DNA of 64,000 bases from Nitrospiraceae bacterium (GTDB lineage Bacteria; Nitrospirota; Nitrospiria; Nitrospirales; Nitrospiraceae): contig JAHBWI010000003.1 in the NCBI GenBank assembly GCA_019637075.1, positions 496,001-560,000 on the forward strand, read 5' to 3'. Each line of letters begins with the position of its first letter. Position 1 is the stretch's first letter. The notes under the pieces were generated by a model that ran no database searches, had not been told where the DNA came from, and worked only from the letters and a program-made list of their open reading frames with translations. Made by a program: the position numbers and the translations under genes. Below are positions 1 to 64,000 of this stretch, piece after piece.

Positions 1-2
1 GT

Positions 3-716
3 GCCCTGACCAAGAAGATGGCCGAATTTTCCGGCAAAATGTTCACGTGCTTCGATAGCGAAGACGCGCAGTATCTTGAGGTCAATCCCGTGGTTACCCG
101 GGAGAGTGATGGAGAATTAGTCGCTCTCGATGCTGTCACGCTGCTCGATGGCGACGCCAAGTTCCGCCATCCGGATTGGAACTTTGCTTTTGCGGCAGAA
201 TTTGGTCGCGCCTATTCCAAGGATGAAGTGGAAGTGATGGCGGTAGACAGCAAAATCAAGGGCTCGGTCAAGTTCATCGAAATTCCTGGCGGCGATACGG
301 CGATGCTGCCTGCCGGTGGCGGCGCCAGCGTGTATTACTCAGATGCGGTGGTCGCGCGCGGTGGCAAATTGGCCAACTATGCCGAATACTCGGGCGATCC
401 ACCTGACTGGGCTGTCGAAGTGCTGACCGAGAAGGTCTGCTCGCTGCCTGGTATCAAGAACATTATCGTCGGCGGCGCTATCGCGAATTTTACCGACGTG
501 AAGAAAACTTTCGGGGGCATCATCAACGGTTTCCGTAAGGCAAAGGCCGACGGAAAGCTGAAGGGTGTGAAGATTTGGGTTCGCCGTGGTGGGCCGCGCG
601 AGAAGGAAGGCCTCGATGCGATGCGGGCTTTGAAAGAAGAGGGCTTCGACATCCATGTCTTCGACCGCAACACGCCGTTGACCGATATCGTCGACAAGGC
701 GCTCCAAGCGAAATGA
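3..716 (+). CDS. aclB: ATP-citrate lyase beta (small, ATP-grasp) subunit, C-terminal part; 5' end outside window
   Basis: The reading frame is open to the left edge, so only about the last 237 residues of a protein that is about 400 residues in the Chlorobium-type enzyme are present. The visible part resembles the succinyl-CoA-synthetase-beta-like half of ATP-citrate lyase: an ATP-grasp end with EVNPVV, then a CoA-ligase-like domain (GGGASVYYSD, IKNIIVGGAIANFTDV). With AclA it cleaves citrate to acetyl-CoA and oxaloacetate using ATP and CoA, the diagnostic step of the reductive TCA cycle, in the cytoplasm. aclA follows after 105 bp, and the order beta then alpha supports the call. An internal ATG at 18 is not the true start, because the frame continues upstream as ALTKK. 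Confidence 0.93.
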   Translation, partial: ALTKKMAEFSGKMFTCFDSEDAQYLEVNPVVTRESDGELVALDAVTLLDGDAKFRHPDWNFAFAAEFGRAYSKDEVEVMAVDSKIKGSVKFIEIPGGDTAMLPAGGGASVYYSDAVVARGGKLANYAEYSGDPPDWAVEVLTEKVCSLPGIKNIIVGGAIANFTDVKKTFGGIINGFRKAKADGKLKGVKIWVRRGGPREKEGLDAMRALKEEGFDIHVFDRNTPLTDIVDKALQAK

Positions 717-821
717 TGCGCACCGAGTGACGCGTCGCCCGTGGCAGGACTGTAGGGGCCCGGCCCCCTCATATCACTTGTCACCCGTCACTCATCACGG
801 CTTTTTAAGAGGGAGATCCCG

Positions 822-2642
822 ATGAGTATTCTGGCAAACAAGGACACCCGCGTAGTTATTCAGGGTGGTCAGGCAGGTGTCAATGCGGCGCGCCGAATGG
901 CCGAGTTTTGCTATCTGATCAAGCGGCCTTTGAACGTGGAAGCGTTCGTGTATCCACCGGACGCCGGTAAGACGAACGAAATTCCCTACGGCAGCGGATT
1001 GATCGCCATCCCCGTCTACAAGAGTATCGCGGAAGCGACCAAGCATCATCCCAGCATCAATACCAGCCTCGTCTACATCGGTGCCGATCGCGCGATGAAG
1101 GGGGGGATGGAGGCATTGGACGATTCTCGCATTAAGGTTGTATCGATGATCACCGAAGGCGTGCCGGAAAAGGACGCCAAGCTGTTGGGCACGCATGCAC
1201 GTAAGCTCGGCAAGGTGTTCAACGGGCCGTCCTCTATCGGCATTATTTCAGCCGGTGCCTGTCGTTTGGGCGTCATCGGCGGGGCCTTCGACAACCTCGT
1301 CCTTTCCAAGCTGTATCGCGAAGGCTCTTTCGGCGTCATCACGAAGTCGGGCGGCCTCTCCAATGAAATTATCTGGATCTGCTCTCAGTTCGCCGATGGC
1401 ATCACGACGGCCATTGGTATCGGCGGCGACGCATATCCCGGCACCGACTATGTCAGCTACCTCGAAATGTTCGAAAACGATCCCCAGACCAAAGCGGTCG
1501 TGATCGTCGGCGAAATGGGTGGGGATCTCGAGGAGCGTGCGGCTGAGTGGTATGGAGCAAAGAAGCGCCGGATCAAGCTGATCGGTGTCGTGTCAGGTTT
1601 CTGCCAGGAAAGCCTGCCGAAGGGGATGAAGTTCGGTCATGCCGGGGCGAAGGAAGGTATGAAGGGCGAAGGGTCGGCCCGCTCCAAATCGGATGCGCTC
1701 AAGAAGGCGGGCGCGATTGTCCCGCCGACCTTCGGGGCGCTGGGTCCTGCCATCAAGGAAACGTACGAAGAGTTGCTCAAGTCCGGCCAAGTGAAACCGG
1801 TGGTGGAGCCGGCGACCTTGCCGAAGCTTCCGAAGTCCATCGAGGAAGCAATGAAGGCCGATGAAGTCATGGTGGCTCCGTTGATCCGTACCACGATCAG
1901 CGATGATCGCGGCGATGAACCTTGCTACGACGGATATCCTGCTTCCGAGCTCATTAATAAGGGTTACGAGATTCCGCACGTCATCGGGTTGCTGTGGGAC
2001 AAGAGGCTCATTTCCAAGCAGGAAGCTGAAATCATCAAGCGTATCATGATGCTTTCCGCCGACCACGGCCCATGCGTGAGCGGCGCCTATGCAACCATTC
2101 TCGCTGCCTGTGCGGGTATCGGCCTGTCGCAGTCGGTGGCGGCCGGCCTGATCATGATCGGCCCGCGGTTCGGTGGCGCCGTCACGGACGCCGGCCGCTT
2201 CTTCAAGTATGCCGTCGATAACAAGATGGCGGTGGATGAATTCTTAGCCTACATGAAAAAGAACCACGGGCCGGTGCCAGGCATCGGCCATCGTGTGAAG
2301 AGCCTGCGTAACCCGGACAAGCGGGTGAAAGAACTAGTCGGGTACGTGAAGAGCCTGAACATCAAGACGCCGTGTCTCGACTTTGCGTTGGAGGTCGAGA
2401 AAGTCACGGCTGCCAAAAAAGACAATCTGATTCTGAATGTCGACGGCACCATGGCGGCCGTCTTGGTCGATATCGGCTTCCCGGTCGACAGTTTGAACGG
2501 CTTCTTCATCCTTTCCCGGACAATTGGTCTGATTGGCCACTGGGTGGACCAGAAGCGCCAGGACAGCCGCTTGATCCGGCTGTTCGATTATCTGGTGAAC
2601 TACGCGGCGCCCAAGCGTCGTGAAGTTCCGCCGCTGAAGTAG
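822..2642 (+). CDS. aclA: ATP-citrate lyase alpha (large) subunit
   Basis: 606 residues, matching the roughly 608-residue large subunit of two-subunit ATP-citrate lyases. The N-terminal half is succinyl-CoA-synthetase-alpha-like (VVIQGGQAGVNAARRM near residue 12; ITKSGGLSNE near residue 175; GHAGAKEG near residue 273, the expected phosphohistidine region). The C-terminal third is citrate-synthase-like (DHGPCVSGAYAT, GIGHRVKSLRNPD, QKRQDSRLIRLFDY). It binds citrate and CoA and forms the active complex with AclB. The ATG is preceded by GAGGGAGA at good spacing. It is the second gene of the reductive TCA operon and is followed by acn. The citrate-synthase-type module is in the same polypeptide, so this is the fused ACL alpha subunit and not separate citryl-CoA synthetase and lyase. 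Confidence 0.96.
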   Translation: MSILANKDTRVVIQGGQAGVNAARRMAEFCYLIKRPLNVEAFVYPPDAGKTNEIPYGSGLIAIPVYKSIAEATKHHPSINTSLVYIGADRAMKGGMEALDDSRIKVVSMITEGVPEKDAKLLGTHARKLGKVFNGPSSIGIISAGACRLGVIGGAFDNLVLSKLYREGSFGVITKSGGLSNEIIWICSQFADGITTAIGIGGDAYPGTDYVSYLEMFENDPQTKAVVIVGEMGGDLEERAAEWYGAKKRRIKLIGVVSGFCQESLPKGMKFGHAGAKEGMKGEGSARSKSDALKKAGAIVPPTFGALGPAIKETYEELLKSGQVKPVVEPATLPKLPKSIEEAMKADEVMVAPLIRTTISDDRGDEPCYDGYPASELINKGYEIPHVIGLLWDKRLISKQEAEIIKRIMMLSADHGPCVSGAYATILAACAGIGLSQSVAAGLIMIGPRFGGAVTDAGRFFKYAVDNKMAVDEFLAYMKKNHGPVPGIGHRVKSLRNPDKRVKELVGYVKSLNIKTPCLDFALEVEKVTAAKKDNLILNVDGTMAAVLVDIGFPVDSLNGFFILSRTIGLIGHWVDQKRQDSRLIRLFDYLVNYAAPKRREVPPLK

Positions 2643-2748
2643 CGTAAACGAGATCCATCCTGCCGTGGAGCGCTGGGCCCTTCTGGGGCCGCTTTGCTGT
2701 AGATGGGTCGCGCACCTATAGATCGTACTAACAGACGGAGAACTCGCT

Positions 2749-4992
2749 ATGTCCATGGATCTCGCCAAAGCACTCTATGCCAAGATGCCGGATGTCTTTG
2801 CCAAGGCCAGGAAAAAGTTCGGCCGAGGCTTGACGCTCGCCGAAAAGATTCTCGTATCGCACGCGGATAATTTCGATAGCCAGAACTGGGAGCGGGGCAA
2901 GGCCATGTTGGCCCTCCGTCCGGATCGCGTGGCTATGCAAGATGCCACGGCCCAGATGGCCGTGCTGCAATTCATGCAAGCCAACAAGAAGAAGGCGGCG
3001 GTGCCGAGCACGATTCACTGTGACCACTTGATCCGTGCGGAGATGGGCTCTCAAAAGGACCTGCTCCGCGCATTGGACGAGAATCGCGAGGTGTACAATT
3101 TCCTCGCTTCGGCCGCCAAGAAATACGGCATCGGTTTCTGGAAGCCGGGCGCCGGTATCATCCATCAAGTCGTGCTGGAAAATTATGCATTTCCGGGTTG
3201 CTTGATCATCGGAACTGACTCACACACCCCGAATGGCGGTGGTTTGGGCGGTCTGGCGATCGGCGTCGGTGGTGCGGATGCCGGGGAAGTCATGGCCGGC
3301 CTCCCCTGGGAAGTCCTGCATCCGAAATTGATCGGCGTGCGGCTGACCGGCAAGTTGAGCGGTTGGGCCTCGCCGAAGGATGTGATCCTGTACTTGTGCG
3401 GTCTACTCACTGTGAAGGGCGGGACCAACAAGATCGTTGAATACTTCGGCCCGGGCGCTGAAACCATCAGTGCCACCGGGAAGGGTACGATTTGCAACAT
3501 GGGCGCCGAGTTGGGCGCCACAACCTCTGTCTTCCCGTTCGATGAGAAGATGGTGGCCTATATGAAGATCACCGATCGGGCCGATTTGGCGAGCTTTGCG
3601 CAGTCGCACAAGGACTTGCTGGTGGCCGATCCCGAAGTCGCTCAATCGCCGGAGAAGTACTACGATCAAATCGTTGAGATCGACCTGTCCAAGCTGGAGC
3701 CACACGTCGTTGGTCCGCATACGCCGGACCTGGCTCGGCCGATTTCCAAGTTGAAGACTGAGGCTCAGGAGAAGGGGTATCCGGTCGAGCTGAAAGCGGC
3801 GTTGATCGGAAGCTGTACGAACTCTTCCTATGAAGACATCAGCCGTTCTGCTCACGTGGCGCAACAGGCGCTGAAGGCGGGTCTGAAGGCGAAGGCCTCG
3901 TTCCTGATCTCTCCGGGGTCCGAGCGCATTTATCACACCATGAAGCGCGACGGTTTCTTGGACACGTTCGAGAAGCTTGGCGGAACCGTTCTGTCCAATT
4001 CCTGTGGCCCCTGTATTGGGCAGTGGAAGCGGGCGGACGGAGTGAAGGGGCGGGCCGATTCCATCGTCAGTTCGTTCAACCGTAACTTTCCGGGCCGCAA
4101 CGACGGGATTAGTGAAACCCTGTCGTTCCTTGCCAGCCCGGAAGTTGTGACCGCCTATGCCATCACGGGCGACCTGGGTTTCGATCCAGTCAATCAATCT
4201 GTAAAGGGCGCGGACGGGAAGGAGTTCAAATTCCAGCCGCCTGTCGGGGAAGAATTGCCGGCCAAGGGATTTGCCAAAGGCGAAGAGGGCTTCGTGGCCC
4301 CGGCAGAAGATGGTTCTGGTTTGACCGTCGACATTCCCCCCACCAGTGAACGGCTTCAACTGTTACAGCCGTTCCCGAAGTGGGATGGTAAGGATTTCGA
4401 GAAACTCCCGCTCTTGATCAAGACCAAAGGCAAGACCACGACCGACCATATTTCCCCGGCCGGTCCTTGGCTCAAGTTCCGTGGTCACCTGGATAAGATC
4501 AGCGACAACATGTTTCTCGGCGCGAATAACGCATTCTCGTCGGAGCCGGGCAAGGGCAACAATGTCCTGACCGGTGAATCCAATCTCACGATTGCCCAGA
4601 TTGCCCGGGCCTACAAGTCCAAGGGTATTGGGTCCATCGTCGTGGGAGATGAAAACTACGGGGAAGGTAGCAGCCGCGAACATGCTGCCATGTCTCCTCG
4701 TTTCCTGAACGTGCGGACGGTCATCACCAAGAGTTTCGCGCGCATCCACGAGACGAATCTTAAGAAGCAGGGCATCCTCCCGTTGACGTTTGCCGATCCC
4801 AAAGACTACGAGAAGATTGAACAGAACGATCGAATCAGCGTCGTGGATTTGGCCAACTTGGCTCCGGGTAAGCCCGTGACAGTCGTCGTTCATAAGACTG
4901 GCGGTGATGTGAAGATTCAGACGAATCACAGCATGACCGCACAGCAAATCACTTGGTTCAAGGCCGGATCAGCATTGAACGCTTTGAACTAA
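2749..4992 (+). CDS. acn: Aconitate hydratase (mitochondrial-type aconitase)
   Basis: 747 residues, close to mitochondrial-type aconitases (about 750-780). It interconverts citrate and isocitrate with a [4Fe-4S] cluster in the cytoplasm. Visible family motifs are HCDHLI near residue 87, IGTDSHTPNGGG near residue 155, IGSCTNSSYED with the first cluster cysteine, and SNSCGPCIGQW with the other two. The swivel domain carries KTTTDHISPAGPW and GDENYGEGSSREHAA, the latter being the substrate-binding region. The ATG at 2749 has CGGAG upstream; a second ATG two codons on is a less likely start. It sits between aclA and icd, so in this operon it links the isocitrate made by reductive carboxylation to citrate cleavage. 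Confidence 0.96.
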   Translation: MSMDLAKALYAKMPDVFAKARKKFGRGLTLAEKILVSHADNFDSQNWERGKAMLALRPDRVAMQDATAQMAVLQFMQANKKKAAVPSTIHCDHLIRAEMGSQKDLLRALDENREVYNFLASAAKKYGIGFWKPGAGIIHQVVLENYAFPGCLIIGTDSHTPNGGGLGGLAIGVGGADAGEVMAGLPWEVLHPKLIGVRLTGKLSGWASPKDVILYLCGLLTVKGGTNKIVEYFGPGAETISATGKGTICNMGAELGATTSVFPFDEKMVAYMKITDRADLASFAQSHKDLLVADPEVAQSPEKYYDQIVEIDLSKLEPHVVGPHTPDLARPISKLKTEAQEKGYPVELKAALIGSCTNSSYEDISRSAHVAQQALKAGLKAKASFLISPGSERIYHTMKRDGFLDTFEKLGGTVLSNSCGPCIGQWKRADGVKGRADSIVSSFNRNFPGRNDGISETLSFLASPEVVTAYAITGDLGFDPVNQSVKGADGKEFKFQPPVGEELPAKGFAKGEEGFVAPAEDGSGLTVDIPPTSERLQLLQPFPKWDGKDFEKLPLLIKTKGKTTTDHISPAGPWLKFRGHLDKISDNMFLGANNAFSSEPGKGNNVLTGESNLTIAQIARAYKSKGIGSIVVGDENYGEGSSREHAAMSPRFLNVRTVITKSFARIHETNLKKQGILPLTFADPKDYEKIEQNDRISVVDLANLAPGKPVTVVVHKTGGDVKIQTNHSMTAQQITWFKAGSALNALN

Positions 4993-7251
<2,259 letters not shown>

Positions 7252-7261
7252 ACACCGAAAT

Positions 7262-7290
7262 GCGTGAGGCGCCCTCGTGGCGCCTCACGC
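7262..7290. terminator. Perfect 12-bp intergenic hairpin between icd and frdB
   Basis: GCGTGAGGCGCC, loop CTCGT, then GGCGCCTCACGC: a perfect 12-bp, very GC-rich stem with a 5-nt loop starting 11 bp after the icd stop. No T-run follows (TAGACGGATA), so it is not a canonical Rho-independent terminator. It could be an attenuator, an mRNA-processing or stability element, or a weak bidirectional terminator. It covers an upstream ATG in the frdB frame, which supports starting frdB at 7311. Confidence 0.6.
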
Positions 7291-7310
7291 TAGACGGATA
7301 CGAGAAACCT

Positions 7311-8024
7311 ATGGCGCAAGACACCAATGAGAATGTGATTGACCAGCCCGAAGTGGCAAAGCCTCGGATGGTTACAGTGGAAATCGCCGGGAAGAAGTAT
7401 GAGGTGCCTGAGGGGATCACCTTGATGAAGGCCCTCTGGTACACCGGCCAGGAAGTTGTGCGAGGCGCCGGTTGCCTTGGGGGATTCTGCGGTGCCTGTG
7501 CGACCTACTACCGAACCAAGGATGACCCCAAGGTCAAGACTTGTCTCTCCTGTCAGACCGCGGTTCAGGATGGCATGTCGTTTTCGATGATGCCGCCGTT
7601 CCCCGCCCGCAAGGCGACATATCAGATCGCCGAGCTGAAAGATCCTAAGCAGGACTTATTCGCGCTCTATCCCGAAGCACCGCTTTGCCGCAACTGCAAC
7701 GCCTGCACTGAAGCGTGCCCCCAAAAGATCGATGTGCGGGAAGGCGTGTGGAAGGCCGTCTTCGGCGATTTTAAGAGCGTGTCCGAGATGTTTATGGATT
7801 GCGTGATGTGCGGTATGTGCACGCCGGTGTGCATCGCAGACATTGCGCCCAATCTCGTTGCGTTATATGTCAGCCGGGCACAGGGGGCGCACTTTACCGA
7901 GAAACCTCCCAGGTTGGACGTGCGCATTCGAGAAATCGAAACCGGCAAATATACGGCCGAGTGGGATCGTGTTATGAAGATGAATGATGCCGAACTCAAC
8001 AAAGCTTGTGCCGAGTTGAAGTGA
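7311..8024 (+). CDS. frdB: Fumarate reductase/succinate dehydrogenase-type iron-sulfur subunit
   Basis: 237 residues from the ATG at 7311, chosen because an earlier in-frame ATG at 7260 lies in the hairpin. Residues about 20-100 form a plant-type [2Fe-2S] ferredoxin domain with GCLGGFCGACAT and CLSC. The C-terminal part has two cysteine sets, LCRNCNACTEACP and CVMCGMCTPVC. Both are CxxCxxCxxxC, predicting two [4Fe-4S] clusters, whereas classical SdhB/FrdB has one [4Fe-4S] and one [3Fe-4S]. No membrane segment is visible. It is placed directly before the flavoprotein subunit, with which it would transfer electrons for fumarate reduction in the reductive TCA cycle. The electron donor cannot be read from the sequence. 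The family could also be described as a thiol:fumarate-reductase-like or soluble Frd beta subunit. Confidence 0.82.
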   Translation: MAQDTNENVIDQPEVAKPRMVTVEIAGKKYEVPEGITLMKALWYTGQEVVRGAGCLGGFCGACATYYRTKDDPKVKTCLSCQTAVQDGMSFSMMPPFPARKATYQIAELKDPKQDLFALYPEAPLCRNCNACTEACPQKIDVREGVWKAVFGDFKSVSEMFMDCVMCGMCTPVCIADIAPNLVALYVSRAQGAHFTEKPPRLDVRIREIETGKYTAEWDRVMKMNDAELNKACAELK

Positions 8025-8107
8025 CGCGGGCAGCGCTAAATTCCAATACCGAAGCCACACCAATTCCGCCAACGACGAACCCCGAACGACGAGAGACCTG
8101 AATTACA

Positions 8108-9685
8108 ATGGACATCCACAAGTTGCAGGAAATCGTTCACTCCACCCGAGAGGCGCGGCGCAAGCAGACCCTTCCAAAATACGCGCCTGCTGAACGCGAT
8201 CAACTGATCAAGAAGTATCATCCCGACTTCCGTGAGAGCGCCTACCGGCCCATCAAGTTTGGACCGAACGCCGGCGAAATGACGGTTCGTGAGCTGGCGG
8301 CTTTGCTGGAGGGTGAAAGTCCGGTTCCCGGCGATCTGGCGCTCAAGCCAGATTACACGACTGACGTCCTCGTGGTCGGGGGAGGCGGGGCGGGCTGCGC
8401 CGCTGCGCTCCATGCTCATGCGAATGGGTCCAAAGTTATTTTGGCGACCAAGTTGCGATTGGGCGATTCCAACACGGTGATGGCTCAGGGGGGCATGCAG
8501 ATTGCCGTGGCTGACGAGGATTCCCCCGTCACCCACTTCCTCGACACCTTGAAGGGTGGTCATATGAAAAATGATCACCAACTCCTCAAGACTATGGTCG
8601 AGGATGGTCCCTCGGTAGCGAAATGGCTGTTGGGCCTTGGCGTCTTGTTCGATCGGGATTCTGATGGAAACCTGCATGTGAAGAAAGGCGGCGGAAGCTC
8701 GAAACCGCGACTGGTCACATGCTCTGACTACACCGGTCTCGAGATCATGAGGGTCTTAAAGGACGAAGTGCTGAACCAGAAAATCCAGCTCCTGGAGTTC
8801 TGCGCGGCCGTAGAGCTGGTCAGTGATAACGGCGTTTGTACCGGTGCCATCTTCAAGGACCTCGATAACCATCGTTTCGTCGTCGTAGCCGCAAAGACGG
8901 TCGTTTTGGCGACCGGCGGAATCGGCCGGCTCCACATTCAGGGCTTTCCGACCAGCAACCATTATGGGGCGACCGGGGACGGTCTCGCGATGGCCTACCG
9001 TATGGGCGCCAAGCTGATGCATATCGACACCTTCCAGTACCATCCGTCAGGCGCCGTGTATCCGGAGCAGTTGATCGGTGCCTTGGTGACCGAAGGCATG
9101 CGTTCCGAGGGCGGCCACTTGGTAAATGCCAAGGGTGAACGGTTTGTCAACGAGCTCGATACACGAGACGTCGTGTCCTCCTCCATCATTCGCGAGTGCG
9201 AAGAAGGTCGGGGCATTCGCACGATGTCTGGGAGAGTCGGAGTGTGGTTGGATACGCCACTACTGGAGGTTGAGCATGGGCCAGGAACGCTCGATAAGCA
9301 TTTCCCGGCGATGGTGTTGCAGTATGAGCGCTTCGGCATCGATATCTCAAAGGACCCCGTCCTGATCTATCCTACGCTGCACTACCAGAACGGCGGGGTG
9401 AAGATCGATGTGAACGGGGAATCCGACGTCAAACATCTGTTCGTCGCAGGAGAAGCTTCGGGTGGGTTGCACGGACGCAATCGTCTCATGGGCAATTCGT
9501 TACTAGACCTGATGGTCTTTGGAAAACGGTCAGGAACCGTTGCTGCAGAGCGGGCACGAGCAGGGAAACAGGGTCGCCTCACGCTGGATCATCTCACTCG
9601 GTTCCGGGCAGAGGCCAAACAGCACGGGGTCTCATCCGCTGTGGTGTCGCCCATGGTTCTGCCGGCCTATGCACGAAAAGAATAG
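8108..9685 (+). CDS. frdA: Fumarate reductase/succinate dehydrogenase-type flavoprotein subunit
   Basis: 525 residues. The FAD-binding fold starts near residue 85 (DVLVVGGGGAGCAAAL). The substrate and FAD region has the family motifs SNTVMAQGG, TGDGLAMAYRMGAKL, FQYHPSG, HYQNGGVKID, and the C-terminal FAD segment SGGLHGRNRLMGNSLLD. It reduces fumarate to succinate (or the reverse) with FrdB. An N-terminal extension of about 80 residues precedes the dinucleotide fold. No membrane-anchor subunit (FrdC/D or SdhC/D) is next to it; sucC follows after 94 bp. In this operon it supplies succinate for SucCD. The start ATG has only a weak ribosome-binding site (GAGAGACC). Confidence 0.88.
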   Translation: MDIHKLQEIVHSTREARRKQTLPKYAPAERDQLIKKYHPDFRESAYRPIKFGPNAGEMTVRELAALLEGESPVPGDLALKPDYTTDVLVVGGGGAGCAAALHAHANGSKVILATKLRLGDSNTVMAQGGMQIAVADEDSPVTHFLDTLKGGHMKNDHQLLKTMVEDGPSVAKWLLGLGVLFDRDSDGNLHVKKGGGSSKPRLVTCSDYTGLEIMRVLKDEVLNQKIQLLEFCAAVELVSDNGVCTGAIFKDLDNHRFVVVAAKTVVLATGGIGRLHIQGFPTSNHYGATGDGLAMAYRMGAKLMHIDTFQYHPSGAVYPEQLIGALVTEGMRSEGGHLVNAKGERFVNELDTRDVVSSSIIRECEEGRGIRTMSGRVGVWLDTPLLEVEHGPGTLDKHFPAMVLQYERFGIDISKDPVLIYPTLHYQNGGVKIDVNGESDVKHLFVAGEASGGLHGRNRLMGNSLLDLMVFGKRSGTVAAERARAGKQGRLTLDHLTRFRAEAKQHGVSSAVVSPMVLPAYARKE

Positions 9686-9779
9686 GAAGAGACAGCCATC
9701 GTCTCCTACCGCATCGATGAACTCTGAGGCGGTTGGTCTCTGTACCATCATTCACTAGCCAATATCTCTCGAGGTTGGA

Positions 9780-10958
9780 ATGAACGTTCATGAATTTCAA
9801 GCCAAGTCATTGTTCGCGCAATTCGGCGTGCCGGTTCCGCGTGGCAAGGAGATTACCTCCCCCGACGCGGCAACTGCTTGGGCCAACGAGCTGAACACGC
9901 CCGTATTCGTCGTCAAAGCGCAGATTCATGCAGGCGGACGCGGCAAGGCCGGCGGGGTCAAGATCACCAAAGACAAAGCAGCGGTCGCAGGGCTTGCCAA
10001 AGAACTGATTGGCAAGACGTTGGTCACGCACCAAACCGGCCCAAAGGGACGCACGGTGCGTCGTCTCCTGATGGAAGAGGGCGCCAATATTGCCAAAGAG
10101 CTCTACCTCAGTATCTTGGTGGATCGGGACACCGGTTGGGCCACGTTCATTGCGAGCACGGAAGGCGGCATGGAAATCGAGGAGGTCGCCGAAAAGACGC
10201 CCGAGAAGATCATCAAGGAAGCCATTGATCCCGCGGTCGGTTTCCAAGGTCATAATGGCCGGAATGTCGCGTTTGCATTGGGGCTGCAGAATATCGAACC
10301 GGCCGTCATCAATCCCTTCGTGCAGCTGCTTGGAAATTTGTATCGCCTGTTCATGGAGAAGAACGCCGCTCTCGTCGAGATTAATCCTTTGATCATCACG
10401 AAGGAAAAGACGTTAGTTGCACTGGATGGCAAGGTGTCGTTCGATGACAACGGCATCTTTAGGCATGCCGACGTGCAACAAATGCGTGACTTGAACGAAG
10501 AAGATCCCCTGGAAATCGAGGCGACGGCCAGTAACCTGAACTATGTGAAACTTGATGGCAACATCGGCTGTATGGTCAATGGGGCGGGTTTGGCTATGGC
10601 CACCATGGATGTCATTAAGTTGGCCGGCAGCGAGCCGGCAAATTTTCTCGATGTCGGGGGCGGCGCCACGAAGGAGACGGTTGCGGCCGGTTTCCGGATT
10701 CTTCTCAAGGATCCTAACGTCAAGGGCATCTTTATCAATATTTTCGGCGGCATTGTCCGCTGCGAACGCATTGCCCACGGCGTTATCGAGGCGGCCAAAG
10801 AAGTCAAGATCAACGTGCCCCTAGTGGTACGTCTGCAAGGGACGAACGCGCCTGAAGGGCGAAAGCTCCTGGCGGAATCAGGACTAAAAGTTGATGTTGC
10901 TGATGATCTCTGGGAAGCGGCGCAAAAGATTGTGAAGTTGACCGGAAAGGCCGCGTAA
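9780..10958 (+). CDS. sucC: Succinyl-CoA synthetase (ADP-forming) beta subunit
   Basis: 392 residues, the normal family length. It begins MNVHEFQAKSLFAQFGVPVP, very like other SucC proteins. The ATP-grasp domain covers roughly residues 1-240 (VKAQIHAGGRGKAGGV, ALVEINPL). The CoA-ligase domain follows, with GNIGCMVNGAGLAMATMD and FLDVGGGA. With SucD it makes succinyl-CoA from succinate, ATP and CoA, the step feeding 2-oxoglutarate synthase in the reductive TCA cycle. A weak GAGG lies before the ATG. It lies 66 bp before sucD and belongs to the same operon. Confidence 0.96.
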   Translation: MNVHEFQAKSLFAQFGVPVPRGKEITSPDAATAWANELNTPVFVVKAQIHAGGRGKAGGVKITKDKAAVAGLAKELIGKTLVTHQTGPKGRTVRRLLMEEGANIAKELYLSILVDRDTGWATFIASTEGGMEIEEVAEKTPEKIIKEAIDPAVGFQGHNGRNVAFALGLQNIEPAVINPFVQLLGNLYRLFMEKNAALVEINPLIITKEKTLVALDGKVSFDDNGIFRHADVQQMRDLNEEDPLEIEATASNLNYVKLDGNIGCMVNGAGLAMATMDVIKLAGSEPANFLDVGGGATKETVAAGFRILLKDPNVKGIFINIFGGIVRCERIAHGVIEAAKEVKINVPLVVRLQGTNAPEGRKLLAESGLKVDVADDLWEAAQKIVKLTGKAA

Positions 10959-11024
10959 GACCATCCAGCAGGATTGTACGTCTGCCCGGCGTTCCGGGGG
11001 AGGCGGGAAAGAGAAGAGGATACC

Positions 11025-11897
11025 GTGAGCATTTTGGTCAATAAAAATACGCGAGTGGTTGTGCAAGGGATCACGGGAAAGGAAGGTTCCTTCCACGCGA
11101 CCCAATGCAAAGCGTATGGAACACGGGTAGTTGCCGGCGTGACGCCGGGCAAGGCTGGTCAAGAGGTCGAGGGGATTCCGGTCTTCAATACCGTGCGCGA
11201 CGCCGTGAAAAAGACGGAATGTGACACCTCACTGATCTTTGTGCCGCCTCCGTTCTGTGCGGACGCAATTTTGGAAGCTGCCGATGCCGGTGTCAAGCTC
11301 GTCATCTGCATCACTGAAGGCATTCCCGTCAATGATATGGTCAAGGTAAAGCGGGCGTTGCGAGGACGGGATGTCAGGCTCGTTGGCCCCAACTGTCCCG
11401 GTGTCATTACGGTCGATGAAGCCAAGATTGGAATTATGCCAGGTTTCATCCACAAGAAGGGAGTCGTCGGTGTCGTGTCCCGCAGTGGCACCCTCACGTA
11501 TGAAGCCGTGCATCAGCTGTCGACGCTCGGGCTTGGAGAGACTACGTGCGTTGGCATCGGCGGCGATCCGGTCAATGGTACCGGTTTTGTGGATGTGTTG
11601 CCGCTGTTTGAGAAGGATCCTGAGACGCAAGCTATCGTCATGATCGGCGAGATTGGCGGCGATGCGGAAGAAAAGGCAGCCGAGTTCATCAAGAAGCAAG
11701 TGAAGAAACCCGTGGTCAGCTTCATTGCGGGAATCACGGCACCTCCCGGTCGTCGGATGGGCCATGCAGGGGCCATCATCTCGGGTGGAAAGGGAACTGC
11801 CTCTGAGAAGATGAAGGCGCTTGAAGCTGCTGGCGTTCGCGTTGTGAAGAATCCTGCAGAAATCGGTCATGCCGTGAAGACGGCTTTGGGACGATAG
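11025..11897 (+). CDS. sucD: Succinyl-CoA synthetase (ADP-forming) alpha subunit
   Basis: 290 residues from a GTG at 11025. The GTG is preferred because [20 protein letters not shown] is the usual N-terminus and AGAAGAGGA lies just upstream. A TTG at 10974 would add 17 residues with no family counterpart. The CoA-binding Rossmann domain is N-terminal; the ligase domain carries [25 protein letters not shown] and [10 protein letters not shown] with the phosphorylated histidine. It pairs with SucC. This is the last gene of the operon and is followed 23 bp later by a clear terminator. Confidence 0.96.
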
Positions 11898-11920
11898 AGC
11901 TCTTGTAGGACAACATCTGG

Positions 11921-11960
11921 ACGGGGGCGTCGGGAGTTCCGGCGTCCCCGTTCTATTTTT
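11921..11960 (+). terminator. Rho-independent terminator of the reductive TCA operon
   Basis: A 13-bp stem (ACGGGGGCGTCGG with CCGGCGTCCCCGT, two G-U wobbles) with loop GAGTT, followed by TCTATTTTT. It lies 23 bp after sucD and gives the operon a defined 3' end. Confidence 0.88.
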
Positions 11961-12034
11961 GTGGTTGAGTTTCCCATATTGCTTCGGCATGCTGCTGACG
12001 CTGATTGTGAACACGTACCATCGTGGAGGAAACT

Positions 12035-12889
12035 ATGAAGATGCGGGTTGGAGGCATGCTGCTGGCGATAGCATTCTGGATTTGCGAGGCCGTAGCTGCC
12101 GATCGCGGCACGACCCTGACGTGGCACGGACATGCCGCGTTTGAGGTGACCACGCCCAAGGGGGCGATCATTCTGATCGATCCTTGGCTGCAGAACCCGG
12201 TCAATCCACTGGTGAAGGACAAACAGAATCCGATCGAGCACATTGAGAAGGCCGATTACATTCTGATCACCCACGGGCATTTCGACCATGTCGGCGATGC
12301 CGTGGCAATTGCGAAGAAAACTGGGGCAAAACTCGTGGCCAATTTCGAGTTGGCCTCGACTCTGGCCAAGCTGCACGGATACCCTAAGGAGCAGATCGGA
12401 TTCCCCACCTTCATGAATCCGGGTGGAGAGATCCGCATCGCTGCTGGAGAAGTTCTTGTTGCGATGACGCCGGCCTTCCACTCCAGTGGGCTAGGCAATC
12501 CCTTCGCCAAGGAGCAAGAGTCGGATTTTGTATACGGCGGCAATCCTGCGGGATTTGTGTTGAAGATCCAGCATGGCCCGACCCTCTACCATTCCGGGGA
12601 TACAGCCTATTTCAAAGACATGGAAGTGATCGGCGAGCAGTATGGGCCCGACATTGCTCTGCTGAATATCGGGGGGCACTTTGGCATGGAAGCGAATATG
12701 GCAGCTAAGGCGGCGGCCAGCGTCAAAGCCAAGTATGCGATTCCGCACCATTTCGGCACCTTTCCGGTGCTCACACAGGATGCCGACGGCTTCGGCGATG
12801 CAGTGAGGAGTCTGGGGATTGGATTCTTACCGATGCAGCCTGGTGACACTTTGGTGTTCGATGGGGAACAGCCTCGTGTGCCGCAATGA
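12035..12889 (+). CDS. Exported metallo-beta-lactamase-fold hydrolase (UPF0173-like)
   Basis: 284 residues starting at ATG 12035, with GGAGGA five bases upstream. Residues 1-22 look like a Sec signal peptide (basic MKMR, hydrophobic core, AVAA cleavage region). The rest is a metal-dependent hydrolase of the UPF0173 type: LTWHGHAAFEV, LIDPWLQNPV, the zinc-ligand motif THGHFDHVGDA, LYHSGDTAYF, and a late PHHFGTFPVL. UPF0173 proteins are usually cytoplasmic, about 225-245 residues, and of poorly defined function, so a periplasmic version is unusual. It stands alone, after the sucD terminator and before the radical SAM gene. The substrate cannot be named. Confidence 0.8.
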   Translation: MKMRVGGMLLAIAFWICEAVAADRGTTLTWHGHAAFEVTTPKGAIILIDPWLQNPVNPLVKDKQNPIEHIEKADYILITHGHFDHVGDAVAIAKKTGAKLVANFELASTLAKLHGYPKEQIGFPTFMNPGGEIRIAAGEVLVAMTPAFHSSGLGNPFAKEQESDFVYGGNPAGFVLKIQHGPTLYHSGDTAYFKDMEVIGEQYGPDIALLNIGGHFGMEANMAAKAAASVKAKYAIPHHFGTFPVLTQDADGFGDAVRSLGIGFLPMQPGDTLVFDGEQPRVPQ

Positions 12890-13022
12890 TAGTTAGCCGC
12901 GATTCTTTCCTTTCCCCTTCCGTATGAATCGTGATAGTCTGCAACACTGCGGGCTGCGTAGCGTCCCGTAAGGCTTGAGGTTTCACTCCGGTCAACCACT
13001 TTCCCGGGATAGGGACGCTGAC

Positions 13023-14657
13023 ATGCTAGTGTTTCTCATACACGTTCGCGATCCCCAGTTTTACGCCTTGCCTGCCAAGACTCGGGCCAAGAACGGCCGT
13101 ATTCGAGTCATGGGATTTCCGCCGATCGGCATCATGTCACTGTCCGCCGTGCTCAAGCAGGCGGGCCATGAGTGTGTGATGTTCGATCAAGCCAACCCGG
13201 AAACTCCCAACGACTTCATCATCGAACAGATCAAAAAGCGGAAGCCGGCCCTTGTCGGCCTGAGTTTCCTAAGTACGACGAGCTATCCCTACGCCAAGAT
13301 CTTAGCCAGGCAGATTCGAGCCGCGGATGCGCAGGTCAAGTTGGCATTTGGGGGCGTGTTTGCCAGCCTGAATGCGGGTTTGGTCAAGCTGCAGTGTCCT
13401 GAAGTAGATTTCGTTTGTCGTGGCGATGGCGAGCAGCTTCTGTTGGACCTGCTCAAGAACATGGACGATCCCAGTGGTGTCGGAGGGGTGACTTGGGCAC
13501 AGGATGGCCGAGTGGTGAACAATCCCAATCGTCCTGTGGAGCGCCACCTCGATCAGTGGGCATTTCCCGATCGGGAAAGTCTCGAATTGGATTTCGTGGA
13601 ATCGATGCCGCTGGATGTGCCGGCGGTTCTTTCCATGGAACGGTTCACCACCATGCAGACTTCAAGGGGTTGTCCCTGGCCCTGTGTGTTCTGTGATATC
13701 CCGATTTTTAATGAAGGGAAGTGGCGAGCCAGAAGTGCCGATCACGTGGTGGCGGAGCTCAAGCATCTTGAGGCCAACGGCTACGGGTCGGTCTATTTCG
13801 TCGACGACCATTTCCTGCTTCAACCGAAGCGCATCGAAGCGATCTGCAAAGGCATCATTGAGGCAAAGCTCTCGATTCAGTGGGGAATCGAAGGACGGGT
13901 GGACTCGGTCGCGCAACACTTGTTCCCCATTATGGCGCAGGCGCACTGTCGGACGGTGATGTTTGGAATCGAAAGCGGGAGTCAGAAGATTCTGGACCGA
14001 CTGCAAAAAGAGCAAACGCTGGAGGAAGTCGAGACCGCCGCCAAAAATGCGAAGAAGGCGGGGATCGAAATCGTCCACGGTTTCTTCACGGTTGGAAATC
14101 CTGATGAAACCGTCGAGGATATGGAGAAGACGTTCGATTTTGCCTCACGACTACCGTTGGATACGTTCGGCTTCAATCGGCTCTGTGTCTACCGGGGCAC
14201 GCCTTTGTGGCAGGAATATGTCAAGCGTGGCTTGGTGAGTGACGCCAAGGATTGGTACAAGTACTTCAAATGTTCCGAGATCGATCCTACGTGCCTTCCT
14301 GGAGAAGTGATCAATCGAGTCCGCCAGGAAGGGTTGAAGAAGCTGTTTCTCTACAAGTTGACCCGGTATCCCATTCAAACCTTCAAATTGCTCCGCCGGT
14401 TCCTCCGTTACATGCCGTTCCGGGATGTCGCCTATCTCATTATGAAGCCCTTTCTCGGACAAAAGAAGGGTGCGACCAAAGCAGAGGTCCTCTCTCGTGC
14501 GGTTGAGCACGCGGAAATGAAAGATGCTGCAGCTCAGCTCACCCAATTGAGCGACGAACTGCTGCATAATGTGATGGAAGAGTCGAGAGCGGAGCGGCTG
14601 CGCATTCAAAAAGAAGCTGAGACTACCCGCGAGTTGCCCGTGCTGCCCTCCCGTTAA
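13023..14657 (+). CDS. B12-binding-domain radical SAM protein, function unknown (BchE/HpnJ-like class)
   Basis: 544 residues from ATG 13023, chosen because the conserved N-terminal strand MLVFLIHVRDP starts there and AGGGA lies upstream. Residues 1-175 form a B12-binding-like Rossmann domain (GIMSLSAVLKQAGHECVMFD, FVCRGDGEQLLLDLL). It lacks an obvious DxHxxG cobalamin motif, so actual cobalamin binding is uncertain. The radical SAM core follows: TSRGCPWPCVFCD gives CxxxCxxC for the [4Fe-4S] cluster near residue 217, then FVDDHFL, MFGIESGSQ and GFFTVGNPDET. The C-terminal about 100 residues are basic and then helical and charged. The family includes methylases and cyclases of lipids, bacteriochlorophyll and hopanoids. 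It sits next to metK and ahcY, which would supply SAM and remove SAH, but no substrate can be inferred. Confidence 0.82.
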   Translation: MLVFLIHVRDPQFYALPAKTRAKNGRIRVMGFPPIGIMSLSAVLKQAGHECVMFDQANPETPNDFIIEQIKKRKPALVGLSFLSTTSYPYAKILARQIRAADAQVKLAFGGVFASLNAGLVKLQCPEVDFVCRGDGEQLLLDLLKNMDDPSGVGGVTWAQDGRVVNNPNRPVERHLDQWAFPDRESLELDFVESMPLDVPAVLSMERFTTMQTSRGCPWPCVFCDIPIFNEGKWRARSADHVVAELKHLEANGYGSVYFVDDHFLLQPKRIEAICKGIIEAKLSIQWGIEGRVDSVAQHLFPIMAQAHCRTVMFGIESGSQKILDRLQKEQTLEEVETAAKNAKKAGIEIVHGFFTVGNPDETVEDMEKTFDFASRLPLDTFGFNRLCVYRGTPLWQEYVKRGLVSDAKDWYKYFKCSEIDPTCLPGEVINRVRQEGLKKLFLYKLTRYPIQTFKLLRRFLRYMPFRDVAYLIMKPFLGQKKGATKAEVLSRAVEHAEMKDAAAQLTQLSDELLHNVMEESRAERLRIQKEAETTRELPVLPSR

Positions 14658-14882
14658 GCTCTGGTCACTCAGAGCGAATCATGCACTGACTTGCCTGCGA
14701 AGCCGATATCCTGTCTGACACTCACCTCAGTCCAGCGTAGGTAGCCTGCGGTGGGGTGCTCCTGGACTATGCTGAATGGTCTATTCGACCGCGGCGTGCA
14801 ATGGTTCCACAACGCTGGGAAACCAAAGGATGGGCGGGATGGATCAGGGATGATGCCGGACCGAAGGGTGAGAAGCTTGAGG

Positions 14883-14916
14883 GGAAAACCGAGGAGCCTG
14901 CTTGCGCAGGCTCCTC
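14883..14916 (-). terminator. Terminator-like hairpin downstream of ahcY
   Basis: GAGGAGCCTGC, loop of 4, GCAGGCTCCTC: a perfect 11-bp stem at 14891-14916. Read on the - strand it starts about 10 bp after the ahcY stop and is followed by GGTTTTCCCC, a short U-tract. It lies between the convergent radical SAM and ahcY genes and may also act on the + transcript. The rest of 14658-14890 shows no gene. Confidence 0.7.
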
Positions 14917-14925
14917 CTGATGCGG

Positions 14926-17440
<2,515 letters not shown>

Positions 17441-17559
17441 TGTGCCCCCTGGAAAGTGTGGTGATCTGCGATCTGCGGCGCGGTGAGGAGCCCGAATTGC
17501 ACGGGATGTTGAGCTAGGCTAGCCTCGGCTATTGCTCGATTGCCGCGAAAACTATTGCG

Positions 17560-17588
17560 ATATTAGCGGACCTGCCCTTATTTGTCCA
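17560..17588 (-). promoter_or_regulatory. Sigma70-type promoter for metK
   Basis: On the - strand TGGACA (17588-17583), 17-bp spacer, TAATAT (17565-17560). Predicted start near 17553, leaving a leader of about 113 nt. Confidence 0.7.
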
Positions 17589-17635
17589 CCTATTCAAAGG
17601 TAGGAAAACCAGTGTCGCGAGGGCCTATGCGTTGC

Positions 17636-17665
17636 TTGACAGCCGTTTGATTCGACTTGTAGGAT
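17636..17665 (+). promoter_or_regulatory. Candidate promoter for the cytochrome c maturation genes
   Basis: TTGACA at 17636-17641, 18-bp spacer, TAGGAT at 17660-17665. The -35 is perfect and the -10 matches four of six. Confidence 0.5.
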
Positions 17666-17832
17666 ATCTTACATTTCGCGTATTTGGAGCACTTTTCGAC
17701 AAACACTCTGCCTTGGCCTCTCCATCCTGATGAATCCGGCCCCCAGTCGGCGCAGGATCCTACGTGCGACTCCATACTATTCGTGGATGGAGGTTGTGCT
17801 ATGGCCAGTTGCAGGAGATAGGCGCACGTTTC

Positions 17833-19296
17833 ATGAGCAGTAAATCGGACGCTGTGACCGGGCCAGAATCCTCCCGTCCCTCCACCTCGGGTTTGGGGTG
17901 GGACGAGTTTTCCCGTGAGATTGTGGATTTTTTCGCCTCAATCAAGCTGGCGATGTTCCTTTTTATCGTCTTGGCCATGACCGCGACGATCGGGACCGTC
18001 ATTCAGCAAGGTGAGCGGGCGGAAACGTATGTTCAAGAGTATGGGGAGGATGCATATCGCTGGTTTCTTCGATTGGGATTGACGGATGTCTACCATACGT
18101 GGTGGTTTACGGGCCTGCTCGGGCTCCTGTGCGTCAATTCCCTGACCTGCTTTTATAAGCGATTCCCTTCCGTCTGGCGGTCAATGCGCCACGACAAAGT
18201 GAGTGTTTCTCTCCCCTTCATCCAAGGACTCAAGCACCAGTCGTCGATTCCCGTCGCCCAATCGAAGGAGTCGGCCGCTGAATTGCTGATCAAGCTGTTT
18301 GCCGAGAAAGGATACCGGGTCTTGGCCAAAAGCGATCCCGGCGAGATCACGGTATATGCCACCAAGGGCATCATGGGGCGAGTGGGGGCACACGTCGCCC
18401 ACCTGAGTGCGACTGTGATTGTATTGGGTGGATTGATTGGGAGCTACTATGGCTTTCAGGAATTTGGTGTCTGTCTGGAAGGCCAGACCTACCATATTCC
18501 CAGGGGAAATTTTGACCTGAAGATCGACAAATTCTGGATCGACTACCATGAAAACGGCTCGGTGAAATCCTACAATAGTACCCTCACTGTCGTGGATCAG
18601 GGCGTTCCCACGGTCACCAAGACAATTACCGTGAATGATCCGCTGGTGTACAAGGGGATTTGGTTCTATCAGTCCAGCTATGGGGATGCGTGGGATCAGA
18701 TCGAGGTCGCTCGCGTGAATATCAAGGACAAGGCGACCGACAAGATTCTCAAGACCGTAGACCTTGAGTGGAACAAGGAAAAGGCTATTGACGGGCTGCC
18801 ACTGAAGATGAAAATGACGGACTTCGTGGCAGATTTTGCCTTTAACTCAACGGAAAAGAAGGTGTATTCCAAAACGGCCGAGCATACTAACCCGGCCATT
18901 CGCTTAACCGTGGATGAGCGAAGTTCTGTTCAATCTACTCCGTGGGTGTTTTACCACTACCCCGACCTTTTCGAGATTAAGGACTCAAACTATCAATTTG
19001 AATTCATCGGCTATCAGCCGAAGAAGTTCACCGGTCTTCAAATCGCCAGGAATCCCGGTGTCAACATTGTCTGGATCGGGTGTACGATGTTGGTGGTCGG
19101 CATGACGCTGTCCTCGATCATTTACCACCGTCGTCTGTGGGCGAAGGTCGTCCCTGGTGAGACTGGTGTGACGATCCATGTCGGTGGGACGACCCACAAA
19201 AGCCAGATCGATTTTCAGAAGGAATTTAGAAAGCTTACCGAAAAGATTGGGGGAGTCCCCGTAGCCTCAAGAACCACGGCGCCTGGCGGCCGCTAA
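17833..19296 (+). CDS. resB: ResB/Ccs1-like cytochrome c maturation protein (system II)
   Basis: 487 residues from ATG 17833. Earlier GTG and TTG codons in frame would add 13-23 residues, so the start is uncertain; GGAGAT lies 14 bases upstream. Four membrane segments are visible: about residues 40-60 (KLAMFLFIVLAMTATIGTVI), 95-113 (WWFTGLLGLLCVNSLTCF), 195-215 (AHLSATVIVLGGLIGSYYGF) and 415-435 near the C-terminus. A large periplasmic domain lies between the third and fourth. ResB works with CcsA to hand haem to apocytochromes c at the periplasmic face. Next downstream are ccsA, two thioredoxin-like genes and ccdA, a full system II set. Nitrite-oxidising electron transport would need many c-type haems. 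Confidence 0.88.
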   Translation: MSSKSDAVTGPESSRPSTSGLGWDEFSREIVDFFASIKLAMFLFIVLAMTATIGTVIQQGERAETYVQEYGEDAYRWFLRLGLTDVYHTWWFTGLLGLLCVNSLTCFYKRFPSVWRSMRHDKVSVSLPFIQGLKHQSSIPVAQSKESAAELLIKLFAEKGYRVLAKSDPGEITVYATKGIMGRVGAHVAHLSATVIVLGGLIGSYYGFQEFGVCLEGQTYHIPRGNFDLKIDKFWIDYHENGSVKSYNSTLTVVDQGVPTVTKTITVNDPLVYKGIWFYQSSYGDAWDQIEVARVNIKDKATDKILKTVDLEWNKEKAIDGLPLKMKMTDFVADFAFNSTEKKVYSKTAEHTNPAIRLTVDERSSVQSTPWVFYHYPDLFEIKDSNYQFEFIGYQPKKFTGLQIARNPGVNIVWIGCTMLVVGMTLSSIIYHRRLWAKVVPGETGVTIHVGGTTHKSQIDFQKEFRKLTEKIGGVPVASRTTAPGGR

Positions 19297-19342
19297 GCAA
19301 GCCCTCAGCCAGGCATCGGTTAACGATAGACGGAGGTCCGTT

Positions 19343-20257
19343 ATGATGCGCTCGCTGTTTTTGTTCGACATGACCTTCTGGCTCTACCTGGCCGCGCTCG
19401 GCCTCTATATCGCCTACTTGTTCGCTCGGCGTCCGACGATGGAGTTGGCTCCTGCTGGGCTTCCGATCGACAGCCCGGAGGAGCGGGACGGTGCCTGGGC
19501 CACCCAGCTCGGGCAGGTGGCGACGCTGGTCACAGTGTTCGGTTGGATGCTGAATACCATGGCATTGACGACCCGTGCATTCGAGCGAATGCAGCATTCT
19601 GGAACTTTTGCACCGTGGTCGAATCAATTCGAAGCGATGGCCTACGTTTCCTGGGCCATCATCCTCGGGTATGTCCTGTTGGAGTTTCGTTATAAGATCA
19701 AGGCCATCGGCGCGTTCGTCGTGGGGATTGGCTTTATCGCAATGGGGGCAGCCTCATTGCTACCATACCGGTATCAGACGGCCGAACCGCTGGTTCCGGC
19801 GCTGAACAGCTACTGGATCTATATCCACGTGTCTGTGACGCTCACGAGCTATGCGGCCTTTGCCATGGCAGGGGGGTTGGGTGTGATGTATCTCTTCAAA
19901 GAGCGTGCGATCACCCGAGACAGCAAGTCCCGCGTGTATGAAGCCTTCCCGGACCTCGAAACGATCGATGAACTTGGGTATAAGGCCATCATGATCGGGT
20001 TTCCCTTGCTCGCGTTTGGAATCATCCTCGGAGCCATGTGGGCCAACTATGCATGGGGTGGGTACTGGAGTTGGGATCCGAAAGAAACCTGGTCGCTCAT
20101 CGTCTGGTTGATTTACGGCGCCTATATTCATGCTCGGATGACGCGGGGATGGGAAGGGCATCGGGCTGCTATTTATGCGATCTTCGGCTTCCTGATGGTG
20201 ATCTTTTGCTTCTGGGGAGTGAATTTTCTGCTATCAGGGCTCCACGCCTACGCCTAA
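19343..20257 (+). CDS. ccsA: CcsA/CcsB-like cytochrome c assembly protein with WWD-type motif
   Basis: 304 residues, about eight membrane segments, and the tryptophan-rich haem-handling motif WGGYWSWDPKETWSL near residue 235. It is the partner of ResB in the system II haem lyase complex. Conserved histidines are visible before and after the motif (YIHVSVT, YIHARM). It starts 46 bp after resB with GGAGG upstream of the ATG. Its length is near the usual 300-390 residues. The gene name follows the plastid/Bordetella system II nomenclature; some sources call it resC or ccsB. Confidence 0.9.
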   Translation: MMRSLFLFDMTFWLYLAALGLYIAYLFARRPTMELAPAGLPIDSPEERDGAWATQLGQVATLVTVFGWMLNTMALTTRAFERMQHSGTFAPWSNQFEAMAYVSWAIILGYVLLEFRYKIKAIGAFVVGIGFIAMGAASLLPYRYQTAEPLVPALNSYWIYIHVSVTLTSYAAFAMAGGLGVMYLFKERAITRDSKSRVYEAFPDLETIDELGYKAIMIGFPLLAFGIILGAMWANYAWGGYWSWDPKETWSLIVWLIYGAYIHARMTRGWEGHRAAIYAIFGFLMVIFCFWGVNFLLSGLHAYA

Positions 20258-20338
20258 AAGCGAGGCGCGCTTCAGTCCTGCACGCGGCGGACGGCGCGGA
20301 GGACTGTGCCGATCGAGGAATGGAGATTCAATAGGCGT

Positions 20339-20962
20339 ATGACGGAGCAGACTTCGAACGCGACAACGGCCGGCCACGGGCCAAGCGGCTCGTCCAAAGT
20401 CGTGGTTCTTCTGATAGCGGTGGTAATTTTGGCCACGATGTTTTTGGTCGTCTGGTTCCAAAGTTCGAAATACGAACCATTGGTCGTAGGGAAGGAAGCG
20501 CCGGATTTTCTTCTGACGGATCTCAATGACAAGCCCTATCGGCTCAGCGATTTCCGCGGTAAGGTAGTCTTCCTCAATTTTTGGGCGACTTGGTGCAAGC
20601 CCTGCAAAGAGGAGATGCCGTCGATGGAAATTCTCTACAAGAATTTCGAGAAGGACGGGCTGGTCATTCTGGCGGTGAGCATCGATCGGGTGACGACCAC
20701 CAAAGACATTTCCCCTTTTGTGAAGGCGCTCAACCTTTCGTTCCCGGTCCTGGTAGATTCCTGGGGTAAGACGGACAAGCCTTACAAGCGAATGGGAGTT
20801 CCTGAAACCTTCCTGGTGGACCAACAGGGGATTGTCAGGGAGATCATCATCGGTCCGCGGGATTGGACGCGACTCGACAGTCTGAAGGTCCTGACCCAAT
20901 TGCTCAAGCCAGGAGAAAAGGCCGCAGGGCTCACGCCTCCCTCCGTTCAACCAGGCTCGTAG
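20339..20962 (+). CDS. resA: Membrane-anchored TlpA/ResA-like thiol-disulfide oxidoreductase
   Basis: 207 residues from ATG 20339; a GTG at 20306 with GGAGG nearby is a possible longer start. An N-terminal membrane anchor lies at about residues 22-40 (VVVLLIAVVILATMFLVVWF), then a periplasmic thioredoxin fold of the AhpC/TSA-TlpA type. The active site is WATWCKPCKEEMP, and a cis-Pro region GVPETFLVD follows. ResA-type proteins keep the CxxCH cysteines of apocytochromes c reduced, taking electrons from CcdA. It lies between ccsA and a second TlpA-like gene and is likely co-transcribed with them. Confidence 0.86.
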   Translation: MTEQTSNATTAGHGPSGSSKVVVLLIAVVILATMFLVVWFQSSKYEPLVVGKEAPDFLLTDLNDKPYRLSDFRGKVVFLNFWATWCKPCKEEMPSMEILYKNFEKDGLVILAVSIDRVTTTKDISPFVKALNLSFPVLVDSWGKTDKPYKRMGVPETFLVDQQGIVREIIIGPRDWTRLDSLKVLTQLLKPGEKAAGLTPPSVQPGS

Positions 20963-20965
20963 GCA

Positions 20966-21535
20966 ATGTCCATGACACGCATGGTCTTGTTTTGTTCGCT
21001 ATGTCTGATCGCTCTCCTCGCCGGTGTATGGCGCGAGGCTGTGATCGCCGGACCGGTCATGGGATCGGGAGCCCTGCCGGTAGCGGAGTCCGTTCCACAG
21101 ATCGACGAAGAGGCGCCGAATTTCTTGTTGAAGGATTCGGAAGGCTTTAACGTGACCCTGGATCAGTTCCGGGGAAAAGTCGTTCTGTTGAATTTTTGGG
21201 CGACCTGGTGCGGGCCCTGCAAAATCGAGATGCCGGCCATGGAACGCCTATATCGTTCCTTCAGCCGAAAAGAGTTTGAGATTCTTGCGGTGTCAACCGA
21301 TGCGCAAGGCGCAGCCGTCACGCGACCGTTTCAACAGGAAGTCGGCTTCACGTTTCCGATCCTGCATGATTCCGACTTTCGCATCGGTCTTCGCTACGGG
21401 GCCCGCCAACTCCCCATGACGTTCCTCATCGACAAGAAGGGGATCATCCGCAAACGCATTCCCGGTGCCCGTGACTGGAGTGCCCCCGAGGGGCGTCGGC
21501 TTGTCGAGTCGTTACTGCGAGAGACCGCGTCATGA
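20966..21535 (+). CDS. Second TlpA-like thioredoxin, signal-peptide type
   Basis: 189 residues. Residues 1-28 look like a signal peptide or uncleaved anchor (MVLFCSLCLIALLAGVW). The thioredoxin fold has active site WATWCGPCKIEMP near residue 78 and cis-Pro segment QLPMTFLIDKKG. It starts three bases after the previous gene and its stop overlaps the ccdA start by ATGA, so translation is coupled. It is a paralogue of the preceding gene with CGPC instead of CKPC. Which of the two is the CcdA-driven apocytochrome reductase cannot be told. Confidence 0.84.
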   Translation: MSMTRMVLFCSLCLIALLAGVWREAVIAGPVMGSGALPVAESVPQIDEEAPNFLLKDSEGFNVTLDQFRGKVVLLNFWATWCGPCKIEMPAMERLYRSFSRKEFEILAVSTDAQGAAVTRPFQQEVGFTFPILHDSDFRIGLRYGARQLPMTFLIDKKGIIRKRIPGARDWSAPEGRRLVESLLRETAS

Positions 21536-22278
21536 CCGATGCCATGCCTTCGATATCATTGGTCGCCGCCTTCTCGGCCGGACTGCTTTCGTTTGTGTCT
21601 CCCTGCGTACTGCCGCTGGTGCCCTCCTATATTTCCTACATTACGGGTTTGTCGGTCGAACAGTTGACCGATGTCTCCGAACGCAGTCGGTTCCGGAAGG
21701 CCATCATCCTAAACTCGTTGTTATTCATTGCCGGGTTCTCCACCGTGTTCGTGGCATTCGGCGCGTCGGCGAGCTTGCTGGGACAAGCACTGATTACGTA
21801 CCAGGATCACCTCCGTCGAATTGGCGGCATAGTCGTTGTAGTCTTCGGCCTCTATCTGCTCGGGATCCTGAACCTGAATTTTCTCAAGATGGAACATCGG
21901 TATCAGTTCAGGAATCGACCAGCCGGGTTCTTGGGGTCTTTCTTGATCGGGATCGCGTTCGCTGCAGGGTGGACGCCTTGTGTGGGGCCGGTGTTGGGCA
22001 CCATTCTTCTCTATGCCAGCACGACAGAGTCTCTCCTGAGCGGAGTGGTGTTGTTGACGGCGTATTCGCTTGGATTGGCGCTGCCATTGTTTCTCACAGC
22101 GCTCGGTGTGGACCGATTCCTCAGCTACTTCAAGGAAGTGAGGGCCTATTTGTGGGGGGTTTCGACGGTGAGCGGCGTGTTGTTGATCGTGGTGGGTGTC
22201 ATGATCTACGCCAACTCCCTGACAACCATCACCAGTTTCCTCGAACGGTACGGCATCGGATGGTACCTGGGGCAATAA
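21532..22278 (+). CDS. ccdA: CcdA-type cytochrome c biogenesis transmembrane protein
   Basis: 248 residues, six predicted membrane segments. The paired redox cysteines are in SPCVLPLVPSY near residue 25 and GWTPCVGPVLG near residue 148, both with the family prolines. It passes electrons from cytoplasmic thioredoxin to periplasmic thioredoxin-like proteins such as the two encoded just upstream. The ATG overlaps the stop of the preceding gene (ATGA). It closes the cytochrome c maturation operon. A short 6-bp inverted repeat (CCATTC/GAATGG) lies after it; no clear terminator is visible. Confidence 0.92.
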   Translation: MTDAMPSISLVAAFSAGLLSFVSPCVLPLVPSYISYITGLSVEQLTDVSERSRFRKAIILNSLLFIAGFSTVFVAFGASASLLGQALITYQDHLRRIGGIVVVVFGLYLLGILNLNFLKMEHRYQFRNRPAGFLGSFLIGIAFAAGWTPCVGPVLGTILLYASTTESLLSGVVLLTAYSLGLALPLFLTALGVDRFLSYFKEVRAYLWGVSTVSGVLLIVVGVMIYANSLTTITSFLERYGIGWYLGQ

Positions 22279-22410
22279 AGAGCCCATTCATGTATTGAGA
22301 AGAATGGAATTGCGACTCGCCCTTTGACCAGTCTGGCTCCTCGAGGCTTCATTCGAACCAACCGGTCTTCTCGGTTCTGCGGTTTCCTCATCGCGGACAT
22401 TCATATCAAC

Positions 22411-23613
22411 ATGCAGACAAGACCCATCCCCAGTTATGACGCGGCAATTATCGGAATGGGGCCGGGCGGCGCTGTGGCTGCGGCCGAACTTAGCCAAGCC
22501 GGCCTTAGGGTCATCGCCTTCGACAAGGAAGTCCATCCGCGTTACAAGGTATGCGGCGGTGGACTATCCGCTCGTATTACGCAGGTGCTGCATCTCGAGT
22601 TAGATTCGCTCGTCGAACGCAGCATTTATGGGGTGCGGTTTACCTACAAGGGCCAGCGCTCTCATTTGATCGAATCATCATCCCCGATCGCCTACATGGT
22701 CATGCGGGATCGGCTCGATCACCATCTTGGCGAGAGGGCGCGGCAGAGCGGCACGGACATTCATCAGGGGGAAGCGGTCGTCGGCCTGGCCCAGGACGAG
22801 GACGGGGTCGATATTGTAACGGCTCGGAGTCGTTATCGAGCGGCGGTGGTCATCGGGGCCGATGGGGCCAATAGCCTCGTGGCCAGACAACTGTTTCCTG
22901 GCCGTTCAGTCCATCGCGTGCCGGCCCTTGAAAGTGAAGTGCCTGTCGAGGATGACTGCGAAATACCCGGTGCCCGGAGCATTCTGGTGGATATTGGTGC
23001 GGCCTCACAGGGGTATGGGTGGATCTTCCCGAAGCAAGGGCGGCTATCGGTCGGGTTGGGTGAGTTCCGCTTAAAGTCGAGCCGGCTGCGAGCCTCTTTT
23101 GAAAACTTTGTCCGGGAGCAGGAGGGGCTCGCCCAGCGTGAAGTTCCTCGCCCCATCGGGCACCCCATTCCGGTGTTTTCCCGCGAGGGCAATGGTGAAA
23201 GGGGACAAGCCGGATCTCTCGTGAACGGCAGGGTACTACTCGTCGGCGACGCAGGCCATTTGGTCGATCCGTTGTTCGGCGAAGGAATATACTATGCCGT
23301 GCGATCAGGGCAGCTTGCCGCTCGTGCGATCCTTCGCACGGCCAAAGAACCCGGGCGATCGCTGCAAGAGTATGAGAAGGATGTGGAGCGGGAGATCGTG
23401 CCCGAATTCCGGGTCACGGCACGGATTGCGCGTGTCGTGTATGGGTTTCCTTACCTCTGCTTCAAACTCCTTCGCAAGTACGAACCGATCGTGCAGGGCT
23501 ACTTTGGTGTGTTGCAGGGGCGAACAACGGCGGAACGCTTTCTTGGTGAGGCCAAGGCGAAGGTCAAGGCGTCGGTGGGCGAACTATTGCTGGAAGCGGT
23601 ACGGCTGCGATAA
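22411..23613 (+). CDS. Geranylgeranyl reductase-family FAD-dependent oxidoreductase
   Basis: 400 residues from ATG 22411. The FAD-binding motif is at the very N-terminus (YDAAIIGMGPGGAVAAAELSQ) and no clear ribosome-binding site is seen. Further family motifs are YKVCGGGLSARI, MVMRDRLDHHL, GADGANSLVARQL and the second FAD motif LLVGDAGHLVDPLFGEGIYYAV near residue 285. Members reduce double bonds in isoprenoid chains, or are quinone or lipid oxidoreductases; the exact substrate is unknown. It lies between ccdA and the convergent bamD gene, only 11 bp from the bamD end. Isoprenoid reduction would fit the isoprenoid and hopanoid genes elsewhere in the window, but this is inference. Confidence 0.82.
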   Translation: MQTRPIPSYDAAIIGMGPGGAVAAAELSQAGLRVIAFDKEVHPRYKVCGGGLSARITQVLHLELDSLVERSIYGVRFTYKGQRSHLIESSSPIAYMVMRDRLDHHLGERARQSGTDIHQGEAVVGLAQDEDGVDIVTARSRYRAAVVIGADGANSLVARQLFPGRSVHRVPALESEVPVEDDCEIPGARSILVDIGAASQGYGWIFPKQGRLSVGLGEFRLKSSRLRASFENFVREQEGLAQREVPRPIGHPIPVFSREGNGERGQAGSLVNGRVLLVGDAGHLVDPLFGEGIYYAVRSGQLAARAILRTAKEPGRSLQEYEKDVEREIVPEFRVTARIARVVYGFPYLCFKLLRKYEPIVQGYFGVLQGRTTAERFLGEAKAKVKASVGELLLEAVRLR

Positions 23614-23624
23614 GCCAGCGAGGC

Positions 23625-24539
23625 TCAGCACCAGGCACCAAGCCGGCAGGCAACGAACGGCTTGCGAATCGAGATAGCCGACGAACTCTGGGCGGCAGCC
23701 CCGGGGGAGCGACTTAACGGTGCAGTGAAGGCCGGGGCCATTACCGAGGCCACGAGATTCCCATCCCGTGGCGTTTCCGGAGTTGGATCAGTCTTGGCAA
23801 CCGCGGGCTGGCTGGCGGCTAGGGGAGTCGGTGGTAGCTTGGCCAAGAGCTTTTTCCCGTCCTGTGCCGCGTTACTCTGCGGGTATTTTTCGGCCAATAG
23901 GGTCAATTTCTCCGTCGCCCAATCATTGGCCCCCATTTCTTTATAGCTCATGGCCAAATAGTAAAGGGCATCGGGCGCGACTTTCTTGTCTGCATAGTCT
24001 TTCATGATCTGATCGAAGCGGTGCGCGGCGGCCAGATAGGAGCCACGGCGGTAATAAAACTGCCCGACGAACAGATGGGTTTGGGCCAGCCATTCATGGC
24101 ATTCATCGATCCGCTGAAGGGCCTGCGCTTCATACTTGTTACCGGGAAATTCCCGCCGCAGTTTTTCAAACGCCGTAATGGCCTTCGCCACCGGCTCGGG
24201 ATCCCGATCCACAGACTTGGCCATCTTGAGATGGCTCTCGCCGAGTCTAAATTGGGCGTAAGAAGCCAATTGATGCGATCGATGCAATTCGAGAAAGTGC
24301 TGGAATTCGACAATGGCTTCAGGGAATTCTTCCTTCTCGAAAAAGGCCTCCCCGCGCTTCATGATGACATTCGGGTCATAGTTCTTTTCGATCGTGTCGC
24401 CGAGGAAGATCTGCTCGTCCGTTCCAGTCACCGGTTTTCCGGAAGCGGTCTTCTGTTTGCTGGAGCAGCCGGTGCTCAGCCACAGCAGGCTGACGATCAG
24501 GCTTACGCAGACATACACCACCCTTGAATGCCGGTGCAT
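23625..24539 (-). CDS. bamD: BamD-like outer membrane protein assembly lipoprotein
   Basis: 304 residues from ATG 24539, which has AGGGAGGATCT upstream. The lipoprotein signal ends LSTGC (cysteine near residue 25). The body has TPR-like repeats typical of BamD: AFFEKEEFPEAIVEFQHFL, YAQFRLGESHLKMAKSVDRD, FPGNKYEAQALQRIDECHEWLA and SYLAAAHRFDQIMKDY. In the BAM complex it binds BamA at the periplasmic face and helps insert beta-barrels. It is longer than E. coli BamD (245 residues) because of a C-terminal Ala/Pro/Ser-rich tail of about 70 residues. It is convergent with the geranylgeranyl reductase gene. Confidence 0.88.
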   Translation of the reverse strand: MHRHSRVVYVCVSLIVSLLWLSTGCSSKQKTASGKPVTGTDEQIFLGDTIEKNYDPNVIMKRGEAFFEKEEFPEAIVEFQHFLELHRSHQLASYAQFRLGESHLKMAKSVDRDPEPVAKAITAFEKLRREFPGNKYEAQALQRIDECHEWLAQTHLFVGQFYYRRGSYLAAAHRFDQIMKDYADKKVAPDALYYLAMSYKEMGANDWATEKLTLLAEKYPQSNAAQDGKKLLAKLPPTPLAASQPAVAKTDPTPETPRDGNLVASVMAPAFTAPLSRSPGAAAQSSSAISIRKPFVACRLGAWC

Positions 24540-24592
24540 CCAGATCCTCCCTCTACAAGTTGCCGAAGAATCCACTAGGCTAACTCTTCAAA

Positions 24593-24621
24593 TTTTTAGC
24601 AAAATTGGCACTTAAAAGCAA
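24593..24621 (-). promoter_or_regulatory. Promoter for bamD
   Basis: On the - strand TTGCTT (24621-24616), 17-bp spacer, TAAAAA (24598-24593). Predicted start about 47 nt before the bamD ATG. It is back-to-back with the fabH promoter. Confidence 0.55.
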
Positions 24622-24639
24622 CGAAACCAGGAATGCTTG

Positions 24640-24668
24640 TTGACCGTCTAGGGGCTGGGTCCTATAAT
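24640..24668 (+). promoter_or_regulatory. Strong sigma70-type promoter for fabH
   Basis: TTGACC at 24640-24645, 17-bp spacer, TATAAT at 24663-24668. The predicted start near 24675 leaves a leader of about 118 nt that contains a GGGAG/CTCCC hairpin and a 25-codon open frame ending on the fabH start. Confidence 0.8.
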
Positions 24669-24718
24669 CGCGCCGCGCGCGTTCCTGGGAGTTCCGGAGG
24701 CAGTTCCGCCGGCTCCCG

Positions 24719-24796
24719 ATGATGAAAATTCGATCGCTAGGCGGTCGCTCTGGGGGCATTAAGCGGGGCCGCGCACATGGAAGAGGAATCACGTGA
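24719..24796 (+). CDS. Possible 25-codon leader ORF overlapping the fabH start (hypothetical)
   Basis: The frame begins ATGATGAAAATTCG and ends at a TGA overlapping the fabH GTG as GTGA, the arrangement seen in translationally coupled pairs. The peptide MMKIRSLGGRSGGIKRGRAH-GRGIT is very basic and Gly-rich. There is no good ribosome-binding site before its ATG. It is downstream of a strong promoter, so it is transcribed if that promoter is used. It may be chance; I give it low confidence. Confidence 0.2.
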   Translation: MMKIRSLGGRSGGIKRGRAHGRGIT

Positions 24797-25785
24797 AGCG
24801 GAGTCGCATTATCGGGACCGGCGTTTACTTGCCCTCTCGAGTCCTATCCAACGAAGAGGTTGGGGCTCGGGTTGGGTTAGCCGCCGAGTCGATCTTTGCC
24901 TTGACGGGTATTCGTACTCGATACTGCGTTGAGGATGGGGTGGCGACTTCGGATTTAGGGATAGAGGCTGGGCGCCGAGCTTGTCAGGCCGCGGGTTTTC
25001 GGCCTGAATCGGTAGAGGCGGTGATTGTCTCCACAACCTCGCCCGATATGCCATTCCCATCCACGGCCTGCCATATCCAACGCGGCTTGGGAACCAAGGC
25101 CGTGGCCGCATTTGATCTGTCTGCCTCCTGCTCGGGGTTCCTGTATGGGCTTTCAATGGCCGATGCCATGATTCGCGTCGGGCAATTTCAGTCGGCGCTT
25201 GTAATCGGGGCGGAGATTAAGTCACGCACACTCGACCCGCATGACAAGGAGACGGCCGTGCTCTTCGGGGATGGAGCTGGGGCTGCTCTGCTGGTACGGG
25301 AAGAATCGAGCGGTCCCTTGGCGCCGGGAATCTTGGGCATTCGTCTTTATGCACAGGGAGCCGGACACGATTTGATCAAGGTGAAGGCGGGGGGATCGCG
25401 CAGACCCAGCCGGGCAGAAACGGTCTCGGCAAATGAGCACGTGCTGCGGATGCAGGGTGGGCCGGTCTTTCGGGCCGCGATTCGCCATCTGGAAGCGGCC
25501 ATGACTGAACTTCTGAAGGAGTTTGGCGTGTCGACCCAGGATTTGGCGCGCGTCATTGCACATCAGGCGAACGCGCGTATTCTTGATCAACTCCGTCGAC
25601 GTCTTGGGTTGGCTGAGGGCGTTCTGTACCAGGCGATTGAGCGGTTCGGAAATACCTCCTCGGCCTCGCTGCCGATTGCACTCGACGAAGCCGTGCGAGA
25701 CAACCGGCTACGCTCGGGCGATCTGGTGCTCCTCGGGGCGTTCGGTGGTGGACTGACTTGGGCGACGGGCCTGATGCGGTGGTAG
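24793..25785 (+). CDS. fabH: 3-oxoacyl-ACP synthase III
   Basis: 330 residues, normal for FabH. It condenses acetyl-CoA or a branched starter with malonyl-ACP to begin fatty acid synthesis. The catalytic triad is visible: Cys113 in DLSASCSGFLYGL, His257 in IAHQANARI and Asn287 in FGNTSSAS. The glycine-rich C-terminal GAFGGGLTWA is typical. It starts with GTG at 24793, preceded by AAGAGGAA. The usual partners plsX and rpmF are not adjacent. The start overlaps a small basic open frame (see that entry). Confidence 0.92.
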   Translation: MKRSRIIGTGVYLPSRVLSNEEVGARVGLAAESIFALTGIRTRYCVEDGVATSDLGIEAGRRACQAAGFRPESVEAVIVSTTSPDMPFPSTACHIQRGLGTKAVAAFDLSASCSGFLYGLSMADAMIRVGQFQSALVIGAEIKSRTLDPHDKETAVLFGDGAGAALLVREESSGPLAPGILGIRLYAQGAGHDLIKVKAGGSRRPSRAETVSANEHVLRMQGGPVFRAAIRHLEAAMTELLKEFGVSTQDLARVIAHQANARILDQLRRRLGLAEGVLYQAIERFGNTSSASLPIALDEAVRDNRLRSGDLVLLGAFGGGLTWATGLMRW

Positions 25786-25793
25786 CGGAGTGG

Positions 25794-25838
25794 CTGTCAA
25801 CTGGTTCACCCGTAACACCGTTGTAACCTGACTAAAAT
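25794..25838 (+). promoter_or_regulatory. Candidate PhoB-type operator and promoter of the phosphate transport pair
   Basis: GTAAC occurs at 25812 and 25823, exactly 11 bp apart, and CTGTCAA, like a Pho-box half, lies at 25794. A -10-like TAAAAT is at 25833-25838. Pho boxes are 11-bp-spaced repeats overlapping the -35 region, and phoB-phoR lie a few genes away. The match to known consensus is loose. Confidence 0.35.
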
Positions 25839-25869
25839 ACCATGGGCGTCCGGATTTAGAGAGGAACGT

Positions 25870-26487
25870 ATGTTTGGCCTCATACCGAGAGAAGAAGCAT
25901 TCTTCGACCTGTTCAAGAATGCCGCGCACAACATGATCGAGGGGAGTCGCCTCCTCAAGGACATGATGGAGGATTTTCATAACCCCGTCGAAAAGGCCAA
26001 GCGGATCAAGGAAGTCGAGCACGTCGGAGATGGCATCACGCACGAGATCGCCCGCAAGCTGAACCAGACCTTCATCACCCCCATCGACCGCGAAGACATC
26101 CACGACCTGGCGAGCGCCCTGGACGATATTCTGGATGTGGTGGAGGCGATTGCCGACCGGTTCGTGCTCTACAAGGTGACCGCGCCGACCGAGCTGGCCA
26201 TCAAGCTGTCCAATGTGCTGTATCAGGCGGCGGTGGAAGTCGGCGCGACGGTGGATCTTCTTGGAAAGCCGCATCCGGATGTGACCGAATGCAGCGTGCG
26301 GGTCAATAGCTTGGAAAACGAAGCCGACCGCATCTCCCGGGACGCCATCTCGGGTCTCTTCGAAAACGTCACGGACCCCATCGCCGTCATCAAATGGAAA
26401 GAGATCTACGAAAATTTCGAGTCGGGCACTGACCGCTGCGAGGATGTGGCCAACATTTTGGAGCGCATCGCCTTAAAGCACACGTGA
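25870..26487 (+). CDS. DUF47 / PhoU-like Pit accessory protein
   Basis: 205 residues, the usual size for DUF47 proteins. It is an all-helical PhoU-like protein (NAAHNMIEGSRLLKDMMEDF, KRIKEVEHVGDGITHEIARKLN, FITPIDREDIHDLASALDDILD). Members are encoded next to low-affinity phosphate transporters and are thought to control them at the membrane. GAGAGGAAC lies just before the ATG. The Pit gene follows after 64 bp, and a Pho-box-like repeat lies upstream, so it is probably phosphate-regulated together with the transporter. Confidence 0.9.
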   Translation: MFGLIPREEAFFDLFKNAAHNMIEGSRLLKDMMEDFHNPVEKAKRIKEVEHVGDGITHEIARKLNQTFITPIDREDIHDLASALDDILDVVEAIADRFVLYKVTAPTELAIKLSNVLYQAAVEVGATVDLLGKPHPDVTECSVRVNSLENEADRISRDAISGLFENVTDPIAVIKWKEIYENFESGTDRCEDVANILERIALKHT

Positions 26488-26551
26488 CCCTGCGGAATTG
26501 TCCCATCGGCGTCACTGCTGCAGTACCCCCGTGGAATAGGATGAACGTGTC

Positions 26552-27544
26552 ATGGTTGAACTGAGCGGATTGCTCTTGTTCGTGGTGATTCTGGCGCTGC
26601 TCTTCGATTTTTCCAACGGGTGGCACGACAGTGCAAATGCCATTGCTACGGTTGTCTCGACGAGAGTCGTCAGTCCGGCCACGGCCGTGATCGTGGCCGG
26701 CGGCCTCAATGTGGCCGGCGCGTTCATGTCGACGGCGGTGGCTAAAATGGTCGGGGGCGGCATCGTCGATCCGCAAGCTGTCACGCAAGTAGTCGTGGCA
26801 TCCGCATTGGCCGGCGCGATCATCTGGAACTTCCTGACGCTCATGTTGGGATTGCCGACAAGTTCCTCCCACGCCCTCATCGGCGGGTTGGTCGGCGCGG
26901 CGATAGCCCATGGGGGCGTGAATGCGGTGAAGTTCTCCGGCTTGCGCGGGGTGTTGGAAGCGATGGTGCTGTCGCCGTTCTTCGGGTTCGCGATGGGTCT
27001 TCTGCTCATGGTCGCCTTGAGCTGGGCATTCTTCCGTGTCCCAAGGGCTCAGGCCTTGCGGGTGTTCTCCCGTCTCCAATTGGTCTCCGCGAGCTTCATG
27101 GCTTTCAGTCACGGTGCGAATGATGCGCAGAAGGCCATGGGCATCATCACGCTGGCCTTGGTGTCGGCCGGTGCCATCTCGACGCCGGAGGTGCCGACGT
27201 GGGTGATCGGTTCCTGCGCCCTCGCGATGGGGCTCGGCACTGCCGTTGGGGGTTGGAGGATCGTCAGGACCCTCGGGATGCGCATCGCCAAACTCGAACC
27301 GGTGCATGGATTTGCGGCTGAGACGGGCGCTGCGGCGGTCTTGCTGTTCACCGCGCATGCCGGATTGCCGGTGAGCACCACCCACACAATTACTTCCACC
27401 GTCATGGGCGTGGGAGCCGTGAAGCGCTTGTCCGCCGTGCGTTGGGGCGTAACGGCGCGAATCCTCTCGGCCTGGCTGTTCACCCTGCCGGGGGCCGCGC
27501 TCTTGGCGACGACCATCTATCTCATCGTATCGAAATTGTTGTAA
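26552..27544 (+). CDS. pit: Inorganic phosphate transporter, Pit family
   Basis: 330 residues with about ten membrane segments. The two inverted family signatures are visible: GWHDSANAIATVVSTR near residue 24 and SHGANDAQKAMGII near residue 187. Signature stretches LPTSSSHALIGGL and LPVSTTHTITSTVMGVG occur in the matching halves. It moves phosphate with a proton or cation across the inner membrane. Its last 23 bp overlap the 3' end of phoR on the other strand, so the two transcripts are convergent and complementary at the ends. Confidence 0.93.
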   Translation: MVELSGLLLFVVILALLFDFSNGWHDSANAIATVVSTRVVSPATAVIVAGGLNVAGAFMSTAVAKMVGGGIVDPQAVTQVVVASALAGAIIWNFLTLMLGLPTSSSHALIGGLVGAAIAHGGVNAVKFSGLRGVLEAMVLSPFFGFAMGLLLMVALSWAFFRVPRAQALRVFSRLQLVSASFMAFSHGANDAQKAMGIITLALVSAGAISTPEVPTWVIGSCALAMGLGTAVGGWRIVRTLGMRIAKLEPVHGFAAETGAAAVLLFTAHAGLPVSTTHTITSTVMGVGAVKRLSAVRWGVTARILSAWLFTLPGAALLATTIYLIVSKLL

Positions 27545-29369
27545 GGCTATTCTGTCTGGCCGGAAGCCGGACGATGAACCGACTTCCTCTGGGTTTGTTT
27601 GCTTCCACCCACACGTGCCCGCCGTGGGCCTCGACGATGTGTTTCACGATCGCGAGTCCGAGGCCCGTTCCGCCAAGCTCCCGAGACCGCGCCTTGTCGA
27701 CCCGATAAAACCGCTCAAAGACCCGTGGCCGGTCGGCTTCAGGAATGCCGATGCCTGAATCGGCAACCATGATGTCGATAGTTCCCACTTCATGGTTCTG
27801 GTGGCGGTCGCGCGGTACGCGGACTCCGACGACGATGTGGCCTTGGGCCGGTGTATATTTGACCGCGTTGTCCAAGAGGTTAATGAAGACTTGGGCGAGT
27901 CGCTCCTCGTCACCGTTGACGAAGGGCAGATCTTCCGGCAGGCCTAACTCAATCTGATGCTGCTTCTTGTCGGCCAGAGGCTTGATCACCGCGACCGTGC
28001 GTTCGACCAGAGCTCGTACGTCGACTGGTTCCTGTCGGAAATGCAGTTGGCCGGACTCAATCTGCGACAGTTGCAGGAGATCGTCGAGAATCAGGTTCAG
28101 GCGATTGCTCTGCTTCATAATGATTTCGAGGAACGCGGTGGCGGTGTCCGGGTCGTTCTTGCCGCCGTCCATAAGGGCTTCGACGTAGCCCTTGATCGAG
28201 GTCAACGGCGTGCGCAGTTCGTGCGACACGTTTGCCACGAAATCTTTGCGGATCTTCTCGAGCCGGCGCAGGTCGGTGATGTCGTGGAAGACGAACACCG
28301 CGTACGCTTCTTGTTCCCGGCTCCCGCCCGCGATGGAGGCTTCAATCCGTAGGCAGCGCCCGCTGGGCGTGAGTGTGATTTCGCCGCCCTGACCGGTTCG
28401 GGTCTGCAGGACGGACGAGACCAGCGCGCTGAGGCCCTCGTGTCGAATCAGTTCTCCAAAGGGGCGGCCGCGCGATTCCGTCAGCTCTAGTGATAACATC
28501 CGTTCCAGGGCGGGATTGACCTGCACCACCACCCCCCGGTAATCGAGCACCATCACGCCTTCTACCATGGCGATGAGCATGGCCAGCAACTGCGCGCGGT
28601 CGTCTGAGACCTCCTTGATTTTGGCTTCCAACTCATCGGTCATATGATTCAGGGTTTGGGCCAAGAGGCCGACTTCATCGGTGGATGTGGTGGAGATGCG
28701 CACTCCTGGAGTGCCACCCGCCAACTGCCGTGCCACGGAGGCGATTTCGGAGAGGGGTTTGGTCAAGGTGCGAGAGACCCAGACGCTGAGTGCCATGGCG
28801 GTCAGAAACGCCACCCCGAACGCTGCAGCTAGGTCGCGCTGGATATGTGCAATGCGTTCGTCGATGGTCGTGAGGGGAAGGCCGAGCCGCACGATCGGAA
28901 CGCCGGGATTCATTCTGTCCGGTCTTGCCAGGGGAACCGCAACATAATAGGTGCGTTCACCGGTAGTCTGGCTGGCTCGGATATCGGTTCCGCTTCCGGT
29001 GGCGATGGCTTGGGCTACTTCCGGTCGCGAGAGGTGGTTTTCAATGGTCGCGAGGCCGGTCGGCGGAATCGCGCTGTCTGCCAGTACGTTGCCGTCCTGC
29101 CGAATGACGGTGATGCGAGCGTGAGATTGCTGGCTCAACTCCTGGACCGTTGCATGCAGGATCGCCGGGGGTGCCGTAGCACCGGATTGATCGAAGAGCG
29201 GCCGCAGCGAGGTGCCTACCAACGCCACTCGGACATTCAACATGTCCGCGGTCCTGCGCAGTTCGGTTTGCTCGGCCGACCGGATGGCCAGACCACCCGC
29301 CACCGCCAACCCCACCATGACGGCGGCCAGCGTACCGAGGGCAACCTTCCATCTGATTCCGAGCGTCAT
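27522..29369 (-). CDS. phoR: PhoR-like phosphate sensor histidine kinase
   Basis: 615 residues. Membrane segments lie at about 10-30 and 182-199 and flank a periplasmic sensor region of about 150 residues. HAMP lies at about 200-252 and a PAS-like domain at about 262-365. The HisKA domain has phospho-acceptor His383 in FVANVSHELRTPLTSIKGY. The ATPase domain has NLLDNAVKYTP, DSGIGIPE, FERFYRVDKARS and GGTGLGLAIVKHIVEAHGG. It phosphorylates the response regulator encoded just upstream; the two overlap by ATGA. Its 3' end overlaps pit, which supports a phosphate role. The periplasmic loop is larger than in E. coli PhoR, so the signal could differ. Confidence 0.88.
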   Translation of the reverse strand: MTLGIRWKVALGTLAAVMVGLAVAGGLAIRSAEQTELRRTADMLNVRVALVGTSLRPLFDQSGATAPPAILHATVQELSQQSHARITVIRQDGNVLADSAIPPTGLATIENHLSRPEVAQAIATGSGTDIRASQTTGERTYYVAVPLARPDRMNPGVPIVRLGLPLTTIDERIAHIQRDLAAAFGVAFLTAMALSVWVSRTLTKPLSEIASVARQLAGGTPGVRISTTSTDEVGLLAQTLNHMTDELEAKIKEVSDDRAQLLAMLIAMVEGVMVLDYRGVVVQVNPALERMLSLELTESRGRPFGELIRHEGLSALVSSVLQTRTGQGGEITLTPSGRCLRIEASIAGGSREQEAYAVFVFHDITDLRRLEKIRKDFVANVSHELRTPLTSIKGYVEALMDGGKNDPDTATAFLEIIMKQSNRLNLILDDLLQLSQIESGQLHFRQEPVDVRALVERTVAVIKPLADKKQHQIELGLPEDLPFVNGDEERLAQVFINLLDNAVKYTPAQGHIVVGVRVPRDRHQNHEVGTIDIMVADSGIGIPEADRPRVFERFYRVDKARSRELGGTGLGLAIVKHIVEAHGGHVWVEANKPRGSRFIVRLPARQNSLTTISIR

Positions 29370-30076
29370 GCCGAGGCGTCGAGCTCGCGGAGTTTGTAGC
29401 CGAGGGATTTGACCGATATGATGGCCTCCTCCAAGAGGGGGATCTTCTGCTTGAGCCGCCGCACGTGGACGTCGACGGTGCGGGTCGTGCCGTAGTAGTC
29501 ATATCCCCACACGGCATTGAGTAGCACGTCGCGGGTCAGCACCCTCCCGATGTTTCGAAGCAGGTGTTCAAGCAGGCCGAATTCCTTCGCCGTCAGGTTG
29601 ACCTCCCGGCCGTCGATCCGGGCTTCATGCCGCGAGAGGTCCACTGCCAGCGGGCCGTATTGGAACGTCAATCGGGCATCGGAGACATTCCGCTCCAGTC
29701 GTCGAAGCAGGGCCTTCACGCGGGCCACCAATGCCTTGGGGCTGAAGGGCTTGGTGACGTAATCGTCGGCGCCCAGCTCCAGCCCGATGACGGTATCCGA
29801 TTCTTCGGCTTTTGCCGTTAACATGAGGATCGGCAGGAGGGCAGTGTCGGGGTTGAGGCGGATACGTTTGCAGACCTCCAAGCCGTCCATTTCCGGTAGC
29901 ATGAGGTCAAGGATCATGAGGTCAGGACGCTCCGCCTTCACCTGGCGCAGGGCCTCTGATCCGGTCATGGCGACGACCGTGCGAAACCCGTCCTTCTCCA
30001 AATACAGTTTGACGAGTTGCAGAATATCCTTCTCATCCTCGACGATGAGAATCTTTTTGGCGGTCCCGGATGACAC
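29366..30076 (-). CDS. phoB: PhoB-like winged-helix response regulator
   Basis: 236 residues. The receiver domain has acidic pair ED in ILIVEDEKD, phosphorylated Asp57 in [13 protein letters not shown] and the conserved Lys in [13 protein letters not shown]. The C-terminal OmpR/PhoB-type DNA-binding domain has [20 protein letters not shown] and [23 protein letters not shown]. It starts with GTG at 30076, only five codons before the first receiver strand, with no ribosome-binding site and a promoter whose predicted start is at the GTG. It is translationally coupled to phoR and likely controls phosphate genes including the Pit pair. Confidence 0.9.
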
Positions 30077-30082
30077 AGGCGG

Positions 30083-30111
30083 ATTGTCCCATAAAGCATC
30101 ATGAGGCTCAA
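30083..30111 (-). promoter_or_regulatory. Candidate phoB promoter predicting a leaderless mRNA
   Basis: On the - strand TTGAGC (30111-30106), 17-bp spacer, GACAAT (30088-30083). The predicted transcription start falls at or next to the phoB GTG at 30076. Confidence 0.5.
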
Positions 30112-30300
30112 CCCCGGTTCGGACCGACCGGGGCGGGCGGTGCGCCTTGCTGCGGGGGGCGATTGCCTGGTGAGCGTCCGTCCGACCGGGACGATTCTGT
30201 TGACGATCAGGTCGACTCTGACGTAAGGTTTACGCTATCGACGGCTGTGTGCTCGCGGTTGCATCGAACCTCATTGCGCCGTGAGAGGAAGGACTTTGGT

Positions 30301-31263
30301 ATGAAGATTTATCTGGCCAATCCCCGGGGATTTTGTGCAGGGGTGGATCGTGCCATCGATATCGTTGACCTATCGCTGAAGAAGTACGGCGCGCCGATCT
30401 ATGTCCGGCATGAAATCGTGCACAGCCGGCATGTCGTCAACTCCCTCCGCCAGAAGGGCGCAGTGTTTGTGGAGGAGTTGAGCGAAGTCCCGGAAGGGTC
30501 CGTTGTGATTTTCAGTGCGCATGGCGTCGCGAAAGGCGTATGGCAGGAGGCTCAGTCACGGCGCCTCCATGTCATCGACGCCACCTGCCCGTTGGTCATC
30601 AAGGTCCACAACGAGGTGAACCGCGACTACAATCAGGGGTATGAACTGATTCTTATCGGCCATGCCGGCCACCCGGAGGTGATCGGGACGTTGGGACAGA
30701 TTCCGGATAAGTTCCACCTGGTTTCGTCGGTACCCGACGTCGAAGCATTGCATGTCGAAAACACCAAGAATCTGTCCTATGTGACCCAGACGACCCTGAG
30801 CGTGGATGAATGCCGTGATATCGTCGAGGCCCTGAACCGCCGATTCCCCAACATCAAGGGGCCGCACCAGGAAGACATCTGCTATGCGACGCAAAATCGC
30901 CAGAATGCGGTGAAAGCGCTCTCGAAGCTGGTCGATGTGATCCTCGTCATCGGGTCCCCCAACAGCTCGAATTCGAATCGGTTGCGCGAGTTGGGGGAGC
31001 ATTGCGGCATTCCGTCGTACTTGATCGATGCGGCATCAGACATCAATCCGGCGTGGCTCAAGGATGCCAAGGCGGTTGGGATCTCCGCCGGTGCTTCGGC
31101 GCCCGAGGTCTTGGTCTCAGAGGTCGTGGTTTACCTGAAGACTCTTGGATCTTCCGAAGACGTCGAGGAACTGACGGTGATCGAGGAAGACGTTGAATTC
31201 CTCCTCCCGAAGGAGTTGGTCACCATCGAGTCCGCATCGCGCGCGGCTGCATCGACGACATAG
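30301..31263 (+). CDS. ispH: 4-hydroxy-3-methylbut-2-enyl diphosphate reductase
   Basis: 320 residues from ATG 30301, with GAGAGGAAGG upstream. The frame is open further upstream, but that part is Arg/Gly/Pro-rich and unlike the family, so it is excluded. It is the last enzyme of the MEP pathway, giving IPP and DMAPP with a [4Fe-4S] cluster. The three cluster cysteines lie in [13 protein letters not shown] (Cys near 13), [11 protein letters not shown] (near 97) and [11 protein letters not shown] (near 198). Substrate histidines appear in [10 protein letters not shown] and [11 protein letters not shown]-terminal acidic tail extends beyond the usual end. dxs and ispG are 13-16 kb downstream. 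Confidence 0.95.
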
Positions 31264-31278
31264 CTGCTGAACCCGAAC

Positions 31279-31304
31279 GCCGGCGCCTGTCCGCAGGCGC
31301 CGGC
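31279..31304 (+). terminator. GC-rich hairpin after ispH
   Basis: GCCGGCGCCTG, loop TCCG, CAGGCGCCGGC: a perfect 11-bp stem 15 bp after the ispH stop. The following sequence (TCCAGGTTGTGCC) has no T-run, so intrinsic termination is uncertain. The remaining 31305-31442 shows no gene. Confidence 0.55.
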
Positions 31305-31442
31305 TCCAGGTTGTGCCGTCCCCTTTCCTCCCGACTCAGTCCCGTCACGCCACGTAATTCCGACATCGCGAAGTCCTATCAGGTAGGCTCCATATGTTGG
31401 GGCTGCGCTGGATTAGTTGCCCTATATCAGGGGTTTTTCCTT

Positions 31443-31471
31443 TTGATTTCACCCTGCCCCTGTGATAGAAG
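31443..31471 (+). promoter_or_regulatory. Candidate promoter for smc
   Basis: TTGATT at 31443-31448, 17-bp spacer, TAGAAG at 31466-31471. The hexamers are only moderate matches. Confidence 0.35.
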
Positions 31472-31530
31472 AGGGCCGCGTTTTTCCCACGAGTCGACCC
31501 ACTTTAACCTTCTCGATCGGGAGGTGGCTG

Positions 31531-34500
31531 GTGTACCTGAAGTCCCTGGAAATGCTCGGCTTTAAGTCATTTGCGGAAGCCAAGATTCAATTCCCCGAGG
31601 GCATTACCGCCATCGTCGGTCCGAACGGCAGCGGAAAAAGCAACGTGGTCGACTCCATCCTGTGGGTTTTGGGCGAGCAAAGCACCAAGACGCTCCGAAG
31701 CGAGCGCATGGAAGACGTAATTTTCAACGGCACGGAAGTCCGGAAGCCGCTTGGGATGGTCGAGGTTTCTCTGATCATCGGCGGTCTCGGAGAGTTGCGC
31801 CTCGATTCGATCGCGGGTCTGCCGAGTCAACTCGGCGAATATCAAGAACTCATGATCACGCGGCGGCTCTACCGGAACGGTGACAGTGAATACCTCATCA
31901 ACAAAACCCAATGCCGGCTGAAAGACATTCGAAGCGTGTTGATCGAGACCAGAGCCGGCTCGAAGGGACACACCGTTATCGAGCAGGGGCGGATCGAGCA
32001 GATTCTCCAGGCCTCTCCGCAGGATCGCCGCGAACTGATCGAAGAAACGGCCGGCATCGTCCGCTACAAGAAGCAAAAGGCCGAGGCGCTTCGCAAGCTC
32101 GACCAGACGCAGCAAAACCTATTGCGGGTCCGCGACATCATCGCCGAGGTGAAGAAGCAGCTGAACTCGTTGGAGCGCCAGGCTCGGCAAGCGCGTTCGT
32201 ATCAAAATTTGCAGCAGGAAGCGCGTGGGTTGGAAATTGAGTTGTTGAGCCGCGACTACCGCACCATGCGCGACGACCTCGACGGCATCGAGGTGCAGGC
32301 GCGCGATATCGAATCACGGGAAAGCAGCCAGGCCGCGGAGCAGGCCAGGCTCGAAACGGAGCAGGAAGCAATCCGCCTGCGCATGACCGACGCAGCCGAG
32401 TCGATGTCCCGCGTGCGTGATGAGTTGACCGCCATCGAACAGAAGCAATCGCATGCGCTGGCCTCGGCCGAGGTGGAGCGCAACCGGATGCAGATGTACG
32501 AACAGCAGCGCGCGCAGGCGACCCAGGAAATGGGGCGGCTGAACGCCGAACAGGAACAAGCCCAGGCCGAGTCGGAATCCTTGCGTGAAGTACTGCTGCA
32601 GGTGGAGTCGGAGATCGGAGAACAGGAGCGGCTCTTTACCGATTTGGACAGTGAGGCCAAGACGCTTGCGGGGCAGCGGGCGGCTGCGTTGGCTGAAGAA
32701 GAACGCGGTCGGCAGGATGTCCTCAACCTGGCGGTGCTCGTCGCCAATACCGAGCAAAATCTGGCGCAGCTTACCCGACGACAGGGAGAAACCGCCGCGC
32801 GTTGCGAACGGATCACACGCGAACAGAACGAGTTGACGGGGCAGGTGAGCGTGCTCGACGAGCAGCGGCACAATTTGTCCTTGCAGCGCGGGGAAGTGGG
32901 CGAGCGCATCCAGACCCTGTCGGCGCAGCGCGATGAAGCCGTGCTGCGGATCGAGCAACTGGGCGCGCAAGTCGTCTCCTCGGATCGCGACATCGTGCGG
33001 CTCACGGAAGAGGTCGCGGGCGTGGAGTCACGGCTCGGTACCCTACAGGGCGTCGTCCGCGAAGAGATGGGGTATGGCCGGGAGGGCGATGAGGAGCAAA
33101 CCGCGCTCAGGACGTGCGACGGCGTGCGCGATGCGCTGGCCGAATGGCTTGTGGTGCCGGCTGGGCTTGATCGAGCCGTCGAGACAATTCTCGGTGATCG
33201 AGTTCGGGGCTGGCTGGTCGACGGACCGGAGGCGGCCTGCCGGGCAGTTGAGTTCTTGAAAGGTAAGGAGCTGGGGCGAGGGGCGTTCATCCCGCAGCAG
33301 TTGCGTTGGGCGACGGGCGACTCGGGACAGGCGCCGGTACAGCCATGGTGGGACCAGTTGCAGGGACAACCCGGCGTCGTCGGTCGAGCGGTGGATCTGA
33401 TTCGTGCCGGGGAAGAATCGGCCGCCACGCTGGCCTATCTGTTCGACGGGATCGTGATCGTGGATTCCCTGTCGGTCGCGCTTCACCTGTGGGAACAGCA
33501 CCAATGGGCTGCGCCCAGCGGCCCGACCTTCGTTAGTTTATCCGGGGAAACGCTGGATGCGGCCGGAGTCATTACCGGTGGTTCCGGTACGAGCACGGGC
33601 GGCGTGCTCCAGCGGCGCCGTGAAGTGTTGGAATTGGAAGCGCGGCGGGTTGAGGCTGCGGAGCAGCTGGATCAGGCGCGCCAGGCAAAAGACGAGGCCG
33701 GGCGGCAATTGGCCGAAACGCGAGAGCAGGAACAGCGGCTTGCCGGTGCGATTCGCCAGGCCGAAATGCTGGAGTTGTCGCTCGAGAAGGACGATGCCGG
33801 TGTCGAGCAACGCCGTGCGGAATTGGAGCGGCGTCTGGGGAATCTCGCCGGAGAGTTGGCGCAAGGCATGGCCGAACAAGAGCGGGTTCGTGAGGAACTC
33901 TATGCCGGACAGGTGCAGCTCGGCCAATGGATGGGCGAAAAATCCGGACAGGAAGCGACGTTGGCGCAGGTCCGGGAACGGGTCGGCGCGTTGGACCGAC
34001 AAGGAATGGAGTTGCAGCAGCGTTTAACCGAAGCCCGCCTGACGCTGGAGAGTCTGCGAGGCAGGCGGGATCACGGCGTCAATGATATCTCACGCCTCAA
34101 CCAGCGCCTGGAATCGTCTCGGCATCGAGTGGCTGATTTGGAGGCGCAGCTCCAAGGCGTGATCGAGGCCATCGAGCAAAGCCGTGAGGAGCGGCTGCGG
34201 CAGGAGGCCTTGTGCCAAGAGTTGGGTGCGGAGGTCGACCGGATCAAGGCCGACTTGGTTGCCGCCCAGGAACGGCAGGCGGAACAGATGGCGGCCTTGC
34301 ACGCCGTGGAGCAGGGGCTGACCGGGGCTCGGCAAGTTCTCTCCGGTTTGCGCGACGAACGGATGGGGGTGGAGGTTCGGCGGGCGGAAGTCAAAACCCA
34401 TCTGTCGACGTTGGAAAGTACCCTATCCGGTACCTATCAAATTGATCCGATGTCCTTGCTGGCACCGGCCGAGTCACCGGCGAATGCAGACACGCAGGAG

Positions 34501-35223
34501 GGGACGCCGACGCCGGAGAATCCGTTTGCCGCCGAGGAAACTCCGCAGTTGCGGGAGCAGCTGCAGAAGATTCGCGAACGGTTGGATCGCATGGGGGCCA
34601 TCAACTTGGCGGCCATCGAGGAGCACCGCGAGTTGGATGAGCGCCACAAGTTTCTCTCCGCCCAGGAACAGGACCTGTCCAATTCCATCGCGTCGCTCAA
34701 GGAAATCATCCAACGGATCAACCGGACGACGAAGGATATGTTCGTAAACACGTTCAATGAACTGCAGCAGAAATTCATCGAAGTGTTCTCGCAGTTCTTT
34801 CCCGGAGGACGTGCGGAATTGCAGTTGGTCGATGAGCCGGTGGAAGAGGGCGCCGAGCAGAATGTGGCCCGTGAGCCCGGTGTGGAAATCGTGGCTCAGC
34901 CGCCGGGTAAACGACTCAAGAGCATCACGATGCTATCGGGTGGCGAGAAAACCCTGACCGCCATGGCACTGTTGATCGCGAGCTTTCTCATCCGACCGAC
35001 GCCGTTCTGCATCCTTGACGAAATCGATGCGCCGTTGGACGAAGAGAATATCGGGCGGTTTACGTCGGTGCTGCGCAGCCTCTCAACTTCTGCGCAGTTC
35101 CTCGTGATCACGCACAATAAGCGCACGATGGCGATGGCTGATTCGCTCTTCGGGGTGACGATGGAAGAACCCGGAGTGTCGAAAATCATTTCGGTGAAGT
35201 TGGGCGACCTGCAGCCGGCATAA
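31531..35223 (+). CDS. smc: Chromosome segregation ATPase SMC
   Basis: 1230 residues from GTG 31531, which has GGGAGG upstream and begins with the family N-terminus [17 protein letters not shown]. Walker [10 protein letters not shown] lies at residues 30-38. Long heptad-rich coiled coils (about 160-500 and 680-1000) flank the hinge at about 510-670 ([37 protein letters not shown]). The C-terminal head has the signature [14 protein letters not shown], Walker [16 protein letters not shown] and the D-loop. It is the condensin core that organises and separates chromosomes; partner genes scpA and scpB are not adjacent. The coiled coils are rich in Gln, Glu, Arg and Ala. Length is normal. Confidence 0.95.
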
Positions 35224-35271
35224 AGGGTTGGCCAGGACACGTGATGCGCGGTCGGAATGGCGGCGTGGTCC

Positions 35272-35300
35272 TTGACTGCCTGTAAGCAGTTTGTTATAAA
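35272..35300 (+). promoter_or_regulatory. Strong sigma70-type promoter for the shc lipid operon
   Basis: TTGACT at 35272-35277, 17-bp spacer, TATAAA at 35295-35300. Predicted start near 35307, about 50 nt before the first possible start codon of shc. Confidence 0.75.
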
Positions 35301-35357
35301 CCCCTGTTAATGAATGCTACTGGTACAGTGCGGTTCCATGCGAGCCTTCGCTGAAAG

Positions 35358-37592
35358 ATGGAACCGTCTCGAAGTCCTATCCTGCCGTTTTTTCTAGACT
35401 CACGGCACAACGCTATGCGGATCATTAAGAACTTCCTCGATCGTTTGTCCGGCAGTTTGCTCGTCACCGTACCCAACGGTATCAGGGCCGCGCGGGATCT
35501 TGCCGCAGGACCTGTGCTGCGGTTGGTGTCCGACAAGAGTGCGACGGCGATCACGGGAGATACGACGAGTAAGCGGGCTCACAGTCAGGCCACCGGCCAA
35601 CTCGAAGCCTTGGAAGAGGCGATCCGGAAGAGCCAAGTATGGTTTCTGGGGCGGCAGCATCCCAACGAAGGCTACTGGGTTGCGGAACTCGAGGCGGACA
35701 CGACGCTGACGTCGGAGTACCTGATGCTCCGGCATTTCATGGATTGCGTCGATCCCGAAATCGAAGTTAAGGCTGTGCGCTACTTGAAGTCCGCGCAGCT
35801 CCCCAATGGCGGATGGCCTATTTATTACGGCGGTCCTGCCGAGATCAGCGCCTCGGTGAAGGCGTATTTTGCCCTCAAACTATCGGGCGTATCGGCGGAT
35901 GAGCCGTTCATGGTCAGGGCCAAGGAATGCATCCTGGGCATGGGGGGTGTGACCGCTTCCAACGTGTTCAGCAAGATCGCCCTGGCGCTATTCGGACAGT
36001 ATGACTGGAAAGGCGTGCCGAGCATGCCGCCGGAAATCATGCTGCTGCCGAAGCGGTTCTATTTCAGCATCTACGCGATCTCTTATTGGTCTCGCGCGGT
36101 CTTGATTCCGCTCCTGATCATTTTCGCCAAGCGGCCGCTCTGCGCCATTCCGGAGGATCGCGGAATCGATGAACTCTATGTTCAACCGAAGGAACTGATC
36201 GACTACTCCACCGTTCCGCCGTTCAAGAAAGATCGCACCTGGTTTACGGCGCGCAATTTCTTCATCAATCTCGACGGGTTGCTGAAGATCTACGATCGTT
36301 CGCCGGTCGAGTGGGTCAGGCAGAAGTCCCTCGAATGGGCCGAACACTGGATGGTCGACCATATGAAGGGCAGCGGTGGCCTCGGCGCGATTTATCCCGC
36401 AATGGCCAATTCCGTGATGGCGTTGCACTGCCTGGGCTATCGGCACGACGATCCCTTGGTCGTGAAGGCCATGAAAGAAATCGACGATCTGGCGATCTAC
36501 GATCAGGTTCACGAGAACGGCAACCGGGTAGATGCGATGCATCTGCAGCCGTGCCATTCGCCGATCTGGGATACGTCCCTGCTGATGAACACGCTGATCG
36601 AGTGCGGCATGCCGCAGGATCATCCTGCTTTGCAGAAGGCTGCGGCTTGGCTGCTCTCGAAGCAGACGACGACCGTGGGTGACTGGATCATTTCCTCCCC
36701 CGGTGCCGAACCGGGCGGATGGTATTTCCAGTTTGAGAACGAAGCATTTCCGGATGTGGACGACTCCGCCGTTGTGTTGATGGCCTTGGCCAAGGTGCGA
36801 ATGCAGGACAGCCAACAGCAGCGGGCGTCCATCAACCGCGGCTGCCGCTGGGTCGTGTCCATGCAAGGGTCAGACGGTGGGTGGGGCGCCTACGATAAGG
36901 ACAACAACCGGATTGTCTTCAACTACATCCCCTTCGCAGACCACCGTGCGTTGCTGGACCCCAGCACTGCCGACTTGGCCGGGCGTTGTCTCGAGATGTT
37001 GGCGACGCTGGGCTATGATTGGACGCATCCCTGTGTGGCGTCGGCCTTGGCCTTCGTGAAGAACGACCAGGAAAAGGACGGCAGTTGGTACGGACGGTGG
37101 GGCGTCAATTATATCTACGGCACGTGGTCGGTTCTGGCGGGGTTGCGCGCGATCGGAGAGGACCTTTCTGCGCCGTATATCCGGCGGGCCGTCACCTGGC
37201 TCGAATCGAAGCAGAACCCGGACGGTGGTTGGGGCGAGTCCTGCTTGTCGTATGCCGATGTAGCGCACAGCGGTCGCGGTGAGAGCACGCCGTCGCAAAC
37301 CGCCTGGGCATTGCTGGCGCTGATGTCCGCCGGCGTGTTCGATTCGTTCAGCGTGGCGCGGGGTATTCACTACCTCATTCGAAATCAGCGGAAGGATGGC
37401 TCATGGGAAGAAGTGCGCCATACCGGCACGGGTTTCCCTCGCGTGTTCTACCTTCGCTACCATTGGTACTCGCAGTATTTCCCCTTGTGGGCGCTTGCCA
37501 TGTACCGCAATCTCAAGACTCGTGGAACGACGAGGGCCGATGAGTTGCGTCTGCAGGCCTATCAATCCGGCCAGTTCCGGTCACCGCGCTGA
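35358..37592 (+). CDS. shc: Squalene-hopene cyclase
   Basis: 744 residues from ATG 35358; ATG 35415 (725 residues) is an alternative. It cyclises squalene to hopene at the inner membrane. The catalytic acid motif DVDD is at residues 466-469 (FPDVDDSAVVLMAL). Several QW repeats are visible, such as QLPNGGWPIYYGG, MQGSDGGWGAYDKD, DQEKDGSWYGRW and QNPDGGWGESC. There is an N-terminal extension of about 80 residues before the first alpha-barrel (QLEALEEAIRKSQ), longer than Alicyclobacillus SHC (631 residues). It is the first gene after a strong promoter and is followed by an hpnG-like gene and an Mla transport set, which suggests hopanoid production with export to the outer membrane. Confidence 0.95.
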   Translation: MEPSRSPILPFFLDSRHNAMRIIKNFLDRLSGSLLVTVPNGIRAARDLAAGPVLRLVSDKSATAITGDTTSKRAHSQATGQLEALEEAIRKSQVWFLGRQHPNEGYWVAELEADTTLTSEYLMLRHFMDCVDPEIEVKAVRYLKSAQLPNGGWPIYYGGPAEISASVKAYFALKLSGVSADEPFMVRAKECILGMGGVTASNVFSKIALALFGQYDWKGVPSMPPEIMLLPKRFYFSIYAISYWSRAVLIPLLIIFAKRPLCAIPEDRGIDELYVQPKELIDYSTVPPFKKDRTWFTARNFFINLDGLLKIYDRSPVEWVRQKSLEWAEHWMVDHMKGSGGLGAIYPAMANSVMALHCLGYRHDDPLVVKAMKEIDDLAIYDQVHENGNRVDAMHLQPCHSPIWDTSLLMNTLIECGMPQDHPALQKAAAWLLSKQTTTVGDWIISSPGAEPGGWYFQFENEAFPDVDDSAVVLMALAKVRMQDSQQQRASINRGCRWVVSMQGSDGGWGAYDKDNNRIVFNYIPFADHRALLDPSTADLAGRCLEMLATLGYDWTHPCVASALAFVKNDQEKDGSWYGRWGVNYIYGTWSVLAGLRAIGEDLSAPYIRRAVTWLESKQNPDGGWGESCLSYADVAHSGRGESTPSQTAWALLALMSAGVFDSFSVARGIHYLIRNQRKDGSWEEVRHTGTGFPRVFYLRYHWYSQYFPLWALAMYRNLKTRGTTRADELRLQAYQSGQFRSPR

Positions 37593-37646
37593 CCGATTGA
37601 CCCCGGCCTTTCCATCCAATTGTTTTGTCGCCCGGCTGGTGTCCCC

Positions 37647-38399
37647 GTGACGCCCGTCGGGATCTTTGTCGCCACGCGATGGGAGCGTCAGGCGTTGTTG
37701 TCCGCCCTGCCGCCGGCCGAGCGTCGAATGGTAGCGGGGATTGCCTGTGAGGTTATCCGACAGCCGAATCAGGAATGGTGGGTCGTCCCGATGGGGGTTG
37801 GGCCGGCACGTGCCACTGCGACGGCCAAAGCCCTGTGCGCCCAACACGCCTTCCGGTTGATCGTGTCGGCCGGGTTCGCCTGTGCGCTCGACCATGCCGC
37901 CGTCGGCGATGTGTTGATCGGCACGGATGTGGTGTTGCGGGAAGATGAGCGAGCGAAGCACGAAACACCCTGCGACCTCACGGTTGCGGAAGAAGTGGCG
38001 CTCGCAGGTCGGCAGGCAGGGCTTCCCGTTCATTGCGGACGATTCGTCACCGTCCCGACCGTGCTCTGCCGCGCCGCCGAAAAGCTGGCTGTGGCGCGAC
38101 AGGAGAAAGGTATCGGACTCGATATGGAAAGCGCGGCGCTCGGTGCCGTGGCGCGGGAGCATCGAATTCCGTTTACGATCGTGCGGACCGTCTCCGACCT
38201 GCTCGAAGAAGATCTTCCGCTTGACTTCAACCTGTTTCTCAGGCCATCTGGGTGGCTGGCCGGTATTGCGGCCTGCGTGACGCGTCCGTCTTGTCTGATC
38301 GGCCTCAATCGGCTCAGGCGGCAAAGTCGAGAAGCGGGCCGGCATCTGACGGCGGTGTATCGGGCGTGGGCGGGCCTCTCGGCTGGTCGTCGCGCCTGA
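37647..38399 (+). CDS. hpnG: Hopanoid-associated nucleoside phosphorylase (HpnG-like)
   Basis: 250 residues from GTG 37647; a TTG at 37620 is possible. It has the purine-nucleoside-phosphorylase/MTA-SAH-nucleosidase fold: VGIFVATRWERQAL at the N-terminus, VVPMGVGPARAT, IVSAGFACALDH, GDVLIGTDVVL and GIGLDMESAALGAVAREH with the family Asp/Glu pair. In hopanoid clusters hpnG follows shc (hpnF) and converts adenosylhopane to ribosylhopane; the adjacency here supports that role. hpnH, which makes adenosylhopane, is not in the window. A general nucleoside phosphorylase role cannot be excluded from sequence alone. Confidence 0.75.
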   Translation: MTPVGIFVATRWERQALLSALPPAERRMVAGIACEVIRQPNQEWWVVPMGVGPARATATAKALCAQHAFRLIVSAGFACALDHAAVGDVLIGTDVVLREDERAKHETPCDLTVAEEVALAGRQAGLPVHCGRFVTVPTVLCRAAEKLAVARQEKGIGLDMESAALGAVAREHRIPFTIVRTVSDLLEEDLPLDFNLFLRPSGWLAGIAACVTRPSCLIGLNRLRRQSREAGRHLTAVYRAWAGLSAGRRA

Positions 38400-38420
38400 C
38401 GCGCGGAAGGAGGAAGCGGC

Positions 38421-39188
38421 GTGGAACGGGTCGCAAAGATCGGGCGCTATTCCCTGGATCTGACGGAGCAGATGGGACGGATGTTCCTCTTCATCCTCTC
38501 GTCGTTCGCATGGCTCGGTCGACCGCCCCTTCGGCTGTACCAAATCGTCAAGCAACTCCACTTCATCGGCTACAAATCGACCTTCGTCATCGTGCTGACC
38601 GCCGTCTTTACAGGGATGGTGCTGGCACTGCAGGGATACTACACGCTGCGGAAGTTCGGATCAGAGGCCGTGTTGGGATCGGCGGTGGCCCTGAGCATCA
38701 TCCGCGAACTGGGCCCGGTGCTTGCCGCCCTGATGGTGACCGCGCGAGCCGGCTCCGCCATGACGGCCGAGATCGGGATTATGCGGATCACGGAGCAGAT
38801 CGATGCGCTCGACACCATGGCGATCAATCCGTTGCAGTATCTCATCGCCCCCAAACTCGTGGCGAGCTTGATCGGCGTGCCCCTGCTCGTCGCGCTGTTC
38901 GATGTCGTGGGGATTTTCGGCGGCTACATCGTCGGGGTTGATCTGCTGGGTGGGAGTCACGGGGCCTATTGGAGTTCGATTGAATCCGCCGTGGAATGGA
39001 AGGACGTCTATGGCGGCATTATGAAATCCATCAGCTTCGGTCTGCTGATCAGCTGGGTCTGCTGCTACAAAGGGTTTTACACTAGGCAAAGTGCCGAGGG
39101 ATTGGGAACCGCCACGACTGAGGCGGTGGTGCTCTCCGCGGTGTTGATTCTGGTGTGGGACTATTTCCTGACATCGGTGCTGTTGTAA
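38421..39188 (+). CDS. mlaE: Mla-type ABC transporter permease (MlaE family)
   Basis: 255 residues starting with GTG 38421, with GGAAGGAGG upstream. It has five or six membrane segments and the MlaE-family core ELGPVLAALMVTARAGSAMTAEIG near residue 95. Other family segments are ITEQIDALDTMAINPLQYLIAPKLVA and KSISFGLLISWVCCYKG. With MlaF, MlaD and MlaC it moves lipids between the inner and outer membranes. It begins 21 bp after the hpnG-like gene, so it is probably in the same transcript. No mlaB or mlaA gene is next to it. Confidence 0.92.
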   Translation: MERVAKIGRYSLDLTEQMGRMFLFILSSFAWLGRPPLRLYQIVKQLHFIGYKSTFVIVLTAVFTGMVLALQGYYTLRKFGSEAVLGSAVALSIIRELGPVLAALMVTARAGSAMTAEIGIMRITEQIDALDTMAINPLQYLIAPKLVASLIGVPLLVALFDVVGIFGGYIVGVDLLGGSHGAYWSSIESAVEWKDVYGGIMKSISFGLLISWVCCYKGFYTRQSAEGLGTATTEAVVLSAVLILVWDYFLTSVLL

Positions 39189-39199
39189 AGATGTGAAAG

Positions 39200-39287
39200 G
39201 TGAGACAGAAGACGTGAGGGGGCACGAGAGCCGGAGGGCGTTCTTCCTGCGCGGCTTCCGTTGGGCGCCTCACATCTGACGTCTCAC
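39200..39287. repeat. Imperfect 20-bp inverted repeat between mlaE and mlaF
   Basis: GTGAGACAGAAGACGTGAGG at 39200-39219 pairs with CCTCACATCTGACGTCTCAC at 39268-39287, 16 of 20 positions. The arms flank about 48 bp. This may be a stability element or a degenerate palindromic repeat unit; the role is unknown. Confidence 0.5.
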
Positions 39288-39295
39288 GAGAGGCT

Positions 39296-40054
39296 ATGAT
39301 CAAGCTCGTCGGTGTGGAAAAAACGCTCGGTGGCCAGCCGGTCCTGCGGGGGGTGGATTTGGAGATCCCCAAAGGCAAGTTGACGACCATCATCGGCAAG
39401 AGCGGCGAAGGCAAGAGCGTGTTGCTCAAGCATATGATCGGCTTGATGCAGCCCGATCGGGGCCAAGTCTGGGTGGAAGGGGTTGAGATCAGCCGATTGA
39501 AGGGGACGGCTTTGAACGACGTGCGCAAACGGTTTGCCATGTTGTTTCAGGGCGCCGCGTTGTTCGATTCGCTCACGGTATTTGAGAACGTGGCTTTTCC
39601 CCTGCGGGAAAAATTGCGTTTGAAGGGCGAGCAGGTCACACGCCGAGTCGACGAGAAGCTGGCGCAGGTCGGTCTGGCGGGGATGGGCCACAAATTTCCG
39701 GCCGAACTCAGCGGCGGCATGCGAAAGCGAGCAGGGTTGGCGCGCGCGTTGGTCATGGAACCGGAGATCATTCTGTTCGACGAGCCGACCACGGGGCTCG
39801 ATCCCCTCATGGCCAAGGCCATCCACGATTTAATTGTGAAGATGCAGAAGACCTTCGGCTTTACGGCGATCATGGTAAGCCACGAGATTCCGGAAATCTT
39901 CGGGCTTTCCGATTACGTGGCGATGTTGAGAAAAGGCAAGATCGCCGCCATGGCGCCATCCAGTGAGTTCGTGAAGACGACGGACGAGGAAATTCGAGAG
40001 TTCATTTTTGTGGGTGGTTCCGTGACGGTCAAGGCGCCGTCGGCCACGCCATAA
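39296..40054 (+). CDS. mlaF: Mla-type ABC transporter ATPase (MlaF)
   Basis: 252 residues. Walker A GKSGEGKSVLLKH near residue 35, Q-loop MLFQGAALFDSLTVFENVAFPL, signature LSGGMRKRAGLARAL near residue 138 and Walker B ILFDEPTTGLDP are all present, followed by an H-loop in VSHEIPE. The signature with GGMRKRA is characteristic of MlaF-type ATPases. It energises MlaE. The 107-bp gap from mlaE contains an imperfect inverted repeat. It is followed by mlaD. Confidence 0.94.
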   Translation: MIKLVGVEKTLGGQPVLRGVDLEIPKGKLTTIIGKSGEGKSVLLKHMIGLMQPDRGQVWVEGVEISRLKGTALNDVRKRFAMLFQGAALFDSLTVFENVAFPLREKLRLKGEQVTRRVDEKLAQVGLAGMGHKFPAELSGGMRKRAGLARALVMEPEIILFDEPTTGLDPLMAKAIHDLIVKMQKTFGFTAIMVSHEIPEIFGLSDYVAMLRKGKIAAMAPSSEFVKTTDEEIREFIFVGGSVTVKAPSATP

Positions 40055-40157
40055 CGACCTCCAACCATTGACGTTGGGGCGAGAGATCAAGCGATCTGAC
40101 ACCGGGATGCCTTCGAGGCGAGAGACGAGTTCGGCATCCTGCTATGAGGAGCGCGAT

Positions 40158-40601
40158 ATGGAGCGAGCCAAGTTAGAGATGATCGTGGGCCTGTTCGTAT
40201 TGGTGGGGTTGGCCTGCCTGGGCTACTTGTCGATCAAGTTGGGCAAGCTGGAAGTGATCGGCGGGAATAATTACATGGTTGATGCCGAGTTCACCTCGGC
40301 GTCCGGATTGAAATCGGGCGCCTCGGTGGAGATCGCAGGCGTGGAAGTCGGACGGGTCAAACAAATCGGGTTAAACAATGATCGCGCCGTGGTGACGCTC
40401 GCGATTCGCGATGGCGTGAAGCTATACTCGGACACGATTGCGTCGATCAAGACCAGGGGAATCATCGGAGACAAATACCTGGCCTTATCCATCGGGGGCG
40501 GCGGCGATGCGCTCAAGCCGGGTGATAAGATCAGGGATACGGAATCCGGGCTTGATCTAGAGGAACTGGTCAGCCAGTATGTACACGGGAAGGTCAACTG
40601 A
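40158..40601 (+). CDS. mlaD: MlaD-like MCE-domain protein
   Basis: 147 residues from ATG 40158, which has TGAGGAG upstream. One N-terminal membrane anchor lies at about residues 8-25 (IVGLFVLVGLACLGYLSIKL). A single MCE domain follows (YMVDAEFTSASGLKSGASVEIAGVEVGRV, IKTRGIIGDKYLALSIGG). It forms the periplasmic hexameric lipid funnel on MlaE. It is slightly shorter than E. coli MlaD (183 residues) and lacks a long C-terminal tail. It lies between mlaF and mlaC. Confidence 0.92.
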   Translation: MERAKLEMIVGLFVLVGLACLGYLSIKLGKLEVIGGNNYMVDAEFTSASGLKSGASVEIAGVEVGRVKQIGLNNDRAVVTLAIRDGVKLYSDTIASIKTRGIIGDKYLALSIGGGGDALKPGDKIRDTESGLDLEELVSQYVHGKVN

Positions 40602-40662
40602 CCGGTTGGTCGCCATGGATCGGATAGGTAACAGAACGGAGACCACACACAGAGGGAATCGT

Positions 40663-41274
40663 ATGATCGCACGTCGTGGAGGGGTTCTGGCGGTGGTGAT
40701 GGCGCTGCAGATATGTCTGGGCGCGGTGACGGTCTTTGCGATGACCGCAACCGACGCGGTCAAGGGGACGATCGACGAAGTGCTGAAGATCGTGGGGGAC
40801 AAAGAGCTCAAGCAGCCGACGAAGTCCGAAGAGCGGAGACAGCGGCTGGAGAAGGTCGTGAGCGATCGCTTCGATTACCCGGAAATGTCCCGCCGATCCC
40901 TGGGGGCACCCTGGAACCAGCTGTCGGACAAGGACAAGCAGGAGTTCGTCGATCTGTTCCGGACGCTTCTGACCAACACGTATGCCGATCGTGTTGAAAC
41001 CTATTCGGGCGAAGGTGTCCAATATTTGAACGAGCGCACGGAAAAGGAATATGCCGAGGTGCGCACCAAGGTCCTGTCCGGGAAGACGGAAATCCCGATG
41101 GACTACCGTTTGCTGAACAAGAATAACGATTGGCGCGTCTATGACGTGGTCGTGGACGGCGTCAGCCTGGTCAACAATTACCGTGGGCAATTCTCAAAGA
41201 TCCTCCGAACCTCCTCGTACCCCGATCTCGTCGACCAACTGCGCAAGAAATCCGAAAAGATCAAAGCCCCGTAG
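40663..41274 (+). CDS. mlaC: MlaC/Ttg2D-like periplasmic lipid-binding protein
   Basis: 203 residues from ATG 40663, with AGAGGGAAT upstream. It has a signal peptide of about 30 residues (MIARRGGVLAVVMALQICL). The body is of the Tol-Tol-Ttg2 type: VVSDRFDYPEMSRRSLGAPW, FVDLFRTLLTNTYADRV and YDVVVDGVSLVNNYRGQFSKIL. MlaC shuttles lipids across the periplasm between the MlaFED complex and the outer membrane. HpnM of hopanoid clusters belongs to this same family, so with shc and hpnG upstream the cargo could be hopanoids; that is inference. Confidence 0.92.
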   Translation: MIARRGGVLAVVMALQICLGAVTVFAMTATDAVKGTIDEVLKIVGDKELKQPTKSEERRQRLEKVVSDRFDYPEMSRRSLGAPWNQLSDKDKQEFVDLFRTLLTNTYADRVETYSGEGVQYLNERTEKEYAEVRTKVLSGKTEIPMDYRLLNKNNDWRVYDVVVDGVSLVNNYRGQFSKILRTSSYPDLVDQLRKKSEKIKAP

Positions 41275-41326
41275 AACGGATACGAGGCATTCGATCGCGG
41301 CAGCGGCCACGCAAGGGACTCCAGGA

Positions 41327-42517
41327 TTGTGGCGCTGGGCTTGCTTGGCGCTGGCGGGGTTTCTCCTGTGGGTCGGGGCCCTGTCCGCCCATGCGGACAC
41401 GCAGGTATTTCCTGTCCCATCGGTGTCGACCAGCCGGAACGACGGAAACGACGCCGGTCTCATTGCGCCGATCCTGATCACCGATCCGGACGGAGAGCTG
41501 CGCTATCTCATGGCGCCGATGTTCATCCAGAACTCGATTGTGGGTTCGCGCGGCGTCTTCAACCTGTTCAAGTATGAACCGGGCGGGCGGGAGATGCGGT
41601 TCATCGGCTCGTTCACCGAAAAGATCGAGCGGAAGCTGTTTTTCAATTATGCCGATCCGGCCTTTAACAATGGCCAATACTCGTTGAACTTCGGCGGCAC
41701 GTTTTTCAAGAACGCCACGTCTCGCTTCTTCGGCATCGGCCAAACGACACCGGAGTCTGGTGAATCCAACTACACGGCGCGCGAGGCCAGGGCCTATTGG
41801 CGCTTCGGGGTCCATGCCAATGAGGTGACGCAGATTGCCGTCGGGCAGCGGGTGCGGCAAGTGCGGCTCGAACGGGGCGCGACCGATCTGCCGTTTTCCG
41901 TCGACCAGTACCCGAATGTGGACGGGATTCGAGGCGAGTCGATCATCATCGGCCACCGGGCCACGTTTCTCTATGACACCCGGGACAATCTTGTGACGCC
42001 GACCGACGGCGTGGCCGTGACGGCCTATGCCGAGCTGAACCAGAATGTGCGCAATCACGATCACCCCGTGTATTCGCGCTACGAGTTGGAAATCAAGAAG
42101 TTGATTCCGAGCGAGTCGAAGCGCGCGATTCTCGTCGTGCGGGCCGACCTGCAGGCGACGCTTGGAACGCAGGTGCCGTTTTTCGAGCAGTCGTCCCTTG
42201 GCGGACAAAACAACCTGCGGGGGTACGGCATGGATCGCTTCATCGATAAGCACCTGCTGGCGTTCAGTATTGAAGAACGGATTCATCTTATTCGTACCAA
42301 GGTGGCCGGCGTGACGGCGGACCTTGAGATTGCCCCGTTTTTGGATACGGGGCAGGTGTTCAATTCGTTCAAGGACGTCAGTTTCAAGGATTACCGCATG
42401 ACCCCAGGGGTCGGACTGCGGGGCATCGTACGGCCGAACGTAGTCGGCCGTCTGGACATCGGCTGGAGTCGCGAAGGCAACAGCGCGGTGTTTGCCGGTC
42501 TAGATTTCCCCTATTAG
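41327..42517 (+). CDS. POTRA-less BamA/D15-family outer membrane beta-barrel protein
   Basis: About 396 residues. The start is uncertain: TTG 41327 gives a good signal peptide (WRWACLALAGFLLWVGALSAHA) with AAGGGA upstream, while a longer frame runs back inside mlaC. The mature part has barrel-type alternating strands ending in aromatic FPY. It includes the surface-antigen stretches SSLGGQNNLRGYGMDRFIDKHLLAFSIEERIHL and YRMTPGVGLRG, which carry the RGY/RGF-like element of BamA/TamA barrels. No POTRA domains fit in the short N-terminal part. It lies 52 bp after mlaC, in the place where an outer-membrane partner would be expected. Confidence 0.75.
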   Translation: MWRWACLALAGFLLWVGALSAHADTQVFPVPSVSTSRNDGNDAGLIAPILITDPDGELRYLMAPMFIQNSIVGSRGVFNLFKYEPGGREMRFIGSFTEKIERKLFFNYADPAFNNGQYSLNFGGTFFKNATSRFFGIGQTTPESGESNYTAREARAYWRFGVHANEVTQIAVGQRVRQVRLERGATDLPFSVDQYPNVDGIRGESIIIGHRATFLYDTRDNLVTPTDGVAVTAYAELNQNVRNHDHPVYSRYELEIKKLIPSESKRAILVVRADLQATLGTQVPFFEQSSLGGQNNLRGYGMDRFIDKHLLAFSIEERIHLIRTKVAGVTADLEIAPFLDTGQVFNSFKDVSFKDYRMTPGVGLRGIVRPNVVGRLDIGWSREGNSAVFAGLDFPY

Positions 42518-42587
42518 CTGAGCACTCCGGCGATTGCGGCTCGGGAAGCGTCCCTCGTTCGGGCGCCATGCGAAAGCCGAGATCTCG

Positions 42588-43670
42588 ATGCAGGCTGCTT
42601 TCCGAAATCGCCACGACCCTGTCACGAGCCACCCATCACTCGGCGGACTTGTGAAATTCCTTTTGAGTCGGACCATATGGTGGCCCACGCTCAGCGTCCT
42701 CATTGTGCTGTCGGCGTCAGCCCCATCGGCCGCCTTGGCCGATGGATTCGGTCCTTTGCCTGTCAGAAATTTTCAAGCGATACAGCAATTGGTCCTGCAG
42801 ATGCCGGGTGATCGGGCGAATGTTGTGAAGCCGGGCACCTTCGATGTCCGGCTGGAGCTGGCCGAAACCAGCAGCATTGCGCGCGACGTCACGGATCAGG
42901 CCCAGACGACGATGAAGTTCGAAACGCTGCGGGCCGGCCTGTTCTTGCGATATGGCGTGAACGATCGGTTCGAAGTTGGGGCCGAAGTGCCGGTTCTGCA
43001 CCGGTATCGTGGGTTTCTCGAAGGGGCCATTATGGCGACGGAGCGGGCAACGACGGGATTGGCTCCGGCGCGCAATGCTCTGATGAACGTGGGTTATGCC
43101 TACCAGGTCGACCGTGCCGGACGGACCCTCTTCAGCGGCAAGGAGGGTGGAACGGGCTTGGGGGATATTTCTTTCTTTGGGAAGTATCAGGTGCTGAAGG
43201 AAACGACAGTAGTACCGGCACTGTCCTTCCGAGTCGGGGTGAAGGCACCCACGGGAAACCGTGAACAAATCTTCGGCAGCGGCCATCCCGATGCCGCAGT
43301 CGGGCTGGCCATGGAAAAGACGCTGGCGTCACGTTGGATCGTCTATGCGAACGTGAACGGGATTTTTCCGACCGGGCATTTGGCTGGACTCGCCCTCTAT
43401 CCGGTCATGAGTGGGCTGGCGGCGGTCGAGTATCTGTGGTCCGAGAATCTGTCCTTTACGGCCCAGTTCGACTATTACTCGTCACCGTTCCATGGTACCG
43501 GCACTCAGACGTTGGATAAGGGCGTGACGGAGTCGGCAGTCGGCTTCAGTTACCGTGTCGCGCGCGGGTTGCTGTGGCAGGTGTATGGCGTGGAGAATCT
43601 GGATTTCATCACGGGGAGTGCGGCGGATTTTACGGTCTCCACCCTGTTCACGTACCGATTCGGGAGCTAG
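42588..43670 (+). CDS. DUF3187-like outer membrane beta-barrel protein
   Basis: 360 residues from ATG 42588; GTG 42651 would give a cleaner signal peptide start (KFLLSRTIWWPTLSVLIVLSAS) and is a serious alternative. After the signal the protein reads as a barrel: GPLPVRNFQAIQQLVLQMPG, RAGLFLRYGVNDRFEVGAEVPVLH, VGVKAPTGNREQIFGSGHPD, with C-terminal FTYRFGS. This resembles DUF3187 proteins, whose function is not known. It lies between the BamA-like barrel and dxs, which suggests an outer-membrane role in the same lipid operon. Confidence 0.65.
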   Translation: MQAAFRNRHDPVTSHPSLGGLVKFLLSRTIWWPTLSVLIVLSASAPSAALADGFGPLPVRNFQAIQQLVLQMPGDRANVVKPGTFDVRLELAETSSIARDVTDQAQTTMKFETLRAGLFLRYGVNDRFEVGAEVPVLHRYRGFLEGAIMATERATTGLAPARNALMNVGYAYQVDRAGRTLFSGKEGGTGLGDISFFGKYQVLKETTVVPALSFRVGVKAPTGNREQIFGSGHPDAAVGLAMEKTLASRWIVYANVNGIFPTGHLAGLALYPVMSGLAAVEYLWSENLSFTAQFDYYSSPFHGTGTQTLDKGVTESAVGFSYRVARGLLWQVYGVENLDFITGSAADFTVSTLFTYRFGS

Positions 43671-43851
43671 GAGCGCTGAGAGCTAACTGCCCAGAATATA
43701 GAGTAAAACCCTTGACAGTGCAGGGGGCATATGTGAGACTATTCCGAATTACGGAAAACTTCTTCGCTGCTTCGTTATACCCTGCGCCATACAGCTACAT
43801 CCCGTTGAGTACCGTGGTTCGTTTCTCATCATTTGACAAGGAGATAGAGCA

Positions 43852-45798
43852 ATGTCGCTGTTGAAGACCATACATAGTCCGGCTGATTTGAAGCGACTCT
43901 CCCCGGAGCAGTTCCCCGAACTCTGCCAGGAGATTCGCGACCAGATCATTTCCGTGGTCTCTAACGTCGGCGGGCACCTGGCCTCCAACCTCGGCGTGGT
44001 TGAACTGACCGTCGCTCTGCAGTACCTCCTTGATACGCCGAATGACAAGATCGTCTGGGACACGAGCAACCAGGCCTACACCCACAAGCTGCTGACCGGT
44101 CGTCGCGAGCAATTTCACACGCTGCGCCAGTATGGCGGGTTGAGCGGGTTCACCAAGCGAGAAGAGAGCGCCTACGATACCTTCAACGCGGGGCACGCGG
44201 GAACGGGTGTGTCGGCTGCGTTCGGCATGGCGGAGGCCCGCGATCAGCAGGATGAAAAGTACAAGGTGGTCTGTGTGGTCGGCGACGGCGCGATGACGGC
44301 CGGGATGACGCTGGAAGGTCTCCACCACGCCGGCGGAACCAACCGTGACTTCCTCGTGGTTCTGAACGACAACCAGATGTCTATTTCCAAGAACGTCGGC
44401 GCCATTTCCGCCTATTTGAACCGGACATTCACCGGCGAGTTCTATGCCCGCATGCGCGAGGAAACCGGACAGTTGTTGCGCAAGATCCCCCACATCGGCC
44501 TGGAAGTGCAAAAGATCGCGCGTCGGGCTGAAGAGTTGGCCAAGGGCGCGATTCTCCCGGGTCTCCTGTTTGAGGAACTGGGCTTCCAGTACGCCGGTCC
44601 GATCGACGGACACAACTTCGAGCATCTCCTGCCGACGCTCGAGAACGTGCTGAAGATGAAGGGCCCCGTGCTGTTGCATGTGATTACGAAGAAAGGGCTC
44701 GGCTATCAGCCGGCGATGGAAAACCCGGTGTGGTTCCATGCCTGTCCGTCCTTTGTGCGCGAAACGGGAGCCCCGGCCAAGAAGTCTCCGCGTCCGACCT
44801 ATACGGCGATGGCGGTCGACACGTTGGTGAAGTTGGCCAAGCAAGACAAGCGGATCGTGGCGATCACCGCGGCCATGTGCGAAGGCACCGGCCTGAACGT
44901 GTTCGAAAAGGCGTTTCCCGATCGGCTGTATGACGTGGGAATCGCCGAGCAACATGCCGTGACGTTCGCCGCCGGTATGGCAGCGCAGGGCATGAAGCCC
45001 GTCGTGGCCTTGTATTCGACCTTCCTGCAGCGTGCCTACGACCAAGTCGTACACGACGTGGCCACCCAGAATCTGCCGGTCATGTTCTGCATCGATCGAG
45101 GCGGGCTCGTGGCTGAGGACGGCACAACGCACCATGGCGCGTTCGACTATGCATTTCTGCGGCACGTGCCGAACATGGTCGTCACGGCGCCCAAGGATGA
45201 AAACGAACTGCAGCACCTGATCAAGACCTGTTTGGATTTCGACGGTCCCGCCTCCGTGCGCTATCCGCGCGGCGTGAGCCTCGGTGTCCCGATGGATCCG
45301 GAGCCGACTGCCTTGCCGATCGGCAAGGGAGAAGTACTGCGCGAAGGAACCGATGTCGCCATCGTCGCCATCGGCGTCACGGTGTGGCAGGCCGTCAAGG
45401 CAGCCGAACGTCTGGCCGAAGACGGTATCTCGGCGGCCGTCATCAACGGCCGTTTTGTGAAGCCTCTCGACGGTGAATTGATCGCGAAGACTGCGAAGAA
45501 CGTTCGCTACCTCGTCACGGTCGAAGAGGGGTGCAAGATGGGCGGGTTCGGCTCGGCAGTGCTCGAAGCGATTGCCGAGGCGGGCATTACGCATCTGCGG
45601 ACGAAAGTCATCGGTTTGCCCGATTGGTATATCGAGCAGGGTCCTCAGGACTTCCTGCGCGAACGCTATGGCCTGACTGCCGACGGGATTTATGCCAGCG
45701 TGAAGGAATTGCTCGGCAAGGGCGCTGCAGCCGATGAAGCGAGCCGAGTGGCTTCGCTGGTGGGCGGACTGCCCCTGGGCGATGAGCAGGGAAGCTGA
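43852..45798 (+). CDS. dxs: 1-deoxy-D-xylulose-5-phosphate synthase
   Basis: 648 residues, normal length. It makes DXP from pyruvate and glyceraldehyde-3-phosphate with thiamine diphosphate, the first MEP-pathway step. Motifs are GGHLASNLGVVELTVAL, the TPP motif GDGAMTAGMTLEGLHHAG through VVLNDNQMSIS, TYTAMAVDTL at the second domain, VGIAEQHAVTFAAGMA and GGLVAEDGTTHHGAFD. AAGGAGAT stands before the ATG. It lies 181 bp after the DUF3187-like gene and 48 bp before ispG, giving a local pair of MEP genes at the end of the hopanoid/Mla block. Confidence 0.96.
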   Translation: MSLLKTIHSPADLKRLSPEQFPELCQEIRDQIISVVSNVGGHLASNLGVVELTVALQYLLDTPNDKIVWDTSNQAYTHKLLTGRREQFHTLRQYGGLSGFTKREESAYDTFNAGHAGTGVSAAFGMAEARDQQDEKYKVVCVVGDGAMTAGMTLEGLHHAGGTNRDFLVVLNDNQMSISKNVGAISAYLNRTFTGEFYARMREETGQLLRKIPHIGLEVQKIARRAEELAKGAILPGLLFEELGFQYAGPIDGHNFEHLLPTLENVLKMKGPVLLHVITKKGLGYQPAMENPVWFHACPSFVRETGAPAKKSPRPTYTAMAVDTLVKLAKQDKRIVAITAAMCEGTGLNVFEKAFPDRLYDVGIAEQHAVTFAAGMAAQGMKPVVALYSTFLQRAYDQVVHDVATQNLPVMFCIDRGGLVAEDGTTHHGAFDYAFLRHVPNMVVTAPKDENELQHLIKTCLDFDGPASVRYPRGVSLGVPMDPEPTALPIGKGEVLREGTDVAIVAIGVTVWQAVKAAERLAEDGISAAVINGRFVKPLDGELIAKTAKNVRYLVTVEEGCKMGGFGSAVLEAIAEAGITHLRTKVIGLPDWYIEQGPQDFLRERYGLTADGIYASVKELLGKGAAADEASRVASLVGGLPLGDEQGS

Positions 45799-45846
45799 GC
45801 AAGCAAAAATTAGAGATAAAGTGTCGGAGTTAGGGCTGAGACACTG

Positions 45847-47046
45847 ATGCATATCACCAGGAAGAAGACGCGGCAGATTCAGGTGGGAAACGTGAAGATC
45901 GGCGGGGATGCGCCGATTGCGGTCCAGTCGATGTGCTCGACCGACACCCGCGACGTGAAGGCCACGGTGGAACAGATCCGGCAGCTGGAGGAAGTCGGCT
46001 GCGAGGTCATTCGTGTGGCCGTGCCTGACGAAGCAGCTGCGGCGGCGCTTCCAAAGATCAAGGCGGCCATGACCGTGCCGCTGATCGCGGACATTCATTT
46101 CGACCACCGGTTGGCCCTCAAAGCCGCCGAAGTCGTAGATTGCGTGCGCATCAACCCGGGGAACATCGGGGCCTGGTGGAAGGTGCAGGAAGTGATCAAG
46201 GCGGTGAACGAGCGGGGGATTCCCCTGCGCGTGGGGGTCAACGGCGGATCGCTTGAGCGGCCGTTGCTGGACAAGTACGGCTGGCCTTCTCCGGAGGCCC
46301 TGTCGGAATCGGCGTTGAATGCCGTCCATGCGCTCGAGGACGAAGGGTTCACCAATCTGAAGGTGTCCCTCAAGGCTTCCGACGTCCACCACGCCATCGA
46401 TGCCTATTACCTGTTTTCGACCCAATCGAATTATCCCCTGCACATCGGCATCACCGAAGCCGGCACGGCTATGACCGGCGCCGTGAAGTCCGCCATCGGG
46501 CTGGGCTTCTTGCTGACGCAGGGCATCGGCGATACGCTGCGGGTGTCGTTGGCGGCTGATCCGGTCGAGGAAGTGAAGGTCGGGTTCGAGATCCTCAAGT
46601 CGCTCGAGTTACGCCATCGCGGCATCAACGTGATCGCCTGTCCGACCTGCGGCCGCGTCGAAATCGACGTCGTGCGCATGGCCAACGAATTGGAAAAGAA
46701 GCTCGGGCACATCAAGACTCCGCTCAACGTGTCGGTGCTCGGCTGCGTGGTCAACGGAATCGGCGAAGGCAAGGAAGCGGACATTGGTATTGCCGGCGGC
46801 GAAGGGAAGGGGATTCTCTTCAAGAAGGGCAAGCTGATGCGCAAGGTGCCGATGGAAGAACTCATGGATACGCTGATCCATGAAGTCGAGCAGATGGCCA
46901 AGGAGAAGGAGGCCGAAGGGGTTTCCGAATCCGCCGATCGTGACGCGAACGGAAAGACGGAGGCCGGTTGGGAACCGATCGGTCAAGGCAGCGATCAACC
47001 GTCGACCCTCGTGCGCGACATCCCTGTGCTTCCGACCAAACGCTGA
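45847..47046 (+). CDS. ispG: 4-hydroxy-3-methylbut-2-en-1-yl diphosphate synthase
   Basis: 399 residues. It converts methylerythritol cyclodiphosphate to HMBPP with a [4Fe-4S] cluster. The TIM-barrel N-terminal part has VQSMCSTDTRDV, LIADIHFDHRLAL, RINPGNIG and LRVGVNGGSLE. The cluster cysteines are in IACPTCGRVEID and VLGCVVNGIGEGKEADIG. A C-terminal tail of about 40 residues after the usual end is polar and probably disordered. It is the single-domain bacterial form without the insert of plant IspG. It follows dxs and is the product-side partner of ispH at 30.3 kb. Confidence 0.95.
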   Translation: MHITRKKTRQIQVGNVKIGGDAPIAVQSMCSTDTRDVKATVEQIRQLEEVGCEVIRVAVPDEAAAAALPKIKAAMTVPLIADIHFDHRLALKAAEVVDCVRINPGNIGAWWKVQEVIKAVNERGIPLRVGVNGGSLERPLLDKYGWPSPEALSESALNAVHALEDEGFTNLKVSLKASDVHHAIDAYYLFSTQSNYPLHIGITEAGTAMTGAVKSAIGLGFLLTQGIGDTLRVSLAADPVEEVKVGFEILKSLELRHRGINVIACPTCGRVEIDVVRMANELEKKLGHIKTPLNVSVLGCVVNGIGEGKEADIGIAGGEGKGILFKKGKLMRKVPMEELMDTLIHEVEQMAKEKEAEGVSESADRDANGKTEAGWEPIGQGSDQPSTLVRDIPVLPTKR

Positions 47047-47078
47047 CGCATTTTCCCGCAGCGCCACGTTCTTCCTGG

Positions 47079-47108
47079 TTGTGTTCGGACCGATCCCCCT
47101 TTTATAAT
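47079..47108 (+). promoter_or_regulatory. Promoter of tRNA-Cys
   Basis: TTGTGT at 47079-47084, 18-bp spacer, perfect TATAAT at 47103-47108, placed 12 bp before the tRNA. Confidence 0.7.
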
Positions 47109-47120
47109 GCCGACTCCCGG

Positions 47121-47196
47121 GGCGCCGTACCCAAGTGGCTAAGGGAGCAGTCTGCAAAACTGCGATGCAGCGGTTCGAACCCGCTCGGCGCCTCCA
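47121..47196 (+). tRNA. tRNA-Cys (anticodon GCA), CCA encoded
   Basis: A full cloverleaf can be drawn. The acceptor stem GGCGCCG pairs with CGGCGCC; the anticodon arm is GCAGT-CTGCAAA-ACTGC with anticodon GCA; the T arm is AGCGG-TTCGAAC-CCGCT. Discriminator U73, typical of cysteine tRNAs, is followed by a genomically encoded CCA. A promoter with perfect TATAAT lies immediately upstream. Confidence 0.96.
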
Positions 47197-47346
47197 TACC
47201 TTGCTTGCCCGCCCGGATCCCCTCACCTTGCTCTTGGCGACGGGAAAGACCCCTCTACGGTTCCTCCTGGTTGTAGACTTCCTGTGGGCCGGAGCTTGGC
47301 CGCCACATTCGTGGTAGCGCGCGGCTGCTTGCTGGACAAGGCATCC

Positions 47347-47374
47347 TTGATTGCTGCAAGTCTGTGACTATGCT
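47347..47374 (+). promoter_or_regulatory. Candidate promoter of the His-rich protein / metal efflux operon
   Basis: TTGATT at 47347-47352, 16-bp spacer, TATGCT at 47369-47374. The predicted start near 47381 leaves only about 8 nt before the ATG at 47389, with no ribosome-binding site. The sequence 47197-47346 shows no gene. Confidence 0.5.
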
Positions 47375-47388
47375 ACGCTGATTCTCCT

Positions 47389-47856
47389 ATGGTCCGTCTA
47401 CTCGACGATTCCCGACTTGGCCGCCTGGCCCTGTGCATCTGGGTGTGCGTCTGGATGCTGCTGGTCCCGTTGTTTCACGTGCATCCGGAAGCCGATCATC
47501 ATCACGGTGAAGCCGGGCATGTACACGGAGGGACCGTCCATACGGTCTGGTCGGGCGATCTCGATTGCGAGTCGGATCGCTATGAGCGGCCATCGCCGGG
47601 TGTGGTGACCCTCTCCAGCGACGGATCGCCGAGTTGGCACGAACATCCGGAACTCGGTTTTTCGGTGCTGAACGATTCCACGGACCGCAAGCCCCTCAAA
47701 CCCTGCATTACCGTCGGTGTCCTGCTGAGCTCGATTGAATTCGATGGCCTCGTTCGTGGTCGAGTGTTGTTCGACGATCCGGTGCCGCCGGCCAAGCCCT
47801 GGCGACTTCTGACCCACGCCCATTCTGCCCACGCTCCACCAGTCTCCCTCAGCTAA
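47389..47856 (+). CDS. His-rich small exported or membrane-anchored protein, function unknown
   Basis: 155 residues. I do not recognise a family. Residues about 12-28 are hydrophobic (LALCIWVCVWMLLVPLF), a possible signal or anchor. They are followed at once by a histidine-rich stretch HVHPEADHHHGEAGHVHGG, and the C-terminal end has THAHSAHAP. About 11 His lie in the first 60 residues, which suggests metal binding (zinc, cobalt, nickel or copper). An in-frame TGA at 47365 makes the ATG at 47389 the first start. It lies 93 bp before czcC with no terminator between, so it is probably the first gene of the metal efflux operon, as a periplasmic metal chaperone or sensor; that role is inferred. 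Confidence 0.6.
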   Translation: MVRLLDDSRLGRLALCIWVCVWMLLVPLFHVHPEADHHHGEAGHVHGGTVHTVWSGDLDCESDRYERPSPGVVTLSSDGSPSWHEHPELGFSVLNDSTDRKPLKPCITVGVLLSSIEFDGLVRGRVLFDDPVPPAKPWRLLTHAHSAHAPPVSLS

Positions 47857-47949
47857 GTCCCGTTTTCGCATGACGTGGTGAACGACCTCGATGCCGGCGA
47901 ATGCCCGGCATTGTCGTCCGATGTTGGTCGTTCAGCAGGGAGGCTCCAC

Positions 47950-49203
47950 ATGAAACGGATTCCAGTTCTATTTGTATACGTCTGCGTGGTCTTTTCCCTG
48001 GGCGTCCCCTCGGCAGGGTGGACGGCTGATCCGCCATCCGCCGTCTACTCCTTGGGAGATATCCTCGCGTTGGCCGCCGAGCGGAACCCAACCATTGCCG
48101 GGGCCGAGGGACTCGTGAAGCAAAGCCAGGGGCAGCAGATTGCCGCCGGGGCCTATCTCAATCCGTCGCTGACCGGCGTTGCAGGGCGGGGCGCGATCCG
48201 CGACCCGAGCAACGGGGCGCGTGTCACCGAGCGGACGATCACGGTTGAACAACCCTTGGAGTGGTCGGGGAAGCGGCAAGCCCGTCAAGAAGCAGCCGAT
48301 GCGGGGGTGGCCGGGACGAACGCCCTGTTGGAAGAGACCAGGCTGACGCTCGCCTCCGATGTCAAAGTCGCCTTTTTCTCCCTCCTCCTGGCGCTGCGAG
48401 ACGCCGAACTCGCGGCGCAAAATGTGACGCTGGTGGAAGAGGTGCTTCGGACGGTCAAGGCGCGGGTTGCGGCGGGAGAAGCCACCTCGTTCGATACGAT
48501 GAAGGCCGGGGTCGAGGTGCAAAAGGCCCAGAAGGATGTGGCGCGGGCGCAGAACGCCGTGCTCGTGGCGAAATCTCGATTGAATACGCTCACGGCGGGT
48601 GCCCTCGGCAAACAATTCGGCGTGCAGGGAGATTTTCTTTCTCCCAAACCGAATTTGGATGTCGAGGGTCTGGCGGCCAGAGCGGTCGAGGACCACCCGG
48701 CGCTGCGGCGGTTGGGCAAGGTGGCGGAACAAGCCGACCATACGGTCCGCTACGAGCGCGAGTCGCGCGTGCCCAACGTCAGCATTTTGGGGAGCTACCA
48801 CCGCGAGGCGGGAGACGAATCGGTGACCGCCGGGCTGAGCGTCCCACTGCCGCTCTGGTACCGGCGTCAGGGCGAGATCGAAACGGCTATGGGCGCGAAG
48901 TATCGAGCAGAAGCCGAGCGGGCTCGAGCCCGCAATGAATTGGAGCAGGCGATCACGCAGCACACCCAGGAATTGCGCACGGCACAGGATCAACTCCATG
49001 TCTTCGAAACCGGACTACTCAAACAGGCGGAGCAAACGTTGGCGGTAGCCCGCACCAGTTTCCGTCAGGGGGTGGCCAGCTTGCTCGATGTGCTCGATGC
49101 CCAACGAGTCTACCGGCAGACCCTGTTGGAATATGCGCAGGTGCGCGCGGACCTTTCGATTGCCTTGGTGCGATTGGAACGCTCGCTGGGAACCTCGCTG
49201 TAA
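47950..49203 (+). CDS. czcC: TolC-family outer membrane factor of a CzcCBA-type efflux system
   Basis: 417 residues from ATG 47950, preceded by AGGGAGG. It has a signal peptide (MKRIPVLFVYVCVVFSLGVPSAG), then the paired outer-membrane-efflux domains with long coiled coils (LGDILALAAERNPTIAGAEGL, ITVEQPLEWSGKRQARQEAADAG, FRQGVASLLDVLDAQRVYRQT). It forms the outer membrane channel for the RND pump. It is the expected length for CzcC/CusC. It is followed 40 bp later by the adaptor gene. Confidence 0.88.
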   Translation: MKRIPVLFVYVCVVFSLGVPSAGWTADPPSAVYSLGDILALAAERNPTIAGAEGLVKQSQGQQIAAGAYLNPSLTGVAGRGAIRDPSNGARVTERTITVEQPLEWSGKRQARQEAADAGVAGTNALLEETRLTLASDVKVAFFSLLLALRDAELAAQNVTLVEEVLRTVKARVAAGEATSFDTMKAGVEVQKAQKDVARAQNAVLVAKSRLNTLTAGALGKQFGVQGDFLSPKPNLDVEGLAARAVEDHPALRRLGKVAEQADHTVRYERESRVPNVSILGSYHREAGDESVTAGLSVPLPLWYRRQGEIETAMGAKYRAEAERARARNELEQAITQHTQELRTAQDQLHVFETGLLKQAEQTLAVARTSFRQGVASLLDVLDAQRVYRQTLLEYAQVRADLSIALVRLERSLGTSL

Positions 49204-49243
49204 TGGTTTGGAGCGCCTCACAGACCGACAAGGGAGTACGGCT

Positions 49244-50419
49244 ATGATGCCGACCATGCTGATTCGCAGTCTGATCGTCACGGCACTGGCGCTGGCCGGA
49301 TGCGGCGAGCAGGCTCCGGAGCCGGCCGCGGTGCCGCCCAAGGCGGCATCGAAGCCGGCGACCACGGCGGTTCATCTGATCCAGCCGCCGCAGGCGGTGC
49401 GAGATCGGGTGCGGACCGAACCGGTGACGGTGCGCTCGCTCCCGGACCTTGTGACGGCGCCGGGGGAAGTTGCGTTGGATCTTCGTCAGGTCGCGAAGAT
49501 TACCTCGCGGATCGACGGGCAGATCGAACAGGTGCACGTGCAGTTGGGGGACCGGGTCAAGCCGGGACAACCCCTCGCCGCGATCGGCAGCCTGCAGCTC
49601 GATCAGTTGATCGAGGAATACCTGGTCGGCAAGGCGCAGGCCGACGTGGCCGAGAACAGCTTTCACCGGACCGAAAAACTCCGTGCCGACGACATCGTGC
49701 CGGAGCGAAAGTTGGTCGAGGACCGTGGCCGCTATCTGGAAACGAACGCCCGGTACCAGCATATCCGTGAAAAGCTGCTGCATATGGGGCTCTCGCAGGC
49801 CGAGTTGTCCCAATTGGAGCGGGGGCGGCATGACGAAAGCCACCGCTACATCCTGACCACTCCCATCGCCGGCACGGTGGTCGCGCAGAATGCGGTACGC
49901 GGGCAAGGGGTCGCACCGGGAAATGAACTGTTCGAAGTGGTGGATACCAGTCGTGTGTGGGTGTTTGCCAATTTGCCGATCGAACAAGCCAGGAAGTTCA
50001 AGGAAGGGGATGTGGGCACGATCGTGCCCAAAGGCGGAGACCCGGTCATGGCTCCCCTGGTCTATGTGGCGCCGGTGGCGGATGAGGTCACCCGCACCAT
50101 CCACGTAAAGTTTGATGTCACCAACCGCGAGCATGGCCTGAAGCCGCGGGAGTATGTGGATGTGCAATTGTCCGCCGCGGGGCCGCCGGTCACGGCCATC
50201 CCTGTGTCCGCGGTCACCATGGTCGGGGCGGTTAGGGGCGTGTTCGTGCAGCGCGACGGAGGATTCGTCTTCACACCGGTCGAAGTCGGCCGGGAAAGCG
50301 GGGGCTGGACGGAAGTTCGGAAGGGTGTGGCGCCCGAGACGCGGGTGGCCGTCGACGGCGTGTTCGATCTCAAGAACGTGTTGCTCAAGGAGCAGATCGG
50401 TTCGGGGGAGGGCGGCTGA
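49244..50419 (+). CDS. czcB: RND efflux periplasmic adaptor (CzcB/CusB family), lipoprotein-like
   Basis: 391 residues from ATG 49244, with AGGGAG upstream. The signal LIVTALALAGCGEQ has a lipobox cysteine, so it is probably a lipoprotein. The adaptor shows the lipoyl half-motifs (ITSRIDGQIEQVHVQLGDRVKPGQPLAAI and TTPIAGTVVAQNAVRGQGV), a coiled-coil hairpin between them, and a beta-barrel domain (VDTSRVWVFANLPIEQA). It couples the inner membrane pump to the outer membrane channel. The stop is one base from the start of the pump gene, so the two are tightly coupled. Confidence 0.9.
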   Translation: MMPTMLIRSLIVTALALAGCGEQAPEPAAVPPKAASKPATTAVHLIQPPQAVRDRVRTEPVTVRSLPDLVTAPGEVALDLRQVAKITSRIDGQIEQVHVQLGDRVKPGQPLAAIGSLQLDQLIEEYLVGKAQADVAENSFHRTEKLRADDIVPERKLVEDRGRYLETNARYQHIREKLLHMGLSQAELSQLERGRHDESHRYILTTPIAGTVVAQNAVRGQGVAPGNELFEVVDTSRVWVFANLPIEQARKFKEGDVGTIVPKGGDPVMAPLVYVAPVADEVTRTIHVKFDVTNREHGLKPREYVDVQLSAAGPPVTAIPVSAVTMVGAVRGVFVQRDGGFVFTPVEVGRESGGWTEVRKGVAPETRVAVDGVFDLKNVLLKEQIGSGEGG

Positions 50420-50420
50420 C

Positions 50421-53400
50421 GTGGAGCGGCTGTTTGTGCTTTCCCTTCGGTATCGCTTCTTTACGGTCGTGAGCCTGCTCCTGGTGATCGCGCTCGGCCT
50501 GTGGTCGCTTTCGCGCCTGGCCATCGATGCGATGCCGGATCTCACGCCGGTGCAGGTGCAGATCCTTACCAAGGCGCCCTCGCTCGGTCCGGTGGAAGTC
50601 GAGCAGTTCGTCACCTTTCCGATTGAAGCCTCACTGAGCGGATTGCCGGCCCTACGCGAGTTGCGATCGGTATCGCGCTATGGCCTGTCTGCCGTCACCT
50701 GTATTTTCGAGGATCGGACGGATGTCTACCGTGCGCGTCAACTCGTCACGGAACGCCTGGCACGAGCGACGGAACTGATCCCCGCCGAATATGGGCGGCC
50801 GATCGTGGGGCCGCTGACGACCGGACTCGGCGAGGTCTATCAATTCACCCTGCGCGGACCTGGGTATGGGCCGATGGCGCTTCGCACGATGCTGGAATGG
50901 GACATCGGCATGCGTCTGCGCGCAGTTCCCGGCGTGGTGGAAGTGAATATCTGGGGCGGCGAACCGCAGCAGTTTCAAGTGGTGGTGAATCCGGCGAAGC
51001 TCCTCGCGTTCAAGCTGTCACTGCGCCAGGTCTTCGACGCACTTGCGCGCAACAATGCCATCGCAGGAGGTGGGTACATCGAACGTCAACGCGAGCAGCT
51101 GCTCATCCGTGGCGAAGCGTTGGCCACGCAGGTGTCCGATCTCGCGCGCATTGTGGTAGCGCATGGGACAGGGGGCGTGCCGATTTACGTCTCGGATGTG
51201 GCCGAGGTGCGGGAGGGGGCTGGCCTGCGGCTCGGCGCGGCGACGTCGATGGGCGAAGGGGAAACGGTCATCGGCATGGTGCAGATGCTGGCGGGCGAAA
51301 ACGCCCGTGAGGTGGTCGAGCGCGTGAAGGCTCGGGTCAAGGAGATCGAGGCCACGTTGCCCCCCGGCGTCACGATCGAGCCCTATTACGACCGGACGCG
51401 TCTGGTCTCGACCGTGATGCGCACGGTGCGCAACAACTTGCTCGAGGGCGGGATGCTGGTCGTAGCCGTGCTGTTTCTTTTCCTGGGCGACCTCCGCGCC
51501 GGGATCGTCGTGGCGGCGGCCATTCCGCTGTCCATGCTCATTGCCTTCACCGGCATGATGCAGTTCGGGTTGTCGGGGAATCTGATGAGCTTGGGCGCCA
51601 TCGACTTCGGCTTGCTCGTCGACGGGTCGGTCGTGATGGTGGACAACATCCTTCGACGGCTGTCGAAGAAGGGCGTGCTGAGCCGGGAGGCGCGGTTGGC
51701 CGAGGTCTTGGCGGCGGGCCGGGAGGTTCTTCGGCCGATGACGCTCGCCGTCGGCATTATTATTTTGGTGTATGTGCCGATCCTGGCCCTGACCGGCATC
51801 GAAGGCAAGATGTTCCGGCCGATGGCGCTTACGGTCATCCTCGCCTTGGCTGCGTCGCTCGTGCTGTCGATCACCGTCATTCCGCTCCTTTCTTGGTGGT
51901 GGATCACCGTGCAGGGTGGGGAGGAGAACACCGCCCTGGTCCGTGTGGCGCGTCGAGTCTATGAGCCCTGTTTGGCTTGGGCCCTCGCCCGGCCACGGCT
52001 GGTGGTGCTCCCCGCCGTGGGGCTCTTCGCGGCAAGCCTGGGCCTGGCGGCCTGGCTTGGGATGGAGTTCGTGCCTCGGTTGGACGAAGGAGACATGGCC
52101 ATTCAGCTGTGGCGGTTGCCGAGTGTGTCGCTGACGGAATCGGTTCAAAATGCCTCCGATGTCGAGCGGGTATTGCGGCGCTTTCCCGAAGTCGTACAGG
52201 TGGTGACTCGCACGGGAAGTCCCGACGTGGCGACCGACGTCATGGGCGTGGAAATGTCGGATGTCTTCGTCATACTGAAGCCGCAGCGCGAGTGGACGAC
52301 GGCCAGGACACGCGATGACCTCATCGCCAAGATCAAGCCGGCTATTCTGGAGGCGGTGCCCGGCGTCGGATTGGGTTTCACGCAGCCCATCGAGATGCGG
52401 TTCAACGAGTTGATCGCCGGGACACGATCGGACCTTGCCGTCAAAATTTTCGGTCCGGATCTCGACGTGCTCAAACAGCAGGCAGAGGCCGTCGCGCGGG
52501 TCTTGGAGACCGTGCCCGGTGCCGCCGACGTGAAGGTGGAGCAGGTGGCGGGGCTTCCGCTCCTCCGGGTGACCATCGACCGTGAACAGATCGCGCGCTA
52601 TGGACTGACGGCCGACGAAGTATTGGCGTTGGTCCAAACGTCGCGGGTGGGGCGCGTCGTCGGCACCGTCATTCAAGGCTCGCGGCGGTTTGATTTGACG
52701 GTGCGGCTGATCGATCAAGCGTCGGCGGACCCTGCGGCACTCGGGGCCTTGCTGATTCCGACGGCACACGGGGAACTCGTTCCACTCTCGCGCGTGGCCA
52801 CGCTGCGCGTCGACACCGGTCCGGCGCAAATCAGCCGCGAACACGTGCAGCGGAGGATTGTGGTGGAAAATAACATCCGTGGACGCGATTTGGGGAGTTT
52901 CGTGAGGGAGGCGCAACAGGCCGTAGCGCGACAGGTGTCGTTGCCGCAAGGCTATGAGCTGATGTGGGGGGGGCAATTCCAGCATTTGGAAGAGGCCACG
53001 CGCCGGTTGGCCATTGTGGTGCCGATGACGATTCTATTGATCCTCGGCGTGCTGTCCGTGATCTTCGGCGTGATGCAGCCGGCCGCACTGATCTTTCTCA
53101 ATGTGCCGTTGGCCCTGTCCGGCGGGATCGTGGCGTTGTGGCTGCGTGGCTTGCCGATGAGCATCTCGGCCATCATCGGGTTCATCGCTCTGTTCGGGAT
53201 CGCCGTGCTGAACGGGGTGGTGATGGTCAGTCACATCCGGCAACTCGAAATGGAGGGACTCTCGATCGATGAAGCCGTGCGGCAGGGGGCGATGGATCGG
53301 CTGAGGCCGGTGCTCATGACGGCGCTGGTCGCGAGTCTCGGTTTTCTCCCTATGGCGGTGGCGACCAGCATGGGGGCGGAAGTCCAGCGTCCTCTGGCGA

Positions 53401-53522
53401 CGGTGGTCATCGGCGGCCTGTTCACCTCGACCATCCTGACGCTCTTGGTCATTCCAGCGTTGTACCGACGATTCGGCGGGATCCAGGTGGAGCCTGCGAC
53501 GGGGAAGCCAGCGGACCTGTAA
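50421..53522 (+). CDS. czcA: Heavy-metal efflux RND transporter (CzcA-like)
   Basis: 1033 residues from GTG 50421. It is a 12-TM RND pump with two large periplasmic loops. HME-family motifs are ERLFVLSLRYRFFTVVSLLL at the N-terminus, AIDAMPDLTPVQVQI, FGLLVDGSVVMVDNI with the family acidic residue, and GIAVLNGVVMVSHIRQ. The loop segment FTQPIEMRFNELIAGTRSDLAVKIFG is like CzcA/CnrA/NccA pumps (Zn, Co, Ni, Cd) and unlike CusA. The metal cannot be fixed from sequence. It is the last gene of the operon; 111 bp without a gene follow. Confidence 0.9.
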   Translation: MERLFVLSLRYRFFTVVSLLLVIALGLWSLSRLAIDAMPDLTPVQVQILTKAPSLGPVEVEQFVTFPIEASLSGLPALRELRSVSRYGLSAVTCIFEDRTDVYRARQLVTERLARATELIPAEYGRPIVGPLTTGLGEVYQFTLRGPGYGPMALRTMLEWDIGMRLRAVPGVVEVNIWGGEPQQFQVVVNPAKLLAFKLSLRQVFDALARNNAIAGGGYIERQREQLLIRGEALATQVSDLARIVVAHGTGGVPIYVSDVAEVREGAGLRLGAATSMGEGETVIGMVQMLAGENAREVVERVKARVKEIEATLPPGVTIEPYYDRTRLVSTVMRTVRNNLLEGGMLVVAVLFLFLGDLRAGIVVAAAIPLSMLIAFTGMMQFGLSGNLMSLGAIDFGLLVDGSVVMVDNILRRLSKKGVLSREARLAEVLAAGREVLRPMTLAVGIIILVYVPILALTGIEGKMFRPMALTVILALAASLVLSITVIPLLSWWWITVQGGEENTALVRVARRVYEPCLAWALARPRLVVLPAVGLFAASLGLAAWLGMEFVPRLDEGDMAIQLWRLPSVSLTESVQNASDVERVLRRFPEVVQVVTRTGSPDVATDVMGVEMSDVFVILKPQREWTTARTRDDLIAKIKPAILEAVPGVGLGFTQPIEMRFNELIAGTRSDLAVKIFGPDLDVLKQQAEAVARVLETVPGAADVKVEQVAGLPLLRVTIDREQIARYGLTADEVLALVQTSRVGRVVGTVIQGSRRFDLTVRLIDQASADPAALGALLIPTAHGELVPLSRVATLRVDTGPAQISREHVQRRIVVENNIRGRDLGSFVREAQQAVARQVSLPQGYELMWGGQFQHLEEATRRLAIVVPMTILLILGVLSVIFGVMQPAALIFLNVPLALSGGIVALWLRGLPMSISAIIGFIALFGIAVLNGVVMVSHIRQLEMEGLSIDEAVRQGAMDRLRPVLMTALVASLGFLPMAVATSMGAEVQRPLATVVIGGLFTSTILTLLVIPALYRRFGGIQVEPATGKPADL

Positions 53523-53633
53523 CCTCAGGCGGTCTCCGATATCGCGCGATACGCATCGAATCCGCCGTAGGAGGATCGACCGGGCGGACTAGTGTCGTCG
53601 ACTTCCGCTTCTGAACAGGCTTGCATGGTGGCG

Positions 53634-54260
53634 TCAGCGGTCGTAGTGGAAGGCGATGCCGAACATGAAGAGATTGGCGCGGTAGTCGGCGGTCACGTGG
53701 CTGCGGGTCCAGCTGAACTGGGCGAAGTTGTATTTGTATTCGACGAACGGAGCGATCTTGTCGGTGACGTAGTAGCGAATGCCGGTGAGCACGTTGAAAC
53801 TCGGCGCGAACGAGGCTTCAGGGCGGAAGGTGCCGCTCGAAATATTTCCGACGTTCAGCCCGATGCCCATACCCGCGTAAGGTTCCACCTTATATTGATA
53901 ACCGGTGACACGCACGAGAGCGTTGAAGGCCAGTGAATGAACCAGCAGGTCGGCGCCAGGAATTTTCCCCGATAGGGCCGGGTTGGTGGTGGTGGGGAGT
54001 GTCTGCTGCTTGATCCCCGGCGAGGACCGATACATGTCGAGTTCCAACCCAAACCAGTTATAGCCGCGATCGTTGAAGTAGTGACCGATTTTCCCGCCGA
54101 AATAGGGATTCTTTCCGAGCTCAAGGTTGCCGGAATCCGTGGTGTCCATGCTGGGCAGGTTGAGCCCCGTTCCCAGCGCCACGTAGTTTTCGGCGTTGGC
54201 GAGCGCTGGAAAACTCAAGAGAACCAGCAGAATCAGGACCGCGCAATACCCTCGAACCAT
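53634..54260 (-). CDS. Outer membrane beta-barrel protein, OmpW/OMP_b-brl-like
   Basis: 208 residues. It has a signal peptide of about 23 residues (AVLILLVLLSFPALANA). The mature part is an eight-strand-like barrel: YVALGTGLNLP, YFGGKIGHYFNDRGYNWFGLELDMY, YKVEPYAGMGIGLNVG, FNVLTGIRYYVTDKIAPFVEYKYNF, ending LFMFGIAFHYDR. It has an excellent ribosome-binding site (AAGGAGG) and its own promoter. It lies just downstream of the duplicated barrel protein on the same strand. Function is not known; small barrels of this class are structural or lipid-interacting proteins. Confidence 0.75.
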   Translation of the reverse strand: MVRGYCAVLILLVLLSFPALANAENYVALGTGLNLPSMDTTDSGNLELGKNPYFGGKIGHYFNDRGYNWFGLELDMYRSSPGIKQQTLPTTTNPALSGKIPGADLLVHSLAFNALVRVTGYQYKVEPYAGMGIGLNVGNISSGTFRPEASFAPSFNVLTGIRYYVTDKIAPFVEYKYNFAQFSWTRSHVTADYRANLFMFGIAFHYDR

Positions 54261-54314
54261 TGTGCCTCCTTATGAAATTCCCGCGGTTCGAAGCCGTCCG
54301 CGAGCTACGACGCT

Positions 54315-54343
54315 ACTCTAACGGGCTTGGCGTATGGTGGCAA
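54315..54343 (-). promoter_or_regulatory. Promoter of the small beta-barrel gene
   Basis: On the - strand TTGCCA (54343-54338), 17-bp spacer, TAGAGT (54320-54315). It gives a leader of about 50 nt that ends in a strong ribosome-binding site. Confidence 0.5.
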
Positions 54344-54357
54344 GAGAGAAGTGTGGA

Positions 54358-56619
54358 TCAGCACTGCGTCTCGTTGCGGTGAAGCAGCGTGGGACGCAGG
54401 CAGGAGCCCCGCCAGGACCGGTGGTCCCATGACCAGTTCAGCAGTGCATACTCCGTGTGTGTCAGCCGCTGGTCGATGATGCGGCCGAATCCGCCGATCC
54501 GCAGCGAGAAACCGGCAGGAAGATCCACGTCCTTGAGCATTCCAAACTCGGTAAAATTTCCGGCGAAGTAGGCGGGGTCACCGCGCTCGGTGTTGAATTG
54601 TTCGCCTCGCCATATGGTGACGTAGGGGCGCCAACCGGCCAGGTCTACGCCACCCGTCAATTGGTATCCTCTGCCGCGCGTGATCGGCAAGCTACCCGGT
54701 GTCGGTTCGTTCTGGCTGTTCAAATAGAGGGCCATCACGTCGATTTCGCGAAACCACGGGATCGAGGACCAGTGATCGCCGGGACGGAACGTAAATTGCG
54801 GTCCGAACGCCGTGAGGAAATTGTTGCCCGCAGGACGGTCGCGGGGCAGGCCCGGACCGAAGAAGGTGCGGGCTTCGGAGTATTGCGCGCCGCCGGAATG
54901 GGCCCAGTAGACTTGGCCGTTGAAGGCGAAATAGCCTGCCGCCACTCGTCCGGCATAGCCCACATCAAACCGTTCAGCCTTCTGGAAGGTTTCGATCTGG
55001 TTCCAATTGATGAAGAGATCCTGCTGGTAATGTTCGCGATCGACCAGCATTTGGAACCCCTGCTCGACGGGACGGCTGAAGAGCATGGCATCGTTAAACA
55101 ATGCATCGACGAAGGGATGGTTCCGGTGGATCGTGCCGGCCACCATGGTCGCGCCGGGCAGGAATGTATATTCGGCTGCGAGGATCGGTTGCGCGGTGTG
55201 AAAATGCTGAGTGTCCGCGACCGGCAGCCCGGCGAAGACACCGGCATCGAGCGTCAAGCCGGCTATCGGCATATAGCGCAGGACTGGGGCAAGATACTGT
55301 CCGGCGAAGGTCTGATTCGTGACGGCAAGCGGTCCGGCCTGGCGCAGTCCTGAGTACGCAATGTTGTAGACATACGTCAGCGAATCGAACAGGGCGCTGA
55401 AGCGGCGCTCACCGGCAGGGGATTGAGCCTCGACGAAGGGCTGCGACAATGACGCCCACACATCGCCGGCCAGGTCGGCATGGTTCGTATCCCAGTTCCA
55501 GTTGAAGACGAGATACTCCTGGTTCACCCATTTGAACGTGTCCCGGTTTAGATAGGTGTGGCCGTCTTCGGTAAAGAAGGCGCGGATACGTCGAGTTTGT
55601 GTGCCGAACTCGAGGGAGGCGCGGTTGGTCAACCAGAAGGTCTTGGACAGGCCGACTTCCGGGAAGTTGCTGCTACGGTATTCTGGGTCTCCCTGCAGGC
55701 TCAGGAAATTGCGACCCTTCCAGAACGAGATCCAGGGCCGCCATCCCTCAAGATCCACCCACGTCTGCAGCTCATACCCCCGTCCGCGAGTCGCCTCTGA
55801 GCCGTTGTCGGGTTGATTATAGGTCGTGAGGTAGGTGAAGCGGATTCCCGCCTGTTTCCACCAGGATAGGGCTGAGGCATAACAGGCCGGTTCCAACACC
55901 AACTCCGGTCCGGCCGCGATGACCACGTTATCCCTGGTGTCGAACGATCGGTCCAGTTTAAACAGGGCCTGCCCGTTCCTAACCCAATGGACTTGCCCAT
56001 TGAAGTGCAGCAGGCCGAAGCGCAATTGCCCGGCGTAGCCCACGTCATACCGGTTGGAGGCCGAGCCGCGGAAGGCCTGCTCCCAGTTGATGAAGAGGTC
56101 TTGCCGATAGTAGCGAGAATCAACTAGCATTTGAACCCCCTGCTCGATGGGACGCAGGAAGCGATTGCCGTTGTCGAAGACGGCGTCGTGGAAGTCCCGG
56201 TGCGGAGTGCGGATCGTCCCGGCGACGGCGGTGATCTGGTCGATCGGTTGATAGGTCAAGCGGACGATGGGCCGGACTTGAGACACTTCGGTGTCGTGTC
56301 CGAAGGGCATGTTGGCAAAGACCCCGAGCTCGGCTTCGAGATGGGGAAGCAACCGCCGATAGACGGTCGCGTTGACCAAATTGCCGATGAGCGTCGTATC
56401 GCGGCCGAGTCCGTTGGTGAAGGTGTTGTCCTCGAGGCCTTGTTTCTCGAGGTTGAGCATGAAGGTGCTGACGGAGAAGCGGGCGTCGAGGAGGTGGGGG
56501 CTCGGGTCCGGTTGAGAAACCTCTTGTGAAACCGCGGGTGCAGCAGTGGCAAGGGAGAGGATCGCCCCGAAGACTAAAACGAGTAACGAGTTATATGGCG
56601 ACTGTTTGGGCGGCAGCAC
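54358..56619 (-). CDS. Large outer membrane protein made of two tandem homologous halves, family not recognised
   Basis: 753 residues. An N-terminal signal peptide is visible (YNSLLVLVFGAILSLATAA). The rest consists of two halves that match over most of their length: residues about 45-385 and 405-733, offset 360-370. Matching pairs are EQGVQMLVDSRYYRQDLFINW (159) with EQGFQMLVDREHYQQDLFINW (519) and TRGRGYELQTWVDLEGWRPW (277) with TRGRGYQLTGGVDLAGWRPY (647). Alternating aromatic and polar strands indicate a beta-barrel. It starts with GTG 56619; an in-frame TGA lies five codons upstream, there is no ribosome-binding site, and the promoter predicts a nearly leaderless mRNA. Function unknown. 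Confidence 0.75.
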   Translation of the reverse strand: MLPPKQSPYNSLLVLVFGAILSLATAAPAVSQEVSQPDPSPHLLDARFSVSTFMLNLEKQGLEDNTFTNGLGRDTTLIGNLVNATVYRRLLPHLEAELGVFANMPFGHDTEVSQVRPIVRLTYQPIDQITAVAGTIRTPHRDFHDAVFDNGNRFLRPIEQGVQMLVDSRYYRQDLFINWEQAFRGSASNRYDVGYAGQLRFGLLHFNGQVHWVRNGQALFKLDRSFDTRDNVVIAAGPELVLEPACYASALSWWKQAGIRFTYLTTYNQPDNGSEATRGRGYELQTWVDLEGWRPWISFWKGRNFLSLQGDPEYRSSNFPEVGLSKTFWLTNRASLEFGTQTRRIRAFFTEDGHTYLNRDTFKWVNQEYLVFNWNWDTNHADLAGDVWASLSQPFVEAQSPAGERRFSALFDSLTYVYNIAYSGLRQAGPLAVTNQTFAGQYLAPVLRYMPIAGLTLDAGVFAGLPVADTQHFHTAQPILAAEYTFLPGATMVAGTIHRNHPFVDALFNDAMLFSRPVEQGFQMLVDREHYQQDLFINWNQIETFQKAERFDVGYAGRVAAGYFAFNGQVYWAHSGGAQYSEARTFFGPGLPRDRPAGNNFLTAFGPQFTFRPGDHWSSIPWFREIDVMALYLNSQNEPTPGSLPITRGRGYQLTGGVDLAGWRPYVTIWRGEQFNTERGDPAYFAGNFTEFGMLKDVDLPAGFSLRIGGFGRIIDQRLTHTEYALLNWSWDHRSWRGSCLRPTLLHRNETQC
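54421..56487 (-). repeat. Internal duplication in the large outer membrane protein
   Basis: Repeat 1 is encoded at about 55465-56487 (residues 45-385) and repeat 2 at about 54421-55407 (residues 405-733). The halves share conserved blocks in the same order but differ in many positions, indicating an old gene-internal duplication. Confidence 0.8.
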
Positions 56620-56630
56620 AATGGGAGCGG

Positions 56631-56660
56631 ATCATAAGAGGGAGTGGCGCGATCCGTCAA
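56631..56660 (-). promoter_or_regulatory. Promoter of the duplicated outer membrane protein gene
   Basis: On the - strand TTGACG (56660-56655), 18-bp spacer, TATGAT (56636-56631). The predicted start near 56624 leaves about 5 nt before the GTG start. Confidence 0.65.
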
Positions 56661-56737
56661 CGTGCCGAAATATCGGTGGGCATCGTTGGCATGAGTAAAG
56701 GTAGGCGCCTGGCGCCACTGGGTACCGCAGGTCGTAA

Positions 56738-58159
56738 GTGGTAGTGGAAAACCGGTCGGGGGGTACGTTGCCGGGGAATACCATATCTGGGGCAGAAGTC
56801 GACCCTGGGTTTGAACATGAACAGGTACGTCTGGGTACGACGCTGTCCGTGATCACCGTGGCCCAAATCCTGAGTGCGTTCGGAATACAGTGGTACACAA
56901 TTGCGCACCTTGGAGTAGGCATGGATGCGGATGCTTTGTATGCAGGGGCAACTTTGCCTCAAGCAGTAACGGTGTTGCTGATGGAACCGCTTGGATTCGT
57001 ACTCATTCCGTTTCTGTCATCCAAAGGAGAGTCTGAGCGGAACAGGCTTGCATGGCCGCTTGTATCCGGAATCGGGGTCTTGTCGGTCGTAGCTACGGTG
57101 GTCCTGATTTTTCTGGCTCCCCCGACGGTACGCATTCTGGCCCCAGGTCTCACTGAATTTGGCATGAATTTGACGGTGCAGTTGGCGCAGATTCAACTGC
57201 TCGGGGTTATCGGCGGTGCCTGCGGAACAGTGTTGGTTGCGCTGTCGCAAGCCAGGGGGCAGTTCGTATGGCCGGCCCTGTCGTTGGTGCTCGCTACCCT
57301 AGGGGGATGGGGAGCGCTGGTTGCGGGGCTTGATCACTGGGGGGTTCGATTCGCTGCATGGACGCAGGTTGGGATAACCACCTTCTCGGCCGTCATCCTA
57401 CTCCCCACCCTTGGACGACCGACCATGGCGGCGCTGCGAGAAATGCCTGCTGTGCTTTACAACGTAGGGGTGAAGATGCGGCCGCTTGTTATCAGCGTGT
57501 CATACAGCCGTTCGGGCTTTGTCGTGGACCGATTTCTGGCTTCGCTTCTCAGCCCCGGCAGTATCACGATCCTAGATTTTGTCTTGAGAATCCATTCAGC
57601 GATGAGCCGTGTCCTCAACCACGGCGTGGCAGCTCCTGTAATCCCGACCATGGCTCGGTTCGCAAATGAGGGGGCATGGAGTGCTTTCAATGCGCTGTGG
57701 CGACGAAGGGCTTGGTGGATGGGGTGTTTGAGTTGTGGCGCAAGTTTGCTGCTTGTTCTGACAGCGGTTGGCCTATACCAGACAAGCGTTCTGGAGTATT
57801 GGGGCATCTATGGAAAGGTAAATCCGAATGATTTCGTGAATATCTGGGGCGTTCTTGTGGGGTGTTCTGGTGTCCTCTGTGCGGCTGGGGTGAGTCACAT
57901 TTTTGTCAATGCGTTTTATGCCCAGGGCGATATGGCTCTCCCTGCGAAAATTGAGATTGGTACATACACCACTGGCTTAATCTTCAAGGCGTTTGGTCTT
58001 TGGTGGGGCGGCCTTGTGGGCATCGCAGCTGCGATCAGTGCGTATTACCTGCTGACTAGCGTCGTGTTGGGTGTGGTGCTCAATCGACGTGTCGGAAGGC
58101 AACTCTTAGTGGCGACCTCTGTGGGCGTCACTGGCTCCGTATTCGAGGTAAGACGGTAG
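56738..58159 (+). CDS. MurJ/MviN-like lipid-linked oligosaccharide flippase
   Basis: 473 residues with about 12-14 membrane segments. The overall pattern is that of MurJ/Wzx flippases: a first helix VTVAQILSAFGIQWYTIAHLG, then LYAGATLPQAVTVLLMEPLGFVLIPFLSS, and a polar helix SRSGFVVDRFLASLLSPGSITILDF. In this setting it probably moves a lipid-linked polysaccharide unit across the inner membrane. MurJ for peptidoglycan is usually elsewhere, so a polysaccharide role is favoured. It begins with GTG 56738 (GTG 56744 possible) and ends six bases before the amidotransferase gene, forming the first gene of the polysaccharide locus. Confidence 0.75.
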   Translation: MVVENRSGGTLPGNTISGAEVDPGFEHEQVRLGTTLSVITVAQILSAFGIQWYTIAHLGVGMDADALYAGATLPQAVTVLLMEPLGFVLIPFLSSKGESERNRLAWPLVSGIGVLSVVATVVLIFLAPPTVRILAPGLTEFGMNLTVQLAQIQLLGVIGGACGTVLVALSQARGQFVWPALSLVLATLGGWGALVAGLDHWGVRFAAWTQVGITTFSAVILLPTLGRPTMAALREMPAVLYNVGVKMRPLVISVSYSRSGFVVDRFLASLLSPGSITILDFVLRIHSAMSRVLNHGVAAPVIPTMARFANEGAWSAFNALWRRRAWWMGCLSCGASLLLVLTAVGLYQTSVLEYWGIYGKVNPNDFVNIWGVLVGCSGVLCAAGVSHIFVNAFYAQGDMALPAKIEIGTYTTGLIFKAFGLWWGGLVGIAAAISAYYLLTSVVLGVVLNRRVGRQLLVATSVGVTGSVFEVRR

Positions 58160-58165
58160 AATCAT

Positions 58166-60070
58166 ATGTGTGGAATCTGCGGTATTGTTCAAACGAGCAG
58201 TGATCCCTGTCTCCCGCAAAAAATACAACACATGACGCTTTCGCTACGCCATCGAGGACCGGATGGCCTGGAGTGTTGGGTCGATGGTACGAGTACCGTT
58301 GGTTTGGGACACGCGAGACTCTCCATTATCGATCCGGTGGGAGGGGCTCAGCCAATGTGGTCAAGGGATAACCGGCATGTCCTTGTTTTTAATGGAGAGA
58401 TTTACAATTTCCAATCGTTGCGGAATGAGCTGGAAGATTTGGGGTGCACGTTTGGTACGAATTCAGACACCGAGGTGTTGCTGCAAGCCCTCCGTACCTG
58501 GGGAACATCCTGCCTCACGAAGTTGCACGGGATGTTTGCGTTTGCGCTCTACGATACAGTTGCGGATGAGTTGTTTCTAGCTCGCGACCGTATAGGCATC
58601 AAACCCCTCTACTATGCAGATTTCGACGGTGTCTTCTGTTTTGCGTCAGAGATCAAGGCACTGCGGGATCTAGCAAGTGGGGCATTAACTCTGAACTATC
58701 GTGCCGTCCTGAGTCATCTTTCGCTGGCCTATACGACTCCGCCTGAGACATTTTTCTCCGAAGTGCAGGAACTTGAGCCTGGAGCCTGGCTGAGGTTAGG
58801 AAATCGAGGGGTCGAGCATGGGCGCTTCTGGTCCTGGAAGCGAACGCCTATGGAATGGGAAGATTCCGTCGTCCTGGAACGAACTGAAACGGCAATTCTT
58901 AGCAGCCTGAGCGAACAGCTCGTTGCTGATGTTCCCTTGGGCGCATTCCTCAGCGGAGGAATTGATTCCTCTCTCCTGGTTTCAATGATTGTAAGGAGTT
59001 TAGGGCGGCGAATCCCAACTTTTACGGTGAAGTTCGGCGATAGCACGTACGATGAGTCTCGTTTTGCGGGGGGGGTTGCGCGATGGCTGGGGATCGAACA
59101 CCATGAAATTCCGGTGGCCGACGGATACGGTGACTTGTCTCTCCTCGATGAGGTGTTGGCGCAATTTGATCAGCCATTTGGCGACTCATCGGCAGTACCC
59201 ACGTATTTCATCTGCAAAGCTGTAAAGCCTTTTGTCAAAGTGATGATTGGAGGCGACGGAGGCGACGAAATGTTCGGGGGATATCCTCGCTTCAGCTATG
59301 CCGATATGGCTGAGCACCTGCATGTAGTTCCGCAGTGGTTGCTTCGAGGACTTCGCGCTTGCTGTAATGGAGCGCTCCTCGCATCAGGGTCGGATCGTAT
59401 CCGGCAGATTAGACGTCTGTTAATGGCTGCTGAGGCTGGCGGAAATGAGCGCTTGTTCATCCTGTCATCCTATTTGCTCCCGCCTGAGATTGGGGCCGTT
59501 CTCTCACCGTTAGTTTCTCAACAGTTGGAAGGGTGGAGACCAGGAATTCTTTCTAAGGCCGAGCATACGCTCCAGGCAGGCGGTGCGGAATTTATCGACG
59601 CGACCGTGACAACGGCTTTGCCAGGCGATTACCTCCGAAAAGTAGACATGATGAGCAGCATGCATGGTTTGGAGGTCCGGGTGCCGTTTCTCGGTGAGTC
59701 CGTACTTAATTGTTCCGCAGGCATCCCCGAAACGAAGAAATATTCTTTCACGGAAAATAAGCGAATTCTTCGGGCGCTGGCCAAGAAATATTTGCCTGAC
59801 GAAATTTGTGGCCGCGCGAAGACAGGTTTCAGGTTTCCGTTCGATACGTGGCTCGGAGAAAAGGGCAGGCATGAGGTCCAACAGCAGCTGATTTCGCCTA
59901 AAGCCATGGTGAGAGCATTGATCCGTCCGGAGTACGTCGAACAGTTGTTGCAGGCGTTTGTCTGCCAACGATGGAGTGACCTGCGGATTAGCCGAGACAA
60001 CATGTGTCAGCGCGTATATGGGCTCTGGGGGTTGGAGCGTTGGCTGCAACGCTGGAATCCGATCCTGTAA
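58166..60070 (+). CDS. asnB: Glutamine-hydrolysing asparagine synthase-like amidotransferase
   Basis: 634 residues. The N-terminal glutaminase domain starts with the nucleophile Cys2 (MCGICGI) and shows LRHRGPDG, HARLSIID, FNGEIYNF and SDTEVLLQA. The synthetase domain has the PP-loop FLSGGIDSSLL near residue 262 and GGDGGDEMFGGYPRF. AsnB-like proteins in polysaccharide loci amidate sugar acids, or are exosortase-associated; true asparagine synthesis is also possible. It lies between the flippase and a glycosyltransferase, six and 24 bp apart, so it is co-transcribed with them. The region is more A/T-rich than the efflux genes (one 60-base stretch at 58381 is 37% GC by count). Confidence 0.9.
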   Translation: MCGICGIVQTSSDPCLPQKIQHMTLSLRHRGPDGLECWVDGTSTVGLGHARLSIIDPVGGAQPMWSRDNRHVLVFNGEIYNFQSLRNELEDLGCTFGTNSDTEVLLQALRTWGTSCLTKLHGMFAFALYDTVADELFLARDRIGIKPLYYADFDGVFCFASEIKALRDLASGALTLNYRAVLSHLSLAYTTPPETFFSEVQELEPGAWLRLGNRGVEHGRFWSWKRTPMEWEDSVVLERTETAILSSLSEQLVADVPLGAFLSGGIDSSLLVSMIVRSLGRRIPTFTVKFGDSTYDESRFAGGVARWLGIEHHEIPVADGYGDLSLLDEVLAQFDQPFGDSSAVPTYFICKAVKPFVKVMIGGDGGDEMFGGYPRFSYADMAEHLHVVPQWLLRGLRACCNGALLASGSDRIRQIRRLLMAAEAGGNERLFILSSYLLPPEIGAVLSPLVSQQLEGWRPGILSKAEHTLQAGGAEFIDATVTTALPGDYLRKVDMMSSMHGLEVRVPFLGESVLNCSAGIPETKKYSFTENKRILRALAKKYLPDEICGRAKTGFRFPFDTWLGEKGRHEVQQQLISPKAMVRALIRPEYVEQLLQAFVCQRWSDLRISRDNMCQRVYGLWGLERWLQRWNPIL

Positions 60071-60094
60071 TGATCTTCAGCATGTCTTATCGGT

Positions 60095-61147
60095 ATGAGT
60101 GAAAGCTGCGATCCCTTCATGCTCCAGTTGGAAAAGGAATCGACCGAGGTGCTGCCTTGTTCGGTTTCCAGCGAAGCGCCGCTTCGGGTGTGTCACGTTC
60201 TCCCGGGGCCGCCGGATCCGCAACGTATGGTGTTTGCTACGGAGCAAATCAGTTCGCTCTCTGCCTTGGGAGTGATGAATCATTCGGTGTTTTTGTGGTC
60301 CCGCACCTCTCCTGTGGTGGTGCTCTATGAGACGCGGCGCTTGCGCAAAGAGATTCGCGAATTTCGCCCCAATCTGGTTCATGCGCACTACGGCACCGTG
60401 ACCGCGATGCTAGCGGCACTTTCCGTCTCGATTCCGATCGTAATTACTTACCGAGGCAGTGATTTGAATCCGTGCCCGAGTATTTCTTCAATTCGTTCCA
60501 GGTTGGGGCGATTTCTTTCCCAAATCGCTGCGTATCGCGCCGCTCGTATTGTGTGCGTGAGTGCGGAACTCAGAGGCAGGCTTTGGAGAGGTGGAAGCGA
60601 AGTGCGAATCATTCCTACCGGGGTCGACCTATCGAGGTTTCGGCCGATCTCTCGGGACGTGGCGCGCCGCCAACTGGGCTGGCCTCCAGGGAGACCAGTC
60701 GTATTGTTCAATGTGGGAGATGACCCATTGGTCAAACGGAAGGACTTGGCATTGGCAGCCGTGGCTGAAGCTAGGAAAATGTCGCTCGACTTTGATTTCG
60801 TTGAATTGAACGGCCGGGTCGCCCATGCTGACATATCGACGTATCTCAACGCCGCCGATTGCCTATTAGTGACCAGTGATTGGGAAGGTTCGCCGAATAT
60901 CGTGAAAGAAGCCGTGGCTTGCGATCTCCCAGTAGTGACAGTGGATGCGGGTGATGTGCGTGAGCGTCTGGCCAAGGTTACTCCCTCGATCATCGTGGAA
61001 CGGCGCCCTTCTTCAATTGCTAAGGGACTTGCTGAAATCCTGCGCGACCCCCGTCGTTCCAATGGGCATGAGACGGTCGCAGATATTTCTTCTGAGAATG
61101 TTGCGCGCCAATTGGTAGCTGTCTACCGGGAAGTGCTGACAGCCTGA
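60095..61147 (+). CDS. Glycosyltransferase family 4-like
   Basis: 350 residues with a GT-B fold. The N-terminal domain has LRVCHVLPGPPDPQRM, LVHAHYGTVTAMLAAL and IVITYRGSDLNP. The C-terminal domain starts at IIPTGVDLSRFRP near residue 170 and has the family donor-binding region DCLLVTSDWEGSPNIVKEAVACDLPVVT. The E(x7)E-type element is present as EGSPNIVKE. It adds a sugar to the growing lipid-linked chain in the cytoplasm. The donor and acceptor cannot be named. It is followed 31 bp later by the polymerase gene. Confidence 0.88.
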   Translation: MSESCDPFMLQLEKESTEVLPCSVSSEAPLRVCHVLPGPPDPQRMVFATEQISSLSALGVMNHSVFLWSRTSPVVVLYETRRLRKEIREFRPNLVHAHYGTVTAMLAALSVSIPIVITYRGSDLNPCPSISSIRSRLGRFLSQIAAYRAARIVCVSAELRGRLWRGGSEVRIIPTGVDLSRFRPISRDVARRQLGWPPGRPVVLFNVGDDPLVKRKDLALAAVAEARKMSLDFDFVELNGRVAHADISTYLNAADCLLVTSDWEGSPNIVKEAVACDLPVVTVDAGDVRERLAKVTPSIIVERRPSSIAKGLAEILRDPRRSNGHETVADISSENVARQLVAVYREVLTA

Positions 61148-61178
61148 GTTTCAATCGCTCGATTTGGGGGATGGAACT

Positions 61179-62570
61179 GTGCCGTATTATTTGCTGCTCG
61201 GGGGAGGAACGGTTGTCATTGCCTTCTTGGCCTTCTTGATTTGGAGGAGGACGAAAAGCCTCGCCATCCTGACCGGCCTCGCCATGATGTACTACTGGTC
61301 GTTGTTCGGCGCATGGTCGATTGTGAGCGATCGTCTGGCCGGTGTCGGGGGCAAATCGTATGGCTATCTGGAGGAGAAGCTCTTTCCGGTGAATCTGGAC
61401 GGGAGCTATTTCAGCGCGTTGATTCTTTACGTGGGATTCATCCTTGTCATTGAAGTCTGCTTATTGATGCGCGTCCGAGGTAGGACATCGAGTGGCATCC
61501 ACCTCAAGTCTCCAATCCGAGTTAATCACGTTGTCCTGCTGGGATTCGGTGTCGTTTGCGGCGTGGTGAGCTATTGGCTTGTCAGAGAATCCCTTGAAAC
61601 CGCTGAAGGGCTAAATCTGTCGGGGTACGCGGTAACGCGCGGGATGCTGGGCGAGGCCGTTCCCTTCTTCACGATCCATCAGCTCTTGAATCGAGGAGCG
61701 TTTTTGTCCGCCGCGATCGGATTAGCCGTGGCGGTAAGCGGGCGTCACCCTCGTGTGTTTGTTGGCCAAAGGAACCGGATTGCCATGGTTGGGTACACAG
61801 TACTGATCGGTGGTCTCATTTGGTTTGCCCTCATGCTTGGCAACAAAAATGAGTTGTTGTTTGCTGGGGTAGTGGGGATGCTTTTGTACGAAGCGAATGC
61901 TCAAAAGAAGCGACTGGTGGGGGTACTGATGGCAGCTCTCGTTGGAGTAGCCATCTTGCGGGTAATCGACACTGTGCGCGGTCTGCCTCTTTCCGCTGTG
62001 GCAGGAGCGCTTGTCGACGTGGAGCCGTCTCAATGGTTTGATCTTGCGCAACTGCTGTTCTCAAGTAATGAGGCTTATGCGGCCCATTTTTCACTGTACG
62101 GTGCATTATCGCTGAAGGTTCCGCTCACCTACGGTCAGAGCCTGATCAGCGGGATGGCGTCCATCGTTCCAAGAGCTGTGTGGCCGGACCGTCCTCCCGA
62201 TATTTATTATTACTATGCGGAGCAAGTGGGGGCGGCAGAAGGACAGGGGTACACAATTCATCATGCAGCCGGATGGTATCTGAACTTCGGCATACTAGGT
62301 GTCGCGATTGGGGCGCTCGTATGGGGCTATGTGTGGGCAGCATGCATATCAGCTCCGGAGAAGTGGTCAGAGCAAGATTCACAGTTCGCCGGAATTTGCA
62401 GATTGATTGCCCCCACGATGTTCGTCGCGAGCATTCCGATGCTGATGCGTGTTGGTGTCGAGGGATACAAGGGCTTGCTGGTGGAAGGGTTGCTGATACC
62501 GACCATGATTCTCGTCTGTGGCTCTTGTCGTTGGGGCTGGCCTGCTGGGTCGGCAACGTCGCGTGCATAA
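61179..62570 (+). CDS. Polysaccharide polymerase-like integral membrane protein (Wzy/O-antigen-polymerase type)
   Basis: 463 residues from GTG 61179, with GGGGGATGG just upstream; a TTG at 61164 is less likely. It has about 10-12 membrane segments. A large loop in the second half carries SGMASIVPRAVWPDRPPD and EGQGYTIHHAAGWYLNFGILG, which resembles Wzy-type oligosaccharide repeat polymerases. These join repeat units in the periplasm on the undecaprenyl carrier. Wzy proteins are poorly conserved, so the call rests on topology, size and the neighbouring flippase and transferases. An O-antigen ligase is an alternative. Confidence 0.75.
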   Translation: MPYYLLLGGGTVVIAFLAFLIWRRTKSLAILTGLAMMYYWSLFGAWSIVSDRLAGVGGKSYGYLEEKLFPVNLDGSYFSALILYVGFILVIEVCLLMRVRGRTSSGIHLKSPIRVNHVVLLGFGVVCGVVSYWLVRESLETAEGLNLSGYAVTRGMLGEAVPFFTIHQLLNRGAFLSAAIGLAVAVSGRHPRVFVGQRNRIAMVGYTVLIGGLIWFALMLGNKNELLFAGVVGMLLYEANAQKKRLVGVLMAALVGVAILRVIDTVRGLPLSAVAGALVDVEPSQWFDLAQLLFSSNEAYAAHFSLYGALSLKVPLTYGQSLISGMASIVPRAVWPDRPPDIYYYYAEQVGAAEGQGYTIHHAAGWYLNFGILGVAIGALVWGYVWAACISAPEKWSEQDSQFAGICRLIAPTMFVASIPMLMRVGVEGYKGLLVEGLLIPTMILVCGSCRWGWPAGSATSRA

Positions 62571-62594
62571 AACTTTCAGAATAGTCCCGTGACA

Positions 62595-63638
62595 ATGGCG
62601 TCGCCAATGAAGTTTGTCACGGTGCTTGTACCATGTCGAAACGAGGCCGATTACATCCAAGCATGCCTTGATTCAATCATTGCCGGCGACTACCCCCATG
62701 CACTGATGGAGGTGCTCGTCATAGATGGAATGAGCCAGGATGGAACTAGGCCGATACTCCGTGAGTATTCAATGCGTTATTCATTCGTGCGGATGGTGGA
62801 CAATGAGCGCCAAACGACGCCTTGTGCACTGAATGTTGGCATTCGAGAAGCGAAGGGAGCGTTTATTGTACGAATGGACGCACATGCAACCTATTGTCCT
62901 GACTATATTTCGAAGCTGGTCTCGTTTCTCCTCTCGACTGGTGCCGATAACGTCGGAGGAGTAAGGATTTCCGTTCCGGGCCGACGGGGCGTGGTTGCGG
63001 CTTCAATTGCCTGTGCCGTATCTCATCCGTTTGGGGTTGGAAGTTCCCTATACACCTCCACCCTATCGAAGCCTCGATGGGTTGATACTGTGTGGGGGGG
63101 ATGTTACAGGCGGGAGGTTTTCGATAAAATCGGCCTTTTCGACGAGCAGTTTGTAAGAAACCAAGACGATGAGTTCAACCATCGTCTCATCATCAATGGG
63201 GGAAAGGTTCTACTGGTGCCGGAAGTTCGCGCCTACTACTATGCTCGTACTTCCCTCGCGAAGCTATGGCGTACTTACTATCAGTATGGGTATTTCAAAC
63301 CGCTGACGGCCTATAAACTGATGCGCATTTTGACATTTCGACAATTGATTCCCTCCGTATTCCTGGTTGGACTACTGGCGGTTGTAATTCTGGGGTTGTT
63401 AGCCCCAGCCTTTTGGGGACTGACGCAGGGAGTTGTTGCTGCCTATGCGGCCGCGAATCTTATCGTTGCGGTGAGTATGATACGGCAATATGGCTGGGCG
63501 CCGAGCCTCTTTTCCGTACTTGTCTTTCCGATCATTCATGCAGCGTATGGAACCGGTTTTCTTCACGGTTGTTGGGACATATGGGTGTTCCGCCGGCACG
63601 GTGGTCTCGATGGTCGGGCGGTTCCCTTGTCGCGCTAA
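62595..63638 (+). CDS. Glycosyltransferase family 2 (ExoA-like)
   Basis: 347 residues from ATG 62595; GTG 62589 is possible. The GT-A domain is N-terminal: VTVLVPCRNEADYIQACLDSI, VLVIDGMSQDGT, the DxD-like VRMDAHATY near residue 95, WGGCYRREVFDKIGLFDEQF and NQDDEFNHRLI. Two or three membrane segments lie at the C-terminal end (SVFLVGLLAVVILGLL). It resembles the ExoA type of succinoglycan glycosyltransferases. It probably adds a sugar at the inner membrane. The gene starts 24 bp after the polymerase and ends 35 bp before a methyltransferase. Confidence 0.88.
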   Translation: MASPMKFVTVLVPCRNEADYIQACLDSIIAGDYPHALMEVLVIDGMSQDGTRPILREYSMRYSFVRMVDNERQTTPCALNVGIREAKGAFIVRMDAHATYCPDYISKLVSFLLSTGADNVGGVRISVPGRRGVVAASIACAVSHPFGVGSSLYTSTLSKPRWVDTVWGGCYRREVFDKIGLFDEQFVRNQDDEFNHRLIINGGKVLLVPEVRAYYYARTSLAKLWRTYYQYGYFKPLTAYKLMRILTFRQLIPSVFLVGLLAVVILGLLAPAFWGLTQGVVAAYAAANLIVAVSMIRQYGWAPSLFSVLVFPIIHAAYGTGFLHGCWDIWVFRRHGGLDGRAVPLSR

Positions 63639-63673
63639 CTGGTGCGTAGCCAGGGAAAGGACCTGGTGCCGCT

Positions 63674-64000
63674 ATGCAGACAGTGCAGTCAGACTTCGAG
63701 CGGGATCGGCTTGAGCCCATTTGGGAGCAAAGAAAGATCCCCGTCCCCCAGAACATTTATGGGCTGTCTAATCCCGGACAACTCTTTATGTTGCAGGAAC
63801 GCGAACGAGGTGTGCTCGACATCTTGAGGGAAATGGATCGCGACGTCTTGCGAAATGGGAAAATTCTCGAAGTTGGCTGTGGTAGTGGAGTTTGGATTCG
63901 GGATCTCGTTAGGTGGGGCGCCAATCCCGGGAACATTACCGGCGTAGAACTCTTGCCAGAAAGAGCGGCCACGGCTCAACGGCTTAGCCCTGCCGGGGTC
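63674..64000 (+). CDS. SAM-dependent methyltransferase, 5' part; 3' end outside window
   Basis: 109 codons open to the right edge, starting at ATG 63674. The N-terminal part reads MQTVQSDFERDRLEPIW, then a helix with FMLQERERGVLDILREM. At about residue 75 comes the class I methyltransferase motif ILEVGCGSGVWIRDL, followed by the acidic motif GVELLPERA, both in the right spacing for SAM binding. Methyltransferases in polysaccharide loci often cap or modify sugars. The substrate is unknown. Confidence 0.75.
   Translation, partial: MQTVQSDFERDRLEPIWEQRKIPVPQNIYGLSNPGQLFMLQERERGVLDILREMDRDVLRNGKILEVGCGSGVWIRDLVRWGANPGNITGVELLPERAATAQRLSPAGV

Follow-up and report, generated by a model that had tools for sequence, protein, structure and literature searches.

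A duplicated LpxZ-related outer-membrane protein in Nitrospira with a possible role in lipopolysaccharide remodelling

LpxR and PagL, which LpxZ resembles in its action, are lipid A deacylases that form outer-membrane barrels of 12 and 8 strands, respectively. LpxZ of P. gingivalis (PGN_1123; NCBIfam profile NF052651) is described as a lipid A deacylase on the basis of the phenotype of a deletion mutant (PMC11784228). Proteins in which complete outer-membrane barrels are fused are rare but known, and include MnoP (TC 1.B.4.2.2) and three-domain proteins such as the three-barrel TC 1.B.4.1.1; the multi-barrel examples described are all from Alphaproteobacteria (PMC4827864). Here we analyse a Nitrospira protein that touches on each of these systems. 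Like LpxR and PagL it is predicted to be an outer-membrane protein that acts on lipid A, but its barrels would be larger. Like MnoP and the three-barrel protein it would carry two complete barrels in a single chain, but MnoP joins barrels of different families, whereas the Nitrospira barrels are duplicates of each other. Finally, the one-half-length LpxZ profile (371 positions) matches both of its halves, with the residues E, G, Q, D and N-W in common; unlike LpxZ, the Nitrospira protein contains two copies per chain, and its role as a deacylase is a prediction.

The gene lies in a 64,000-nucleotide stretch of a Nitrospiraceae contig (JAHBWI010000003.1), hereafter the window. Its parts and its two conserved or notable neighbours are, in window positions:

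54358..56619, (-) strand: two-half outer-membrane protein of 753 aa with a GTG start, defined by the ORF and by orthologues in 18 Nitrospira loci (66-76% identity)
56524..56619, (-) strand: probable signal peptide, residues 1-32, read from the sequence as a hydrophobic core followed by APAVSQ, with a helix predicted at residues 8-25
55486..56487, (-) strand: N half, the putative first barrel, residues 45-378, from the half-versus-half alignment and the strand pattern in the full-chain model; 76% mean identity in 19 copies
56380..56454, (-) strand: stretch specific to the N half, NLEKQGLEDNTFTNGLGRDTTLIGN, residues 56-80; 98% mean identity in 19 copies
56083..56220, (-) strand: LpxZ-like core motif of the N half, GT...H140...E159xGxQ163...D174...N178W179, from alignments and an LpxZ profile match at residues 113-323
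55405..55485, (-) strand: variable linker, residues 379-405; 35% mean identity, with length differences between copies
54424..55404, (-) strand: C half, the putative second barrel of about 16 strands, residues 406-732, from an AlphaFold2 model of the half and Foldseek comparison with 16-18-strand porins
55003..55137, (-) strand: LpxZ-like core motif of the C half, GT...H501...E519xGxQ523...D534...N538W539, from alignments and the LpxZ profile match
54361..54423, (-) strand: C-terminal tail past the last predicted strand, residues 733-753, conserved in 19 copies
53634..54260, (-) strand: downstream gene for a small outer-membrane barrel of 208 aa (OMP_b-brl PF13505, Pfam 2.8e-9), probable partner
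56738..58159, (+) strand: divergent gene for a MurJ-like flippase (PF03023, 1.4e-30), which opens a polysaccharide cluster and is followed by asparagine synthase and glycosyltransferase genes

An initial annotation, made from the sequence alone, had read this chain as two homologous halves, and the ORF, the alignment of the halves and shuffled controls all agree with it. BLASTP aligns residues 46-377 with residues 409-732 at 122/345 identities (35%, E 3e-64), and the half-versus-half Smith-Waterman score of 508 stands against a mean of 37 (SD 5.3, maximum 53) over 500 shuffles. The four motif blocks named in the annotation were each found in both halves. At the DNA level a clear match between the halves is confined to two short stretches (79 and 71 bp, 72-77%), which argues that the duplication is old. 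In a tree of the halves and their relatives, where joins between long branches are uncertain, the N halves form one group and the C halves another (support 100/100 and 100/99); the duplication is thus older than the divergence of these Nitrospira species. The tail that follows the C half reads W-R-G-F-C-L-R-P-T-L-L-H-R-x-E-S-S-C, and its cysteines C740 and C753 are invariant in the 19 copies. Such a conserved two-cysteine tail is an unusual C-terminus for a barrel.

The family had been left as unknown in the initial annotation. Profile searches instead identify both halves as distant relatives of LpxZ. The full chain matches the LpxZ profile in two stretches (2.3e-16, 59.6 bits), and the halves taken singly score 34.7 and 30.5 bits, the N half covering profile positions 104-316 of 371 (E 1.6e-7), that is, most of the profile. 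In an alignment that combines halves with single-half proteins, all 18 members are matched. The matches range from 18.7 to 69 bits, the latter for the best relative, and all lie far below the curated cut-off of 460 bits. When the profile was run over 396 Nitrospirota genomes (E 1e-4), it retrieved members of this two-half/single-half family only, a result that speaks against a signal common to barrels in general. The residues behind the match were examined by changing conserved positions of one single-half protein (from genome G338) and rescoring. The score dropped by 10.1 bits for N-W, 4.7 for D, 4.6 for Q, 4.2 for G, 4.1 for E, 2.8 for E-R and 2.6 for H, while the D of H-D cost 0.8 bits and the D of R-F-D nothing. 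These drops define an E-x-G-x-Q ... D ... N-W core common to both families. The D of ERFD is among the most conserved residues in Nitrospira, yet the LpxZ profile gives no credit for it. Other collections returned little: in Pfam the window protein matched no family at E 1 or better, LpxR and PagL included; among the 18 alignment members Pfam reported Tet_JBP only (3/18, best E 0.029) and neither LpxR nor PagL; and the window protein had no PHROGs match.

A single scan of bacterial and archaeal contigs yielded 18 loci, all from records titled Nitrospira or Nitrospiraceae and all of the two-half form, and neither half is broken in any of the 19 copies compared. The initial annotation had also raised the questions of paralogues and of single-half versions. 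A paralogue search found no second copy in the source organism's own genome, so the gene is single-copy there, whereas stand-alone one-half genes do occur elsewhere in Nitrospirota. Among the relatives and the 396 Nitrospirota genomes, G010, G026 and G338 have genes that encode one half alone (about 375-475 aa), and G013 has fragments. In G218 a single-half gene next to an LptF/LptG gene is split into two ORFs (L079:3049-4150) and is either broken or misassembled. In G336 two single-half genes lie side by side (L077:5935-7056 and 7056-8216; 374 and 387 aa), each with a leader-like start; the second matched LpxZ weakly, and the first gave no LpxZ match in a separate scan. This pair resembles a pre-fusion stage, although the proteins are distant and the Nitrospira form need not descend from such a pair. 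A search of a plasmid collection found no relative.

The existence of stand-alone genes indicates that one half is sufficient as a protein, and this bears on how the chain may fold. The AlphaFold2 model of the full chain (19 aligned rows) is poor, with a mean pLDDT of 48.9 and a pTM of 0.33, and its Foldseek matches have an rmsd of 17 Å or more; it nevertheless displays one strand order twice. Modelled alone from 38 aligned halves, the C half forms 16 strands (pLDDT 68.4, pTM 0.70). This model aligns end-to-end with the complete 16-18-strand porins OmpM1, OmpC, PorB, AlgE and OprD (TM 0.5-0.6); the identity to these porins is 8-12%, and no sequence-family match links them to the protein. Sequence searches of solved structures found no relative. 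Taken with the single-half genes and the variable linker, the porin-sized model makes two separate barrels in one chain the simplest reading. An even number of strands would place both ends of each barrel in the periplasm, where the linker is thus expected to lie. The initial annotation had weighed a tandem double barrel against one very large barrel and considered both unusual. The evidence favours the tandem form, even with a poor full-chain model, and the arrangement is indeed rare, although it has a published precedent (PMC4827864).

The gene's surroundings were compared across loci. The 208-aa barrel gene lies directly downstream in 17/18 collected loci as well as in the window, and among the 396 genomes a close orthologue of it (66% identity or more) accompanies the two-half gene wherever the latter occurs (21 genomes) and is also present in one further genome, G017. 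In the latter (L086, G017:C159), 268 bases separate the orthologue from the contig end, and they contain no recognisable end of a two-half gene. Upstream gene content differs from locus to locus; where examined, the divergent genes begin with one for a MurJ-like flippase, behind which come glycosyltransferase, heptosyltransferase or asparagine-synthase genes, and many copies of the two-half gene have flippase and glycosyltransferase genes as neighbours. The source genome encodes LpxC, a late acyltransferase and LptD. Together, the neighbourhood and these LPS genes are consistent with an LPS-related role for the two-half protein. Two further features of the window were recorded. A CzcCBA-type metal efflux set (outer-membrane factor, membrane-fusion protein and RND pump; 47875-53522) adjoins the gene and falls outside the conserved neighbourhood, and a 468-aa protein in the polysaccharide cluster (61164-62570), possibly a polymerase, has no Pfam match.

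On these grounds we tentatively favour a tandem LpxZ-related outer-membrane protein made of two complete barrels and acting on the cell's own LPS, where each barrel may deacylate lipid A. The LPS-acting role is drawn from the LpxZ core shared by both barrels (H, E-x-G-x-Q, D, N-W), the LpxZ profile match and the neighbourhood. In such a scheme, the signal peptide would direct export, and the chain would fold in the outer membrane into two whole porin-sized barrels, one after the other, with about 16 strands apiece and a short linker between them in the periplasm. The likely substrate would be surface lipopolysaccharide in the outer leaflet of the same cell, and each of the two putative sites might strip one acyl chain from lipid A. 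The fuller version, in which two fused LpxZ-type barrels form a lipid A-remodelling enzyme with two active sites, members of the LpxZ superfamily occur outside Bacteroidota and BAM assembles both barrels from one chain, is more doubtful and, on present evidence, somewhat unlikely.

A possible alternative is a tandem double porin, that is, two fused diffusion channels or polysaccharide- or LPS-associated pores that have the LpxZ-related fold and no enzymatic activity. Predicted strands 5 and 6 flank the conserved H-to-E segment; porin loop L3 has the same position, and the segment could then serve as a porin-type constriction loop. General porins, AlgE and OprD match the C-half model about equally, polysaccharide genes are often adjacent, and the published fused barrel MnoP is described as a Mn2+ outer-membrane pore protein (PMC4827864). 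Against this, the sole sequence-family match is to LpxZ and to no porin family, and fold matches are unspecific among barrels of similar size.

We regard it as rather improbable that only one half is active and the other is a degenerate copy with a structural role. Conservation is slightly higher in the C half than in the N half (mean identity across 19 copies 82% vs 76%, with 35% for the linker), and the almost invariant stretch of residues 56-80 has no counterpart in the C half. The latter asymmetry suggests a separate constraint on the first barrel. However, neither half has lost any of the LpxZ-type core residues, and nearly all of these are present in 19/19 copies. Least probable is one very large barrel, with about 32 strands contributed by both halves together: an engineered duplication of the 8-strand OmpX did yield one larger pore (Arnold et al. 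2007, as cited in PMC4827864 and PMC6340704) and the full-chain model is poor, but single-half relatives stand as separate genes, one half alone is modelled as porin-sized, the halves are set apart by about 27 variable linker residues and each half closes with its own conserved terminal strand (EYLVFNWNWD and EYALLNWSWD).

Returning to the tandem LpxZ-related protein, what is new with respect to the open-licence literature searched is the duplicated LpxZ-type barrel and its occurrence in Nitrospirota; because fusions of complete barrels have already been published, it is novel as a variant of a known arrangement. Two-barrel chains are rare, and a duplicated one offers a clean test of how BAM handles a client with two terminal strands. 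If the LpxZ link is functional, remodelling of lipid A would be a trait conserved among these nitrite oxidisers. They face no vertebrate immune system, and the trait would then point to an envelope-related role.
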